Shown here in pieces: positions 1 through 57,555 of a DNA stretch of 57,555 bases; within the stretch, counting starts at the first letter, position 1, and each line of letters starts with the position of its first letter. A model generated the notes under the pieces. The model was not told where the DNA came from. It made no database searches and saw only the letters and a list, made by a program, of their open reading frames with translations. The translations under genes and the position numbers were made by a program. This DNA comes from Spirochaetota bacterium (GTDB lineage Bacteria > Spirochaetota > Spirochaetia > DTKZ01): contig JAOABU010000036.1 in assembly GCA_026418195.1 (NCBI GenBank), forward strand, positions 1 to 57,555. The letters run 5' to 3'.

Positions 1-1
1 C

Positions 2-175
2 TTCAACACCCTCTATGGAGTATCCTGGTTCGCAGGAAGTGCCGTGTTCGGCCTTCTCTACGACAGGTTTTTACCTGCTGGTGTGGTGTTCTCCCTTGTG
101 CTGCAGGGAGCCGCGATTCCGCTCTTCCTCTATATCGGGAAAGTAAAGAGAAGGTCGTTATCGAGAGTCTCTTAG
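2..175 (+). CDS. MFS-type transporter, C-terminal fragment
   Basis: The window opens inside a gene. The frame starting at base 2 encodes 57 residues and ends at a TAG at 173-175. The peptide is hydrophobic and resembles the last two membrane helices of a major facilitator transporter: NTLYGVSWFAGSAVFGLLYD, then a second hydrophobic stretch ending IPLFLYIG, then a short basic tail (KVKRRSLSRVS). The substrate cannot be told from this fragment. The gene converges on the antiporter whose stop codon lies about 70 bases downstream. I see no clear terminator hairpin between them. The family call rests only on the helix pattern and the GxxxG-like spacing. Confidence 0.6.
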   Translation, partial: FNTLYGVSWFAGSAVFGLLYDRFLPAGVVFSLVLQGAAIPLFLYIGKVKRRSLSRVS

Positions 176-243
176 ACTGTTCGCAACTTGCTTTGCTTCG
201 GGGAAACGGGATGATGGACCTGCGTTCCTACCTTTAAGATTTC

Positions 244-1515
244 CTACCCTTCCTCATCCAACCCCTTGCCATTTCCCTTGTGCTTAACAGGATGCGTCCG
301 CATGCCCGGAACCGAAGTGACGTGTGCTCCTGCCTCGTGGGAAGCCGTTCTTGCAGAAGAAGGTTGCGCGGGCAGAAGGTGGACAGGTAGGAACGCGGCG
401 TTGGCGATTAGGGTAGGTATCACAGCGCTTGCGATCACAGCACCCACTAGAAGGGAGTACTGAGCCTGGGTGACGATACGGTGGGTCAACCCATAGAGGG
501 CAGCGATGGTTCCGAAGGTAAGTCCCGTAGACATCATGAGGGAATAGTACCAGCGTTCCTTCCCATCTCTCCGGAACCGAGCGATCACAGGGTATAACCC
601 GAAGATCTTGGAAGCGACTTTCCCGAGAAACAGCCCAAAAAACAGGAGGAAACCCCCGAGTAGAGCTGGAAGAGACACAAGGGTCCCTGCCCGAAGGAAA
701 TAGAGGGGGGTGAGAAACCCCACCGTGAGGGTGCGAAGACGGCGTAACCAGGTGTGATTTACCCGGGCAAACTCAGCCAGTACGATGCCAGCGAGGTACG
801 CGGGGAGTACCGCTTCACTTCCCGACCATAGAGCGAGGGCCGATAGAGCGAAAAGCACAAAGAGCATCCATTTGGTTCGGATAGCTGCCGTCTTCCCAGA
901 ATAGTGATGGGTGATAAAACGGCTTGTGACCGGTAAAAGGAAAAGGACCAGAATCGTGATTCCTAGGAACACGAATGTTTTGTAGGAAAAGGGGGCGAAG
1001 ATTAAACTCAATGCCACCACGGTTCCAATATCATTGATGAAACAGGCTCCCAGGATACCCTTGCCGAACTCTGTACTGTTGAACCCCGTTTCCAGCATCA
1101 CCGCGTATACCACCGCCATGGAGGTGGTGGAAAGGGCGATTCCTGCCAGAAGGCTTGCCTGCACATCCCAGCCCAGCAGGAATCGGGCAACCAAGGAACA
1201 CCCGACGAAAGGGGCCAGGAATCCGATGAATCCCACAATGGATACCTCGGTCACTTTCTTCTTCAGGGTTTCGTGCTCCAGTTCTGCTCCAGCGAGAAAG
1301 GTGAGGAGGACGGCGCCGGACGAGGCAAGGAACCGTAGGGTTTCGTTTCCAGTTCCAAGGGCTTCAAACCATCCACCAGCGGTGGCAATCGCGCCCATTA
1401 CCATCCCCACACAGATTTCCACTAGCGCGATGGACACTTTCAGGTAGTAGGCCAATACTGCCGAGATCAGGGCAAGGGCAAGCCAGATTGAGGTGAGAAA
1501 GAATAGGTGTTCCAT
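244..1515 (-). CDS. CPA-type cation/proton antiporter
   Basis: The 423-residue protein has about twelve hydrophobic segments and no large soluble domain, which fits a monovalent cation:proton antiporter (Na+/H+ exchanger fold, KefB/NapA-like) of the inner membrane. Family signatures seen are SSGAVLLTFLAGAELE in an early helix, ALSTTSMAVVYAV, and FINDIGTVVALSL. The last carries an Asn-Asp pair where electrogenic relatives have Asp-Asp, so electroneutral exchange is possible (inference). There is no C-terminal TrkA-N domain; the tail after about residue 385 is short, polar and His/Lys-rich. The ATG at 1515 follows GGGGAGG at good spacing. The gene is divergent from the signalling run at 1691 and convergent with the MFS fragment. 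The transported ion is unknown. Confidence 0.82.
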   Translation of the reverse strand: MEHLFFLTSIWLALALISAVLAYYLKVSIALVEICVGMVMGAIATAGGWFEALGTGNETLRFLASSGAVLLTFLAGAELEHETLKKKVTEVSIVGFIGFLAPFVGCSLVARFLLGWDVQASLLAGIALSTTSMAVVYAVMLETGFNSTEFGKGILGACFINDIGTVVALSLIFAPFSYKTFVFLGITILVLFLLPVTSRFITHHYSGKTAAIRTKWMLFVLFALSALALWSGSEAVLPAYLAGIVLAEFARVNHTWLRRLRTLTVGFLTPLYFLRAGTLVSLPALLGGFLLFFGLFLGKVASKIFGLYPVIARFRRDGKERWYYSLMMSTGLTFGTIAALYGLTHRIVTQAQYSLLVGAVIASAVIPTLIANAAFLPVHLLPAQPSSARTASHEAGAHVTSVPGMRTHPVKHKGNGKGLDEEG

Positions 1516-1641
1516 GGGAACGTCCTCCCCAAGAGTGTATATTCAATTAGAAGTTATTAGAGGGATGAATATATCGAAAAGGGGTATTTTTGCATAGATA
1601 AATTTCCCTTTACGTTCAGGAAATGCTCGTTTAATATTTCA

Positions 1642-1671
1642 TTGCAACCTATTCGCTCGTTTCATCATAAT
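1642..1671 (+). promoter_or_regulatory. Sigma-70-like promoter for the signalling run
   Basis: TTGCAA at 1642-1647 and CATAAT at 1666-1671 are separated by 18 bases. Transcription would begin near 1678, giving a leader of about 13 bases that contains the AGGAAATAGAG preceding the ATG at 1691. The surrounding 175-base gap is AT-rich and otherwise holds only the divergent antiporter start. No sigma-B-type promoter was found here. Confidence 0.5.
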
Positions 1672-1690
1672 TAAAAGTAGGAAATAGAGA

Positions 1691-4600
1691 ATGTATACGG
1701 CCCGTCTATTCATCCTAGAAGACGATCCTCTTCAACTATACGCCTTGAGCAAACTATTGGAGAGCATTGGGCATGAAGTTGTGGGTACCGCTACAAACGC
1801 TGAGGAAGCGTATAAAGTACTGCAAACTCTTGAATATGGGGAAGGACTGAACGTTGACCTCCTTCTGATCGATATACATCTTCTTCAAGGAAAGGATGGA
1901 ATCACGTTTGTTAAATCCCTACCGAAAAGATGGAAAGTACCCCACATCTATATTACCGCTTATAATGACGAGACCCATTTCCAGCGATGTTTAGATACGA
2001 ATCCTGTGGGGTTTATTCTGAAACCCTACAGCAAACATACCCTGGCGTATCAGATTCAAGTAGCGTTACGGAATATCCATATTGAAGAAGAGGTAGAGCA
2101 TACCCGAAATACAATAACCCAACTAATCTCCATCTGCAATCGAAGCCAATCGATGGAAGCCCTGGCAAAGGATTTCTGTAAGGGTTTGCAGGAAGGCTTC
2201 AAGATTCCAAAGGCGGATTTCTTTTACGTGGCTTCCAACCAAGAAGTAGTCGTGCTTGGAACGTCCTTGATGGAGAGGCAATCCCACCTGAGTGCGTTAC
2301 GGCCCTACCTCTCTCGATGGAAAGCGGAGTTCCCTCATGCTCGGAAACTTGTTTCAGAGGATCTCTCCCGTTTTAGGGAGATAGGGAAAAGCTCTCTCTT
2401 TGAGGTAGATCCGGATCGTTCTCGCTTGTTCGTTCCTGTGCCTAATTCCAAAGAAGAAAAACCAGAGTTGCTGGGAATCGTTTGTATCGAGTATACGTCG
2501 AGAGGGGACTTCCTCCTACCTATGGTTGAACTAGTTGAACTTGCGTCTCTGCAAGCAGGTATGGCCATCGAGCGGATTCAGGTTCAGGAAAGCACTGAGC
2601 AGAAAAATCGAGAATTAGCCATCTATAATCGAGTACTGGAAGTTGTGGGAACCGCACTCCATAGTGCCGAGTTCCTACCCGCAGTGCTGGAGATCCTGGT
2701 AGAAAAGCTGGGTGCCGATGGAGGGATGGTGTACAAGTACGATCCTGTAGAACGGGTTCTACGGCTAGTCTGTAGGATCGGTGTAGGGGAATCTGTACTG
2801 GAAGAATTAGATCGAATTCCCTTGGCCACATCGTTCCTTGGTCAGGTCGCCCAAGGTAACTTTACGTTAAGCATCGAGCAAGTTGATCGAGAGAAAGGTC
2901 GATTGCCTGATTCGGCCATTCAAGCGGGATGGAAATCCCTACTCGTTTCACCCATAAAACGGGAACATGCTCTTTATGGAATGATTACCCTTTTCTCATT
3001 GAAAGAAGGAACTTTTGATCCCTTATCTTCCCATGTTCTAACTGCTGTTTCGGGCCAAGTATCCATCGCATTGGAAAATGCCTTCCTGTACCAACGCACG
3101 CTTACCATGAACCAGGAACTGGAACAGCGGGTTAAGGAACGTACCGAAGATCTGGATACTCTATCCCGACTTTCCCAAGAACTCATCTTCGTGGTGGGAT
3201 ATCAGGAATTGTTCATCCTCCTGTTTTCTATTCTACAGAGCGTTACTCGTTTCGCTCTGGGGGCCGTGTTCTTCCAACAGGAGGGGAAGGGGGTGGTATT
3301 CCTCTATCCACGGGTTCCGCTTACCCAAGACTGCCTGGAGAGAGCGAAGGAAAAAATAGAGGGCCATGTCCTACACGTTACGGATAACCAAGTCCTTTTA
3401 AAGAAGGAAGATTACATTCTTCTCGATTCGAAAATTCCTGATACGAAACCGAAAAGAGTAGGGTTTTTACATGTGGAACCATTCTGGCAAAGGAACGAAC
3501 GTACCCGGGATCAGGGGTTCCTCTACTTTTTCTCAGAAGAGGGGATCCCTTTCCAGGAAAGGGAGATTCATTTATTCAATATCGCTGCACATCATGCGAG
3601 CTTAATGGTGCAGTCTCTAGAGTACAGAATTGGCATAGAACGTAAGCGATTGGAACAGATTGTAACCGGATTACCCGATGGATTGATGATCTTCGATCGG
3701 GAACAAAATTTGGTTGTTCGTAACCCTAAAACCGATACGTTACGGGAGCTTATCTCTAAACACGATCCATCGGTGGATTTAATAGAACGAATCCGTTCAT
3801 TACCGATTTCTAAGGAAGCAAGGATCCTGGAAATCGGAGTGGAAAAGAAACTGTACTTACAGATTTCTTCTGAACCAATTAGTGAAGGACCGGATGCGGG
3901 GGGAATGATCGTACTAATTCGGGATGTCACTACTGAACGATTACGAGAAGAACAAATGAACGCGCAGGAACGGTTGGCTGCCGTTGGACAACTTGCTGCA
4001 GGGATCGCTCACGATTTCAACAATATTCTTACAGGGATAATCGGATACGCAGAGTACTTACAGATCCGTAAGGATGTGTCTCAGGAAGCTCGGTTGTATC
4101 TCCTGAAGATCATCGAGCAGTCCAAGAGAGCGGGAGCTTTGGTCCAACAGATTCTTGATTTCAGTCGCAAATCTATGGCAGAGCACAAGCCGTTCGACCT
4201 GATTCCCTTCCTGAAAGAATTGTCCAAGCTTTTCGATCGGCTGATATCTGAAAACATTCACACGGAATGGATTTTGAAAGAAAAGAGTTGCATCATTGAG
4301 GGGAGTCCCGTTCAGGTGCAGCAGATCATGACAAACCTGGTAGTGAATGCTCAGGATGCGATGCCTAAGGGCGGAACCCTTACAGTTACTGTAGACACCC
4401 TACCTGTGGAATCGGAGGTTCGGGGAAAGGAAGCGTTCAGAACCCACCCCCCATCATCGGGAAAGCTGGTGAGGATTCAAGTAGAAGACACAGGTACGGG
4501 AATCCCTCCCGAAATCCTTCCCCGAGTATTCGAACCCTTCTTTACCACTAAACCCGTAGGGAAAGGGACAGGATTAGGCCTGGCTCAAGTGTATGGTCTT

Positions 4601-5107
4601 GTGCAACAGCATAAAGGATTCGTGTATCTAGAGAGCACAGTGGGAAAGGGAACGCGGGTCACGATTCTCTTCCCTTTGGTTGAGCAAGAAGGAACCCGAG
4701 AGCCGGAAGCCCTCACCTTGGAGTTGCCTGAGCATTCTTCAGGGCTTATCCTGTATGTGGAGGATGAAGAAGCGGTGAGGGATGTGGCTTTACGGTTCCT
4801 CCACGAGATGGGATATAAAATGCTAGTGGCGGTGAATGGGAAGGATGCGTGGGAACTTTTTCAGGCTCATCACTCCCAGATCGACCTCGTTATATCCGAT
4901 ATCGTAATGCCGGAGATGGATGGGCGGGAGCTGGTGCATCGGATTCGAGAAATAGCTCCCCGCATGAAGATCCTTCTAACTACTGGTTATCCCTTGGGTT
5001 CGGATCGGGAGGAAGAAAATCTGCCGAAGGTGGACGGGATCCTCTATAAACCCCTTCAGGTGGCAGATTTAGTCCGGGCCATAGAGCGACTACGATCACA
5101 AACGTAG
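1691..5107 (+). CDS. Hybrid histidine kinase: REC, GAF-like sensors, PAS, HisKA, HATPase, REC
   Basis: A 1138-residue cytoplasmic sensor kinase with no membrane segments. Order: receiver domain (about 1-130, phosphoacceptor D61 in LLLIDIHL), a GAF-like region (about 150-300), a clearer GAF domain (about 320-475), a coiled segment ([19 protein letters not shown]), a third sensor-like region (about 500-650), a PAS-like domain (about 655-755), HisKA with H774 in [16 protein letters not shown], a HATPase domain with DTGTGIPPE and GKGTGLGL, and a C-terminal receiver ([14 protein letters not shown]). The N-terminal receiver means it can be a relay target as well as a kinase. It is the first of nine closely spaced genes, so it probably feeds the stressosome module downstream. 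The sensed signal is unknown. Confidence 0.88.
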
Positions 5108-5118
5108 GAGAAAAGGAT

Positions 5119-5472
5119 ATGGGTAAACGAATTCTGGTGATCGATGACGAAGAAACCGTTCTCGATGCGTTAAAGATTATTTTAGAGGAAATGGGACACC
5201 AGGTTGATACTACCAGAGATCCCGACAGGGGAGAACGAATGGCCCTCGAGGAAGAGTACGATTTAATCATTACGGATCTTCGGATGCCGGGAAAAACCGG
5301 AGATCAAATCGTAAAGTCCGTGAAGGCTCAAAGGGAACATGCGCGCATTCTGGTGATCACTGCATACAGCACCGATGCGATTGCGCAATCGGCTCTGAAA
5401 GCGGGTGCCCTAGCTCTGATCCGAAAACCGTTCGAAATCTCCAAAATCCTTTCTTTCTTAGAGCAGGAATAG
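5119..5472 (+). CDS. Single-domain response regulator (CheY-like receiver)
   Basis: A 117-residue stand-alone receiver: acidic pocket in LVIDDEE, phosphoacceptor D53 in LIITDLRMPG, conserved Thr in LVITAYS, and the Lys of RKPFEIS. It has no output domain, so it must act by protein contact or as a phosphate shuttle between kinases. It lies 11 bases after the hybrid kinase, with AGGAG upstream of its ATG, and four bases before the FapA gene, so it is co-transcribed with both. A role as the relay carrier between the hybrid kinase and the two receiver-containing kinases at the end of the run is inference from position. Confidence 0.88.
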   Translation: MGKRILVIDDEETVLDALKIILEEMGHQVDTTRDPDRGERMALEEEYDLIITDLRMPGKTGDQIVKSVKAQREHARILVITAYSTDAIAQSALKAGALALIRKPFEISKILSFLEQE

Positions 5473-5476
5473 AAGT

Positions 5477-7009
5477 ATGTCCTCGGCCGAATCGCGGTAC
5501 ATGGAAACATTGAAAGCGAAAACAGAGAAGCTATTAAAAGAAGTGCAGGAATTACAGAAAGCTTTGGGAATGGAACAAAAAGATTTACCCGAAGAGACGA
5601 TGAACCGGTTGGGTGAAGAAGAATTGACTACCCTGGAGCATGCATACGCTTTAAGGGTGGATGGTCATTTCGATTTACGAATCTCGGAGGACGAAATGGC
5701 CTGTATTGGAGATTTCTATCCTCCAAGCCCTGGTGGAGAACCTCTTTCCTTAGAAAAAGTCCAGGAACGACTCCAAGCCCTCGGAGTCGTGTATGGGGTG
5801 AATTGGGAAATATTGGGGAGCGCTCTATTTACCTGCAACCTGGAACGACAGGAAGTGCTTGACCTTTTCATTGCTCGAGGAACGGATCCAGTACCAGAAG
5901 TTCCCGAGCATTACCAATTGGAAGAAGGGATCCAGAATTGTAAACCGACCCTCGATTCGGATGCTCAACGGGTAGACTTTCGTTCCGTTTCGCCTTTCAT
6001 TATCGTGAAGAAAGGGGATCGACTCGCCCGTAAGGTACCGAGGAGATCGGGTGTATTGGGGCGAACAATACGGGGTAAGGATCTACCCTTCCCAATCGAG
6101 CGCGTTACTTTCCTTGTTCCTGGAAAGAATACAGAAGAGAGAGAAGACGGAATCTATGCTTTCTGTGATGGCGCGTTGAAGATTCAAGAAAACAGAATCC
6201 AGGTAGAACCGATCCTCTACATCACAGGAAATGTGGACTACCACACTGGAAACATCGAGTTTCCGGGAGACTTGGTAGTCGAAGGTGCGTTTTTGGATGG
6301 ATTTCAAGTAAAGGTCAGGGGATCCATACTCTGTAAGGGGACCATCTATGCAGCAAATGTATTCTGTGGAGGGAACTTACAGGTGTATGGAGGGATCATT
6401 GGAAAGGGAAAATCCAAGGTGATCGCAGAGGGGGAGGTGCAGGTAAAGTTTCTGGAAAACTGTTACCTTGAATCAAAGGGAACGATCTATTCGGAAGCGG
6501 GGGCGTTCCATTCGGTGGTGTACACGAAGGCAGAGTTTCGCACGGGGAAAAAGGGGTTGGTGGTGGGCGGAAAGATCACTGCTCAAGAGGGAATCTATAT
6601 CGCTAACATTGGCACGGCTACGAGCCCGAAGACAGAACTGATTTTAGGAAACGACTTCCAGATTCAACGAAAGCTGGAATGGATTCGAGATAAAAATATC
6701 GATCTCGCATTGAGAATGAAGGAAGTGAGTCAAGCTCTTAGTCGAGATCCGGATAATTCAGAACTCATGCAAACGAAGGACGCTCTCCTTTCCCATATTC
6801 GTCAGTTGAATGAAGTGTCCCAGAAGTTAATCCATTTCCTTACCGTGAGAGAACAGGCCCGATTGTGTGTGCAAGGTACGGTGGTTCCGGGTACGTATGT
6901 GGAAATCTGCAATGTTTCCTACATCGTCCCTCGTTTGATGAGGTCCGTGTCCTTCTACTTGAACCGGAAAATGGGAAGGGTAGAAGTAGAACCATATAGA
7001 GTATCTTAA
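5477..7009 (+). CDS. FapA (DUF342) family protein
   Basis: A 510-residue cytoplasmic protein. The first 50 residues are a charged coiled coil. From about residue 60 to 460 it matches the FapA/DUF342 pattern, with alternating short strands and glycines (LYITGNVDYHTGNIEF, GDLVVEGAF, VKVRGSILCKGTIYAANVFC) typical of a beta-helical polymer-forming fold. A helical segment (about 390-450) precedes a short C-terminal strand region. FapA proteins have been linked to flagellar assembly and to membrane or kinase-associated regulation, but their biochemistry is poorly known. It sits between a lone receiver (four bases upstream) and the RsbR homologue (33 bases downstream), which suggests a scaffold or localisation role here (inference). 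Confidence 0.82.
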   Translation: MSSAESRYMETLKAKTEKLLKEVQELQKALGMEQKDLPEETMNRLGEEELTTLEHAYALRVDGHFDLRISEDEMACIGDFYPPSPGGEPLSLEKVQERLQALGVVYGVNWEILGSALFTCNLERQEVLDLFIARGTDPVPEVPEHYQLEEGIQNCKPTLDSDAQRVDFRSVSPFIIVKKGDRLARKVPRRSGVLGRTIRGKDLPFPIERVTFLVPGKNTEEREDGIYAFCDGALKIQENRIQVEPILYITGNVDYHTGNIEFPGDLVVEGAFLDGFQVKVRGSILCKGTIYAANVFCGGNLQVYGGIIGKGKSKVIAEGEVQVKFLENCYLESKGTIYSEAGAFHSVVYTKAEFRTGKKGLVVGGKITAQEGIYIANIGTATSPKTELILGNDFQIQRKLEWIRDKNIDLALRMKEVSQALSRDPDNSELMQTKDALLSHIRQLNEVSQKLIHFLTVREQARLCVQGTVVPGTYVEICNVSYIVPRLMRSVSFYLNRKMGRVEVEPYRVS

Positions 7010-7042
7010 CTTTGTGACTTTATAAAAAGATGGAGGGTTTCT

Positions 7043-7909
7043 ATGGAAAAGGCGAAAACATTGTATGCTCTATTGTCCGGGCATCAGAATGAAATACTCC
7101 GGCAATGGCAGAAGGAACAGTTAGCCCCCGGAGTGCTTCGATCCGATCTGATTTCACCAGATGAGTTGAAGCAGCAGATGGAAGATTTCCTTCGGTATCT
7201 GGTGGAGGCGGTAAAAAAGGACGAAACGGAGGACATGTCCTCCCTCGAAGCATGGAAAGAGGTTCGATCCTTCCTAACAGAAATTTCAAAAACTCAGGCG
7301 AAAAAGGGATTCCTTCCTTCAGAAACTTCAATGTTTATTTTTTCTTTGAAAAAACCAATTTTTCAACTGCTCCAGAGTTACGATACGGAGGACCTAGAGA
7401 AGTTCGCTTCCGATCTTTGGAAAGTGAACACCCTTCTGGATCAGTTGGGACTTCTCACCATGGAATCCTACCTCAAATCGAAAGAAGAAATCATTCGTAG
7501 GCAGCAGGAGGAAATGCTGGAACTCTCTACTCCGGTAGTAAAGATTTGGGAACAGGTAGTAGCGGTACCATTAATCGGAACCCTGGATAGCGCTCGAACT
7601 CAGATGGTAATGGAGAACCTTCTACAGGAAATCGTACGGGTTTCAGCGACCATTGCCATCATCGACATCACGGGGGTGCCTACAGTGGATACCCTTGTTG
7701 CCCAGCACCTGTTCAAGACAGTATCCGCTGCTCGTTTAATGGGAGCGGAGTGCGTGATTAGCGGGATCCGACCGCAAATCGCTCAGACCATGGTTCATCT
7801 AGGGGTTTCGTTCCAGGATATTACCACGAAGGCTACTCTCGCAGAAGCGATTAAGTATGCGTTCTCTCGAGTGGGGTATCGGATTTCCAAAGGCGAAAGC
7901 ACCAAGTAG
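7043..7909 (+). CDS. RsbR-like stressosome scaffold (RsbRD_N plus STAS)
   Basis: The 288-residue protein joins a helical N-terminal sensor domain (about 1-150, resembling the globin-like RsbRD N-terminal domain) through a helical linker (KSKEEIIRRQQEEMLELSTP) to a C-terminal STAS domain (about 165-280). The STAS part has the RsbR signature IDITGVPTVDTLVAQH and GIRPQIAQTMVHLG. T217 of the VDT motif and T249 of the AQT motif lie where RsbT phosphorylates RsbR in Bacillus (position by remembered alignment). RsbR and RsbS build the stressosome core that holds RsbT until stress. A strong GGAGG precedes the ATG. RsbS and RsbT homologues follow at once, so the role is well supported. The N-terminal signal is unknown. 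Confidence 0.9.
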   Translation: MEKAKTLYALLSGHQNEILRQWQKEQLAPGVLRSDLISPDELKQQMEDFLRYLVEAVKKDETEDMSSLEAWKEVRSFLTEISKTQAKKGFLPSETSMFIFSLKKPIFQLLQSYDTEDLEKFASDLWKVNTLLDQLGLLTMESYLKSKEEIIRRQQEEMLELSTPVVKIWEQVVAVPLIGTLDSARTQMVMENLLQEIVRVSATIAIIDITGVPTVDTLVAQHLFKTVSAARLMGAECVISGIRPQIAQTMVHLGVSFQDITTKATLAEAIKYAFSRVGYRISKGESTK

Positions 7910-7917
7910 GGGGATCT

Positions 7918-8310
7918 ATGGAACGGATTCCGATCCTCAAGATGGGGAAGTTCCTCTTGGTTTCCATCCAGGTGGACATGCATGATCGGTTGGCTTTGAC
8001 TCTCCAGGACGAGCTCACGGCACGAATTGTGGAGGAAAACGCCAAGGGCGTGCTGATTGATATTTCCGCTTTGGAAATGGTGGATTCCTTCATTGGTCGG
8101 ATGCTGGCTAACATCGCTACCATGGCGAGGATACTAGATGCGGAAACCGTAGTAGTTGGGATGCAACCCGAAGTAGCCATCACGATGGTGGAACTGGGTC
8201 TTTCGCTACCAGGGGTGCGTACTGCGCTGAATATAGAAAAGGGGATGGAAATCCTGAATTCTCTCCTGCAATCGGAGACCCAAGATGGAACTGAAGGTTC
8301 TGAAACGTAG
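7918..8310 (+). CDS. rsbS: RsbS-like STAS antagonist
   Basis: A 130-residue single STAS domain. It matches RsbS closely: IPILKMGKFLLVSIQ at the N-terminus, LIDISALEMVDSFIGRM and VVGMQPEVAITMVELGL. S57 in VDSF corresponds to the serine of Bacillus RsbS phosphorylated by RsbT. In the known system RsbS binds and restrains RsbT, and its phosphorylation frees the kinase. The gene begins eight bases after the RsbR homologue, and its 3' end overlaps the rsbT-like start by 26 bases, indicating translational coupling and matched expression of antagonist and kinase. Confidence 0.92.
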   Translation: MERIPILKMGKFLLVSIQVDMHDRLALTLQDELTARIVEENAKGVLIDISALEMVDSFIGRMLANIATMARILDAETVVVGMQPEVAITMVELGLSLPGVRTALNIEKGMEILNSLLQSETQDGTEGSET

Positions 8311-8695
8311 TACCTTCCCCATTCGAAGCGAAGAAGATATTGTGAAAGCCCGCCAGATAGTTCGGAATTGGGCGAACGAAGTGGGTTTTAAACTGGTGGA
8401 TCAGACGAAACTTGTCACTGCGACCAGTGAACTAGCCCGAAATACCTTTGTCCATGGGGGTGGTGGGGAAATGATGCTAGAACAGGTCGAGGACGGAACA
8501 CGTTCAGGTCTGCGCATCACCTTTCAGGACCATGGTCCTGGAATTCCTGATGTCACCCGTGCATTACAGGATGGGTACTCCACTGCTGGGGGGCTAGGGC
8601 TGGGGTTGGGGGGAGCGAAGCGTTTGGTGCATGAGTTTTCCATTCAGAGTGAAGTGGGGAAAGGTACGGTTGTAATCATCGTAAAATGGGTATGA
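8285..8695 (+). CDS. rsbT: RsbT-like serine/threonine kinase
   Basis: A 136-residue GHKL-type ATPase domain. ATP-binding signatures are complete: N box ATSELARNTFVHGGGGE, G1 box DHGPGIPD and G2 box GLGLGLGGAKRL. In characterised systems RsbT phosphorylates RsbS and RsbR and, once released, switches on a downstream partner, in Bacillus the phosphatase RsbU. No separate RsbU is encoded nearby; the next gene has the SpoIIE phosphatase domain. The start at 8285 lies inside rsbS, so the two are translated together. Confidence 0.92.
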   Translation: MELKVLKRSTFPIRSEEDIVKARQIVRNWANEVGFKLVDQTKLVTATSELARNTFVHGGGGEMMLEQVEDGTRSGLRITFQDHGPGIPDVTRALQDGYSTAGGLGLGLGGAKRLVHEFSIQSEVGKGTVVIIVKWV

Positions 8696-8702
8696 GGATA
8701 GA

Positions 8703-9746
8703 ATGAAGGATGTGATTCGGCTCTTTATCGAAGATCCTTCTCAGGTTGGACAGGCTAGACGAATGGCTATAAATCTTGGCCGAGCGCTCAATTTTTCCGA
8801 AGTGGATACAGGGAAAATCGCTCTTCTGGTAACAGAATTAGGAACCAACCTGATAAAACATGCCCAGCATGGGGAGATTCTTCTTAGAACCCTCGACTGT
8901 CTCGATATCCACGGAATCGAAATCCTGGTACTGGACCGAGGGCCAGGGATTCCTCAAATTTCCCTTAGTTTGTTGGATGGGTTTTCCACAAAAGGATCGC
9001 TAGGGATCGGGTTAGGTGCTGTAGTCCGATCATCTTCCCAGTTCGACATCTATTCCAAGGAGGGAAAGGGAACCGTGGTGATGGCTCGGATATGGTCCCG
9101 AATACCGAAAACGGCTCCTCCTCCGAGAAACTTTGAGGTTGGAGTGGTACAGATCGCCAAGGACGAGGAGGATGTTTGCGGGGATGGTTGGGCGGTACAC
9201 CAGGATACGGGACGGTTCGTTTGCATTCTAGTGGACGGATTGGGACACGGCATGTTTGCGGCAGAGGCAGCTCAGAAGGCGATCGATTTGTTCCGGGCTC
9301 ATACTTCCCTTTCACCCAAGGAACTCCTAATCAGAGTACACGAAGGGTTGTTACCTACCCGAGGTGCAGCAGTGACTATCGTGGAAATCAATCCTGTTCA
9401 CAGGGTACTGCGGTATGCTGGAATTGGGAACATCTCTTCCCGTTTGATCACCTCTTCAGGAGTTCGGAGTTTCTTGTCCATCAACGGGATCGCAGGGGAT
9501 GCTCACCCGAACATGAAAGAATACTCGATTCCCTGGGAAGAGGGGGATGTGCTAGTTCAATGCACCGATGGATTGAAATCCCAGATTGATTGGGAAGGGT
9601 ACCCACAACTGTTTCAACATCACCCTTCTGTAGTAGCGGGGGTGTTGTTCAGGGATTATAATAGAAACTCGGATGATAGTACGATACTTGTCGCTAGATA
9701 CAGAAAGGAGACCGAATGGAAAACCGGTATTCCCTGCTCCGAATAG
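8703..9746 (+). CDS. RsbT-like ATPase fused to SpoIIE/PP2C phosphatase (RsbX-like)
   Basis: A 347-residue two-domain protein. Residues 1-135 form a second GHKL ATPase domain (VTELGTNLIKHAQHGE, DRGPGIPQ, GSLGIGLGAV). Residues about 145-335 form a SpoIIE/PP2C-type serine phosphatase with metal-site motifs VCGDGWAVH, LVDGLGHG, CTDGLKSQ and DDSTILVAR. RsbX in Bacillus resets the stressosome by dephosphorylating RsbR and RsbS; the position directly after rsbT and the short phosphatase domain fit that role. An RsbU-like output function cannot be excluded. The 3' end overlaps the next gene by 31 bases. Having an anti-sigma-type kinase fold and a phosphatase in one chain suggests both arms of the switch act in one enzyme, though kinase activity is not proven by sequence. 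Confidence 0.87.
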   Translation: MKDVIRLFIEDPSQVGQARRMAINLGRALNFSEVDTGKIALLVTELGTNLIKHAQHGEILLRTLDCLDIHGIEILVLDRGPGIPQISLSLLDGFSTKGSLGIGLGAVVRSSSQFDIYSKEGKGTVVMARIWSRIPKTAPPPRNFEVGVVQIAKDEEDVCGDGWAVHQDTGRFVCILVDGLGHGMFAAEAAQKAIDLFRAHTSLSPKELLIRVHEGLLPTRGAAVTIVEINPVHRVLRYAGIGNISSRLITSSGVRSFLSINGIAGDAHPNMKEYSIPWEEGDVLVQCTDGLKSQIDWEGYPQLFQHHPSVVAGVLFRDYNRNSDDSTILVARYRKETEWKTGIPCSE

Positions 9747-11896
9747 AGATTCGGTATGAACACGATGTGGTGCTCTGCCGACAGCGGTCTCGGATACTCG
9801 CGGAACTTCTAGGGTTCGATTCCATGGATCAGACCCGGATCAGTACTGCGGTTTCAGAGATCGCCCGAAACGCGTTTGTGTATGCACGAGGGGGCGAAGT
9901 GTTGTATTCAGTGGAAGGAAAAGAAAAACCCCAAGAGTACCGGATAGAGATTAGAGACAGTGGGCCAGGAATCCCGAATGTGAAGGATATTCTGGAAGGA
10001 CGGTTCTATTCTTCAACGGGTATGGGAGTAGGTCTCCGTGGAGCACAAAAATTGATGGATACGTTTCAGATTACCACTGAGCTTGGAAAAGGGACTACCG
10101 TAACGCTTGGAAAGTATTTACCTCCCAGCGCACCTCAAGTCACCCCAGAGCTCATACACCGAATTGTTCTGGAACTTTCCCATAAACGACCGCAGGACCC
10201 ATTCGAAGAGATCCAACAGCAGAACCAGGAGTTGGTTCGAGCGATGGCGGAGTTGAAAATTCGGCAAGAACAACTGGAACAGCTAAACCGGGAACTGGTG
10301 GATACGAACCGAGGAGTCGTCGCCCTGTACACGGAATTGGAAGAGAAAGCTGCTTCTTTAAAATCTGCCAACGAAGTAAAGACCCGATTCCTTTCAAACA
10401 TGAGCCACGAGTTCCGAACACCTCTGAATTCGATCCTCGCTCTAACTCAGATCCTCCTGGATCGGTTGGATGGCGACCTGACTCAAGAACAGGAGAAGCA
10501 AATTTTCTACATTCGGAAAGCGGCAGAAACTCTTTCCGAGTTGATCAATGACCTCCTGGATTTGGCAAAGATTGAAGCGGGAAAGACGACTGTACAGGTA
10601 GAAGAATTTCAGGTCTCTGATCTATTCAGTGCCCTTCGGGGGATGTTGAAACCTATTCACCTAAACCCAACCGTTTCACTTGTAATCGAGGATCCCCCTG
10701 TCCAGATAACGTTACAAAGCGACGAGGGGAAGGTGTCCCAGATCTTGAGGAATTTGATCTCCAATGCGATCAAGTTCACCGAGAGGGGAGAAATTCGGGT
10801 TGTTGCAGAGGTAGGAGAACGAGATCAGGTCGTGTTTTCCGTCTCGGATACAGGGATCGGGATCCCGGAAGAGTACCAGAAAAAAATTTTCGAAGAGTAC
10901 TTTCAGGTGGATACTCCTTTACATAAAAAACAGAGAGGAACAGGGTTGGGGTTGGCCATCTCGAAAAAGCTAGCTGAACTCCTAGGAGGTACCATTACGG
11001 TTAAGAGCGCACCCGGTATAGGCTCTACCTTTCGGTTAATTGTACCCCGAGTCTATATAAGACCCGTTGCAGACAGAACACAGACGGTAACTCTAGGAGT
11101 GCTTTCCTTGGAGACGGGGAAACCATTTGAGCTAGACCCTCTGAAAGTTCCCATTCTTCTACTGGAAGACGATGAGACGACAGTTGTTCTTTACGAAAAA
11201 TACTTAATGGGAAGTGGATTTCAGTTGATTCATGCTCGTTCAATACAGGATGCTTGGCAATGTATCGAGGCATACAAGCCTGCTGCTGTCATTCTGGATA
11301 TTTTACTACCTAAGGAAGAGGGGTGGGATTTTTTAGTGGATTTAAAGAGTAGGGAGATCTCTCGGGACATACCAGTAATTATAGCCTCGGTTCTGCAAGT
11401 GTACGAGAAAGGGATTGTTCTGGGAGCGGAAGATTGTGCTGTGAAACCCATCGAACGGAAGTGGTTACTGGAGAAGTTGCGGAGTTTCGAGGTTAAGTTT
11501 CCTATTCGGTCCATTCTGGTGATCGATGATGAGGAAATAGCTCGGTACGTGCTGAAAACCTCCCTTTCCAACACGAAGTACCGGGTGCTCGAAGCTTCTG
11601 ATGGAATGGCAGGGATTAAAGTGGCAGAAACAGAACGTCCCGAACTGATCTTCCTAGATCTGGTGTTGCCAGGAATGGATGGGTTCGAGACTCTGGAACG
11701 ATTGAAAAGTTCTCCCGCTACAAAAGATATTCCAGTGATCATCCTGACCTCGAAGCTCCTCACCATGGAGGAGAAAATTCGTTTAAGCGAACGAGCGAGT
11801 GATGTGCTATCGAAGAGCGCTCCCCCTGCCGATAGGATCCTAAAAATCGTTCAGGATACATTAGCACGCATTGTTCAGCAGGGAGGCTCGGCATGA
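9716..11896 (+). CDS. RsbT-like domain fused to hybrid histidine kinase with two receivers
   Basis: 726 residues in the order: RsbT-like GHKL domain (about 1-140; AVSEIARNAFVYARGGE, DSGPGIPN, STGMGVGLRGAQKL), coiled coil (about 160-225), HisKA with H231 in NMSHEFRTPLNS, HATPase (about 340-450; DTGIGIPEE, RGTGLGLAIS), a first receiver (about 475-590, D528 in VILDILLPKEEG) and a second receiver (about 595-715, D648 in LIFLDLVLPGMDG). The first receiver lacks some usual flanking residues. The RsbT-like part should bind STAS proteins as RsbT does, so this protein could move the stressosome state into a phosphorelay (inference). It overlaps the preceding phosphatase gene by 31 bases and the following kinase gene by 4. 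Confidence 0.9.
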   Translation: MENRYSLLRIEIRYEHDVVLCRQRSRILAELLGFDSMDQTRISTAVSEIARNAFVYARGGEVLYSVEGKEKPQEYRIEIRDSGPGIPNVKDILEGRFYSSTGMGVGLRGAQKLMDTFQITTELGKGTTVTLGKYLPPSAPQVTPELIHRIVLELSHKRPQDPFEEIQQQNQELVRAMAELKIRQEQLEQLNRELVDTNRGVVALYTELEEKAASLKSANEVKTRFLSNMSHEFRTPLNSILALTQILLDRLDGDLTQEQEKQIFYIRKAAETLSELINDLLDLAKIEAGKTTVQVEEFQVSDLFSALRGMLKPIHLNPTVSLVIEDPPVQITLQSDEGKVSQILRNLISNAIKFTERGEIRVVAEVGERDQVVFSVSDTGIGIPEEYQKKIFEEYFQVDTPLHKKQRGTGLGLAISKKLAELLGGTITVKSAPGIGSTFRLIVPRVYIRPVADRTQTVTLGVLSLETGKPFELDPLKVPILLLEDDETTVVLYEKYLMGSGFQLIHARSIQDAWQCIEAYKPAAVILDILLPKEEGWDFLVDLKSREISRDIPVIIASVLQVYEKGIVLGAEDCAVKPIERKWLLEKLRSFEVKFPIRSILVIDDEEIARYVLKTSLSNTKYRVLEASDGMAGIKVAETERPELIFLDLVLPGMDGFETLERLKSSPATKDIPVIILTSKLLTMEEKIRLSERASDVLSKSAPPADRILKIVQDTLARIVQQGGSA

Positions 11897-13689
11897 CGAA
11901 GGATGATCAAACAGAATTTAAAGGGATCATCCTTCTGGTAGATGATAACGATATCAATCGGTACGCTACGAAGAGGATTCTGGAACAGGCAGGTTTTCGG
12001 GTGATAGAGGCCCGTACAGGTAAGGAGGGGCTTGAAGCAGCTACCCCTGAAATTGAGCTCGTAGTGTTGGATGTAAAACTTCCCGATATTGATGGATTTG
12101 AAGTGTGCCGCCGATTGAAGGCCAATCCCGTTACCCGTTCTATTCCAGTGATGCACCTGACTGCCACCTATTTAAGCATAGAAAGCAAGATTAAAGGGTT
12201 GGATGGAGGAGCGGATGGGTATTTAACGCAGCCTGTGAAACCCATAGAGCTTGTAGCTACGGTGAACTCGCTCCTTAGGATACGGAAAGCAGAGGAAAGG
12301 ATCCGGCAGGAACTGGAGAATTGGAATACTACCTTTGACAGTATCGGTGATGCTATCTGTATCTTAGATACGGAAGGACGTATTCAACGGTACAATCGTG
12401 CCTTTGCTAAATTTTCTGGCGAACCTGAAGAGAAGATCCCTGGCACCCATTGTTGGGAATTGTTCTGTCAGAAGTACTCTTGGAGTGTGGATTGCCCGTT
12501 GAGAAAAGGGGAAACCCCTATCACCCGAGAAACCTGGGAGCTACAAGCGCGGGAACGGTATTTTTTCACTACCCTCGATCCGATTAAGGATGCCTCAGGG
12601 AGGGTAGTTCGGTATGTTTTAATTAAACGGGACGTAACCGAACAGAAACGGATCGAATCCGCACTTCGGGAAAGCGAAGATCGGTTCCGTAGGCTGGCGG
12701 ATAATGCACAGGATCTCATCTATCGGTACGAGTTCATTCCTAAACCTCGTTTTGCGTATGTAAGCCCTTCCGCTACCCGTATTACAGGGTACACACCCGA
12801 AGAACACTACGCAGATCCTCTGTTAGGCTTCAAGATTGTTCATCCAGAGGACCGGTATTTATTGGAACAGACTACAAAAGCAGAGATCGATATTCGACGT
12901 CCCCTCGTGTTCCGCTGGATCCGAAAGGATGGGACCCTTATCTGGACAGAGCAGAGGAACATCCCGATATACGACAAGAAAGGGAACCTGGTAGCGATAG
13001 AAGGTATCGCCCGTGACATTACGGAGCAGAAAGAGCATGAAGAAAAACTACGGAGGGCTTTGAGGGAAAAGGAATTCCTCGTTCAGGAACTTTTTCATCG
13101 TACCCGGAATAACATGCAAGTAATCAGTTCCCTCCTTCATCTTCAAGCGGATGAGTATCCTACCTTAGCACCTGTATTGAAAGAGATGGAAATAAAGATC
13201 CAGATCATGGCCCTCGCTCATCAGCAATTGATCGATTCAGGAAACCTGTCCTACTTGAGGTTGAAAGAATTTTTGCAGGAAGTCACTTTTCTGTTGGAAC
13301 CTGTCGTCTTAGAAGAAAATCCATCTGTGATTCTTCGGTATGAAGGAACAGACGCTCCCATCCTCCTCGATACCGCGGTGCCCTTAGGGATCTCCTTGAA
13401 TGAGTTGATATGGAACTCCCTTCAACATGCGTTCCCTCTCACAATGTCCGGGGAGATCAATATTCGATCTTCTGTGGGAGAGAACAAGGAGATTGTCATT
13501 GAAGTGGAGGATACAGGGATAGGGTTACCGAATGGGTTCACCCTGGAGAAGAACGCGCGAAAAGGACTTACCCTTGTGGCGTCCCTCATTCAATCCCAAT
13601 TAGGGGGCCAACTTTTGTATCAGAGTACAGAACGAGGAACCTGTTGGAAAATCATAATTGAAAAAGAAGTGTACTCTCCCCGAGTTTGA
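11893..13689 (+). CDS. REC-PAS-PAS-HisKA_2 histidine kinase
   Basis: A 598-residue soluble kinase. It begins with a receiver domain (D60 in LVVLDVKLPDIDG), then two PAS domains (about 140-260 and 262-385; the second ends in the PAC-like IPIYDKKGNLVAIEGIARDI), then a HisKA_2-type dimerisation domain with H402 in LFHRTRNNMQVISSLL, and a HATPase domain (NELIWNSLQHAF, DTGIGLPNG). HisKA_2 kinases often act on lone receivers. Its start overlaps the stop of the RsbT-hybrid kinase by four bases (ATGA). The N-terminal receiver could accept phosphate from that kinase, making this the last visible member of the relay. No DNA-binding regulator follows. Confidence 0.88.
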   Translation: MTKDDQTEFKGIILLVDDNDINRYATKRILEQAGFRVIEARTGKEGLEAATPEIELVVLDVKLPDIDGFEVCRRLKANPVTRSIPVMHLTATYLSIESKIKGLDGGADGYLTQPVKPIELVATVNSLLRIRKAEERIRQELENWNTTFDSIGDAICILDTEGRIQRYNRAFAKFSGEPEEKIPGTHCWELFCQKYSWSVDCPLRKGETPITRETWELQARERYFFTTLDPIKDASGRVVRYVLIKRDVTEQKRIESALRESEDRFRRLADNAQDLIYRYEFIPKPRFAYVSPSATRITGYTPEEHYADPLLGFKIVHPEDRYLLEQTTKAEIDIRRPLVFRWIRKDGTLIWTEQRNIPIYDKKGNLVAIEGIARDITEQKEHEEKLRRALREKEFLVQELFHRTRNNMQVISSLLHLQADEYPTLAPVLKEMEIKIQIMALAHQQLIDSGNLSYLRLKEFLQEVTFLLEPVVLEENPSVILRYEGTDAPILLDTAVPLGISLNELIWNSLQHAFPLTMSGEINIRSSVGENKEIVIEVEDTGIGLPNGFTLEKNARKGLTLVASLIQSQLGGQLLYQSTERGTCWKIIIEKEVYSPRV

Positions 13690-13691
13690 AT

Positions 13692-13709
13692 AATCGATAC
13701 CCATCGATT
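13692..13709 (+). other. Short inverted repeat after the signalling run
   Basis: AATCGAT at 13692-13698 and ATCGATT at 13703-13709 form a perfect 7-bp stem with a 4-base loop, just past the last kinase stop. No T-run follows, so it is at best a weak transcription end or an mRNA 3' stabiliser. Confidence 0.35.
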
Positions 13710-13729
13710 CCGCTAATCATCCCTTTCTA

Positions 13730-13758
13730 TTGACAGCAGACGTCTTACAGCGTAAGAT
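13730..13758 (+). promoter_or_regulatory. Strong sigma-70 promoter with overlapping palindrome
   Basis: TTGACA (13730-13735), a 17-base spacer and TAAGAT (13753-13758). The -10 ends six bases before the ATG at 13765, so the transcript is probably leaderless. A perfect palindrome, TCTTAC-AGC-GTAAGA at 13743-13757, covers the -10 box and is a good operator candidate, perhaps for the GntR regulator at 18016-18723 (inference). Confidence 0.75.
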
Positions 13759-13764
13759 AGAGCC

Positions 13765-14865
13765 ATGTTCATCAAAGAAGAGATTCAGGAAAAGCAGAAA
13801 CGGATTCGAACGTTTATGGAAGATCGGAAGTTCACCGCTGTCTATCTCAAACGACAGGCGAACTTCAGTTGGCTCACCGGAGGCGAGATCAGCTATGTGA
13901 ACATCGCTACGGATTTGGGGGGGGTGGGACTCCTCATCACTCCGGAGAAGGCCTACGCTGTGAGCAACAACATCGAAGCGGTTCGGATGGAAAAGGAAGC
14001 GGAGCTTCCTGCCCAAGGGTACGAAATTCGGTCGTATCCTTGGCATAATGAACGGGAGACAGCCATCGTGAAAGAACTCGGGGGGACGCACATTGCCGCA
14101 GATTTCGGGTTCCCTGGGGCGATGGATGTATCGGGTGAAATCGCCCGGTTACGATACTCGTTGACTCCTTGGGAAGTGGAGCGGATCAGAGACTTGGCTC
14201 GTCGTTCTTCCTTGGCAGCGGAGGAAACCTTGCAGCAACTGAAACGGGGTGAGAAGGAATGTCAGGTGATTGGCCGACTTTCCCAGAAGTTGTGGGAAAA
14301 CCGGATCGATTTCGTCATTGCTTTCTGCGCTGCCGACGAACGGATTTTTCTGTATCGTCACCCCATCACCACGGAACGTCGGATAGAAACCCGGGCCATG
14401 CTGAGTGTGAACACTCGTAAAGGGGGGCTGATCGTTTCCATCACCCGATTCGCTCAGCTCGGAAAAGTGCCCCAGGCGTTACGGAAACAGTACCAGGATA
14501 ACGTGTACATCGATTCGGTGATTATGGCTGCTACCATGCCAGGTAGGCCGGTCTTGGATGCTTTCAAAGCTGGAATCGAAGCGTACAAACAGCTGGGTTA
14601 TCCCAACGAGTGGGAACTGCACCATCAGGGAGGGGCCATTGGGTACATGCCTCGGGATTACCGGGTGACCTGGCAGACATCCGAAATCGTGCAGGAGAAT
14701 CAGGCGTTTACCTGGAATCCCTCCATCAGCGGAACGAAAAGCGAGGACACCATGCTGGCTACATCGAAGGGGCCGGTAGTGCTATCTGAGCCTGTCGTCT
14801 ACCCGGTACTGCAGATGGAGGTGGGAGGATATACGTTTAAGCGACCGGATATTCTGGAACTGTGA
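13765..14865 (+). CDS. M24 (creatinase/aminopeptidase P-like) protein lacking metal ligands
   Basis: A 366-residue protein with a creatinase-type N-terminal domain (about 1-130) and a pita-bread C-terminal domain (about 135-360). H287 in HHQGGAIGY and E327 in SEDTMLAT are kept. The usual metal-binding residues are changed: the two aspartates align with N216 and S226 (LSVNTRKGGLIVSITRF), and the glutamate of the IEP motif is N318 (TWNPSIS). Metal-dependent peptidase activity is therefore unlikely. Creatinase itself works without metal, so hydrolysis of a small C-N compound is one possibility. No Shine-Dalgarno precedes the ATG, which sits at the predicted +1. The adjacent transporter genes suggest that it acts on an imported carboxylate or amide. 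Confidence 0.78.
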   Translation: MFIKEEIQEKQKRIRTFMEDRKFTAVYLKRQANFSWLTGGEISYVNIATDLGGVGLLITPEKAYAVSNNIEAVRMEKEAELPAQGYEIRSYPWHNERETAIVKELGGTHIAADFGFPGAMDVSGEIARLRYSLTPWEVERIRDLARRSSLAAEETLQQLKRGEKECQVIGRLSQKLWENRIDFVIAFCAADERIFLYRHPITTERRIETRAMLSVNTRKGGLIVSITRFAQLGKVPQALRKQYQDNVYIDSVIMAATMPGRPVLDAFKAGIEAYKQLGYPNEWELHHQGGAIGYMPRDYRVTWQTSEIVQENQAFTWNPSISGTKSEDTMLATSKGPVVLSEPVVYPVLQMEVGGYTFKRPDILEL

Positions 14866-14874
14866 AACAAAAAA

Positions 14875-14905
14875 ATATCACCTTTCGTAGGATTGGTGAT
14901 ATAAT
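14875..14905 (+). promoter_or_regulatory. Promoter and inverted-repeat operator before tctC
   Basis: An extended -10 box, TGATATAAT, lies at 14897-14905. An inverted repeat, ATATCACC (14875-14882) and GGTGATAT (14895-14902), spans the -35 region and half of the -10. There is no good -35 hexamer, which fits an extended -10 promoter under repressor or activator control. The repeat could alternatively act as the 3' hairpin of the upstream gene. Confidence 0.55.
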
Positions 14906-14936
14906 TTGTAAGAATCATTCATAAGAGGAGGGATCT

Positions 14937-15923
14937 ATGAGAATGAACAGGTTCATTCGATCGGGGATCATCGGAATGATCTTCCTATGTCTCGTATTCT
15001 CTGTGGCTGCAGAGGGTAAACAGGAGGAGAAGTTCCCGACTCGGGAAGTGGAAATCATGGTTCCCTGGGCTGCGGGAGGAGCAACGGATATCGTATTTCG
15101 CACCTTTACTACGGTAATCCCCAAGTATCTGGGAGTGCCTATCATCATTACGAATAAACCGGGTGGAGCGGCTGTTCCAGGATACGTAGAAGCGATGACG
15201 AAGAAACCGGATGGTCACTACATCGTGGCATGGGCTACGCCCTCGATCACGGTAACCCACATGCAACAGACCCCCTACGATGCATCTTCCTTTGAGCCCA
15301 TCATCAATATCTCCACGGCACCGGTGTGGTTTCTTGCACCCGCGAACTCCCCCTACAAGGATTTACGGGATCTAGTGGCGGATGCAAAGAAACGACCGGG
15401 ACAGGTGAACCTGGGGAACGCAGGTTCCGGTGGGGGAACCCACATGATTGCCCTGGCCTTCGAAACGGTGGCGGGATGCAAGTTTAACCATGTGCCTCAT
15501 TCGGGAGGGGGCCCTACGGTTACCGCAGCAGTCGCAGGACAGGTGGATGCAATCACTGTTGGTCCACCAGAGGGAGTGCCTCAACTGGAAGCTGGACAGC
15601 TGAAATGCCTCGGAGTCTTCACGGATAAACGACTCGCCCAATTCCCCAACTACCCAACTGCAAAGGAACAAGGGTTCGATTTTGCTATGGGGCAATGGAG
15701 AGGACTGGCCGCGTTGAAGGGAACCCCACCTGAGAGGATTAAAAAGCTTCACGACGCGTTCAAAGCAGCGATGGATGATCCAGAGTTCAAAGCTTTAGCG
15801 GATAAGGCGGGAATCATCCTGGACTACCGAAACACGGCAGATTTCAAGAAACTGGTGGAACGGGAGAACCAATTCTACGAAACCATTGTGAAATCCGCCA
15901 AATTGGGTACCAAGTATAAGTGA
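14937..15923 (+). CDS. tctC: Tripartite tricarboxylate transporter substrate-binding protein
   Basis: A 328-residue periplasmic binding protein of the TctC/Bug family. It starts with a signal peptide (hydrophobic [16 protein letters not shown], likely cleaved after SVA). Mature family motifs are [38 protein letters not shown] and [14 protein letters not shown]. It should deliver a carboxylate to the TctB/TctA membrane partners that follow. The ligand is not predictable, since Bug proteins bind many organic acids and some amides. GGAGG precedes the ATG at good spacing. Two hairpins after the stop may keep its mRNA more abundant than that of the membrane genes. Confidence 0.92.
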
Positions 15924-15939
15924 GCTGACCTAGCTTACT

Positions 15940-15994
15940 GTATCGTTTGGCTTTCGATACCCTTCTGCCCCCTACCCTTGAGGTAGAGGGGCAG
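15940..15994 (+). other. Two tandem hairpins between tctC and tctB
   Basis: The first hairpin pairs GTATCG (15940-15945) with CGATAC (15955-15960). The second pairs CTGCCCCCTACC (15965-15976) with GGTAGAGGGGCAG (15982-15994), GC-rich with one bulge. No T-run follows. They probably act as a processing or stability element, or as partial attenuation between the binding protein and the membrane subunits. Confidence 0.6.
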
Positions 15995-16025
15995 GTACTT
16001 CTAATCTAAGATCAGGATTCAAACC

Positions 16026-16520
16026 ATGTCTAAATTGAATGTTCTCTATGGTTCCATCACGGGGTTGATAGCAGTTGCGTTCTTCCTCTATACCTTCTCG
16101 TTTCCTTCGGAACAACGGGGACTGGATCCAAGGCTATACCCACGATTCATCAGTATCTGTTTTTTTGCTCTTTCGGTAGGATTGATTATTACTGGAGTTC
16201 AAGCGTGGCGAAAGGAAAGGAAACCAGCGGGTGAAAAACCAGAACAAGCGTCCATCGGCCCGGCGGGTAAAAAGTTTTTTCTTTCTCCTACCAAGAAGAG
16301 AATCGGTTGGATGTTTCTAGTAGCTTTGGGGTACGTGGCGATCATCGATACGGTGGGGTATCTGGTAGCTACCCCCCCCTTTCTGGCAGGTTCGATGGTC
16401 CTGTTCGGCGAGAAGCGGGTTTTGAGAATCCTTCTAGTGTCTGTTATCAGTACGGCGATCCTGTTCTGGTTGTTCCGGATCATCTTCCGGGTTCCCCTCC
16501 CCGTTTCATCGCTTTGGTAG
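16026..16520 (+). CDS. tctB: TctB family small membrane subunit
   Basis: A 164-residue protein with about four membrane helices and a hydrophilic stretch in the middle (about 60-90, WRKERKPAGEKPEQASIGPAG). PSEQRGLDPRLYPRF near the N-terminus is typical of TctB. It is the small membrane component of the tripartite carboxylate transporter; sequence in this family is poorly conserved, so the call leans on its place between tctC and tctA. Its ribosome-binding site is weak (AGGA). It is probably translated from the same mRNA as its neighbours. Confidence 0.85.
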   Translation: MSKLNVLYGSITGLIAVAFFLYTFSFPSEQRGLDPRLYPRFISICFFALSVGLIITGVQAWRKERKPAGEKPEQASIGPAGKKFFLSPTKKRIGWMFLVALGYVAIIDTVGYLVATPPFLAGSMVLFGEKRVLRILLVSVISTAILFWLFRIIFRVPLPVSSLW

Positions 16521-16542
16521 CAGACTGAAAGGAAGTGTGCAT

Positions 16543-18021
16543 ATGCAAGCAGCAATCGAAGGCGTTCTGTATGTATTGAATCATTTTCCCTTCCTGTTCA
16601 TCGGAGTCGCAGGAGGGATCGTGGTGGGAGCCCTGCCTGGGCTTTCAGGATCCACAGGAATTATTCTCCTCCTACCATTCCTCCTTTACGTGGAGCCCGC
16701 AGAAGCGTTGATCATGATGAGTGGAATGTTCTGCGGATCCATGTACGGAGGTTCCATTTCGGCCATTTTGATCTCTACGCCGGGGACTCCTTCGGCAGCC
16801 GCAACGGTACTGGATGGATACCCGTTGGCAAAGCAGGGAAAAGCGGGAAAGGCCCTCGCCGTTTCTACCATTGCCTCTACGGCAGGGGGAATCATTTCTA
16901 CGCTCTTTCTGATCTTTTTGGCTCCTCAGCTAGCGAAACTCGCCCTCAAGTTTGGCCCTTCTGAATACTTCGCCTTGATGATCTTTGGTCTTACCATCAT
17001 GGCTAGCGTTTCCGCGTCCTCCCTTGTGAAGGGGTTATTGTCGGGGTTCTTTGGGCTGATGCTGGCGATGGTAGGACTGGATCCGATCCTGGGTACTCCG
17101 AGGTTCACCTTCGGGATCACCCGCTTTCTCACAGGCTTTCCCATGGTACCTGTGCTGATTGGATTGTTCGCTTTCTCGGAAGTTTTCTCGCAACTGGAAG
17201 TTCTGGGCACAAAAACGATCCCTCATGTGGAGAAGGTCCGCAGTAGTCTCCCGACCTGGAAAGAATTGAAGAGCCTTATTAATGTGATTCTGGGTTCTTC
17301 CCTGCTGGGGACTATCATCGGAATCATCCCGGCTACCGGAGGGGCCATTGCGTCCTTCATGGCCTACAACGAGGCTAGGCGATTTTCCAAACATCCGGAG
17401 ACCTTCGGAACAGGCGAATTGGCCGGTATCGCTGCACCCGAGTCCGCGAATAATGGTACTACCGGAGGTGCCATGATTCCCATGCTGACCCTTGGGATTC
17501 CGGGGGATGTGGTAACGGCTGTGATGCTGGGAGCTCTCCTCCTAATTGGTGTACGACCAGGCCCACTCCTGTTCACTCAGACTCCCCATATCATCCACGC
17601 GCTGTTCGCTGGATTCATGATGGCGCAGTTCCTGATCCTTGCCTTAGGGCTCATCACCATTCCTTTATTTCCCAAGGTGCTGAAGGTGCCTGTAGGGATC
17701 CTATACCCCATCGTATTAGCCCTCTGTTTCCTGGGAGCCTACTCATACGGAAACAGCGTGTACGATATGGGCTTGGCCATCATTTTCGGTCTTCTCGGGT
17801 ACTTCATGAAAAAGCATGGGTTCTCTGCCGCACCTACGATTTTGGGCCTCATTCTAGGACCCATGGCCGAACAGGAGCTAGGTAGGGCGCTGATCATCTC
17901 CCACGGAGATTGGACGGTACTGTTTAAATCACCTATTGCGTTATTGTTCTATGCCCTGGCATGTCTTTCCGTATGGTATTCCCTCCGAGGAGTGCGCAAG
18001 GCAAAAGCGAAAGGGTTATAG
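16543..18021 (+). CDS. tctA: TctA family large membrane subunit
   Basis: A 492-residue protein with about eleven to twelve helices. It has the two TctA signatures, GALPGLSGSTGIILLLPF and IIPATGGAIASFMAYNEARRF, and the IPGDVVTAVMLGALLL segment. It forms the main transport channel, driven by an ion gradient. I chose the ATG at 16543 because GGAAG at 16531-16535 sits seven bases upstream; a GTG at 16537 is also in frame but too close. Its stop codon overlaps the convergent gntR gene end by six bases, leaving no room for a terminator. Confidence 0.93.
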   Translation: MQAAIEGVLYVLNHFPFLFIGVAGGIVVGALPGLSGSTGIILLLPFLLYVEPAEALIMMSGMFCGSMYGGSISAILISTPGTPSAAATVLDGYPLAKQGKAGKALAVSTIASTAGGIISTLFLIFLAPQLAKLALKFGPSEYFALMIFGLTIMASVSASSLVKGLLSGFFGLMLAMVGLDPILGTPRFTFGITRFLTGFPMVPVLIGLFAFSEVFSQLEVLGTKTIPHVEKVRSSLPTWKELKSLINVILGSSLLGTIIGIIPATGGAIASFMAYNEARRFSKHPETFGTGELAGIAAPESANNGTTGGAMIPMLTLGIPGDVVTAVMLGALLLIGVRPGPLLFTQTPHIIHALFAGFMMAQFLILALGLITIPLFPKVLKVPVGILYPIVLALCFLGAYSYGNSVYDMGLAIIFGLLGYFMKKHGFSAAPTILGLILGPMAEQELGRALIISHGDWTVLFKSPIALLFYALACLSVWYSLRGVRKAKAKGL

Positions 18022-18723
18022 GTGGGCCGGTACCTGCTTTTTTGATAGGGTTCGCTGGAGGCTATTTTCCAGATGATGTCTCATAGCTTTGTAGGCTTCC
18101 TCGGGATTATGGGAACGGATGGCTTCCAGCACCCATCGGTGTTCTTCCAGCGCTTGTTGGTGATCTTCCGGAGTACGGGGAGCTTCCCGGTAGGTTTTCT
18201 GAATCGCTTCCATGATCACAGGAACGATTCGTACGATCACAGGGTTTTTCGTGGCTCGAGAGATACTTCGGTGAAACTCCAGCTCTTTTGTGATTCGAAC
18301 ATGGTGCATCTGGATGGATTCTTCCATTTCCTTCAATAGGCGTTCCATAATTTCAATGTCTTTTTGTTCCGCGTTCCGGGCAGCTAACCGAGCTGCCCCG
18401 GGTTCGATAATGAGCCGAGCTTCGATGAGAGCGATCTGCAGGTCTGCGGAATGAATGAAATCGAACCCCAAAGGATCCGATACGATCCCCGGGGTTTCAG
18501 AGACAAAGGTCCCTCGACCTCTACGGATGGAAACTACATTCTGGGAAATCAGACTCTTCATGGCTTCCCGAATCGTAGGGCGACTTACTCCGAACAGTTC
18601 GCTAAGTTCCATCTCGTTAGGTAATTTGTCGCCCGGTTTCAGGCGTTGCTCACGAATCAGGTCCTTAATTTGTTTAGCGACTACTGCGGATAGTTGCTCC
18701 TTGGTTTCAATCCGTTGATACAT
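18016..18723 (-). CDS. GntR-family regulator, FCD subfamily
   Basis: A 235-residue transcription factor. The N-terminal winged helix (about 10-75) contains MELSELFGVSRPTIREAMKSL and the wing RRGRGTFV. The C-terminal FCD domain (about 90-225) is all-helical with the usual Asp/His metal-ligand candidates (EFHRSI, LEEHRWVLEAI). FCD regulators usually bind the acid imported or degraded by adjacent genes, so it probably controls the tct locus and the SDR gene. Likely targets are the palindrome at 13743-13757 and the repeat at 14875-14902 (inference). AGGAGG precedes the start. It ends tail-to-tail with tctA and lies 38 bases beyond the SDR stop, in the same direction. Confidence 0.9.
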   Translation of the reverse strand: MYQRIETKEQLSAVVAKQIKDLIREQRLKPGDKLPNEMELSELFGVSRPTIREAMKSLISQNVVSIRRGRGTFVSETPGIVSDPLGFDFIHSADLQIALIEARLIIEPGAARLAARNAEQKDIEIMERLLKEMEESIQMHHVRITKELEFHRSISRATKNPVIVRIVPVIMEAIQKTYREAPRTPEDHQQALEEHRWVLEAIRSHNPEEAYKAMRHHLENSLQRTLSKKQVPAHL

Positions 18724-18761
18724 GGGAACCTCCTACTACCCCTTTGAAAAGGGTAGAACCA

Positions 18762-19505
18762 TTAAACCGTTGTGCCTGCATCTACCACGATGATTTGACC
18801 TGTGATGCTGTCATTGCGAGCTAGGTAGATATAGGTCGAAGCTGTTTCCTCTACACTGGGAGTTTTCTTCAGTAACGCATTGTTTTCCATCGCTTTGATA
18901 CGCTCTTCCGAGAATCCGGAGGCCCAACGGGTAAGGAGTAACCCCGGCGCTACTCCATTCACTCGGATCGTTGGGGCTAGCGCAACGGCCAAACATTTGG
19001 TGAGGTGAATTTGAGCCGCTTTGGATACACAGTACGCGATACTGCTCCCTGCGGGTCGAATCCCTGCGATACTGACAGTGTTAATGATGCAACCGCCTCC
19101 TCCTCGATTCATCAGGGGGGCTGCCGCTCGGGAAAGGAAATAGTTCGAAACGGAGTTGGTTTTGAACAATCGCAGAAAATCCTCTTCCTGAAGTCCATCT
19201 AGATCTGAAAAGGAAACGTACTTGGTGGTTCCTGCGTTATTGATGAGGATATCTAGCCGCCCAAACTCCTTTTCGATGGTTTCGATCATCCTCTCCCCCT
19301 CTGCGGGGATGGATACATCCGCCTGTATAGGCATCGCTTTCACCCCAAGGGCTTGAGCTTCTCGGGCAGTGGATTCCGCTTCGGCTTGCGATCGTGAATA
19401 ATTAATAATCACGTGGGTGCCTTCTCGAGCTAGTTGAAGGGCGATGGAACGTCCTAACCCCGTTCCTCCTCCTGTAATGAGGGCTACTTTACCGTTTAAC
19501 ACCAT
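18762..19505 (-). CDS. Short-chain dehydrogenase/reductase
   Basis: A 247-residue classical SDR. It has the cofactor motif TGGGTGLGRSIA, NNAG, the catalytic Ser-Tyr-Lys set with YCVSK, and the C-terminal VDAGTTV resembling the usual VDGG ending. It should oxidise or reduce a hydroxy acid or sugar derivative with NAD(P)(H); the substrate is not predictable. It lies upstream of gntR on the same strand and is probably co-transcribed with it. AAGGAG precedes the ATG. It may be the first catabolic step for the transported compound. Confidence 0.88.
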   Translation of the reverse strand: MVLNGKVALITGGGTGLGRSIALQLAREGTHVIINYSRSQAEAESTAREAQALGVKAMPIQADVSIPAEGERMIETIEKEFGRLDILINNAGTTKYVSFSDLDGLQEEDFLRLFKTNSVSNYFLSRAAAPLMNRGGGGCIINTVSIAGIRPAGSSIAYCVSKAAQIHLTKCLAVALAPTIRVNGVAPGLLLTRWASGFSEERIKAMENNALLKKTPSVEETASTYIYLARNDSITGQIIVVDAGTTV

Positions 19506-19544
19506 CGATGTAACTCCTTCCCTTACATAATCGTCTATACGGGT

Positions 19545-19573
19545 ATCTTACGGTGTTGGGGGCGTTTTGACAA
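19545..19573 (-). promoter_or_regulatory. Sigma-70 promoter for the SDR-gntR pair
   Basis: On the minus strand, TTGTCA (19573-19568) and TAAGAT (19550-19545) are 17 bases apart. Transcription would start near 19538, giving a leader of about 33 bases that includes the AAGGAG site. The -10 is identical to that of the M24 gene. Confidence 0.65.
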
Positions 19574-19631
19574 GAGAACAGTGGTTCAACAGGCAAGACG
19601 TCTGACAAATAGGGAAGATGATTAGTTTTAG

Positions 19632-19660
19632 TTGCGAAACCTAGATTCTTGCCGTATAGT
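19632..19660 (+). promoter_or_regulatory. Sigma-70 promoter for deoD
   Basis: TTGCGA (19632-19637), 17 bases, TATAGT (19655-19660). The -10 ends seven bases before the ATG at 19668, so the mRNA is probably leaderless. A TTG in frame at 19632 would make a longer protein but lies inside this promoter. Confidence 0.65.
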
Positions 19661-19667
19661 AGGCACC

Positions 19668-20366
19668 ATGAGTGTGCATATCAACGCGAAATCTGGAGAA
19701 ATTGCGGAAACGGTCCTGTTGCCAGGGGATCCCCTTCGAGCTCAGTACGTGGCCGAGACATTCCTGGAGAACCCCCGTTGCTATAACCGGGTACGCAATA
19801 TGCTGGGTTTTACAGGAACTTACAAGGGGAAGCGGGTGTCTGTGCAGGGTACGGGGATGGGGATGCCATCGTTAGGGATCTATGCTCATGAGCTCATCAA
19901 TGCATACGGAGCGAAGCAGTTGATTCGAATTGGGAGCTGCGGTGCCCTTCAGGAGGATATCGCTTTACGGGATGTGATTCTGGCGGTGAGCGCCTGCACG
20001 AACTCAGCCATGAATCGACTCCGCTTCAAGGGAATGGACTATGCTCCTACAGCGAACTTTTCCCTCCTTCTGGATGCATGGAATGCGGCAGAACGGTTAG
20101 GGATCCCCGTACGGGCTGGTTCGGTCTTGGCCAGCGATACATTTTACGATGATGACCCGAATGGGTGGAGGCTCTGGGCCGAGTATGGAGTACTGGCAGT
20201 GGAAATGGAGTCGGCAGCTCTCTACACGATAGCGGCCAAGTTCAAGGTGAAAGCTCTATCGATCCTCACAGTGAGCGATAGTCTTCCCCACCAGACAGCG
20301 GTCAGTGCGGAGGAGAGGGAACGTACCTTCGACTCGATGGTACGCTTAGCCCTCGAGCTGGTATAA
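19668..20366 (+). CDS. deoD: Purine-nucleoside phosphorylase, DeoD type
   Basis: A 232-residue protein of normal DeoD length. It matches hexameric bacterial [23 protein letters not shown] at the N-terminus, [19 protein letters not shown], and VEMESAALY with the active-site glutamates. It cleaves purine (deoxy)nucleosides with phosphate to free base and (deoxy)ribose-1-phosphate for salvage. The ATG at 19668 is preferred over the upstream TTG because the family start is MSVHI and a good promoter occupies the upstream stretch. There is no Shine-Dalgarno. It converges on the acyltransferase gene with seven bases between the stops. Confidence 0.95.
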
Positions 20367-20373
20367 AAGGGGC

Positions 20374-21186
20374 CTATTCCTGTTCTTGGCGTGGAATTAC
20401 GGGAACCCCCCATTCTCTTAAGCGGTTAGAAATAAACTCAATGATCTTCCTATGCTCTTCCTTGCCTCGACCCGTAAGGGATACAGGAGGTCCGAACTCG
20501 ATATGAATAGGCTCTTCTCGGTTCAATTTGCCGAATCCTCGGAGGATGACCCCATTGCTCCAGAAATCTGTCTTTATTGCGACAGGTATAATGGGTACAT
20601 GGGCGCGGGAGGCGAGTTTTATCCCTAGAGTGTTGAACCGAGCAGGGTCGAACTCGTACGAGCGGGTACTCTGGGGAAAGATCACGATGGACCTCCCCTT
20701 CTCAAGGATTCTCACTCCCTGTTCTAGTACATCCGTTAGGTCCTTTCGGGGGTCTTTCCGAGTGACAGCAATGGGATCGAGAGATCGCATCACGGGGCCG
20801 AACACAGGTCCCCGGACAAGGGTGTCTTTTACCACGAAGGAAGTGGATTTAATGGGGGTGATGAGAGCGGGGAAAATGGTGGTTTCCAGAGTGCTCATGT
20901 GGTTCGCTACGAACACGACAGGGCCCTCGGTTTCCCGAATATGGTGAAACCCCCGGATATGGAATTTCCCGCCGCACCCTTCGACCGCTTTAATGATCAG
21001 GTAGGATTGCTCGGCTAAGGCCTGATCGTCATACACGGAACGAACCGCCATGGCTCGAGACCGAAGAACGATCCGGAAGAAACGGAAGTACAGGTTCCAC
21101 CGTGTCCAACCGAATAGGTGAGTTCCCAGAAAGAGGGGAGTATCTGGGGGAGTGTCGTATCGATCCTCGGGAAAGAATTGCTTCAT
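20374..21186 (-). CDS. PlsC-like lysophospholipid acyltransferase with altered motifs
   Basis: A 270-residue protein of the 1-acyl-glycerol-3-phosphate acyltransferase superfamily, expected at the inner membrane face in phospholipid synthesis. Motif I reads NHMSTLE, with H96 and E101, so the usual His-X4-Asp pair is His-X4-Glu. Motif III reads FPQSTRS (Q172) instead of FPEGTRS. The VPIIPVAI region near residue 205 matches motif IV. The fold is clear, but the changed catalytic acid makes activity or substrate uncertain. It follows the glycosidase gene on the same strand by 22 bases and may share its transcript. Confidence 0.8.
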   Translation of the reverse strand: MKQFFPEDRYDTPPDTPLFLGTHLFGWTRWNLYFRFFRIVLRSRAMAVRSVYDDQALAEQSYLIIKAVEGCGGKFHIRGFHHIRETEGPVVFVANHMSTLETTIFPALITPIKSTSFVVKDTLVRGPVFGPVMRSLDPIAVTRKDPRKDLTDVLEQGVRILEKGRSIVIFPQSTRSYEFDPARFNTLGIKLASRAHVPIIPVAIKTDFWSNGVILRGFGKLNREEPIHIEFGPPVSLTGRGKEEHRKIIEFISNRLREWGVPVIPRQEQE

Positions 21187-21208
21187 GGAAAAGGTTTTCC
21201 TCTAACCG

Positions 21209-22630
21209 TTAGAGTTTGTCAATAAGCATCGAACATTTGCCCGATGGGATGGGGAGGGTTTTCCGTTTCTGTCCGATGATGTCGATGGTAAAATAGTAGA
21301 GTTTTTCCGATTCCAGCCGAATTTCCCATCCCCGACTACTTTTGTTACTGAGGATAGTGATGAAGTTCCGCTTGAGGGAGAGGTTCTCGATCCCCATCAC
21401 TTCCAGGGTAGGAATGATCCAATCCACTGTCTTGCGGGGTAGGCTGATGGAAAGGCCAATCACGTTCTCGATCATCAGAGTGATGGTGGAGAGGGCTGTG
21501 TAGGGAAGGAATCGGGGTCGTGGAAACCCTTCCTTTCCCTGCCATTTCGCAGGACCTTCCGAGCGGGGAGCGTACGCTTCCCACACGTTCCCTTTGTCTT
21601 TTCCCATGGGATGGAGGGTGTCGATCATGTAGTATAGGTGGCGAATGGCGCTGGAACGGGCTAACTCGTACTGGTTATACTTTTCCAGCCCTTTAATCAC
21701 CATGAAGGTAAAGGGTGGATATACAGAACCGCGGAACCCCATCCCGGATTTTTCGAACATGGGCTCGTTGGCTGCGAGGGTCGGAAAGGGATGTTCGGTG
21801 CCGAAGGTTTCTGGATTCTTCAAATGGGCAATGAGCTTTTCTGCCTTCGCCTCATTAGGAATCTCTGCTAAAAGAGGCCAGAAAGAAGCAATGGTTTTCA
21901 CCTTGATCTGTTGCCCGTGCTTGTCTAGATCGTAGTAGAACCCGTCCTCTTCGTTCCACATCAGGTTGTTGATGCGGGTTTTCAGGGTAAAGTACTGTCG
22001 TTTGTACTTGAAGCTGATTTCCTTGTCGTTCAAAAGATCCCCTAACTCGGAAAGGTATAGGGCATTGATCGCTTGCTGGGCATTGAAGTCCACTGGGTAA
22101 CAGAGTCCTTTCCGGGGACTATTGTCCATCTTGGTGGCTGCTAACGGTACTTCGTACAGGCCATTTTCTCTGCGAAAGGTCGATTCCAGCCATGCAAAGT
22201 ACTTTTCCAGTACCGGGATCACGTCCCGGATACGTTTCTTGTTCCCAACCTTGTGGTAAAGGTTGTACTCTGCCCAGGAGAAAAGGGGAGGGTTCACGCC
22301 TTCGGGATTGTCCTTGTGATACACCGGTTTCCCATCGAGAACACTGTAGTCCGATCGAATGGCTCCCGAGGGTTCCTGCTTTTCGTAAAAGTTGTCCAGC
22401 TGGGGAGTAGCCGGAAAGTTGCGGTTGGAATACACGAGGAAAAAGGTGGACATGATGGATTCAAACTGGTTGATAGTTTTATTGTCGGGGTAGTTGAAGT
22501 ACTGTTTCTGCAGTCCGTTTTCCGGAGTTCCTTTCTGCATGAAATCCTGAATCCATGCCCAGGTTTGATCGTACAGATCTACAAAATCCTGGTCATAGAA
22601 ATGAATGGTTGGAAAATCTTTCTTCGTCAC
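21209..22630 (-). CDS. GH63/MGH1-like glycoside hydrolase
   Basis: A 473-residue protein with the (alpha/alpha)6 pattern of trehalase/GH63-type enzymes: NPPLFSWAEYNLY, LENGLYEVPL-like segments, a central MDNSPRKG stretch with an acidic residue in the usual acid position, and GFRGSVYPPFTFMVIKGL. The last 80 residues form a small beta-rich tail. There is no signal peptide, so it is probably cytoplasmic and may act on a small alpha-glycoside such as trehalose or mannosylglycerate (family knowledge, not specific). I use GTG at 22630, six bases after GAGGGG, rather than the TTG at 22654. The 236-base gap upstream contains its promoter and a 10-bp inverted repeat. Confidence 0.75.
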   Translation of the reverse strand: MTKKDFPTIHFYDQDFVDLYDQTWAWIQDFMQKGTPENGLQKQYFNYPDNKTINQFESIMSTFFLVYSNRNFPATPQLDNFYEKQEPSGAIRSDYSVLDGKPVYHKDNPEGVNPPLFSWAEYNLYHKVGNKKRIRDVIPVLEKYFAWLESTFRRENGLYEVPLAATKMDNSPRKGLCYPVDFNAQQAINALYLSELGDLLNDKEISFKYKRQYFTLKTRINNLMWNEEDGFYYDLDKHGQQIKVKTIASFWPLLAEIPNEAKAEKLIAHLKNPETFGTEHPFPTLAANEPMFEKSGMGFRGSVYPPFTFMVIKGLEKYNQYELARSSAIRHLYYMIDTLHPMGKDKGNVWEAYAPRSEGPAKWQGKEGFPRPRFLPYTALSTITLMIENVIGLSISLPRKTVDWIIPTLEVMGIENLSLKRNFITILSNKSSRGWEIRLESEKLYYFTIDIIGQKRKTLPIPSGKCSMLIDKL

Positions 22631-22682
22631 GTACTTCCCCTCACGCTGATACAAACAAAGAAGAATCGTTAATGTTAAACCG

Positions 22683-22726
22683 ATTGAAATGGCAGAACTA
22701 TACCGTACCTCTCCATTTCAATGCAA
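22683..22726 (-). promoter_or_regulatory. Promoter and 10-bp inverted repeat before the glycosidase
   Basis: On the minus strand TTGCAT (22726-22721), 18 bases, TATAGT (22702-22697). A perfect inverted repeat, ATTGAAATGG (22683-22692) and CCATTTCAAT (22713-22722), brackets the -10 and the predicted start near 22690. The arms are centred 30 bases apart, about three helical turns, as expected for a looped or cooperative repressor site. The rest of the gap (22727-22827) is AT-rich with no gene. Confidence 0.55.
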
Positions 22727-22827
22727 GTATACCTATTACAATAACGTGAATCAGGTTAGAAGTCAAATAAAATATTTATATTTCTTGTAAACAAATAGAT
22801 TTAAATCAGATACCATCGGTTACTTTC

Positions 22828-22856
22828 TTGACAGAGAACCTAAGAGATAGTACAAG
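22828..22856 (+). promoter_or_regulatory. Sigma-70 promoter for the gat-aspS operon
   Basis: TTGACA (22828-22833), 17 bases, TACAAG (22851-22856). Transcription would start around 22862-22864, only three to five bases before the gatC ATG at 22867. Confidence 0.6.
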
Positions 22857-22866
22857 TTGATGCAGG

Positions 22867-23145
22867 ATGGATCTACAGGAACTCCGCATTACCGCTTCCC
22901 TCGCGTATCTGGACCTGGAGGAGGAAGAGTTTGAAAAACTCCAGTCGGCAGTCGAACAACTGTTACAGTACTTCTCCAAAATGATGGAGGTAGATATAGA
23001 GGGCCTTCCTCCTACCACCCATGCGTTGGTGAGAGAGAACCGTACCCGACCCGATCAAGTCCTTCCCTTCACCGACACGGACTCCCTCTTAGAGAATGCT
23101 CCTGAAACGGAAGATCGATTCATCGTTATCCCCAATATACTGTGA
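22867..23145 (+). CDS. gatC: Amidotransferase subunit GatC
   Basis: A 92-residue GatC: LRITASLAYLDLEEEEFEKL, a central helix ending LLQYFSKMMEV, and the variable tail. GatC holds GatA and GatB together in the tRNA-dependent amidotransferase that makes Asn-tRNA(Asn) or Gln-tRNA(Gln). It lies six bases before gatA. The ATG has almost no leader and only a weak CAGG upstream. Confidence 0.9.
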   Translation: MDLQELRITASLAYLDLEEEEFEKLQSAVEQLLQYFSKMMEVDIEGLPPTTHALVRENRTRPDQVLPFTDTDSLLENAPETEDRFIVIPNIL

Positions 23146-23151
23146 GGTTCC

Positions 23152-24567
23152 ATGTCTTCTTTTACGCGCTGGATCGGACTTCTAACCGATCCTAAGACAT
23201 TCGATTCCTATATGCGTTATGTGGAACAGGTCGAACCCCGGATTGGAGCCTTTATCCAGTTCGATCCACATTTAGGATTAAGGGGCAGTTCCCCTGAAGG
23301 CCTTCTCAGGGGGGTCCCGTTTGCGGTAAAGGATATTCTGGCCGTCAAAGGGTTCCGGCTCACCTGCGGTTCCCGAATCCTGGAAGGGTTCGTGAGTCCC
23401 TACACCGCCACAGTGGTTGAAAAGTTACAGCGGGCAGGGGCCGTGGTGGTGGGCAAGACGAACATGGACGAGTTCGGAATGGGTTCTTCCACCGACACCT
23501 CCTTTTACAAACAGACCTGTAACCCATGGGATCCTGAACGGGTAGCGGGAGGTTCTTCTGGAGGGAGTGCTGCGGCGGTTGCTAGCGGAATGGTTCCCTT
23601 TGCTCTGGGCTCGGATACAGGAGGGTCGGTTCGACAACCTGCCGCGTTCTGTGGGATTTATGGGTTAAAACCTACCTATGGAGTGGTTTCTCGGTACGGG
23701 TTGGTAGCCTATGCTTCTTCTCTGGATGTAGTAGGGGTCTGTGCCGCATCGGTAGAAATGACAGAAGAGATCTTTGCCCTGATTCGGGGGAAGGACGAGC
23801 GGGATCAGACCTCTTTGGAGGAAGCAGGGACATCTGGGGTAGAAGGATTTCATGAAAAGAATTCGAACAAAATAGTGCGAAAGATTGGTTTCGTTTCAGG
23901 TAATCTCGGGCTAGACTCGGGAGTGGAACGAGCGTACCAAAAGACACAGGAAGTATTACGATCCCTTGGATACGAGGTCCAACCGATTGAACTCTCGATG
24001 CTGGAGTACTATGCTCCCGTGTACTATACGATAGCTACCGCAGAAGCCAGTGCGAACCTTGCCCGCTACACGGGGATTCGGTATGGGTATCGTCCGGAGT
24101 ACGCGGAAAACCCGGAGGAATTGGTGCGAAAGGCTCGGAGTGAAGGGTTCGGGGAAGAGGTCAAATTGCGGATCCTCCTCGGTACTTTTGTTCTTCGATC
24201 CGGCTTTCAGGATCAGTACTACCAACGGGCCCAACGGATACGAACGGCTATTCGGAAGGATTTCGATCGGGTGTTTCAGGAAGTGGATGTAATTCTTTCT
24301 CCAGTGTTTCCTACCCAAGCCTTCAAACATGGATCCGAAGGGTTGGATCCGTTCCAGCAGAAGGTGGCTGACCGCTTTACGACGGCAGCGAACCTTGCGG
24401 GTATTCCGGCATTGAGTTTTCCCGCAGGTCTAGAAGATGGGTTACCTGTGGGGTTCCAGTTAATGGCACCCGTGTTTGGGGAAGAATTGCTGTTCCAGGT
24501 TGCTAGAAGGTTCGCCGAGGCAGTGCCGCCCTTAAAGGCCCCCTTCAATACCTCTCCATGGAGTTGA
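23152..24567 (+). CDS. gatA: Amidotransferase subunit GatA
   Basis: A 471-residue amidase-signature enzyme with an intact catalytic triad: K60 in [12 protein letters not shown], cis-S135 in [12 protein letters not shown] and nucleophile S159 in [13 protein letters not shown]. It hydrolyses glutamine to give ammonia for transamidation at GatB. Length is typical. Since GatA is complete, the asparaginase-like domain attached to GatB is not needed as the ammonia source. gatC is six bases upstream and gatB three bases downstream. Confidence 0.95.
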
Positions 24568-24570
24568 ACC

Positions 24571-26979
24571 GTGTACCAGTCTTTCATTGGCTTAGAGATC
24601 CATATCCAACTACTTACCCAGTCAAAGGTGTTCTGTTCCTGTCCTGTACGGTTTGGGGATGAACCTAATACGAACGTGTGCCCCATCTGCATGGGGTACC
24701 CTGGAGTTCTTCCTTCCTTGAACCGAGAGGCGGTAAAGTACGGATACGTAGTCGCTCGAGCGTTGAACTGCCAGCTGAGTCCGGTTACGGTGTTCGAACG
24801 GAAGAACTATTTCTACCCCGACATGCCCAAGAACTATCAGATTTCCCAGTATACCCAACCCATTGGCCGGAACGGATACATGGATATCGAGTTTCGAAAG
24901 AAAAAGAAACGGGTGCGGATCCACGAAGTGCACCTAGAAGAGGATGCAGGAAAATCGATCCATGCGGGAGATCTTTCCCTTTTGGACTATAACCGGGCAG
25001 GCACCCCCCTATTAGAGATCGTCACGGAACCGGATTTAGAGATCGGGGAAGAGGCAGAAGTGCTCTTACAGAACTTTCGCCGGATGGTGCGTTATTTAGG
25101 GGTCTGTGACGGGAACATGGAAGAAGGTTCCCTCCGCTGTGATGCCAACGTATCGGTAAACCTGCGGGGCCAGGGGTTAGGGAAGAAGGTAGAAATCAAG
25201 AATTTGAACTCTTCCCGATTCGTTAGGCTGGCCCTGAACTATGAAATCGCTCGACAGGAAGAGATCCTGAGTCGTGGTGGAACGATCCTGCAGGAAACTA
25301 GGCTCTGGAACGAAAACCGGGACATCACAGAAGGAATGCGTACAAAGGAAAGTGCCCATGACTATCGGTATTTCCCGGAACCGGACCTACCGCCTTTTAA
25401 GGCAGATCATGCGTTTCTCGAGGAGGTGGAAGCTTGCCTTGTGGAACTGCCTGATCAACGGAAGAACCGATTCCTCACCCAGTACAACCTGTCGGAAACC
25501 CTAGCAGAGTTCCTTACGGCGGAAAAGAGCACCGCCGATTTTTTCGAACGGGCGGTGGAACTAGGGGCCGATCCTGTGGGTGCGGCTACCTGGCTCTCTT
25601 CCGATGTGCAAAAGCTATTGAACCGGCAGGGCCTTACACTACTCGAAAGCCCTCTTAACCCGGAACGATTTGCCGAACTCATGGTGTTACTACAGGAAGG
25701 GAAAATCCATGGGAAATTGGGGAAACAGGTACTGGAATTGGTGTTCCAGGAAGGGAAGTCCCCCAAAGAAATCCTGAAGGACCGAAACTGGGAACAGATC
25801 ACAGATCCCAGTGTGATTGGTCCTATTGTAGAAAAAATCCTTACGAAGAATCCCCACGTAGTGGAGACCATCCGCCGAGGCGACCTGAAGCCGTGGGGAT
25901 TTTTAGTCGGCCTGATCATGAAAGAGACGAGCGGGAGGGCCGATCCCCGGGTGGTACATGAGATTCTGAAGGAACGACTTCAGGTAAGCTTCATTTACCT
26001 TCTGACCTTTGGAGGAGCTATCTCTGGTAGGAGGGACCCGGATGGAATGGTGGTGCCGGGAGGCAGTGCGGCCATTCGGAAGATTCTCGAGCAGAATCCT
26101 TCCTGGAAGGATGTGGTCCGAGTGGAAGAGCTACCGGGGGAAGATATCTTGAGCGAAGAGATCACTCCGGCAGATTGGGCTACCCTTATCCTTCGAACGG
26201 CGACTCTTCTTCAGGAGGGAAACGCAAAGGGAATCGTGATCACCCATGGAACGGATACCCTTTCCTATACTGCCTCCCTATTCTACTGGCTATTTGGAAA
26301 TGCGGAGATTCCCATCGTGTTCACGGCCGCTTCCCTTCCCCCTGAAGAAGGTTCAGAGGCGGCTCAGAACATCCTGCAGGCCCTCCAACAGTCGGAAAAG
26401 GGTGAGAAGGGAGTATCCGTTGTATTTGGGGGTGAGACATACAAACCTGTAAATCTCCGCTTCCTCAGTTTAGACCCCATGCGGTTCTATAACTGGAACG
26501 CTGAACGGATTCGGAACGAATCTCCGTCGCCATTTCCCCTCTTTGGAGGAGGCCTGGGGGTGGAAACCTTACGGGAACGAATTGAAGGAATCGTACGAAA
26601 GATCTTTATCGTGAAAGTGTTCCCGGGACTCCAGGGGGATCAGTTGATTTGCCTCATTAATGCGGGAGTCCGTTTCTTCATTCTAGAGCTGTTTGATACT
26701 GGAACCGCCAATCTACGGGAAAGTCCTTTTTCCTTGAAAAAAGCGTTCGAGATAGGAAAAACACAGGGAGTACGGTTCTTCTGCACTTCCCAGCAGGAGG
26801 GCGTAGTGGATTTTTCGGGGTATGTAACAGCCCATGCGTTATGGAAGGAAGGAGCGATTCCCATGGGAGCGCTGGCAACAGAGAGCGTGTATACGAAACT
26901 AATCGCAGCGTTCCTCTATGCGGAATCGGAGGAAGAAATCCTACAGTGGATGGAGGAAAACGGTGCGAGTATTGGTTAA
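24571..26979 (+). CDS. gatB: GatB fused to a degenerate asparaginase/GatD-like domain
   Basis: 802 residues. Residues 1 to about 470 are a complete GatB: zinc motif FCSCP plus CPICMG, YPDMPKNYQISQYTQPIG, HLEEDAGKS, and the tail helix bundle ending KETSGRADPRVVHEILKE. From residue 472 the chain continues into an L-asparaginase fold like archaeal GatD. Of the asparaginase catalytic residues, the first Thr is lost (FGGAIS, A483 for the Thr of TGGT), the second Thr and Asp are kept (T561 and D562 in THGTDTL), and the Lys appears replaced (F631 in PVNLRFLS). The domain is therefore probably not an active amidohydrolase. GatB should work normally with GatC and GatA. The start is GTG at 24571; the end overlaps aspS by 17 bases. 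Confidence 0.92.
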   Translation: MYQSFIGLEIHIQLLTQSKVFCSCPVRFGDEPNTNVCPICMGYPGVLPSLNREAVKYGYVVARALNCQLSPVTVFERKNYFYPDMPKNYQISQYTQPIGRNGYMDIEFRKKKKRVRIHEVHLEEDAGKSIHAGDLSLLDYNRAGTPLLEIVTEPDLEIGEEAEVLLQNFRRMVRYLGVCDGNMEEGSLRCDANVSVNLRGQGLGKKVEIKNLNSSRFVRLALNYEIARQEEILSRGGTILQETRLWNENRDITEGMRTKESAHDYRYFPEPDLPPFKADHAFLEEVEACLVELPDQRKNRFLTQYNLSETLAEFLTAEKSTADFFERAVELGADPVGAATWLSSDVQKLLNRQGLTLLESPLNPERFAELMVLLQEGKIHGKLGKQVLELVFQEGKSPKEILKDRNWEQITDPSVIGPIVEKILTKNPHVVETIRRGDLKPWGFLVGLIMKETSGRADPRVVHEILKERLQVSFIYLLTFGGAISGRRDPDGMVVPGGSAAIRKILEQNPSWKDVVRVEELPGEDILSEEITPADWATLILRTATLLQEGNAKGIVITHGTDTLSYTASLFYWLFGNAEIPIVFTAASLPPEEGSEAAQNILQALQQSEKGEKGVSVVFGGETYKPVNLRFLSLDPMRFYNWNAERIRNESPSPFPLFGGGLGVETLRERIEGIVRKIFIVKVFPGLQGDQLICLINAGVRFFILELFDTGTANLRESPFSLKKAFEIGKTQGVRFFCTSQQEGVVDFSGYVTAHALWKEGAIPMGALATESVYTKLIAAFLYAESEEEILQWMEENGASIG

Positions 26980-28234
26980 AGAACTTGGTTCGTATATCGA
27001 ACGATCCGTAGAGGTGAAGGGTTGGGTACATCGGATTCGTGAACTGGGAGGCATCTCCTTTGTCCTCTTAAGGGATCGAACGGGAATGGTTCAGTTAGTC
27101 TATGAGGGTAAGGTAAGTTTTACCCAGGAGTCGGTGCTGTCCGTGCAGGGTACTGTCCGGAAAAATGAGAAAGCTCCTGGAGGTCTGGAAATCCATGTGG
27201 CTAACACGGAGATCCTTGCCCAAGCTCACCCGGATCTCCCGATTCCCGTGAACCAGGAGCCGGAGAAACTCTCTTTGGAAGCCCTCTTGGACCACCGCAT
27301 GATCTCCATTCGGATTCCAAAGATTCGAAGTATTTTCCGGGTGCAATCTACCATCCTGAAAGGTTTCGCCGAATACCTACGGCAGAATGGATTCACAGAG
27401 ATTAAAACCAGTAAACTGATCGGATCTGGCACGGAAGGGGGAACCGGGTTATTCTCGGTAGAGTACTTCGATACTCGGGTGTATCTGGCGCAATCTCCCC
27501 AATTTTACAAGCAAGCAATGATCTCCTCTGGGATGGAACGGGTGTTTGAGATCGGCCATGCATACCGGGCCGAGAAGCATGACACCCCTCGGCACTTGAA
27601 CGAGTACGTGTCCCTCGACGTGGAGATGGCCTTTATCGAAACGGAGCATGAACTGATGGATCTAGAACAGGGGATTCTGAACCATGTCTTCCGATTGGTA
27701 AAGGAGGAGAATGGAGAGGATCTCGAGGTGTATAAGGCAACAGTTCCTACAGCGGATGAAGTGAACCGGATCCCCCGGGTGACCTATGACGAAGCGAAGG
27801 AGATCATCTCGAAGGAAGGGGGACGGAAGGTCTTTGATATCAACCCCGAAGGGGAACGGATCCTCTGCGATTGGGCGGTGAAAGAACATGGGGTGGATGC
27901 AGTGTTCGTGTATGCCTTTCCCCGCAAGAAACGCCCCTTCTATGCGTATCCCGAGGGGCAGAAAACCCGTAGTTTCGACCTGCTATTCCGGGGGCTGGAA
28001 ATAACTACCGGTGGAAGACGGATTCATCAGTACGAAATGCTTCTGGATGCGTTACCCAAGTTTGGGTTGACTCCCGAAGGGTTGGGAGGATACGTGGATA
28101 TATTCAAGTACGGTTGTCCCCCCCATGGAGGATTCGCCATCGGATTGGAACGTCTCACCCAGAAGATCTTAGGCCTATCCAACGTGAAAGAAGCTTCCCT
28201 ATTCCCTCGAGACAGGAAACGTATCACTCCCTAG
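26963..28234 (+). CDS. aspS: Archaeal-type aspartyl-tRNA synthetase
   Basis: A 423-residue class II synthetase of the short archaeal/eukaryotic AspRS type: it lacks the GAD insertion of bacterial AspRS. It has an OB fold (WVHRIRELGGISFVLLRD), flipping loop GTEGGTGLF, motif 2 RAEKHDTPRHLNEY and motif 3 GLERLTQKI. Coupling to gatCAB suggests that it charges tRNA(Asn) with Asp for conversion to Asn-tRNA(Asn). The residue after GWV is His, which in archaeal enzymes tends to mark the discriminating form (from memory), so non-discrimination is not certain. I choose GTG at 26963 because GGAGG lies six bases upstream inside gatB. Confidence 0.88.
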   Translation: MRVLVKELGSYIERSVEVKGWVHRIRELGGISFVLLRDRTGMVQLVYEGKVSFTQESVLSVQGTVRKNEKAPGGLEIHVANTEILAQAHPDLPIPVNQEPEKLSLEALLDHRMISIRIPKIRSIFRVQSTILKGFAEYLRQNGFTEIKTSKLIGSGTEGGTGLFSVEYFDTRVYLAQSPQFYKQAMISSGMERVFEIGHAYRAEKHDTPRHLNEYVSLDVEMAFIETEHELMDLEQGILNHVFRLVKEENGEDLEVYKATVPTADEVNRIPRVTYDEAKEIISKEGGRKVFDINPEGERILCDWAVKEHGVDAVFVYAFPRKKRPFYAYPEGQKTRSFDLLFRGLEITTGGRRIHQYEMLLDALPKFGLTPEGLGGYVDIFKYGCPPHGGFAIGLERLTQKILGLSNVKEASLFPRDRKRITP

Positions 28235-28302
28235 AGATGTTCGACGGATCGAGGGGGAGTCAGGGGGAATAGAAGCAGCATACCGCCGAAAGGATAGCCA
28301 AC

Positions 28303-28937
28303 ATGCGTGTACAAGGCCCATTCGGCAAATTTTTCCTGGTAAGTTTCCTCCTTTTTAGCTGCGCTAGTGTGTCCTTTCGCAGGTACGAACCATACAGTCC
28401 CCTACAGGGGAACCCGGAAGACCAACGGAGGGTTATTAGAACCTATATAGAAACCCTTTCTCTTCCAGATCGAATCGCCCAGCGTTGTATTCTTTACATC
28501 CCCAAGGGGATGCCCATCGAGGAGGTAGAGTCTTTTATTCGGGATCGAAAGCCAGGGGGGGTGATCCTGTACCGATGGAACTATGATACCCTTTTCGACT
28601 TGGTTCGATTGACCGAGGCAATCCGAAGGGGATACCCTGCTGGGTATCCGGAGCCTTTCCTCTGTGCCGATCAGGAAGGAGGCCGGGTGCGGGCTTTTCC
28701 CTTCAAAGAGTTCGTTCAACTGCAGCCCTGTCCGGGAGGTATTCCCTGAAGGAGACGGTGTTGAGGTCTTTTCAAGCGGGGGTGGACATCCTACTCCTCT
28801 ACACCCGGTATCGAATAGAGGATATAGTATCCGTGGTAGAGGAGCTGATGCAGGAAGGCATACTCACAGAGGAGGAAATCGATACTGGAGTGGAACGTGT
28901 GCTCGCCTTAAAGCAAGCATACAGGCTCTTGCCCTGA
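28303..28937 (+). pseudogene. GH3 beta-N-acetylhexosaminidase-like lipoprotein, internally deleted
   Basis: The first frame (28303-28749) gives a lipoprotein signal (FLLFSCASVSF) and the N-terminal part of a GH3/NagZ-like enzyme up to CADQEGGRVRAF. It then runs into a stop. A second frame, ending at the TGA at 28935-28937, encodes the normal C-terminal end of the same family: LKETVLRSFQAGVDILLLY, then IDTGVERVLALKQAY. The middle of the barrel, including the KHFPGHG-type catalytic His loop, is absent. The junction is near 28740-28750. This is best read as a deletion of roughly 400-500 bases that also shifted the frame. The product cannot be active. AAGGA precedes the ATG. Confidence 0.8.
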
Positions 28938-28969
28938 TTTAGTACCCCGAAAATTGTGGAGAGGAAGGA

Positions 28970-29947
28970 ATGAGAAAACGAATTGGGTTTGATCTAGGGG
29001 CCACAAAGATGCTCTGTGGTATCTTGGACGAGAAGGGTACCATACTCCATCGATTAAAGCGGAAAAGTGTAGCTTCCCGGAAAGCTCAGGATGTCTACAC
29101 AGCCATTGTTCAGTGTATCGAAGAGTGTCTGGAGGAGGCTTCTGTTTCCTTGGAAGAGATAGAAGGGATTGGGATCGGTGCTCCGGGGGTGGTGAATTTC
29201 AAGAAAGGGATCGTTCTAGAGGCACCCAACTTAGGATTCCAGGACTACCCCTTACGAAAACAACTGGAGAAAACCTTTTCTCTTCCCGTGGTGGTGGACA
29301 ATGATGTAAACCTGGCTACCTTTGCGGAGGCACGAAAAGGGGTAGCAAAAGGGATGAAGCATGTAATCGGTCTCTTCCCCGGAACAGGATTGGGGTCTGG
29401 AATCGTATTGAATGGGGAACTGTACCGAGGGGCCTTCGGAGGTGCGGGGGAAGTGGGGCATACTATTGTGGAGCCGAACGGGAACCTCTGTGGGTGCGGT
29501 GGATACGGGCACTTGGAAGCCCTCGTGTCCCGAAGTGCTATTGCTAAGGATGTGGTGGCGTTGGCTGCAACGGGAAAGGCCCCTACTGTGCTTGATAAGG
29601 CGGGGACAGACTATAAGAAGATCAAAAGCAGTGTACTGAAGAAGGCGGTAGATGCGGGAGAGAAGGAAGTGGAGAAGGCTATTTTACGGTCCGCTTGGTA
29701 CTTGGGGATCGGCATGGCGAACCTGGTGCACATCCTCAATCCCGAGGGCATTGTTCTGGGAGGAGGACTAGTGGAGAGGTTTGGAAGTTTCTATGTGGAA
29801 GCTGCTGAAGCTTCTATGCGAAAACATGCATTACCTTCATTGGTAAAATCGGTACGGGTTCTGATTTCCACATTCTTGGAGGATGCGGTAGTGGTAGGTG
29901 CAGCTCTCCTTCTAGCAGAGGAGTTGAAGGGAAAGGAAAATGGCTAG
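28970..29947 (+). CDS. ROK-family sugar kinase
   Basis: A 325-residue ROK kinase. Signatures are FDLGATKMLCGILDE (phosphate loop), GIGAPGVVNF, VDNDVNLAT with the catalytic Asp, and EVGHTIVEPNG followed by LCGCGGYGHLEALVS. In most ROK kinases the last zinc-site segment is C-x-CG-x2-GC; here the final Cys is His (GYGHLE). Glucose and N-acetylglucosamine are the usual substrates. The dead GH3 hexosaminidase upstream suggests GlcNAc, while overlap with ppx and the nearby ppk suggests glucose, possibly with polyphosphate as donor. The sequence alone does not decide. Its 3' end overlaps the ppx start by eight bases. Confidence 0.88.
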   Translation: MRKRIGFDLGATKMLCGILDEKGTILHRLKRKSVASRKAQDVYTAIVQCIEECLEEASVSLEEIEGIGIGAPGVVNFKKGIVLEAPNLGFQDYPLRKQLEKTFSLPVVVDNDVNLATFAEARKGVAKGMKHVIGLFPGTGLGSGIVLNGELYRGAFGGAGEVGHTIVEPNGNLCGCGGYGHLEALVSRSAIAKDVVALAATGKAPTVLDKAGTDYKKIKSSVLKKAVDAGEKEVEKAILRSAWYLGIGMANLVHILNPEGIVLGGGLVERFGSFYVEAAEASMRKHALPSLVKSVRVLISTFLEDAVVVGAALLLAEELKGKENG

Positions 29948-31490
29948 TACAAAAGTAAGCAATCCTCGACTCGTGGGAGTAATCGATATCGGTTCTACGG
30001 CCATCCGGTTAGTGATTGCAGAAATCGATCCTTCAGGGGAATGGAGAAGACTAGACCGTGCTATTCGGCCTGTTCCTTTGGGTAAGGATGTGTTCCTCAA
30101 TGGTTCCATCAGCCGGGAAACCTTTCAGCTTTGCCTCCGGGTTCTTTCAGGATTCCTTGAACTGTTGCAGGGTTGGCAGATTTCCCAGGAAAACGTACGG
30201 GTCATTGCTACGGCAGCGATCCGGGAAGCTAAGAACCGGGACATGTTCATCGATCGGGTTCGGATGCGTACAGGGTTCAAGGTGGATGTGATCGAGGGGA
30301 TCGAAGAGAATCACCTTACCTATCTAGCTGTCCAGCATGCGATTCGGGACTTGAAAAAGGACATCGCTCGCACGAACACTCTCATCATCGAAGTCGGGGG
30401 GGGTACCACGGAACTGATGCTTCTTCAGCGTGGAAAGATGGTATCGGCCCATACGTTACGGATCGGAACGGTACGGATCCAGCAGCACCTTTCTCCCAAC
30501 TCGGAAAGCTACAGTCATGTGGAAGGATACATCCGGGAACATATCCGGAATACTCAGGAACTCCTAGAGGTGGAATTCGATCTATCCCGGATCAAATACT
30601 TCGTTACCATTGGGGGAGATGTTCGACTAGCGGCAGAGAGGGTAGGGAAAAAAGTACATGAACACTACTCCATCATCAAGAAGAACGCGTTCATCGAGTT
30701 TGTGGACCGGTTGAAACATTGTACTGTAGACGAATGTGTCCGGCTCCTGCAGGTGACCTACAACGAAGCGGAAGGGTTGGTGGCAGCCCTCCTGGTAGTA
30801 AAGTACTTTCTCAATGCCACGGCAGCAGAGTTCCTCATTGTTCCCGATGTGAGCATCCGGGAAGGGGTCCTGTTGAGTTTTGCCTTGGATACTTCCCGGG
30901 CGGTGGGAGAGCAGTTCTACTCGCAGGTAGTGGCTTCTGCCATCAGTTTAGGTAGAAAGTACCATTTCGATGAAGACCATAGCCTCCATGTAGCACGTCT
31001 TTCTTTGCAGATCTTTGACCAGCTGAAAGAGGAGCACGGGTTGGATAGCCATGCCCGGCTTCTCTTAGAGTCGGCCGCAATTCTCCATGACATCGGGAAT
31101 TTCATCAATACAGCCAAACACCACAAGCATGGGCAGTACATTATTGCCAATTCCGAGATGTTCGGGTATTCAAGGGGAGATTTACGGATCATTTCCAATA
31201 TTGTGAGGTACCATCGAAAAGCCCTTCCTGTCCCTTCCCACCCTCGATTCATGATGCTAGGAAGGGAGGAACGGATGCTAGTACTGAAGCTCGCCTCCAT
31301 TCTTCGTTTGGCCGATGGATTGGACAGGGGCCATTCCCAACGAATCCGAAAAGTACGTTTAGAGAAACGGGACGAGGAGATCCTCCTACAGGTGGAGTAT
31401 AATGGGAACCCACAGGTGGAACGGGTAGGGTTACGGCTAAAAAGCGAAATGTTCGAAGAAGTGTTTGGGTACACAGTTCGAATGCTGTGA
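29940..31490 (+). CDS. ppx: Ppx/GppA phosphatase with HD domain
   Basis: A 516-residue protein. Residues 1 to about 300 are the Ppx/GppA actin-like fold: VGVIDIGSTAIRLVIAEID at the N-terminus, ATAAIREAKN, and IEVGGGTTELMLL. Residues about 320-500 form an HD domain with ILHDIGNFINTAKHHKHG and IVRYHRK. Long Ppx/GppA proteins with this tail hydrolyse inorganic polyphosphate from chain ends and/or the pppGpp 5' phosphate. The next gene is polyphosphate kinase, so this is mainly the polyphosphate-degrading partner. It overlaps the ROK kinase stop (ATGGCTAG). Confidence 0.88.
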   Translation: MASTKVSNPRLVGVIDIGSTAIRLVIAEIDPSGEWRRLDRAIRPVPLGKDVFLNGSISRETFQLCLRVLSGFLELLQGWQISQENVRVIATAAIREAKNRDMFIDRVRMRTGFKVDVIEGIEENHLTYLAVQHAIRDLKKDIARTNTLIIEVGGGTTELMLLQRGKMVSAHTLRIGTVRIQQHLSPNSESYSHVEGYIREHIRNTQELLEVEFDLSRIKYFVTIGGDVRLAAERVGKKVHEHYSIIKKNAFIEFVDRLKHCTVDECVRLLQVTYNEAEGLVAALLVVKYFLNATAAEFLIVPDVSIREGVLLSFALDTSRAVGEQFYSQVVASAISLGRKYHFDEDHSLHVARLSLQIFDQLKEEHGLDSHARLLLESAAILHDIGNFINTAKHHKHGQYIIANSEMFGYSRGDLRIISNIVRYHRKALPVPSHPRFMMLGREERMLVLKLASILRLADGLDRGHSQRIRKVRLEKRDEEILLQVEYNGNPQVERVGLRLKSEMFEEVFGYTVRML

Positions 31491-31506
31491 AATAAGGAAG
31501 AACCGT

Positions 31507-33663
31507 ATGGGAAAGAAAAAGAAAAAAGTACATGCCCATGAGTTTAGCTTCTTCAATCGGGAACTCAGCTGGCTGCAGTTCAATCGACGGGTATTGGAAG
31601 AAGCGAAGGATCCCCATGTCCCTCTGTTGGAACGGTTGAAGTTCCTCTGTATCGTTAGCTCCAACTTCGACGAGTTTTTTCAGGTTCGTGTGGCTTACGT
31701 AAAAAGACAGATCCTTTCGGGTAACCAAGTGAATTGCCCCTCAGGCTTGAGCCCTTCCGAACAACTAGATCGGATTCGGAAGGAGGTGAGGGAAATCGTA
31801 GACGACCAGTACCGCACCCTTCACGAAGAGATTCTACCCGGGTTGGCGAGCCATGGAATTCTCTATCTCAAACCTTCTGATTGGGGCCCTAAACACCTTG
31901 AGTTCATCGAAACCTTCTTCGAAAGGGAAGTGTTTCCCGTGCTTACTCCCATGCGAGTTTCCTTTGGTTCTTCTTTTCCTGCCATTCGGAACCTTCGATT
32001 GTATATCGCCTACCTTCTGGAGAAACAGGAAAACGTAGAGGATGGGGAGGAAGGAGCGGAGCGGATTGCCCTGATACAGGTACCGGAAAGTATTCCCCGG
32101 ATTCTGTTCCTGCCTACAGAGGATGGAACGGTAGCCTTTACTGTTCTGGAGTATGTGATCGAAAAATATGGGACTAGATTGTTCCCTGGATATCTGGTAA
32201 AGGATTCTCTCGTGTTTCGGGTTACCCGGGATGCCGATATGGGAGTGGACGAAGAGAGGGACGATGACTTCATTGATGCCATGGTAGAGGTATTGGCCCA
32301 ACGGGAACAAAGTCCTGCGGTGAGACTATCCTGTGTGGGAGGCAGCGAGAAGCTTCGGAATTCCATTGTGGCTCGCATCGATCTGAATGTACAGGATATG
32401 TACGAAATTCCTGGCCCCTTGGATCTAGCCAGTTTGATGAGTCTTGTTTCTCTCCCTGGGTTCGAAGCATTGCGAGATGTTCCCTGGAACCCCTTACCCT
32501 CTCCCTCCTTACCTGAGGATGAATCTTACTGGTCTGTGTTAAGTCGAACGGATGTCTTACTCCACCATCCGTACGAGTCGTTCCATCACGTAGTTACCTT
32601 TCTCAAGGATGCCGCTACGGATCCGGATGTGCTAGCGATTAAAATCACCCTGTACCGTACCTCCTATGATTCGCCTATCATTCAGGCGCTGGAACTGGCA
32701 GCCCGGAACAAGAAGCAGGTGACAGCACTGGTGGAACTAAAGGCACGGTTCGACGAGGAGCGGAACATCGAATGGGCAACCCGCCTGGAAAAGGCAGGAG
32801 TGATCGTGATCTACGGGATCGCTCACTTGAAAGTCCATGCCAAAGCCCTCCTGATCGTCCGAAGGGAAGGCAACACGGTGAGGCGATACGCTCATCTATC
32901 CACGGGAAACTACAACGAAAAAACTGCCCGATTATACACGGATATCGGGCTTCTCACTTCTCGAGAAGATATAACCTATGAGCTAGCTCTGTTCTTCAAT
33001 TCGGTTACAGGCTATTCAGCCATTCCCAACCTACGAAGGCTTGCCATGGCTCCCTCGGGGTTAAAGGGTAGGCTATTGACGCTCATTGAACGGGAAATCG
33101 CTCGCACCACGAAGGAATCGCCAGGTTTGATCATGGCTAAGATGAATTCCCTCGCTGATACGGATATCATTTCTGCCCTGTATCGAGCTTCCCAGGCAGG
33201 GGTCCGAATCTTGTTGAACGTTCGAGGGATTTGCATGCTGGTACCGGGAGTGGAGGGGTTAAGTGAGAACATCACGGTGGTGAGTATCGTAGATCGGTTT
33301 CTGGAACATAGTCGGATCTACTACTTCCAGAACGGCGGATCAGAAGAGGTATACTGCGCGTCGGCCGATTGGATGAACCGTAACCTGGAGCGGCGAATCG
33401 AACTGATGTTTCCTATCGATCAGAAAGAACTCTGCAAGCGTTTGATCCAGCTCTTGAAACTCTATTTCAAAGACAATCAGAAGGCCAGCGTCCTTCTCCC
33501 CACGGGAAAGTATGTACGAAAGAAACCTGAAAAAGGGGAACCCTTCATTCGAGTGCAGCACGTCCTTTACCAGGAGCTAGTTGCTCTCTCTAGAAACTCG
33601 GAAAAGGTAGAGAGGAAAGAGTTCCTGGTTCGAAGGAAGTACCCGGAAGAGATGGCCCGGTAG
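31507..33663 (+). CDS. ppk1: Polyphosphate kinase 1
   Basis: A 718-residue Ppk1 of standard length. It has the N-terminal helical domain (FFNRELSWLQFNRRVLEEA), FDEFFQVRVAYV, and two phospholipase-D-like catalytic domains with the autophosphorylated His in AHLSTGNYNEKTARLYT and the second active-site His in RFLEHSRIYYF. It makes polyphosphate from ATP. I take the ATG at 31507, preceded by AAGGAAG and giving the Lys-rich start MGKKKKKVH, rather than an upstream GTG at 31465. It follows ppx by 16 bases, so synthesis and breakdown enzymes are expressed together. Confidence 0.95.
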   Translation: MGKKKKKVHAHEFSFFNRELSWLQFNRRVLEEAKDPHVPLLERLKFLCIVSSNFDEFFQVRVAYVKRQILSGNQVNCPSGLSPSEQLDRIRKEVREIVDDQYRTLHEEILPGLASHGILYLKPSDWGPKHLEFIETFFEREVFPVLTPMRVSFGSSFPAIRNLRLYIAYLLEKQENVEDGEEGAERIALIQVPESIPRILFLPTEDGTVAFTVLEYVIEKYGTRLFPGYLVKDSLVFRVTRDADMGVDEERDDDFIDAMVEVLAQREQSPAVRLSCVGGSEKLRNSIVARIDLNVQDMYEIPGPLDLASLMSLVSLPGFEALRDVPWNPLPSPSLPEDESYWSVLSRTDVLLHHPYESFHHVVTFLKDAATDPDVLAIKITLYRTSYDSPIIQALELAARNKKQVTALVELKARFDEERNIEWATRLEKAGVIVIYGIAHLKVHAKALLIVRREGNTVRRYAHLSTGNYNEKTARLYTDIGLLTSREDITYELALFFNSVTGYSAIPNLRRLAMAPSGLKGRLLTLIEREIARTTKESPGLIMAKMNSLADTDIISALYRASQAGVRILLNVRGICMLVPGVEGLSENITVVSIVDRFLEHSRIYYFQNGGSEEVYCASADWMNRNLERRIELMFPIDQKELCKRLIQLLKLYFKDNQKASVLLPTGKYVRKKPEKGEPFIRVQHVLYQELVALSRNSEKVERKEFLVRRKYPEEMAR

Positions 33664-33706
33664 GGTTAGTTGGATTGAAGATATGTCCCTGGGGCGTGAG
33701 GGAACG

Positions 33707-34906
33707 TCAATTTGATAAGGCAGGCCGGTATCGAAGGGCATACCCATACTCTAGAACCGTTGCTTTGGGTACTGCTTTCAGAAGTGTCAAGAACACTTCC
33801 GTTTCCCCCTGAACCGTTACTGTGATGGGACTCTTTTTCCCGGGTACCAGATTCACTAGCCGAAAATCCACTGTCACTTCTTGGGCATTTCGCATGCCAT
33901 TGACCAAATAGACTACATAGGTGGAATCTACCTGTTCGAACCGAAGATCGATCTTCCCGTTAGCAGGAACCTTCCGTTGGTGGGAAGCGAAGTCTTCCTC
34001 TTTCAATGCGTTCCCAAATACCACAGGGAAGGGAGGGTTCCCTGGATGGAATGCGTAGTAGTACTCCCCTTCCATAGGAGAAATGGGTAAGCCATCATAG
34101 TTGAGGAATTGGATGGGGATGGAAACCATCTTGCCCTCCACTGTAGGGATTCGTACATCGAAGTGGAGGTGGGGACCAGAACTTACCCCTGTGTTTCCAC
34201 TGTAACCAATGGGGTCCCCAGCTTTTACCCGATCTCCTGGTTTTACCAGAGAACCGTTCTGTTTCAGATGGACATAGTTGCCAAAGGTTCCATCCTCATG
34301 ATGGATGAGGATATAGTTCGCATCCTGAGCATATGCGGTGGAAGGACCGCCCCGGTTGGAATCTATCTTGACCTCCACGATAATTCCATCCCGGGCAGCT
34401 GTAACTACGCTTCCCATATCTAAATCAAAGTCATACGCGTATTGGTTTTCTCCATAGTGGGTGAAGGCGCCATTGGGTCCCTGACTCAGACGATACTTCT
34501 TTCCATGGGGGAAGGGAAAGAGGTAAAGGAAGTTGGGGTCCGGTCGGACCGATGTGGGATCCCCTTTGGCATAGGAGACAGTCATCCGGAAGCTCTTACG
34601 CCCGGAATTGGGAAGGGATTCAAGTTTGAACAGGGGCACCTTTTCTGAACGGGGGAGCAGGAGGGTACGAAAGGGAAGGGAAACGGAACTTTTCAGGTTA
34701 TATAGGGTAGGGAAATCAATGGAGATCCATACGGGAATGGGGTAATCGTTGTCCCCATAAAAGGTGTAAGCCCCTTCCTGTTCTTGCTCCTGATACACTC
34801 GAACTAGGTCTTTCTTTTGGGTGGCGCTTTTGGTTTGTGCGTGGGTGACATCAGGGATCGTGACCGTGAGCAAGATCATGAGAAGAAGAGAAAATACCGT
34901 TTTCAC
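33707..34906 (-). CDS. Secreted M23 (LytM-type) metallopeptidase
   Basis: A 399-residue exported protein: signal peptide VFSLLLMILLTVTIPDVTHA, a beta-rich N-terminal region (about 40-150), then an M23 domain. Zinc ligands are present: His and Asp in HYGENQYAYDFDLDMG, and the final His of GPHLHFDVR; YVHLKQNG matches the middle motif. After the catalytic domain there is a beta-sandwich-like tail. It should cut peptidoglycan cross-bridges in the periplasm. The start is GTG at 34906, six bases after GAGGAG; the upstream in-frame ATG at 35026 would run through thyX and is rejected. It is divergent from thyX with 55 bases between starts. Confidence 0.85.
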   Translation of the reverse strand: MKTVFSLLLMILLTVTIPDVTHAQTKSATQKKDLVRVYQEQEQEGAYTFYGDNDYPIPVWISIDFPTLYNLKSSVSLPFRTLLLPRSEKVPLFKLESLPNSGRKSFRMTVSYAKGDPTSVRPDPNFLYLFPFPHGKKYRLSQGPNGAFTHYGENQYAYDFDLDMGSVVTAARDGIIVEVKIDSNRGGPSTAYAQDANYILIHHEDGTFGNYVHLKQNGSLVKPGDRVKAGDPIGYSGNTGVSSGPHLHFDVRIPTVEGKMVSIPIQFLNYDGLPISPMEGEYYYAFHPGNPPFPVVFGNALKEEDFASHQRKVPANGKIDLRFEQVDSTYVVYLVNGMRNAQEVTVDFRLVNLVPGKKSPITVTVQGETEVFLTLLKAVPKATVLEYGYALRYRPALSN

Positions 34907-34926
34907 AAGATACTCCTCATAAAGGA

Positions 34927-34955
34927 TACAAAGTTTTTTTATTTTCGGATAGGAT
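34927..34955 (+). promoter_or_regulatory. Possible promoter for thyX
   Basis: TAGGAT at 34950-34955 ends six bases before the thyX ATG. The hexamer 17 bases upstream (34927-34932, TACAAA) matches the -35 consensus poorly. An alternative -10, TATTTT at 34940-34945, would give a ten-base leader. The gene has no Shine-Dalgarno either way. Confidence 0.35.
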
Positions 34956-34961
34956 ACAGGC

Positions 34962-35834
34962 ATGGCACACTGTATAGTTCCCTCTGCGGAGGAAATACTG
35001 GATAAAGAGTTCCCTGTGTTGGACAAGGGGTTCGTTCGTTTGGTAGATTACTTAGGAAGTGATGAACGAATTGTACAAGCAGCCCGGGTTTCCTATGGAA
35101 AGGGGACCAAGACTTTCCGGGAAGATCGAGGGCTGATCTTTTACCTATTACGGAACGAACATACCTCACCCTTTGAACAGGTGGTTCTCACTTTTCACAT
35201 CAAGCTTCCCATCTTCGTGGCCCGTCAGTGGATCCGCCATCGCACAGCCCGAGTGAACGAGATCTCGGGCCGCTACAGTGTGTTGAAGGACGAGTTCTAT
35301 CTTCCTGCCCTTGAAGACCTTGCTGCCCAGAGCAAAGACAACAAGCAGGGTCGAGCCCCTGAACCATTTCCAATGGAAGTTGGCGAGGACATCCTTCAAC
35401 GTGTGAGGGCCCTTCAAGGAGAAGCGTACAAGGTGTACGAAGAACTGTTGGGAACTGGTCTTGCCCGGGAGGTAGCTCGAATCGTCCTTCCCTTATGCGC
35501 ATACACCGAATGGTACTGGCAGATGGATCTTCACAACTTGATGCACTTTTTGAAACTTCGGATGGACCCTCATGCGCAGAAGGAGATTCGGCTCTATGCC
35601 CAGGTGATCTTCGAAATTACTAAGCGGGTATGTCCGATCGCGATGGAGGCTTTCGAGGAATACGTGTTGAAGGGTGTGACGTTTTCTGGAAAGGAAATGC
35701 AAGCGTTGCATGCCCTGATGCAAGGCTTTGAATCACAGGGAAAGATTTCAGAAGAGGAGTGGAGAAAAATTGCTGCTGTCAGTGGTTTGGAAGAGAAAGA
35801 GTTAGAGAGGTTTAAGGGGAAGGTGTTGGAGTAA
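34962..35834 (+). CDS. thyX: Flavin-dependent thymidylate synthase
   Basis: A 290-residue ThyX, longer than the minimal 220-250 residue form because of N- and C-terminal extensions. The diagnostic RHR-X7-S motif is present as RHRTARVNEISGRYS. Other conserved parts are EHTSPFEQVVLTF and LHNLMHFLKLRMD. It methylates dUMP using methylene-tetrahydrofolate and FADH2/NAD(P)H. The C-terminal 60 residues (from about EEYVLKGVTFSGKE) are helical and not needed for the fold. It is divergent from the M23 gene and converges on tRNA-Ala. Confidence 0.93.
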   Translation: MAHCIVPSAEEILDKEFPVLDKGFVRLVDYLGSDERIVQAARVSYGKGTKTFREDRGLIFYLLRNEHTSPFEQVVLTFHIKLPIFVARQWIRHRTARVNEISGRYSVLKDEFYLPALEDLAAQSKDNKQGRAPEPFPMEVGEDILQRVRALQGEAYKVYEELLGTGLAREVARIVLPLCAYTEWYWQMDLHNLMHFLKLRMDPHAQKEIRLYAQVIFEITKRVCPIAMEAFEEYVLKGVTFSGKEMQALHALMQGFESQGKISEEEWRKIAAVSGLEEKELERFKGKVLE

Positions 35835-35873
35835 GCCCTATCTTGTAGGGAACCCGTTAGGACAACCCTGATT

Positions 35874-35946
35874 TGGAGGATAGGGGATTCGAACCCCTGA
35901 CCTATAGATTGCGAACCTATCGCTCTACCAACTGAGCTAATCCCCC
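35874..35946 (-). tRNA. tRNA-Ala (anticodon CGC)
   Basis: A 73-base cloverleaf on the minus strand: 7-bp acceptor stem (GGGGGAT with ATCCTCC), D arm GCTC/GAGC, anticodon stem ATAGG/TCTAT with loop TTCGCAA (anticodon CGC), and T arm AGGGG-TTCGAAT-CCCCT. The G3-U70 wobble pair, the identity element of alanine tRNA, is present. The discriminator is A and CCA is not encoded. It reads the codon GCG. Confidence 0.95.
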
Positions 35947-35956
35947 AGCCAAACTA

Positions 35957-35986
35957 ATTTTACCGGAAGACCGGGCACCTGTTCAA
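35957..35986 (-). promoter_or_regulatory. Promoter of tRNA-Ala
   Basis: On the minus strand TTGAAC (35986-35981), 18 bases, TAAAAT (35962-35957). Predicted start near 35950, four bases before the mature tRNA 5' end. It serves as a reference for the vegetative promoter consensus in this genome. The remaining bases to the MBL gene (35987-36097) show nothing further. Confidence 0.65.
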
Positions 35987-36097
35987 GGGTCACCGTAATC
36001 GTTCCTTTCCCAGATGCCCCTTGGGGCCTGGCTATGCATTGGACAAGTAACATCACCTAGGGTTTACGAGGATTCGGCCTATACGCAGTCCTATTTC

Positions 36098-37030
36098 TCA
36101 AAGCTTTAGTTCGAGTCCTTCCCGCGCTACCTCTATTTCCAGGCGAGTTCGGCCTTTAATGGCAGTGCGATATTTTTCCACTAGGGCATCCAGCTGTTCG
36201 TCTGTTCGAAGGGGGTCATGGTGGAACAGAACAAGTTTTTTTACCCCCGCCTTGTGGGCAGAGTTGATGGCGTGTTCGTAGGTGCTGTGCCCCCATCCGA
36301 TCTTCGAGGCTTTATACTCTTCCAGGGTGTACTGGGTATCGTGCACGAGGATATCTGCCCCTTGGATGAACCGCAGGAACTTTTGGGTTTCTTCCTTTGC
36401 CGCTAGTTCTCCTTCTTCGGCAGCTACCGGATCGTAATCTGGATGAGAAGGATCAGTGGGGAAAACATTCCGGAATGGTTCGGTATCGTAGGCAGTACAA
36501 AGTACTTTTCCCTTGTACTCGAACCGGTATCCCAAGCAAAGGATGGGATGGTTCAAATACTTGGTAGTGACGAACACCTCGTCCCCTAATAAGAAGGAGG
36601 TTTCTCGTAGCTGATGGTACCGGATGGTAGCCGCTAGTTCCTCCTGACGGACAGGGAAGTAGCGGTACCGCAATTGGTCTCCGATAATCTTGTCCAGTGT
36701 GTCTTCTTCGTAGGTTACAGGGCCGTATACGTTTATGAGGGAACTTTTAATGTAGATGGGTGTGAAGAAGGGGAACCCCATGATATGGTCCCAGTGAGTA
36801 TGGGAGATCAGGATGTCCGTCTGGATGGGGCCCTTAGGGAAGTCTTTTTTCATCAGAGAGTCCCCGAGGGGGCGTATCCCTGACCCTGCATCGATGATTA
36901 CCAATTGATCCCGTTCCCCAAAGCGAAGTTCCAAACAGGTAGTATTTCCCCCATATTTCACAGTGGTGGGACCTGGACATGGGATGGAGCCTCGGACTCC
37001 CCAGAATCGAAGGAGCATTCCCTTTGGCAT
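36098..37030 (-). CDS. MBL-fold metallohydrolase
   Basis: A 310-residue metallo-beta-lactamase-fold protein. The N-terminal RFWGVRGSIPCPGPTTVKYGGNTTC is typical of the PhnP/RNase Z-like branch. Metal ligands are seen in SHTHWDHIMGFPFF, HPILCLGYRFEYKG, an Asp in DILVHDTQYT and the final His in FHHDP. It probably hydrolyses a phosphodiester, perhaps a cyclic nucleotide-type molecule; the true substrate is unknown. It lies 15 bases after the HDOD gene and is probably the last gene of a four-gene leftward run. Confidence 0.85.
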   Translation of the reverse strand: MPKGMLLRFWGVRGSIPCPGPTTVKYGGNTTCLELRFGERDQLVIIDAGSGIRPLGDSLMKKDFPKGPIQTDILISHTHWDHIMGFPFFTPIYIKSSLINVYGPVTYEEDTLDKIIGDQLRYRYFPVRQEELAATIRYHQLRETSFLLGDEVFVTTKYLNHPILCLGYRFEYKGKVLCTAYDTEPFRNVFPTDPSHPDYDPVAAEEGELAAKEETQKFLRFIQGADILVHDTQYTLEEYKASKIGWGHSTYEHAINSAHKAGVKKLVLFHHDPLRTDEQLDALVEKYRTAIKGRTRLEIEVAREGLELKL

Positions 37031-37045
37031 TCCTACTTCCTTTTC

Positions 37046-37927
37046 CTAACCTTCCTCGGTAGCGATTTTCAGAAAAATCTGAGCCTTTTCGATCTCTCGA
37101 ACCACGTCTTCAGAAATATCTTCGAACAGTTCCCAATGGATCCCTAAGTGCTTTAAGACCTCTTCGGGTGTGGGATCAGGGTACCGGTTGCCCGAAAACC
37201 CGATTTCATTCACATTGGCATAGTAATTGGAAACCCCTACCGTATACACAATGTCCTTATAGGGGCCGATGTATTCCAGGAGGGAATGATGGTACCGTAT
37301 GGTTTCCAGGATCCCTCCCCCTAACTTCCACTGCTCCCCGATCAGGAGGCCGATCTCTCTGTGATCGTAGCCGATGATAGCTTTCTCGGCCACATGGAGG
37401 GAACAATGTTCGCGGTCGGATTTAGCCAGAGTTTGAATGTACAGATCGGTCAAGGTGTTGTTCAGGGGAATTTTCCCCATATCGTGGAGTAGCCCTGCAA
37501 TGAAGTACTCTTCCAGTTCCTTTGGATCGATCCGTCTTGCCTTGGCAATCAGTTTGGAAGTCACCCCCACACAGAGGGAATGCCTCCAGAACCCTTGCAT
37601 GTTAAGAGCCTGATTGTCTGCTTTAGGACTGAGGGATTGCATGACCGCAGTACTCAACGCAAGGTTCTTCACTGTGTTGATCCCTAGCATGATGATTGCT
37701 CGGGCTAAGGATGTCACCTGATTGGAAAGGCCGTAGTATGCGGAATTGATCAGTTTCAGCACTCGTCCCATTAATACAGGATCCACGCTGATGACCCTGT
37801 TCAGGTCAATGGGAGAAGTGTTGGGGTTGTTGCAGATCTCGAGAATCTTGGTAACTGTAACAGGAAGGGCAGGGATCTTTTCGATGTAGCGTTTTACATG
37901 CAGCAGGTTCTTTTCTTCGTTCGTCAT
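37046..37927 (-). CDS. HDOD-domain signalling protein
   Basis: A 293-residue protein made almost entirely of an HDOD domain: EKIPALPVTVTKILEICNNP, ISVDPVLMGRVLKLINSAYY, then AGLLHDMGKIPL (HD doublet kept) and ETIRYHHSLLEY. HDOD proteins usually act as non-enzymatic signalling scaffolds, though some keep an HD site as here. Its ATG overlaps the stop of the TPR gene (ATGA), so the two are translationally coupled. The MBL-fold protein follows. It may link the TPR scaffold to cyclic-nucleotide or chemotaxis-like signalling (inference). Confidence 0.88.
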   Translation of the reverse strand: MTNEEKNLLHVKRYIEKIPALPVTVTKILEICNNPNTSPIDLNRVISVDPVLMGRVLKLINSAYYGLSNQVTSLARAIIMLGINTVKNLALSTAVMQSLSPKADNQALNMQGFWRHSLCVGVTSKLIAKARRIDPKELEEYFIAGLLHDMGKIPLNNTLTDLYIQTLAKSDREHCSLHVAEKAIIGYDHREIGLLIGEQWKLGGGILETIRYHHSLLEYIGPYKDIVYTVGVSNYYANVNEIGFSGNRYPDPTPEEVLKHLGIHWELFEDISEDVVREIEKAQIFLKIATEEG

Positions 37928-40900
37928 CCCTGAGGCTCCTTGTTTTGATTGTTCGGGATTTTTTCCAGTACTCTGTAGATCTTTTCTTGCAGAACCCTTG
38001 CAGCATCAGGGTTAGGATAGAATTGAGCCATTTCGGTAAGAAAGCTTAAAGTCTGCTTCACCTTGGACTTCGGTAGAGGACCGATCAGTTTGAGAGGTTT
38101 TTGTTCCAAAGGCGCTTTGTCTTTTAGAAATCCTCTGTACCCAGCCAATCGGTTCTTTAAGAATTCGATTTTCAGGAGGTACTCGCTTTGGAGGAACTCT
38201 CTTTGTTTTTCAGCGGGTAAGGCCCGGGAGAGGGAAAGCAAATAATCTAAAAGACTGATTTCCGCTTTTGCCATGGGTGAAATTGGTTCGGGTGGCGTCT
38301 GGGGTTGGGATTTTGAGAACGGTTCGAGTCCTCGTGCCAGCTCAGGTTCCGTCATCTTGGGTTGTTCTGGAAGAATTGGGGTTGGTTCTTCATCAGGTAC
38401 TGGTTCCAAGGTCTCCTCTGGTTCGACAGCTTCCATTGGGGTCGTATCTGGCGTGAACTCAGATTCCCCTTCAACGGGGCCGGGGCCTTCTTCGAGATTT
38501 ACCTCAGGGAGAGATTCGCCTTCCTCGGGTATAGCTTCCTCTTCAGTAACGGGAGCAGGGGCGAGCGATTCCGATGGCTCTGCTTCTTGCAGGCTTTCCC
38601 TTTGTTCTGGCTGTTCTTCTTCCCAAAATTCCTCAGGCTCACCTGATTCTTGAATGGCCTGCTCTGGCTCTTCCGGTAATTCCTCGAATGCAGGTTCGGG
38701 TAGGGGGGGCCCCTGTGGAGACTCCTCCTTCTCTTCTGGGCGTTCGGGTATAGGGCCTTCTTTAGGAGCTTCCTCTCCAGACGACTCTGCATCTGTTTCT
38801 TCTGGGATCTTCTCTGGCGCTTGGGCATTTTCTGGAGATAGGGGCTCCTCCGAGAGAGGTGTGCCCGCCGGAGGAGGTGTTTGGATTGGTGCTGGAGAGG
38901 GCCCTGCACCTCCTGGAGGCGGGGTTTGGAACGAGGGGGTCTGGATAGGAGGCGAGGCGGGGGACGGCATCGGAGATCCATACGTGGGCAACGGGGAGGA
39001 AGAGGGCGCGCTGGAAAGGGGTGCCGAGCTGGAAGGAACCGCAGGCCCTGAGGTAGGAACGTTGCTTCCCCCCATGGGGGGAGTACCAGAGGGAATGCCT
39101 GAACCCCCAAATGGGGTGGAAGGTGGGTAAGAACCCGTGTTCCCTGGGTATGGTGGATAGGATCCTCCACCCCCCAAAGGCGTAGGACTGTACCCCTGTG
39201 CGGGAATCGTCTGGGGTTGAGGAGGATAGGGAGGAAACCCTCCGGGGAAGGGAGGGATTGCGGAAGATGGATAGGAGGGGGGTGTGGAACCTGGCGGAAT
39301 CGGAGCTAGGCGATACGGTTCTTTTGGCGGTTCATCCGGAGTGACGGGTTTTGTTCCCTTAGTAAAGAAGGGCGGGGGACGGAGCCTAGTGAGATCCGGT
39401 GGTATTTCCCCTTCTTCTGGAAGCTCTGCGAAGGGTGGAGTGCGCTCGAAGACTTCCAATTCTTCTTCGACGGATTCTTCCTCCTGGGAAGCATCTTCCT
39501 CCGTCTCTTCTTTGGAGATCCGTTCTCCTCCAAAATCCAGGATAGGGATGGATTCTTCCTCCTGTTGAGGGGCTTCCTCGATGTAGAAAGGCCCTTCCTC
39601 TTCTTCCGTACTCTTTTTAACCAGTTCACTCAGTCTATTGAGACTCCGTTCCCACGCTTCCTGGTGATCCTGTTCGAAAGCTTTTACCGCCTGTTCGTAC
39701 AGAGCTAGGCTTTCGTTGATCGCATTGAGGTCTTTTGGTGTGAATCCCTTGCTTTGAAGCGTCACCAGTTCATCCACTGTATGAATAGCTGCCTCTTTTT
39801 CACCCAGAAGCTGGTACACCTTGGCAAAGTTGGCCAGCACTTCGGGATTCTGAGGATACCGTTCGTTCAGGTTCGAAAAGTAATCCAACGCTTCCCTATA
39901 CCGTTCCAGGGCAATCAGGAGTTCCCCTTTCAACAACAATCCTTCCAGATTGTTCGATTCCTTCTGGAGGTATTCTTCGACTTGGTCATACGCTTCGTTG
40001 AAGCTGCCTTTTCCTTTTAAATCTTTTGCCAGTTCCAAACGAAACTTTTGGTTTACGGGATCCACTTGGAGGGCTTTCTGGAAATATTCTTCTCCCTTCC
40101 CCCGGTCCCCCTTGAGGTAGTAAAGACGTCCCAACCCTCGCAAAGCTTCAGGATGGTCGGGAAAAGCGGTACAGACCTGTTGATACTCCGTTTCTGCTTC
40201 ATCGAACCCCCCTACCGAAGCCAAGGCACGAGCGTATTGAAGCCTCAGTTCCAGCGCATCCGGATTTGCTCGAACGAGTTTTTCGAACTCTTTCAGAATA
40301 CCAGTAGAAGGAGTTTTTCTTGAAAGAAGTTGACCGATACTCGCAATCGCTTTGGGGTATTTGGGGTTTACTTCCAGGGCGCTTCGAAGGTATTCGAGGG
40401 CATCGGTGTCCCTTCCTTGCTCTGCCAAAATAGAAGCAATGTTACTTTTTGCGCGATAGTTCGTCGCATCGATCGAAAGAATTTCCTTGTAGGTCTGGAG
40501 GGCTCTATCGTAGTCCCCCAACTCTTGCAAGACATGGGCAAGGTTATTCAACCCATCGATCCAGCCCGGGCGGGATCTGAGCGCTAATTCGTAGTGCTTT
40601 TTCGCTTCTCCGTACTCTTTCTTGATTTCGAAGGCAATTCCCAGGTTGTATCGAAGGGTAGGATGATTGGGATCTACCCGGAGTCCTGGACCGAAAATTT
40701 CGGTGGCTGTCTCGGATTCCCCTATACTGTCGTACAGGGTGCCGAGATTGTTGTAGGGAAGGACGAAATCCGGGTTCAATTCAATTGCCTTCTGGTATGC
40801 TTCGATGGCAGCGGAAACATTCTGGAGACTTTTATGTACGTTTCCCAAATTGTACCAGATTTCTGCGCTTTCTGGTGCGATTGTTCTGGCTTTTTCCAGT

Positions 40901-41199
40901 GTGGCAAGTGCCTGATCTAGATCTCCCATCTGTCGATAGATAACCCCCAGGTTGTTCAGCGCTTCTGCATTGGAAGGATCCAGGGCAAGGGCTTGCTGAA
41001 AAGTTTTTACTGCCTTGTCGAACTCTTTCTGCTTGCCATGGATCATGCCGAGAAGAATCAATGCATGGATGGATTTGGGCGATTGAGAAAGAACTTGACG
41101 GGTGATTTTTTCAGCAGTAGCGAAATCTCCGAGGGTAAACGCATTCCGGGCATCCTGCAATAACGCCTCGGGGCTACTCGCTCTTGTTCCTACGTTCAT
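37924..41199 (-). CDS. Large TPR protein with long Pro/Glu-rich disordered region
   Basis: 1091 residues, no signal peptide. Residues 1 to about 520 hold about 13-14 tetratricopeptide repeats (for example ALNNLGVIYRQMGDLDQALA). From about 540 to 950 the chain is low complexity: first acidic, then Pro/Gly/Ser-rich (PPYPPQPQ, GGGGSYPPYPG), then Glu/Pro-rich (PEEPEQAIQ and similar). A helical C-terminal domain of about 130 residues follows (LLDYLLSLSRALPAEKQREF). It is a protein-binding scaffold. The region reads open on the opposite strand only because of its composition. It overlaps the LamG/FN3 gene by 26 bases and the HDOD gene by four. Confidence 0.85.
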   Translation of the reverse strand: MNVGTRASSPEALLQDARNAFTLGDFATAEKITRQVLSQSPKSIHALILLGMIHGKQKEFDKAVKTFQQALALDPSNAEALNNLGVIYRQMGDLDQALATLEKARTIAPESAEIWYNLGNVHKSLQNVSAAIEAYQKAIELNPDFVLPYNNLGTLYDSIGESETATEIFGPGLRVDPNHPTLRYNLGIAFEIKKEYGEAKKHYELALRSRPGWIDGLNNLAHVLQELGDYDRALQTYKEILSIDATNYRAKSNIASILAEQGRDTDALEYLRSALEVNPKYPKAIASIGQLLSRKTPSTGILKEFEKLVRANPDALELRLQYARALASVGGFDEAETEYQQVCTAFPDHPEALRGLGRLYYLKGDRGKGEEYFQKALQVDPVNQKFRLELAKDLKGKGSFNEAYDQVEEYLQKESNNLEGLLLKGELLIALERYREALDYFSNLNERYPQNPEVLANFAKVYQLLGEKEAAIHTVDELVTLQSKGFTPKDLNAINESLALYEQAVKAFEQDHQEAWERSLNRLSELVKKSTEEEEGPFYIEEAPQQEEESIPILDFGGERISKEETEEDASQEEESVEEELEVFERTPPFAELPEEGEIPPDLTRLRPPPFFTKGTKPVTPDEPPKEPYRLAPIPPGSTPPSYPSSAIPPFPGGFPPYPPQPQTIPAQGYSPTPLGGGGSYPPYPGNTGSYPPSTPFGGSGIPSGTPPMGGSNVPTSGPAVPSSSAPLSSAPSSSPLPTYGSPMPSPASPPIQTPSFQTPPPGGAGPSPAPIQTPPPAGTPLSEEPLSPENAQAPEKIPEETDAESSGEEAPKEGPIPERPEEKEESPQGPPLPEPAFEELPEEPEQAIQESGEPEEFWEEEQPEQRESLQEAEPSESLAPAPVTEEEAIPEEGESLPEVNLEEGPGPVEGESEFTPDTTPMEAVEPEETLEPVPDEEPTPILPEQPKMTEPELARGLEPFSKSQPQTPPEPISPMAKAEISLLDYLLSLSRALPAEKQREFLQSEYLLKIEFLKNRLAGYRGFLKDKAPLEQKPLKLIGPLPKSKVKQTLSFLTEMAQFYPNPDAARVLQEKIYRVLEKIPNNQNKEPQG

Positions 41200-42676
41200 T
41201 TCGATAGATCCTTGAGGGCCTGGCGTTTACCGTTGTAGAGAGACGGTTGGACAGGGGATCCTCGCTGGAATCATAAGCCGATATCGAAAAATAGTAAAGT
41301 TTGCCATTGGTGAGCCCTGTAACCAGTAACTCCGTTTGGTCCCCTACCTTGATGGGAGAGGGGCCGAGAGAGCTGTCGTTCCCTTTGAACACACCAGGTT
41401 CCCAACCGTAGTAAACAAAGTAGCCTTTCACGGACAGGTCGCTTACCCGTGACCAGCGAAGAAGAACTTCCCCATCTCCGGGAATGGCCTGCACGAAAGC
41501 AGGGGGAGGAGGGGGCGTTTTTGGCTCATAAGATACAAGGAGTTCGGAGATCCTAGGGGATTGGGAAAAGGATCCATCCGGATACAGTTCAGCTCGAAGC
41601 TGTAGGTACCGTCCCCTTGCTTTTGTCCCTAGATCCTTTTCGGGCTCCAGAGGAATCCATTCCTGTTTCCCGACCTCGATGTAAGAATTGGCTATTCGGT
41701 AATAGTAGAATACAGCACTATTGCCCGGTAGGATTTGCCGGGGGGATAGTTTGACAAATCGGGAATCGTGGTATCCTAAGTCCAGAGGCTGAGTTTCGAA
41801 CCAGCCTCCTTCAGAGGAATACCGTTTCAGCGGAATCGATTCTCGATACCGGCGAAAGATGGTGAACTCATCGATGAGTCCATTGTATCCATCCCCTAGA
41901 AGGAAGGGGATATAGGGACTCTTCTCCGTAGCAGGATAGAACACAGCCCGTTCCTCTCGACCGCTCGGTGTGGCATACACAACACTATCCGGTTCACCAT
42001 CTAGCAGGTACTCTATCATTCCGGTAGTAGCATCGTAACGGAGGGTATGATGCCTCCACTCCCTCGGAACCAGCGGGGTAGTTCCTCGAAGCGAGACATC
42101 GATCCGTTTCCCTTTAGGTCCTTGAAAGAAGTTCACGAAACTCCATACTAAGGTACGACCGGAAATACGGCAGGACACTTCTTGGTATTCCTGCTGTGGG
42201 GATGGGGGTTTCCGGTATACGAAAACACCTTCCCCTTCGGACAGGGTAGTGGGGTAGAGCCAAAACTGGATGGTGAACCCCCCTTCGATGAGGCCAGAGG
42301 AAAGGAAGGTGTCTCGTTTGGGAAGAAGTTGTACCCGAGATGCAGGGAAAAAGGCTCCCGAACCATTTCCCCGTGCACGGTTTGTGTCTACTACCTGGAC
42401 CGTGTTCGTCTGGACGACCCAGTTTCCTGTGCCCTCCTCGAGGGAGGGAGAATCGAATGAAAGGTATAGGTCAGTAGAAGGATCGATGGGTTGCTGCATA
42501 TCTCGAAGGATGAGTTCACTTCCACCCTCTGGCAGAGTACGGACTCGCACGCCCAAAGAAGCCCCGATACTCCGAAATCCTTCTTTCCCTCCGATCCGAA
42601 GGAGGGAATCTATCGAAAAGAGGGGTAAGGAGAGGAGGAATAGAGTTGTGCTGAGCAGGGCTGTTTCTTTTTTCAC
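41174..42676 (-). CDS. Exported LamG-like and fibronectin type III protein
   Basis: 500 residues with a signal peptide (ALLSTTLFLLSLPLFS). Residues about 65-260 look like a concanavalin/LamG jelly roll (LYLSFDSPSLEEGTGNW, GFTIQFWLYP, WRHHTLRYDATTGMIEYL, LLGDGYNGLIDEFTIFRR). A linker region with beta strands follows, and residues about 390-490 are a fibronectin type III domain (PGDGEVLLRWSRVSDLSVKG, LTNGKLYYFSISAYD). It is likely periplasmic or surface-located and binds glycan or protein. The start is GTG at 42676 with no Shine-Dalgarno. It is divergent from uvrC with only 29 bases between starts. The pairing with a cytoplasmic TPR scaffold is unexplained. Confidence 0.8.
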   Translation of the reverse strand: MKKETALLSTTLFLLSLPLFSIDSLLRIGGKEGFRSIGASLGVRVRTLPEGGSELILRDMQQPIDPSTDLYLSFDSPSLEEGTGNWVVQTNTVQVVDTNRARGNGSGAFFPASRVQLLPKRDTFLSSGLIEGGFTIQFWLYPTTLSEGEGVFVYRKPPSPQQEYQEVSCRISGRTLVWSFVNFFQGPKGKRIDVSLRGTTPLVPREWRHHTLRYDATTGMIEYLLDGEPDSVVYATPSGREERAVFYPATEKSPYIPFLLGDGYNGLIDEFTIFRRYRESIPLKRYSSEGGWFETQPLDLGYHDSRFVKLSPRQILPGNSAVFYYYRIANSYIEVGKQEWIPLEPEKDLGTKARGRYLQLRAELYPDGSFSQSPRISELLVSYEPKTPPPPPAFVQAIPGDGEVLLRWSRVSDLSVKGYFVYYGWEPGVFKGNDSSLGPSPIKVGDQTELLVTGLTNGKLYYFSISAYDSSEDPLSNRLSTTVNARPSRIYRNERRNKSE

Positions 42677-42697
42677 GGTTCGTCGTTACATTATTAT
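42670..42697 (+). promoter_or_regulatory. Possible promoter for uvrC
   Basis: TATTAT (42692-42697) ends eight bases before the ATG at 42706. TTTTCA (42670-42675), 16 bases upstream, is a fair -35 and lies inside the first codons of the divergent gene. An alternative -10, TACATT, starts at 42687. On the minus strand the same bases give GATAAT (42698-42693), so the two divergent promoters appear to share a -10 region. Confidence 0.4.
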
Positions 42698-42705
42698 CGG
42701 TGATT

Positions 42706-44535
42706 ATGGGAAAAGAAAAGAGCCTGAACCTTTCCCAGGAACCGGATGCAGGATCCCAAACCGATCGACTCCCTTCTAACCCAGGAGTGTACCTGATGAA
42801 GGATGGAAAGGGAACCATCCTCTATATTGGAAAGGCAAAGAACCTGAAAAAACGGGTATGTTCCTACTTTATAGGGGGGAAAGACATAAAAACAGCCACC
42901 CTCCTTCGAAAGGTCAGGACCATCGATTACATTATCACTGAAACAGAGTACGAAGCTCTTCTATTAGAGAACAATTTGATCAAGCAGCACGAACCCAAGT
43001 ACAATATTAACTTGAAGGACGGGAAAACGTATCCCGTAATCCGGATCACCGCTGAAGAGTTCCCTCGGGTGTACCGTACCCGAAGGATCCTCCGGGATGG
43101 TTCAGAGTACTTTGGTCCGTATCCGGATGTAAAAGCGTTAGATCTCTACCTAGAATTGATAGAGCGGCTCTATCCCCTTCGAAAGTGCCGGGGGGCTTTG
43201 AAACGTCGGGAGTCTCCCTGTCTGTACTACCACATCGGTCGTTGTTCTGCTCCCTGTGCGGGGAAGATCAGCCGGGAGGAATACCTGAACCATGTGGAAG
43301 GAGTGAGAAAGCTCCTAGCAGGGGAAACGGCATCCCTTCTATCGGACTTAGAACAAAAGATGAGGCAAGCCGCTAGAGGGATGCGGTTCGAAGAGGCTGC
43401 CCAGTACAGGGATTTGATTCGATCCGTACAGGAGATGGAGACAATCCAGCGAGTGGTAGATTTCGACGAGGAGGCCCGGGACTATATCCACTGTGTAGGA
43501 CAGGACAGGCGCTGCATCATCCTACTCTTTCGCATGCGAGGGGGAAAACTCCAGGGACGAGAGGTGTACCGGGGGCCCTTCACAGGTACTACGACGGAGG
43601 TGTTAGAGCAGTTTTTCCTTCTTTACTACACCGATGCATCTAAGATTCCAGGAAGGATCTTTCTTAAGGAAGCTTCTGAGGTATCCTCCTTAGAGGAGTA
43701 TCTTCGACGCACCTTTGGTAGGGAAGTGCAGATCCGCTTGCCCGAATTGAAACGGGATGTGGCCATTCTGAACCTAGTAAAGGAGAATGCGGAACACGAA
43801 TTACGAAAAGTGGTTGCTGCCGAAGGGGATATATCAGCTCTGGAGGATCTGCGCCGAATACTGAAACTAGAAAAAGTTCCTCTCCGGATCGAAGGGTTCG
43901 ATGTGTCTCAGTTGCAGGGGACGTACCCGGTTGCATCCCTCGTGTCTTTCCACAAAGGGGTACCGGATAAACAGGAGTATCGAAGGTTTCATGTGAAGAC
44001 CCTAGAAGGAGCCATCGACGACTATGAAGCCATGCGGGAAGTGGTAGCTCGGCGGTATACTCGAAGGTTGAACGAGGGGAAGGAGTTACCCGACCTGATT
44101 CTGGTGGATGGAGGAAAGGGGCAGGTCCAAGCTGCGCGATCTATTCTCGATGCATTGGGTCTTAAAACCGTGCCTTTAGTGGGGTTAGCCAAACGGCAGG
44201 AAGAGCTCTATATCCCTGGTTCGCCAGAACCCATCATCCTGCCCAAGGGATCGCCTGCTCTCCGAATTCTGCAAGCGGTTCGGGACGAAGCCCATCGGTT
44301 TGCTACCCAGTTCAACCTCCATTTGCGACAGAAGCAGGTAGATCTATCGTTCCTCACTTCCATTCCTGGAATTGGGGAAAATCGGGCCAGACGAATCCTC
44401 CAGCAGTTCGGTTCCCTAAAAGCCATTGCCGAGGCACCTTTAGAAGATATCGTTCGAAGAGGGAAAGTACCCTTGGATACCGCTTCACAGCTAGTAGAGG
44501 CCCTCAAGAACCGGATTAGGAATGTGGAAGGTTAG
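42706..44535 (+). CDS. uvrC: Excinuclease ABC subunit C
   Basis: A 609-residue UvrC with all parts: GIY-YIG nuclease (LPSNPGVYLMKDGKGTILYI), a Cys motif region (KCRGALKRRESPCLYYHIGR with CSAPC), UvrBC helix pair (about 205-240), RNase H-like endonuclease domain (EGFDVSQLQGTYPVAS, LILVDGGKGQ) and a C-terminal helix-hairpin-helix pair (SIPGIGENRARRILQQFGS). It makes both incisions in nucleotide excision repair. I use ATG at 42706, not the GTG at 42700. No Shine-Dalgarno precedes either. It converges on holA with a four-base overlap of the ends. lexA lies nearby, but no SOS box was identified here. Confidence 0.96.
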   Translation: MGKEKSLNLSQEPDAGSQTDRLPSNPGVYLMKDGKGTILYIGKAKNLKKRVCSYFIGGKDIKTATLLRKVRTIDYIITETEYEALLLENNLIKQHEPKYNINLKDGKTYPVIRITAEEFPRVYRTRRILRDGSEYFGPYPDVKALDLYLELIERLYPLRKCRGALKRRESPCLYYHIGRCSAPCAGKISREEYLNHVEGVRKLLAGETASLLSDLEQKMRQAARGMRFEEAAQYRDLIRSVQEMETIQRVVDFDEEARDYIHCVGQDRRCIILLFRMRGGKLQGREVYRGPFTGTTTEVLEQFFLLYYTDASKIPGRIFLKEASEVSSLEEYLRRTFGREVQIRLPELKRDVAILNLVKENAEHELRKVVAAEGDISALEDLRRILKLEKVPLRIEGFDVSQLQGTYPVASLVSFHKGVPDKQEYRRFHVKTLEGAIDDYEAMREVVARRYTRRLNEGKELPDLILVDGGKGQVQAARSILDALGLKTVPLVGLAKRQEELYIPGSPEPIILPKGSPALRILQAVRDEAHRFATQFNLHLRQKQVDLSFLTSIPGIGENRARRILQQFGSLKAIAEAPLEDIVRRGKVPLDTASQLVEALKNRIRNVEG

Positions 44536-45527
44536 TCCCCTGAAAGGGGGCTCTTCCCTTTCTTCTGGATCAAGCCATATAGGAATAGTTCCAAAAGAAT
44601 CATATGAAAGTCCGTTCGATATGCCCGGAGATACTCGTCAAAATCGGCGCAGAGAGCCACCATTTGTTCCGCTTGATCTAGAGAATAGGTTTTTTCTCCC
44701 ATGGCGTAGGCCCTCTGAGTCCGTTTCCCCAGGATGCGGAGTTTCCCGTACGCTTCCTGGGGGCTATAGTTCTCTTTTCGCAGGTGAAGGTAATCCCGAA
44801 GGGTGCGAAGCTGATAGGTCAGGCTGATCAGAATACCGACTGCTTGAATTTCTCCCTCAAGAAGAAGTTTGTGCAGAATTTCGAAGGAAGCCTCCAAACG
44901 TCCTTCTAGGACCCGTTCAAACAGCGTAAAAACAGTTTCCTGCTTGGAATGGTAAAGGAACTGTTCGATATCCTCCGCAAGGATTCTTCCTTTTTCCCGG
45001 AAAAAGTCCGCTAATTGTTCGGATACCTGGCGTAAATCCCGGGTGTTGTTTTCTACCAGCTCAAGGAGGATATCTACTCCTTCCGGTGATATGGAAATCC
45101 CTTCTTTCTGGAAGAAGTTCTGGATCCACTCTTTTTTCTGGTTCTCGAACAATTCCCAGAAGATTTTTTTCTGGTTTTCGGGAAGAGCATCCTGAAGCCT
45201 TTTTTCTACCGAAGGCCGATCACTCAGCAGGAGGAGTACGCTATCCGGCGCAGGAGCTCGGATGTATTGTAGAAGGGGTTCCAGCTCATCCTTCCGTTTA
45301 AGACTGTCTACCCCTTCGAAGAACACTACCCTGCTTCTGGTAAAGAGGGAACCATTCCGGAGGATGGAGAGGGCATCGTGAATGCTACGTTCGAAGGAGT
45401 AGAGTTTGTGGATTTCGGGTTCGTCTTTTGTTTGAGTACGTATGGTTTTCAATAGGGATTGGATGAAGGCGTCTTTTTCTCCTCGTTCAGGGCCAAGAAG
45501 GAGGAGGACAGGGGGAATTTTACTCAT
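44532..45527 (-). CDS. holA: DNA polymerase III delta subunit
   Basis: 331 residues with HolA organisation: a Rossmann-like N-terminal region (PPVLLLLGPERGEKDAFIQ, RVVFFEGVDSLKRK), a Lid region (LLELVENNTRDLRQVSEQLADFF cut across about 165-190) and a helical C-terminal collar domain. Delta opens the sliding clamp in the clamp loader. The family is divergent, but segment order and length fit. It begins eight bases before the lexA stop, so it is translated from the same mRNA, as the last gene of the rpoN operon. Confidence 0.82.
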   Translation of the reverse strand: MSKIPPVLLLLGPERGEKDAFIQSLLKTIRTQTKDEPEIHKLYSFERSIHDALSILRNGSLFTRSRVVFFEGVDSLKRKDELEPLLQYIRAPAPDSVLLLLSDRPSVEKRLQDALPENQKKIFWELFENQKKEWIQNFFQKEGISISPEGVDILLELVENNTRDLRQVSEQLADFFREKGRILAEDIEQFLYHSKQETVFTLFERVLEGRLEASFEILHKLLLEGEIQAVGILISLTYQLRTLRDYLHLRKENYSPQEAYGKLRILGKRTQRAYAMGEKTYSLDQAEQMVALCADFDEYLRAYRTDFHMILLELFLYGLIQKKGKSPLSGD

Positions 45528-46125
45528 AGGAGCGGATCAGATGAACCAGCCTGCCCAGGATGCGGAGGCTCTGTGTGTAAATAGGTGGGTAGGTAGGATT
45601 TTCCGATTGGAGTTTGATCCGATTCTTTTCTTTATATAGCCGTTTCAATGTAACCGCATCCTCTACCATGGCTACCACGATTTCTCCATTTTCAGCGTCC
45701 GATTGTTGTCTTACGATGGCTAGATCTCCATTGAAAATACCAGCCCCGATCATACTGTCTCCCTGAACCCGCAATGCAAAATGGTTCCCCTTTCCAATGA
45801 GTTCCGCAGGAACGGCAATGTACCGTTCCCAGTTTTCCTCTGAGAAGAGGGGTTTTCCCGCTGCTACGGAACCCAATAAGGGAACCCGGACGATCTGTTC
45901 TGTGCGGTAGGGCTCCTGATTCACCAGTACTAGGGAGCGGTAATGGTTAGAATCGATCTTCACATACTTCTTACGTTCTAGGGCCTTAATGTGATCGTAC
46001 GCTCCTCGCACGGAAATAGAGAACCGTTCGGATATTTCCCGCATGGAAGGGGGATAATGGTGCTGTTCTATGTAGGATTTCAAGAATTCGAGAATTTGTT
46101 TTTGCCGAACCGTCAGTGTCTTCAT
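45520..46125 (-). CDS. lexA: LexA repressor
   Basis: A 201-residue LexA. The winged helix covers about 1-65 (VRQKQILEFLKSYIEQHHYP, SMREISERFSISVRGAYDHI). The self-cleavage site is A89-G90 in SVAAGKP, with catalytic S124 (QGDSMIGAG) and K161 (VTLKRLY). It represses the DNA-damage regulon and cuts itself when RecA filaments form. Its ATG overlaps the ntrX stop (ATGA) and holA overlaps its end. It therefore has no promoter directly before it, unusual for an autoregulated repressor. The DNA site it recognises is not known from this window. Confidence 0.94.
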   Translation of the reverse strand: MKTLTVRQKQILEFLKSYIEQHHYPPSMREISERFSISVRGAYDHIKALERKKYVKIDSNHYRSLVLVNQEPYRTEQIVRVPLLGSVAAGKPLFSEENWERYIAVPAELIGKGNHFALRVQGDSMIGAGIFNGDLAIVRQQSDAENGEIVVAMVEDAVTLKRLYKEKNRIKLQSENPTYPPIYTQSLRILGRLVHLIRSYE

Positions 46126-47486
46126 CGTTCGATGCGAATTCCGTACCGTTTAAGCTTGCTATGCAGGTTGCTGGGATAGATACCGATCAATTCTGCTGTT
46201 TTAGATATGTTATAGTTGCATTCTTCCAGTTTTTTTTCCAGGTATAATTTTTCGAACAGTTCCTTTGCCTCATTCAGGGGTAACTGGGCAAACTTACCCA
46301 GTATGGGATCGGATTGTTTCAGATCCATGGATCCTAGATAATACTTTACCGTTTCCAAAGAAATACAATCCTCATCACTCATGATATTAATACGCTCGAT
46401 GAAATTTTTCAATTCGCGAACATTCCCCGGCCAGGCATAGGTTTTCAAGAACTCCATAGCTTCTTTAGAGAAAGTTCTTGGGGTCGGGGCTTGCTCGGGT
46501 TTGAACTTTCCCATGAAATACTCTACGAGTAGAGGAAGATCTTCTATTCGCTCCGAAAGGGATGGCATGTGGATGGGGATCACGTTCAGTCGAAAGTATA
46601 GATCTTCTCGGAACTTTCCAGAGCGAATCAGTTCCTGGATATTCTTGTTGGTGGCAGCGATCAATCGAACATCTACCGTGATGGGTTCTTCCCCCCCTAC
46701 TCGTTCGAACCGCAATTCCTGGATGACCCGTAACACCTTTGCCTGGGCACTGAGGGACATGTCAGCTACCTCATCGAGGAATAGAGTCCCTGTATGGGCA
46801 AGTTCGAACTTGCCCTTCCGTTTTGAAACCGCTCCGGTGAACGCCCCTTTCTCATGACCAAACAGTTCGCTCTCAATGAGAGACTCTGGGATTGCCGCGC
46901 AGTTCACTTCTACGAAGGGCCCTCGAGCCCGGCTACTTCTACGATGGATCTCCTTTGCCACGAGTTCCTTCCCTGTACCATTGGCACCTGTGATCAGGAT
47001 CCGAGCATCGGAGGCAGCACTTTGCTGGATCAGTTCTTTCACTTTTTGCATCGGTGGGCTAAGGCCAATGATTTCGTCGTTGGAAAGGACCGCTTGTTTG
47101 AGTTGGAGGTTTTCCTTTTTAAGTTTCTCTAACTCCAGAGCGTTCCGGGTAAGCGTGAGGACCCGATCCAGACTGAGGGGTTTTTCCAGAAAATCGAAGG
47201 CTCCCAACTTGACCGCTTTCACAGCTAGATCGATATTTGCATGCCCGGATATCATGATCACTTCGGTGAAGGGATAGGTTTCTTTGATCTTTTTCAACAC
47301 ATCGATCCCCCCCATGTTGGGCATCCACACGTCGAGGATCACTAGATCCACAGCCTCTTTTTCCAACAGGGCCAATCCCGCATACCCGTTGTCGGCAGTG
47401 AGTACGTGGTATTTTTCATCTTCTAAAATGTCCTTTAGAACCGAACGAACCCCTGGTTCGTCGTCTATAATGAGGATCGTGTTCAT
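46122..47486 (-). CDS. ntrX: Sigma-54-dependent response regulator (NtrX/NtrC type)
   Basis: 454 residues: receiver (1-120; IIDDEPGVRSVLKD, LVILDVWMPNMGG), AAA+ sigma-54 activator domain (about 140-375; Walker A ITGANGTGKELVAKEIHRRS, the sigma-54 contact GAFTGA in EKGAFTGAVSK, Walker B GTLFLDEVADMS, and an R-finger region), and a C-terminal Fis-type helix-turn-helix (ECNYNISKTAELIGIYPSNL). It should bind upstream of -24/-12 promoters and drive RpoN. RpoN is encoded in the same operon and its kinase NtrY directly upstream with a four-base overlap. Assignment to NtrX over NtrC rests on the NtrY partner. Confidence 0.92.
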   Translation of the reverse strand: MNTILIIDDEPGVRSVLKDILEDEKYHVLTADNGYAGLALLEKEAVDLVILDVWMPNMGGIDVLKKIKETYPFTEVIMISGHANIDLAVKAVKLGAFDFLEKPLSLDRVLTLTRNALELEKLKKENLQLKQAVLSNDEIIGLSPPMQKVKELIQQSAASDARILITGANGTGKELVAKEIHRRSSRARGPFVEVNCAAIPESLIESELFGHEKGAFTGAVSKRKGKFELAHTGTLFLDEVADMSLSAQAKVLRVIQELRFERVGGEEPITVDVRLIAATNKNIQELIRSGKFREDLYFRLNVIPIHMPSLSERIEDLPLLVEYFMGKFKPEQAPTPRTFSKEAMEFLKTYAWPGNVRELKNFIERINIMSDEDCISLETVKYYLGSMDLKQSDPILGKFAQLPLNEAKELFEKLYLEKKLEECNYNISKTAELIGIYPSNLHSKLKRYGIRIER

Positions 47487-49240
47487 TCCCCTGACTCCAA
47501 CTGTAAATCGATGAAGAAAGTGGTCCCCTTCCCGGGTTCTGACTCGAACCAGATCTGCCCTTTATGGTCAAAAATAATACGCTCCACGATGGACAATCCT
47601 AATCCTGTACCCTGAGCTTTAGTGGTAAAGTATGGGTTGAACACAAGGTTCTTATGCTCTTCCGGAATCCCTACTCCTGTATCTGACACCAGGATTCTAC
47701 AGTAGCGAGTATTCCCTTTTTTCACAAGATCTGCCCGGATACGGATCTCCCCACCTTCGGGCATGGCTTCGATGGAGTTGGTAAGCAGGTTGGTGAACAT
47801 CTGACGGATCTGCTCCGCATCAGCCATCAGGATGAAGGAATCGGGAATAGGATCCACAGTAATTCGAATGCGCGGAATATATTTGTACCCCTGAATCGCT
47901 TCCTCTAGGATTTGTTTCAAAGGGATGGGACGAAGCACGGGGGTTGGTAGACGAGAAAAGTCCTTAAACTCTCGAAGGAGTTTGTCCAGACTGTTCGTTT
48001 CCTTCAAAATGGTTTCTACCGAAGTTTGGAGAACTCGTTCGAACTGTTCCCGATCCTCCTGATATTTTTTCAATAATCGTTCGGCAGAGAGCTTTATAGG
48101 GGTCAACGGATTTTTAATTTCATGAGCCAATTGTTGGGCGATCTCCTGCCAGGCTGCGACCTTCTCCGTTTGAACAAGGTTCTGGCGACTCTTCTCTAGT
48201 TCCGTCACCATGCGGTTGAAGGAATCTGCCAGATGGAATAAATCATCCTGGGAACGGGAAAGGATCCGATAGGAGAAATCTCCTTCCGCTACCCTTCGTG
48301 TCGCTTCCTCGATGTTTACGATGGGGCGGATGATTTCATCGCTGAGAAGGAAGCTGACTAGGATGGACAACAGGAGGAGAGGCAAGGCAAAGAAGGCATA
48401 GATGATAATTACCGTTGCATTGAATCGGGTACGATGCTGTTCCAACTGGGTGAAGGTGTTCAGGGTAGTGGTGATTCGCTCTGCATTCCGGTCAAAGGAT
48501 TCGGGAAGGGAAAAACTCAAAATAACGATGGGACGGTTGGGATCAGGGTTAATTACCTGTTTAAACCGCAGAATCGTAATTCCCCCACTCTTCGTTTCTC
48601 GTGGGAGCAAACCCTCAGGGGCAGAGACAGCCACAGATCCCTCCATGGCAAAAGTCGTATTTCCCGCAAAAAAGAGAGGAAGCCCTTTTGCAGAGAATAC
48701 CTGATAGGCGGAAAGATCCGGATACAGCTGCCGAAGGTTGTTCCAGGCCTGAGGCGTACCACGATCTGAACGTTCCAGAATTTGTTGAGCGTACCGATTT
48801 CGGCCGATGCTGCGGAGATGTTCGATTTTTTCGTCGTAATAGGTGATGGCAATGGACAAGCCTCCTTCCAACGCTTCCCGTAGGGAAGGATGAAAGATGG
48901 TGTTCACTGCGGAGTTGAGGAAAGAGACGGAAAGAAACCCCTGGGGTATGGAAGAGACTGCGGAGATCAGGATGAAGAATCCTACGAGTCGGACTTTGAA
49001 CCGTACTCCAGGTTTCCTGGAATACCGATCTCGGAACAACCGCAGGATGTTCAACCCTACCATCCCTAAAAGAAACAGGAGAAAAAAGACGGCTAATAGA
49101 AGGAGGATCCATCCTTGGGTAGTATACCCTTGAGATATATCTGGAATGAGTCGGGTGGAGAATAGAAGCACTAGGATGATCAAAGCTAGATACATGAAAA
49201 GAAGTCCTAGAAAGGTTGCCTGGAACGTGTCTTTTCTCAT
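47483..49240 (-). CDS. ntrY: NtrY-like membrane histidine kinase
   Basis: 585 residues. Three helices lie near the N-terminus (about 10-35, 45-65, 85-115), then an extracytoplasmic sensor region (about 120-280) and a further helix (about 285-310). HAMP follows (about 310-365; EEATRRVAEGDFSYRI), then a PAS-less HisKA with the phospho-His in QQLAHEIKNPLTPIKL, and a HATPase (LTNSIEAMPEGGEIRI, DTGVGIPEE, GTGLGLSIVERI). It phosphorylates the adjacent NtrX. The ligand is unknown; NtrY homologues respond to nitrogen status or redox. Its ATG overlaps the stop of the DUF4390 gene. Confidence 0.9.
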   Translation of the reverse strand: MRKDTFQATFLGLLFMYLALIILVLLFSTRLIPDISQGYTTQGWILLLLAVFFLLFLLGMVGLNILRLFRDRYSRKPGVRFKVRLVGFFILISAVSSIPQGFLSVSFLNSAVNTIFHPSLREALEGGLSIAITYYDEKIEHLRSIGRNRYAQQILERSDRGTPQAWNNLRQLYPDLSAYQVFSAKGLPLFFAGNTTFAMEGSVAVSAPEGLLPRETKSGGITILRFKQVINPDPNRPIVILSFSLPESFDRNAERITTTLNTFTQLEQHRTRFNATVIIIYAFFALPLLLLSILVSFLLSDEIIRPIVNIEEATRRVAEGDFSYRILSRSQDDLFHLADSFNRMVTELEKSRQNLVQTEKVAAWQEIAQQLAHEIKNPLTPIKLSAERLLKKYQEDREQFERVLQTSVETILKETNSLDKLLREFKDFSRLPTPVLRPIPLKQILEEAIQGYKYIPRIRITVDPIPDSFILMADAEQIRQMFTNLLTNSIEAMPEGGEIRIRADLVKKGNTRYCRILVSDTGVGIPEEHKNLVFNPYFTTKAQGTGLGLSIVERIIFDHKGQIWFESEPGKGTTFFIDLQLESGE

Positions 49241-49815
49241 GGGCTAACATCCATCCGTACCCAACGGCTGACCATGGTTTCCAGTTGACCTACGGAGTTT
49301 AAAATCTGCAGGGGAGGATTGAATAGTTTGGGTTTCAAGATTGCCTGGCAGGAAGTGTATACTCGATTCCCTTTTGGTGTAGGTATCGGGAATAGGGGCG
49401 AATGGGTATAGACATACTGGAAATCCTCCCATGAGGAGAAATGAGTTTGTTCACCGGTTGACGAAATGATCTGGTATTCTCTTCCCACAGGATCCCATCG
49501 AGCTGTGTATGTATGCTGTGCTTCGTAAAGGAGAGAATTGCCGAAGATAAGAGTTTTTCTCTCCTCGTACACCCGAAGAATGAAAGTGATTTCAGCTTTG
49601 TATCCATCCTTAAGAGCTTCCTGTAACCGGGCTACCTCTTCCGGTGTTAGGGTTGCATGGAACTGAACTGTGTTCGGTTTTTGGGTAGGACGGTAGGTGG
49701 ACTCTAAGGAAAAGAGGGGTGTTGATAATAGAAACACACTTAAAAATGAGCAGAGGAGAGCCCTTAAAAGGTTACTCTTCTTCGAAACGGCGTTCAAATA
49801 GCTCAGCCAGAGCAT
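49237..49815 (-). CDS. DUF4390 family exported protein
   Basis: 192 residues with a hydrophobic signal segment (LLRALLCSFLSVFLLSTPLFS) and a beta-rich exported part (TLTPEEVARLQEALKDGYKAE, YEAQHTYTARWDPVGREYQI). In Proteobacteria DUF4390 genes often stand before ntrY, so it is probably an extracytoplasmic accessory of the sensor kinase. The start at 49815 lies 44 bases inside ptsH and has a full AGGAGG six bases upstream, which decides it. The end overlaps ntrY (ATGA). Its molecular action is not known. Confidence 0.75.
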   Translation of the reverse strand: MLWLSYLNAVSKKSNLLRALLCSFLSVFLLSTPLFSLESTYRPTQKPNTVQFHATLTPEEVARLQEALKDGYKAEITFILRVYEERKTLIFGNSLLYEAQHTYTARWDPVGREYQIISSTGEQTHFSSWEDFQYVYTHSPLFPIPTPKGNRVYTSCQAILKPKLFNPPLQILNSVGQLETMVSRWVRMDVSP

Positions 49816-50038
49816 TGACCGCCTCCTGTTCGTCTGGCCCTTCTGCTCGTATTTTGAGGTTCGTGTTGTATCCAGCGCCTAAGGTAATGATTCCCATGAT
49901 GGATTTCGCATTGATTTCTTCATTATCCTTGATCATATGAATTTTTGAGGCGAACTTGTTTGCTGTTTGAACGATCAGAGCAGCTGGCCGCGCATGTATC
50001 CCTGCACGATTCTTGATGGTGACTTCCTTTTCCGTCAT
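49772..50038 (-). CDS. ptsH: Phosphocarrier protein HPr
   Basis: An 88-residue HPr. The PTS phosphorylation site H15 is in NRAGIHARPAALIV, and the regulatory serine S46 is in INAKSIMGIITLG, the site used by HPr kinase. The longer reading frame starting at 50101 is rejected: ATG at 50038 follows GGGGAG and gives the normal length. With hprK directly upstream and no PTS enzymes in view, it may serve a regulatory PTS rather than sugar transport (inference). The DUF4390 gene begins inside its 3' end. Confidence 0.95.
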   Translation of the reverse strand: MTEKEVTIKNRAGIHARPAALIVQTANKFASKIHMIKDNEEINAKSIMGIITLGAGYNTNLKIRAEGPDEQEAVNALAELFERRFEEE

Positions 50039-50054
50039 TGTGCTCCCCAATGGA

Positions 50055-51038
50055 TCAATAGTTGTCTGTGTTTTGAAAATATACTGCTCGAGCATTCTCA
50101 CTTTCCAGCCATTTCAACACATTCCGATTGAATTCTTTTGCGGAAAAGTAACCCATTTTTTTCAACCGTTCATTCATAGCAGCGGTTTCGATTAAAATAG
50201 GGATGTTCCTCCCCGGTTTTACGGGAAGTTTTAAGTAAGGAACCTGTACTCCCAAAATTTCAGTCGTAGTATCTTTCTCTCCGATGCGGTCATAGTTCTT
50301 AGTCGAATCCCAAGGTTCCAGTTCCACGACCAACTGTATCTGTTTCCTGTCCCGAATGGCCCCTACCCCAAACAGGTGCGTTATATTGATGATCCCTATC
50401 CCTCTGATTTCCATGTGATGCCCGATGATTTTGTTGGCTCCAGCTCCCATGAGAATGTTTCCAGCGACATTTTTAATCTCTACCGCATCGTCGGCCACAA
50501 GTCGATGACCTCGTTCGATCAATTCTAACGCTGCTTCGCTCTTCCCCACGCCACTCTCCCCAGTGATCAGTACTCCAATCCCGAACACCTCGATTAGCAC
50601 CCCATGAACGGTTTGTTTGGGAGCAAACACTTCACTTAAGGCTCGAATGAGGCGAGCGGTAAAATCGGTGGAAGGAAGGTCGGTTTGCAGGACAGGGCAA
50701 TGGGCTTTTTCCGCCAGTTCTTTGAAGATTTCGGGGGGGTGGAGGCTGTTTGTAAAGATGGCACAAGGAATGTCATACTTGAAGAATTGGGCCAGGTTTT
50801 CGATCCTATTTTCCTTCACCATCATGTCCAGGTAGGCACTTTCCCCTCTCCCGAACACCTGGATTCGTTTGAAGGCAAAGTTGTCATAGAATCCGCTCAA
50901 GGTCAGGCCCGGGCGATTCACATCAGGCATCTCGATCGGTCTACCCAAACCTGACCTACCTGCAATACAACGGAGCCCAAGGGCTTCGTGTTCTTTCAAA
51001 TTGAGAGAAAGTAGGTCTAGAACAGTGAACTGTTTCAT
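50055..51038 (-). CDS. hprK: HPr kinase/phosphorylase
   Basis: A 327-residue HprK/P. The N-terminal half (about 1-130) is the MurF-like domain. The catalytic C-terminal half has the Walker A motif in GVLITGESGVGKSEAAL (P-loop at about 160-167), HRLVADDAVEI, and the HprK signature MEIRGIGIINITHLFG. The enzyme phosphorylates HPr on S46 and removes it again according to ATP, phosphate and glycolytic intermediates. The HPr target follows 16 bases downstream, and hpf lies 5 bases upstream. Confidence 0.95.
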   Translation of the reverse strand: MKQFTVLDLLSLNLKEHEALGLRCIAGRSGLGRPIEMPDVNRPGLTLSGFYDNFAFKRIQVFGRGESAYLDMMVKENRIENLAQFFKYDIPCAIFTNSLHPPEIFKELAEKAHCPVLQTDLPSTDFTARLIRALSEVFAPKQTVHGVLIEVFGIGVLITGESGVGKSEAALELIERGHRLVADDAVEIKNVAGNILMGAGANKIIGHHMEIRGIGIINITHLFGVGAIRDRKQIQLVVELEPWDSTKNYDRIGEKDTTTEILGVQVPYLKLPVKPGRNIPILIETAAMNERLKKMGYFSAKEFNRNVLKWLESENARAVYFQNTDNY

Positions 51039-51043
51039 GGGAT

Positions 51044-51331
51044 TCAGTGTTGTTTGATCTTCCCCTTTTCTTTAGAGACTTTTGCATCGATCTTGTCGAT
51101 CAGTTTTTCGATTCCATCCCGGAGGTTGAAATCGTTCACTTTTATATGGTGCGAGGTTCCCCAGCGAAAGTTCAAGTGGGCTTCAATGGCATAGTCCTTC
51201 TCTTTGGTGATGGTAAACAGTAAGTCTACGATCATATCTTGGGCGAACTCGATCTTTTGGACTTTTTTTTCGATCAGTTCGCGATAGTCTTGCGGGAGAT
51301 CGAAATGGACTGCCTTGATTTCAAGATTCAT
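51044..51331 (-). CDS. hpf: Ribosome hibernation promoting factor (short form)
   Basis: A 95-residue HPF/RaiA (YfiA) protein: NLEIKAVHFDLPQDYRELIE, a central DYAIEAHLNFRWGTSHHIKV, and DGIEKLIDKIDAKVSKEKG. It binds the 30S decoding centre in resting cells. It is the short form, so it would need a separate RMF-like partner to make 100S dimers. GGAGG lies six bases before the ATG. The rpoN-hpf order is the same as in many Proteobacteria. Confidence 0.9.
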   Translation of the reverse strand: MNLEIKAVHFDLPQDYRELIEKKVQKIEFAQDMIVDLLFTITKEKDYAIEAHLNFRWGTSHHIKVNDFNLRDGIEKLIDKIDAKVSKEKGKIKQH

Positions 51332-51349
51332 ACTTTACCTCCATACATG

Positions 51350-52723
51350 TTATCTGTCGTAGGAGGAACTAATCGCTAGTTCCTTCCTGTACTTGGTAAC
51401 GGTCCTACGGGCAAGCTGGATCCCTCGCTTGGAAAGCAACTCTGCAATTTTTTGATCCGATAGATTTTTCCCTCCTTCCTGTTCGATGATTTCTTTAATC
51501 ATTTGTTTTACCGCCTCCTTCGAGTACTGAGACCCCGAAGATCCCGCACCCGAAATGGAGTTGGAAAAGAAATACTTCAATTCAAAGATACCCCATTCCG
51601 TTTGAATATACTTGGAAGTAGTGATCCTTGATACTGTAGCTTCGTGAACGCCGATCTCCTGAGCAATATCCTTCAGGGTGAGAGGCCTCAAGTACTTTGG
51701 ACCTTTTAGGAAAAAGTCCCGCTGGAACTCGACGATGGCTTTGGCGACCTTCAGCAACGTTTGGTTCCTCTGATGGATGCTTTGAATGAACCAGCGGGCT
51801 TCCTTCACTCGATTGTTCACGAATTGCTTCACTTCTTTCAGTTTCTGGGCTTCTGGATGGTTCTGGATATTAATAAAGAAGGGGTTCAGACCAAGTACGG
51901 GAATCTCTTCGTCGTTCAGGATGATAACGAATTGTCCTTCTTTTAACGTGACCATCAGGTCAGGGATTACATACCGAGGGGGTTCTGCAGAGTACTCCCT
52001 GCCGGGAAATGGGGTCAGGGTTTTTATGAAGGTTAGGCAGTCCTGGACTTCTTTTTCCGTGATTTTCAATTTTTTTGCGATTTCCTTGATCTTCCCCCGT
52101 TCTAAAAGTTCTAAGTACTCCTGCAGAATCAGAACAGTGTAAGGAGGGGCTTCGGGGTTTTGCATGGCTTGCACGATGAGGGATTCCTTGTAGTCCTTCA
52201 CACAGACCCCAATGGGATCGAATCGCTGGACCAGTTTTATGCCTTCTTCCAATAGGTGTAGTTTGTCCGGAGGAACGATGGTCTTGGGATCTTCCCGGTG
52301 GAACCCGTTCTCGTCTAGATTCCGAATAAGGAGTTCGCAAACAGTACGAAGATCTTCGGAGATGGGTTGAAGACTCAACTGCCACAGGAGGTGATCCTGG
52401 AGGGATTCCGGCCGGGCCAATGCCCCTTCCATGAACTTTCGTTTTGCGTCTCCAGCTTCGTCGTCGTACCCTCGGGGGAATCCGGAATCTGATGAATCTT
52501 CGAAATACTCTTCTACTTCTTTTTGTCTGGGAGGTGTCTCGTCGTAGGAAACCGTCTTGGTATCCTCAATTACTTCTAAGGCGGGATTCTTTTCTAGTTC
52601 CTCGTCAATCCGAGCCTTCAAGTCCTGAAGGGGAAGGGCCATGAGCTGAATACTCTGTAAGAGTTGTGGGCTCATGTGGAGTTTCTGTTCTTGAACCAGA
52701 ACGGGTTTCTGGTACTGCTGCAC
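51350..52723 (-). CDS. rpoN: RNA polymerase sigma-54 factor
   Basis: 457 residues with the three sigma-54 regions: the Gln/Leu-rich activator-interacting N-terminus (LLQSIQLMALPLQDLKARI), the core-binding and helix-turn-helix middle (TLKDIAQEIGVHEATVSRIT), and the RpoN box RRTVTKYRKEL near the end. The start is GTG at 52723 after GAGGGGG. It heads the leftward nine-gene operon that also encodes its likely activator NtrX. Putative sigma-54 promoters were not found in the gaps of this window. Confidence 0.95.
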   Translation of the reverse strand: MQQYQKPVLVQEQKLHMSPQLLQSIQLMALPLQDLKARIDEELEKNPALEVIEDTKTVSYDETPPRQKEVEEYFEDSSDSGFPRGYDDEAGDAKRKFMEGALARPESLQDHLLWQLSLQPISEDLRTVCELLIRNLDENGFHREDPKTIVPPDKLHLLEEGIKLVQRFDPIGVCVKDYKESLIVQAMQNPEAPPYTVLILQEYLELLERGKIKEIAKKLKITEKEVQDCLTFIKTLTPFPGREYSAEPPRYVIPDLMVTLKEGQFVIILNDEEIPVLGLNPFFINIQNHPEAQKLKEVKQFVNNRVKEARWFIQSIHQRNQTLLKVAKAIVEFQRDFFLKGPKYLRPLTLKDIAQEIGVHEATVSRITTSKYIQTEWGIFELKYFFSNSISGAGSSGSQYSKEAVKQMIKEIIEQEGGKNLSDQKIAELLSKRGIQLARRTVTKYRKELAISSSYDR

Positions 52724-52773
52724 GCGTATTCCCCCTCGCGAACCTATGATCGACCTAGAACCTACCTAAGATT

Positions 52774-52803
52774 AATATTGGAGAACCATTTTCCATTTGT
52801 CAA
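52774..52803 (-). promoter_or_regulatory. Promoter for the rpoN operon
   Basis: On the minus strand TTGACA (52803-52798) overlaps the rlmE stop, and AATATT (52779-52774) lies 18 bases on. A leader of about 44 bases with GAGGGGG would result. A -10 of TATTAA at a 20-base spacing is a weaker choice. Confidence 0.45.
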
Positions 52804-53393
52804 TTAAAACCTTCCCGTTTCTCCAACCCTAGACAGTAAAGCTCGAAGGATTCGGTTCGACATGCCTTTGGTTTGAACGATCGAGTTTTCTGAAACATTC
52901 GGTCTAGGTGTTGTAGAATTTGACGGGTATCTGAACCCTGAAACACTTTTACGATGCAGGATCCACCCACTCTTAGAAGAGGTGGGACCAATCCCAACAC
53001 GGCTTCCACCAAAGCTTGGGATCGAGCCGTATCCACAGTACGGATTCCGGTAGTAGAGGGCGCGGCGTCGCTCAGAATGACATCGAAGGGAGCCTCGGGA
53101 ATGAGGGTTTCCCTAAGGACTGGATCGGTAATATCTCCCTGAATATAGGTTAGGTTTTCCTGTTGGGATAGGGCTAGAGGTGTGAGATCCACCGCAACGA
53201 CCCGGGGAGCAGGGTGCAGGGTTCGAAGCAAATAGAGAGTCCAGCTTCCTGGAGCAGCACCCACATCGAGGATTTTTTTTGCTCCGCGGAGGATGTGAAA
53301 TCGTTCTTCCAATTCCTGTAATTTATACACGGAACGGGCAGGATACCCTTCCCGTTTTGCCCGTTGGGCCCAGTAATCGTTCAGGACACGCAC
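52800..53393 (-). CDS. rlmE: 23S rRNA 2'-O-ribose methyltransferase RlmE (FtsJ)
   Basis: 197 residues, normal for RlmE. The SAM-binding motif is KKILDVGAAPGSWTLYLL. The catalytic K-D-K-E set can be placed: Lys in RSVYKLQE, Asp in LSDAAPSTTGIRT, Lys in CIVKVFQG, Glu in RTESFELYCLGL. It methylates U2552 of the large rRNA. The reading frame runs upstream through the divergent rhomboid start, so the GTG at 53393 is taken; a -10 box TACAGT ends exactly six bases before it, so the mRNA is probably leaderless. Confidence 0.9.
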   Translation of the reverse strand: MRVLNDYWAQRAKREGYPARSVYKLQELEERFHILRGAKKILDVGAAPGSWTLYLLRTLHPAPRVVAVDLTPLALSQQENLTYIQGDITDPVLRETLIPEAPFDVILSDAAPSTTGIRTVDTARSQALVEAVLGLVPPLLRVGGSCIVKVFQGSDTRQILQHLDRMFQKTRSFKPKACRTESFELYCLGLEKREGFN

Positions 53394-53399
53394 CTTCCC

Positions 53400-53428
53400 A
53401 CTGTACCATGGTTGACTTGAAGAGTGAA
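53400..53428 (-). promoter_or_regulatory. Promoter of rlmE
   Basis: On the minus strand TTCACT (53428-53423), 17 bases, TACAGT (53405-53400), ending six bases before the GTG start. It interleaves with the rightward rhomboid promoter at 53412-53440. Confidence 0.5.
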
Positions 53429-53440
53429 AGCCCGTACTTT
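53412..53440 (+). promoter_or_regulatory. Promoter of the rhomboid gene
   Basis: TTGACT (53412-53417), 17 bases, TACTTT (53435-53440), ending seven bases before the ATG at 53448. Each of the two divergent promoters has its -35 inside the other's spacer. Confidence 0.6.
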
Positions 53441-53447
53441 CTACAGT

Positions 53448-54092
53448 ATGGAAGTCCATTCCCTCCTGAGACGTCCCTTCCGGTATCGGTACACCAACGT
53501 GGCGTTGATGCTGATCCTGGTGAATGTGGCATGTTATTTTTTTAGAACCCTTGCACCCCGTGAAGCTCTGTACTACTTCTCCATGATTCCAGTTCGAGTA
53601 GCTCGGGATGGGGCGTTTTGGCAAGTATTCACCTACATGTTCTTCCATGCGGATCTTTCCCACTTGTTTTTCAATATGTTAGGGTTATTCTTTTTCGGAT
53701 TCCAGGTGGAACAGAGAATGGGAAGCACCGAGTTTCTTCTGTTCTATCTCCTTTCGGGACTTGTGGCAGGGATTTTTTCTTTCTTCGTGTTCTATCTGTC
53801 CGGTGCGAAAGGGATCATCCTTTTGGGGGCTTCAGGGGCTATCTATGCAGTGCTTCTAGCTTTTGCCGTATTCTTTCCCCACGCGATGATCTATGTGATG
53901 GGGATTATCCCAGTACGTGCACCTATCCTGGTAATGATCTATGCGGGCATTGAGATTTTCTCTCAAGTATTCAATGTACGTGGAGGGGTAGCTCATCTAA
54001 CCCATTTGGCGGGTTTAGGTGCTGCCTGGGTGTACTTTGTGGTAAGACTTCGAATCAATCCCTTGTCGGTCTTCTTCGATCGTAGGTACTGA
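53448..54092 (+). CDS. Rhomboid-family intramembrane serine protease
   Basis: A 214-residue protein with six membrane helices. The catalytic dyad is S129 in LLGASGAIYAV and H186 in VAHLTHLAGLGAAW. The oxyanion helix motif is FHADLSHLFFNM (H72, N76). It cuts transmembrane substrates at the inner membrane; no substrate is evident. An in-frame start upstream at 53424 lies inside the promoter and is rejected. There is no Shine-Dalgarno. Confidence 0.92.
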   Translation: MEVHSLLRRPFRYRYTNVALMLILVNVACYFFRTLAPREALYYFSMIPVRVARDGAFWQVFTYMFFHADLSHLFFNMLGLFFFGFQVEQRMGSTEFLLFYLLSGLVAGIFSFFVFYLSGAKGIILLGASGAIYAVLLAFAVFFPHAMIYVMGIIPVRAPILVMIYAGIEIFSQVFNVRGGVAHLTHLAGLGAAWVYFVVRLRINPLSVFFDRRY

Positions 54093-54120
54093 ATCCTTAA
54101 CTCTTGCCGATACATAGGGT

Positions 54121-54852
54121 ATGGAGAATCGTTTTTTTGTTCTACCCCGATCTCCTTGGGTCCGATGGATTGCACCCTTCTTTGTACTCTTTCTGTTCAA
54201 TTTCTATCCCCTTGTGGGTCAGACGATCCTGAACGAAGAATTCTGGTACGAGTATCAGCCTGAAATTTGGGTGTGGGATGCAGAAAAAGTGAAAAATCCG
54301 ATCCCGGATCTCAAGACTTTTACCCAGGAAGAATTGTTCCAGCGAATCCTAGAAGAAGCCCGGTATGTAATTTCGGGAATGGTGTACGGCTTCACCTTTT
54401 CCTATACCCCCTATGACAAAGCTAGAAAAGTAGAAGAAGAGTTCCTCCTTGAACCCTACCACTGGATCCTGCGAGGGGATCCCAACCTTTCGGTAGTGAG
54501 TGTTCGGACAGAAGGCTCCCGGGTATACGTGCGGGTGAGGTATGCTCTCCGAGACTTCCAAGAGGCGTGGTATCAAGGTATTAGATCCAACGTATTACCC
54601 GCAGCCTCTGGAATGGGAGAGGCCCCCTTTTATAAGGGGCAAGAGGGAAGGATGAAAGCGATTCAGGAGGGTATCAAGAACGCCATTCGAGAGTATGCCC
54701 GCACCATCATGCACAATAAACCTCATACCCTAAGAGGGATATTCGTGCTGGATGCTGCACCTAGAATGATGATGGATAGTGGCCTGTATAAAGCCGTAGT
54801 AAACCGGGCTATCCTTCGTTTAGAAGAAATAAAACGGTACCAGGTACACTGA
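54121..54852 (+). CDS. Exported protein of unknown function
   Basis: 243 residues with a signal peptide (IAPFFVLFLFNFYPLVGQ, likely cleaved after VGQ). The rest is mixed alpha/beta, with a conserved-looking stretch TFSYTPYDKARKVEEEFLLE and a C-terminal basic region (GLYKAVVNRAILRLEEIKR). I do not recognise a family; LPP20-like or spirochaete-specific lipoprotein-like proteins are possible. It lies 28 bases after the rhomboid gene. It has no good ribosome-binding site, and a weak GATACA -10 six bases before its ATG. A terminator-like hairpin follows at 54861. Confidence 0.6.
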   Translation: MENRFFVLPRSPWVRWIAPFFVLFLFNFYPLVGQTILNEEFWYEYQPEIWVWDAEKVKNPIPDLKTFTQEELFQRILEEARYVISGMVYGFTFSYTPYDKARKVEEEFLLEPYHWILRGDPNLSVVSVRTEGSRVYVRVRYALRDFQEAWYQGIRSNVLPAASGMGEAPFYKGQEGRMKAIQEGIKNAIREYARTIMHNKPHTLRGIFVLDAAPRMMMDSGLYKAVVNRAILRLEEIKRYQVH

Positions 54853-54860
54853 GTAGATTC

Positions 54861-54886
54861 GCATCTGCTTGTTCCTGCGCAGGTGC
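54861..54886 (+). terminator. Hairpin between convergent genes
   Basis: GCATCTGC (54861-54868) pairs with GCAGGTGC (54879-54886), including one G-U, and is followed by ACTTTTCC. It is a weak rho-independent terminator for the rightward gene and may also serve the convergent DUF212 gene. Confidence 0.5.
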
Positions 54887-54898
54887 ACTTTTCCTCTA

Positions 54899-55336
54899 TC
54901 AAAGCACCCCGCCAAAGTTGAGTAGAAGCATGAGCCCACCCCCGATCAAGATCCCGCTCAGGATTTCTCCGAGGGAATGGCCGATCCGTTCGTTTAGGTT
55001 TTCATGTTCTTCTGGATAATAGCGGGAAGTGATGCGGTTTAGCAGTTTTGCGTGTCTTTCCACAGCTCCCCGAAGACGGAAGGCGTCGTAGATCACGATG
55101 GCGGAAAAGACGAAGGAAACAGCAAATAGGTCGGAATCGAACCCTGAACGTAGTCCAATCCCTACAGTGAGGGATGTGACAAATGCCGCATGGGCGCTGG
55201 GAATCCCCCCTGCCGAGAAGAAGTACCACCCATTGAACGTTCCCTCACGGATCGAGTAATACACGACTTTAAACGATTGACAAGCTATCTGAATACCGGC
55301 AGAAGCGAGGAGAAGGGGGGAAATAGAGAGATTCAT
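54899..55336 (-). CDS. Divergent PAP2 (DUF212) family membrane protein
   Basis: A 145-residue protein with about four helices. Family motifs are GGIPSAHAAFVTSL (PAP2 motif), IVIYDAFRLRGAVERHA and IGHSLGEILSGILIGGG. The family is distantly related to lipid phosphate phosphatases. I use ATG at 55336 because a TTGCAC-17-TACAAC promoter ends seven bases before it. The ATG at 55387 lies upstream of that promoter's -35 and is rejected. Confidence 0.85.
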   Translation of the reverse strand: MNLSISPLLLASAGIQIACQSFKVVYYSIREGTFNGWYFFSAGGIPSAHAAFVTSLTVGIGLRSGFDSDLFAVSFVFSAIVIYDAFRLRGAVERHAKLLNRITSRYYPEEHENLNERIGHSLGEILSGILIGGGLMLLLNFGGVL

Positions 55337-55343
55337 GGGTTGT

Positions 55344-55372
55344 GTTGTACAGGAGAAGCCTGCAAAGTGCAA
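55344..55372 (-). promoter_or_regulatory. Promoter of the DUF212 gene
   Basis: On the minus strand TTGCAC (55372-55367), 17 bases, TACAAC (55349-55344). The -10 ends seven bases before the ATG at 55336, and there is no Shine-Dalgarno. Confidence 0.6.
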
Positions 55373-55418
55373 GAGTCTTGCGATCATAAGCGTTTCTCGA
55401 TGTACTATTACATCTCAG

Positions 55419-55434
55419 CCGACCTATAAGTCGG
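55419..55434. other. Small palindrome between divergent promoters
   Basis: CCGAC (55419-55423), six bases, GTCGG (55430-55434). It stands between the DUF212 promoter and the pheS promoter. It may be an operator or a small transcribed hairpin. Nothing else is seen in this 234-base gap. Confidence 0.3.
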
Positions 55435-55451
55435 AATTTCTTAGGGATCCC

Positions 55452-55480
55452 TTGTGTAAAAACTTTCAAACAGGTACACT
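55452..55480 (+). promoter_or_regulatory. Promoter of pheST
   Basis: TTGTGT (55452-55457), 17 bases, TACACT (55475-55480). A start near 55487 leaves a leader of about 84 bases to the ATG at 55571. No T-box motif or Phe-rich leader peptide is visible in it. Confidence 0.55.
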
Positions 55481-55570
55481 GACCTTGTTTCGCACCAGAG
55501 TCGGGTGATCGAACCAACACCAACAAACAGAACCCCTTTCCTTATGTGGAAGCACTATTGGGAGAATGGT

Positions 55571-57124
55571 ATGGGAAATGATGTGATAGGAATCGTGCAG
55601 AGTCTTCACCCTCTAGAGGTACGTGTGTTACGAAGCTTTCGTCCGAGGAGTCTCCTCACTGTGGAGGTATTGCAAAAGAATCTTTCGTTCAATATTGGGC
55701 AGGCGAACCAGGTGTTTAGCTGGCTTCTCACCAAAGGACTTTTAGAAGAAACATCTCGAAAGACTCAACGGTTCTATGAATTGACGGATTTAGGTAAAGA
55801 ATGGGTACAAAAAGGAACACCGGAAGAGCGTCTTTTGAATCACCTGAGAAATTCAGGACCTGCCACTTTTCCTGAGCTTTCCAGTGCCCTTTCCTTAGAG
55901 AACAAGGACGTAGGTTCGGCTTATGGGGCCCTTTCAAAGGAAGGGGTGTTGGGAATGAACGACCAGAAACAAGTGGTGTTGAAGGATCTAAGCAAGGCTA
56001 CGCGTGTGAATCAGGTTAGGAAACTTCTGGATCGGGCTAGTCAGAAGGGGTTTTTGGCCGAACAGGACCTTTCCGCTGAAGACCTTGCCCTTGTACAGGG
56101 CATGAGCAAGAAGCGGGGAGCCTCGGATTCACCCTTCCGAACCGTGGAGAGAGATGAGGTAGAGTATCGACTGAAGGTTGAGGCAGTAGAAGTACAGAAA
56201 GAGCTCGAACGAAGAGGCCTTACAGGAGAAGAGGTAGGAGCCTTGACTCCAGAAATGCTTTCCAGGAAAACGTGGAAGCAGGTCACCTTCCGCAAGTACA
56301 ATATTCAAACGCCTCCTACCCGAGTCCTTATGGGACGAACCAATGCGTACTGCGATTTCCTTCGATCGGTGAAAGATAAGCTCTGTTCCCTCGGATTCGA
56401 AGAGTTTGACGGGCCCTTAGTGGAAACGGAGTTCTGGAACTCTGATGCCCTGTTCATGCCACAGTTCCACTCAGCCCGGGATATCCATGACGTGTACTAT
56501 GTAAAAGATCCTACCCATGCAAAGGAGATCGAACAGCCTTACCTGGATCAGGTAGCCGCAGCCCATGAAAACGGTTGGAAAACAGGAAGTCGGGGATGGA
56601 GCTATACCTTTGACAGAACCTTTACCCGCCGGTTGATCCTTCGGAGTCAGGGAACGGTTCTTTCTGCCAAGCAACTACCCAAGGCAAAAATTCCGGGTAA
56701 ATACTTTGGAATCGTCCGGTGTTTTCGGTACGATCAGGTAGATGCCACTCATCTGTCCGATTTCTACCAGACCGAGGGAATCGTGATTGGGGAAAACGTG
56801 AACTTGAAGACCCACTTGGGATTCCTGCGCATGTTTGCAGAAGAGATCGCCGGTGCAACGGAGGTAAAATATGTTCCCGGCTATTTCCCCTTTACCGAGC
56901 CTTCCATAGAAGTTCACATAAAACATCCAGTCCTAGGGTGGTTCGAGTTAGGGGGCTCAGGGATCTTTCGACCCGAGGTAACGGAGCCTCTGGGAGTTCA
57001 TGTACCCGTACTGGCCTGGGGGATCGGTATCGATCGGATGGCCCTGATGCACCTCGGGTTGAACGACCTACGGGAGTTGTTCTCCTACAACATCGAACAT
57101 GTCCGACTGAGAAAGGGGAAGTGA
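55571..57124 (+). CDS. pheS: Phenylalanyl-tRNA synthetase alpha subunit, archaeal/eukaryotic type
   Basis: 517 residues. The N-terminal 240 residues are winged-helix DNA-binding-like domains (SLHPLEVRVLRSF, then VFSWLLTKGLLEE) found in the archaeal/eukaryotic form. The catalytic part has motif 2 (IVRCFRYDQVDATHLSDFYQ) and motif 3 (GIGIDRMALMHLGLNDLREL), plus the insertion around TRRLILRSQGTVLSAKQL. It charges tRNA(Phe). Spirochaetes are known to carry this type by transfer. ATG at 55571 follows GGGAG; the in-frame GTG at 55505 lacks a site. Confidence 0.94.
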   Translation: MGNDVIGIVQSLHPLEVRVLRSFRPRSLLTVEVLQKNLSFNIGQANQVFSWLLTKGLLEETSRKTQRFYELTDLGKEWVQKGTPEERLLNHLRNSGPATFPELSSALSLENKDVGSAYGALSKEGVLGMNDQKQVVLKDLSKATRVNQVRKLLDRASQKGFLAEQDLSAEDLALVQGMSKKRGASDSPFRTVERDEVEYRLKVEAVEVQKELERRGLTGEEVGALTPEMLSRKTWKQVTFRKYNIQTPPTRVLMGRTNAYCDFLRSVKDKLCSLGFEEFDGPLVETEFWNSDALFMPQFHSARDIHDVYYVKDPTHAKEIEQPYLDQVAAAHENGWKTGSRGWSYTFDRTFTRRLILRSQGTVLSAKQLPKAKIPGKYFGIVRCFRYDQVDATHLSDFYQTEGIVIGENVNLKTHLGFLRMFAEEIAGATEVKYVPGYFPFTEPSIEVHIKHPVLGWFELGGSGIFRPEVTEPLGVHVPVLAWGIGIDRMALMHLGLNDLRELFSYNIEHVRLRKGK

Positions 57125-57126
57125 CC

Positions 57127-57555
57127 ATGCCGAAGATCGAAGTGAAAAAAGAACGGTTCTACCGGTTGATTGGAAAAACCTACGATCGGGATACCCTAGA
57201 AGCGAAACTTACCTTTGCCAAAGGGGAAGTGGACGATGTGGATGAACAGACGGGAGTCTTGAAACTGGAATTGAATGATACGAACCGCCCGGATCTTTGG
57301 TCTACTGCAGGGCTCGCTCGGTTCCTTCGAATCCTGGAGACGGGTAGGATTCCCGAGTATACCTTTTTCTCGCGGCCTGACGCTTCCCAGAAGGATGCTG
57401 CTCTGAATGAGGTTGTTCGCAAAGACGGATCTTCCAAACGAAAGGCTTCCGAGAAAGAGCATGAGTCTAAAGGGATCCGTACCGTGGTGGTGGATCCTAC
57501 GTTGAAGGATATTCGGCCCTATATCGCAGCCTTTGCAGTGCAAGGTCCTCCTGTG
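57127..57555 (+). CDS. pheT: Phenylalanyl-tRNA synthetase beta subunit, N-terminal part
   Basis: The ATG is two bases after the pheS stop, and the frame stays open to the end of the window (143 residues). The sequence follows the archaeal/eukaryotic beta subunit start: KIEVKKERFYRLIGKTYD, LELNDTNRPDLWSTAGLARF, and RTVVVDPTLKDIRPYIAAFA. The rest lies beyond the window. Confidence 0.93.
   Translation, partial: MPKIEVKKERFYRLIGKTYDRDTLEAKLTFAKGEVDDVDEQTGVLKLELNDTNRPDLWSTAGLARFLRILETGRIPEYTFFSRPDASQKDAALNEVVRKDGSSKRKASEKEHESKGIRTVVVDPTLKDIRPYIAAFAVQGPPV

Follow-up and report, generated by a model that had tools for sequence, protein, structure and literature searches.

The gene at positions 28303-28937 (+ strand) of the window is probably an ordinary but very young pseudogene, the product of one internal deletion within a gene for a NagZ-like GH3 lipoprotein. 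The window is the whole stretch of DNA analysed (57,555 nucleotides), and it makes up all of contig C113 in the draft genome of a member of the Spirochaetota (G000, 158 contigs, 98.63% complete). This genome was compared with three others of its genus, G001, the sister genome G002, and G003; completeness is 79% for G002, 79% for G003, and 83% for G004, a genome from outside the genus. What is seen is a lesion in the assembly, which would by extension be present in the living population. The combination found, an intact orthologue in a relative, a lesion in the window copy, and no further decay, is that of a recent pseudogene.

As the first-pass annotation had proposed, two ends of one GH3/NagZ-like gene are present, colinear on the same strand and in differing frames, with the catalytic middle absent. 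The N-terminal remnant is an ORF of 148 codons (28303-28749, + strand) that contains a lipoprotein-like signal and continues to about residue 147 in G002 numbering. With the G002 orthologue as query, the same open frame was matched from 28291, and 28291-28725 corresponds to G002 residues 3-147 with 66% identity (E 1.5e-62). The C-terminal remnant (28724-28937, + strand) lies in a differing frame that has a GTG start at 28758 and is open to its own stop. It covers GH3 residues of about 318-388, with 28719-28931 matching G002 residues 318-388 at 83% identity (E 8.4e-29).

The C-terminal fragment was recognized by PF00933 with 28.6 bits in the genome search (cut-off 27), and as a 59-residue ORF it scored 25.5 bits, under the cut-off. 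The match includes only profile positions 257-315 of 316, leaving most of the barrel unmatched. The N-terminal fragment alone matched no Pfam family and is recognizable only through its relatives. According to the first-pass annotation, the signal peptide and ribosome-binding site survive. Inspected by eye, MRVQGPFGKFFLVSFLLFSC resembles a lipoprotein signal region, and AAAGGA stands upstream of the ATG. Its lipobox, LFSC, is by eye less canonical than the ISSC of G002 or the VVGC of G003.

The join was placed at 28723/28724 (28720-28727, + strand) by eye on a DNA alignment and by a script. In G002 coordinates the deletion spans 517 bp, removing approximately residues 147-318; counted simply between lipobox cysteine and stop codon, the window copy is 520 bp shorter than the G002 copy. 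Because 517 is 1 mod 3, the second half of the gene is out of frame, and the N-terminal frame reaches a stop at 28747-28749, eight codons past the join. The segments IGDRSFGGDP, KHFPGHGSTRTDSH, and VMSDGLEMG are gone from the window copy. We take the latter two to be active-site parts of GH3, namely the KHFPGHG...DSH loop and the segment holding the catalytic Asp nucleophile. Both the catalytic His/Asp loop (KH-PGHG...DSH) and the nucleophile segment (VMSDGLEM) are absent in the window copy and present in G002, and the short product predicted here cannot function as a GH3 enzyme.

There is no direct repeat at the ends of the deletion. The longest common word of the two 50-bp end stretches in G002 is 5 bp; it is out of register, and a word of this length was reached in 850 of 1000 shuffles. 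Repeat-mediated deletion or collapse was rejected on this ground, and a simple repeat collapse is thus not expected.

The comparison with close relatives suggested by the first-pass annotation found the G002 copy uninterrupted at the same place. This orthologue, on contig C80, has 390 residues and, like the window copy, is flanked by aspS and the ROK gene. In G001, both halves of the gene are present on two contigs, C292, which stops at residue 211, and C298, which starts at residue 225, with about 40 bp around residues 212-224 absent. The contig of G003 breaks off at residue 233 of the gene. No stop or frameshift interrupts the G001 and G003 pieces before the contigs end.

The intact G002 orthologue aligns with the NagZ-type GH3 structures 6k5j and 3tev over residues 78-384 and 72-365, respectively, and keeps the KHFPGHG...DSH loop, whereas the window copy is without residues of about 147-318. 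By eye, its signal is of the lipoprotein type; YbbD (3bmx) and LpqI (6gfv) are likewise lipoproteins according to their PDB titles. With 204.9 bits against NCBIfam NF003740, it falls just short of the NagZ equivalog cut-off of 207, and we call it NagZ-like. An enzyme of this kind is predicted to trim amino sugars from cell-wall fragments, releasing N-acetylglucosamine from muropeptides. Our literature search found nothing on NagZ pseudogenes in spirochaetes.

A search of the G000 assembly with the full-length G002 orthologue found this locus and two paralogues only, with 32-33% identity; no other part of the assembly yielded the missing middle. The paralogues, with open frames of 565 codons (C27) and 443 codons (C76), each have the KH-PG motif. 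In another genome, G013, a further GH3 match (C1:452054-452861) consists of two overlapping pieces in differing frames, with open frames of 621 and 163, and is possibly another frameshifted GH3 gene.

The deletion could also belong to the assembly, or to a minority of cells, and not to the population. In this reading the gene is intact in the population and was shortened by the assembler, a chimeric read, or gap-filling, which we regard as a possible but doubtful explanation. The genome is a draft of 158 contigs, an assembly error would likewise appear as a clean young lesion, and no lesion beyond the deletion was seen in either remnant, as an artefact would predict. Furthermore, the G001 and G003 contigs break in the same gene, no more than about 20 codons apart, near the conserved KHFPG motif. 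However, these breaks fall inside the deleted stretch and not at its ends, the join offers no repeat for a de Bruijn assembler to collapse, and no separate piece of the assembly was found to carry the missing middle, although small contigs may lie outside the bin.

The number of breaks expected in 517 bp is about 0.05 for G001 (320 contigs, 3.6 Mb) and about 0.1 for G003 (390 contigs, 2.1 Mb), for a pattern that was spotted post hoc. The breaks hint at a region that is hard to assemble or variable. They may be caused by conserved GH3 letters that are common to other genes in the metagenome. Since the contigs of two other genomes in the genus end inside the deleted stretch, intact and broken forms could also coexist within populations of the genus, as though a surface enzyme were repeatedly switched off, but we give this idea very little credence.

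The low dN/dS values of the remnants are in keeping with a recent loss, as had been suspected from the surviving signals. Relative to G001, dN/dS is 0.117 for the N-terminal part and 0.050 for the C-terminal part; the values for the same parts between G001 and G002 are 0.088 and 0.101. Lineage-specific residue changes number eight in the window copy and six in G001 (two-sided binomial p 0.79). In the N-terminal part, seven changes are specific to the window and three to G001, a non-significant excess (p 0.34), and in the C-terminal part there are one and three. A rough Poisson upper bound, which assumes half of dS per branch and a fixed counting factor, places the deletion within the last 4-7% of the branch that began at the divergence from G001. 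Because the remnants still look selected, the loss either occurred within at most this fraction of the branch or is an assembly artefact.

We also considered a join between sequences from two species. The dS to G001 is 0.80 left of the join and 1.05 right of it, and the neighboring genes have values of 0.97 (AspS), 1.06 (ROK), and 0.79 (GppA). With dS alike on either side, both sides are probably from one genome and a join between species is unlikely.

Low dN/dS and open reading frames in both remnants, together with the GTG at 28758, might instead indicate that both are working proteins, a short lipoprotein and a small C-terminal peptide in a non-catalytic role. This is scarcely credible. A young lesion would leave the low dN/dS of the intact gene as an inheritance, and roughly half the barrel domain has gone. 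The gene is intact in G002, and given the G001 and G003 pieces, in which no stop or frameshift occurs before the contigs end, no second case of this split at the locus is known.

If the gene is a young pseudogene, as we prefer to read it, its ancestor, which G002 keeps in intact form, would have encoded a surface-anchored, NagZ-like GH3 beta-N-acetylhexosaminidase, its function being assigned by homology. One illegitimate deletion of about 517 bp would then have removed the catalytic middle and put the remainder out of frame. The loss is probably tolerated, with the other two GH3 genes of the genome, both with open frames, presumably compensating for it. The downstream ROK kinase is unaffected and is part of a separate ROK-GppA-PPK block. 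Pseudogenes formed by single internal deletions occur in bacterial genomes, and the present case is like them in its frame-shifting deletion without a repeat, its remnants in place, and its paralogues. There is no evident difference from such pseudogenes, except that the window copy, if real, is unusually young. The locus should carry a pseudogene label, and it has little meaning beyond annotation. A real loss would add a fresh example of a cell-wall enzyme disappearing from a genome that keeps paralogues.

The first-pass annotation had also read the GH3 gene and the ROK kinase downstream as a decayed pair for amino-sugar recycling, which our results do not support. Upstream of the GH3 gene is aspS (26918-28234, + strand), of the aspartate--tRNA(Asn) ligase type and over the cut-offs of NF003483 and TIGR00458; this gene is upstream of the GH3 gene in the window, G001, G002, G003, and L066, a locus outside the genus. 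Downstream are an intact gene for a ROK-family sugar kinase (28970-29947, + strand) and one for a Ppx/GppA phosphatase (29940-31490, + strand). The ROK protein is best matched, among the 13 NCBIfam models listed, by the ROK glucokinase model TIGR00744, with 207 bits and thus under the cut-off of 260.35. Its dN/dS of 0.031 indicates no decay.

A functional recycling pair that is now decaying would agree with the adjacency of GH3 and ROK on the same strand in G002 and the window, and with the C-terminal GH3 half of G001, which abuts the same ROK gene. We nevertheless find it improbable, given the absence of decay in the ROK protein and the arrangement of both genes outside the genus. The six closest ROK relatives there (L047-L052, 44-49% identity, two from one genus) all have Ppx/GppA directly beside them, and none of the six has a GH3 or AspS match at E 1e-10 within flanks of about 1.5 kb. 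Of the GH3 orthologues beyond the genus, the one in G004 (50% identity) follows gatB and the one in L066 (47% identity) follows aspS; no ROK match turned up in the stretches examined near either. The arrangement in this genus looks like two adjoining blocks, GatCAB-AspS-GH3 and ROK-GppA-PPK. No ROK match of comparable strength was found in G003 (79% complete), where the best has 26% identity, or in G004 (83% complete), where the best has an E of 7.3e-5. In G021, a GH3 gene lies less than 2 kb from a ROK-type protein with a 431-codon frame, an N-terminal extension, and 32% identity, which is probably a ROK regulator. The ROK-Ppx/GppA gene pair (window 28970-31490) is itself conserved, occurring in all six of the class-level relatives examined, and we know of no role for it.

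Other recycling enzymes likewise argue against the pair, as G000 gave neither an AnmK match nor a confident one for MurQ. No AnmK match was found in any of the four genomes of the genus, G000 included. The MurQ model was over its cut-off in one of the four, G001; G000 has one weak match under the cut-off, and no match was found in G002 or G003 (both 79% complete). The G001 gene (C123:13985-14851) is a full MurQ-type gene with 398 bits (cut-off 302). The NagA model had matches in all four genomes, all under the cut-off, with strong scores of 193-205 bits in three and a weak match in G002. The literature search found nothing on a NagZ lipoprotein with a ROK kinase. The neighboring GH3 gene is no ground for annotating the ROK kinase as an amino-sugar recycling enzyme.

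Farther upstream, the window contains a GatB with a C-terminal asparaginase/GatD-like domain (24571-26979, 802 aa; PF02934, PF02637, PF00710). A search of 198 genomes of the class found 24 loci in which a single open frame holds both parts; L111, which would be the 25th strong match, was unreadable. The literature search found no GatB-asparaginase fusion, in spirochaetes or elsewhere, the only result being a paper on the Bdellovibrio AspRS (PMC4206432), as far as the accessible part of that paper goes. The GatB of G003, in the same genus, is unfused, with its own stop (L059 on C344, 2019-3461, minus strand, 481-codon frame), and G003 has only a distant asparaginase match of 29% identity, elsewhere in the genome. 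This fusion is more unusual than the GH3 pseudogene and more deserving of attention. All 24 fused loci keep GTDTL, and all read GGA where the five stand-alone asparaginases that were fetched read GGT. The Thr of GGT, which we take to be the first active-site threonine of asparaginases, is thus missing, and the fused domain is a conserved ammonia-side domain on a bacterial transamidosome subunit, probably inactive or re-purposed.
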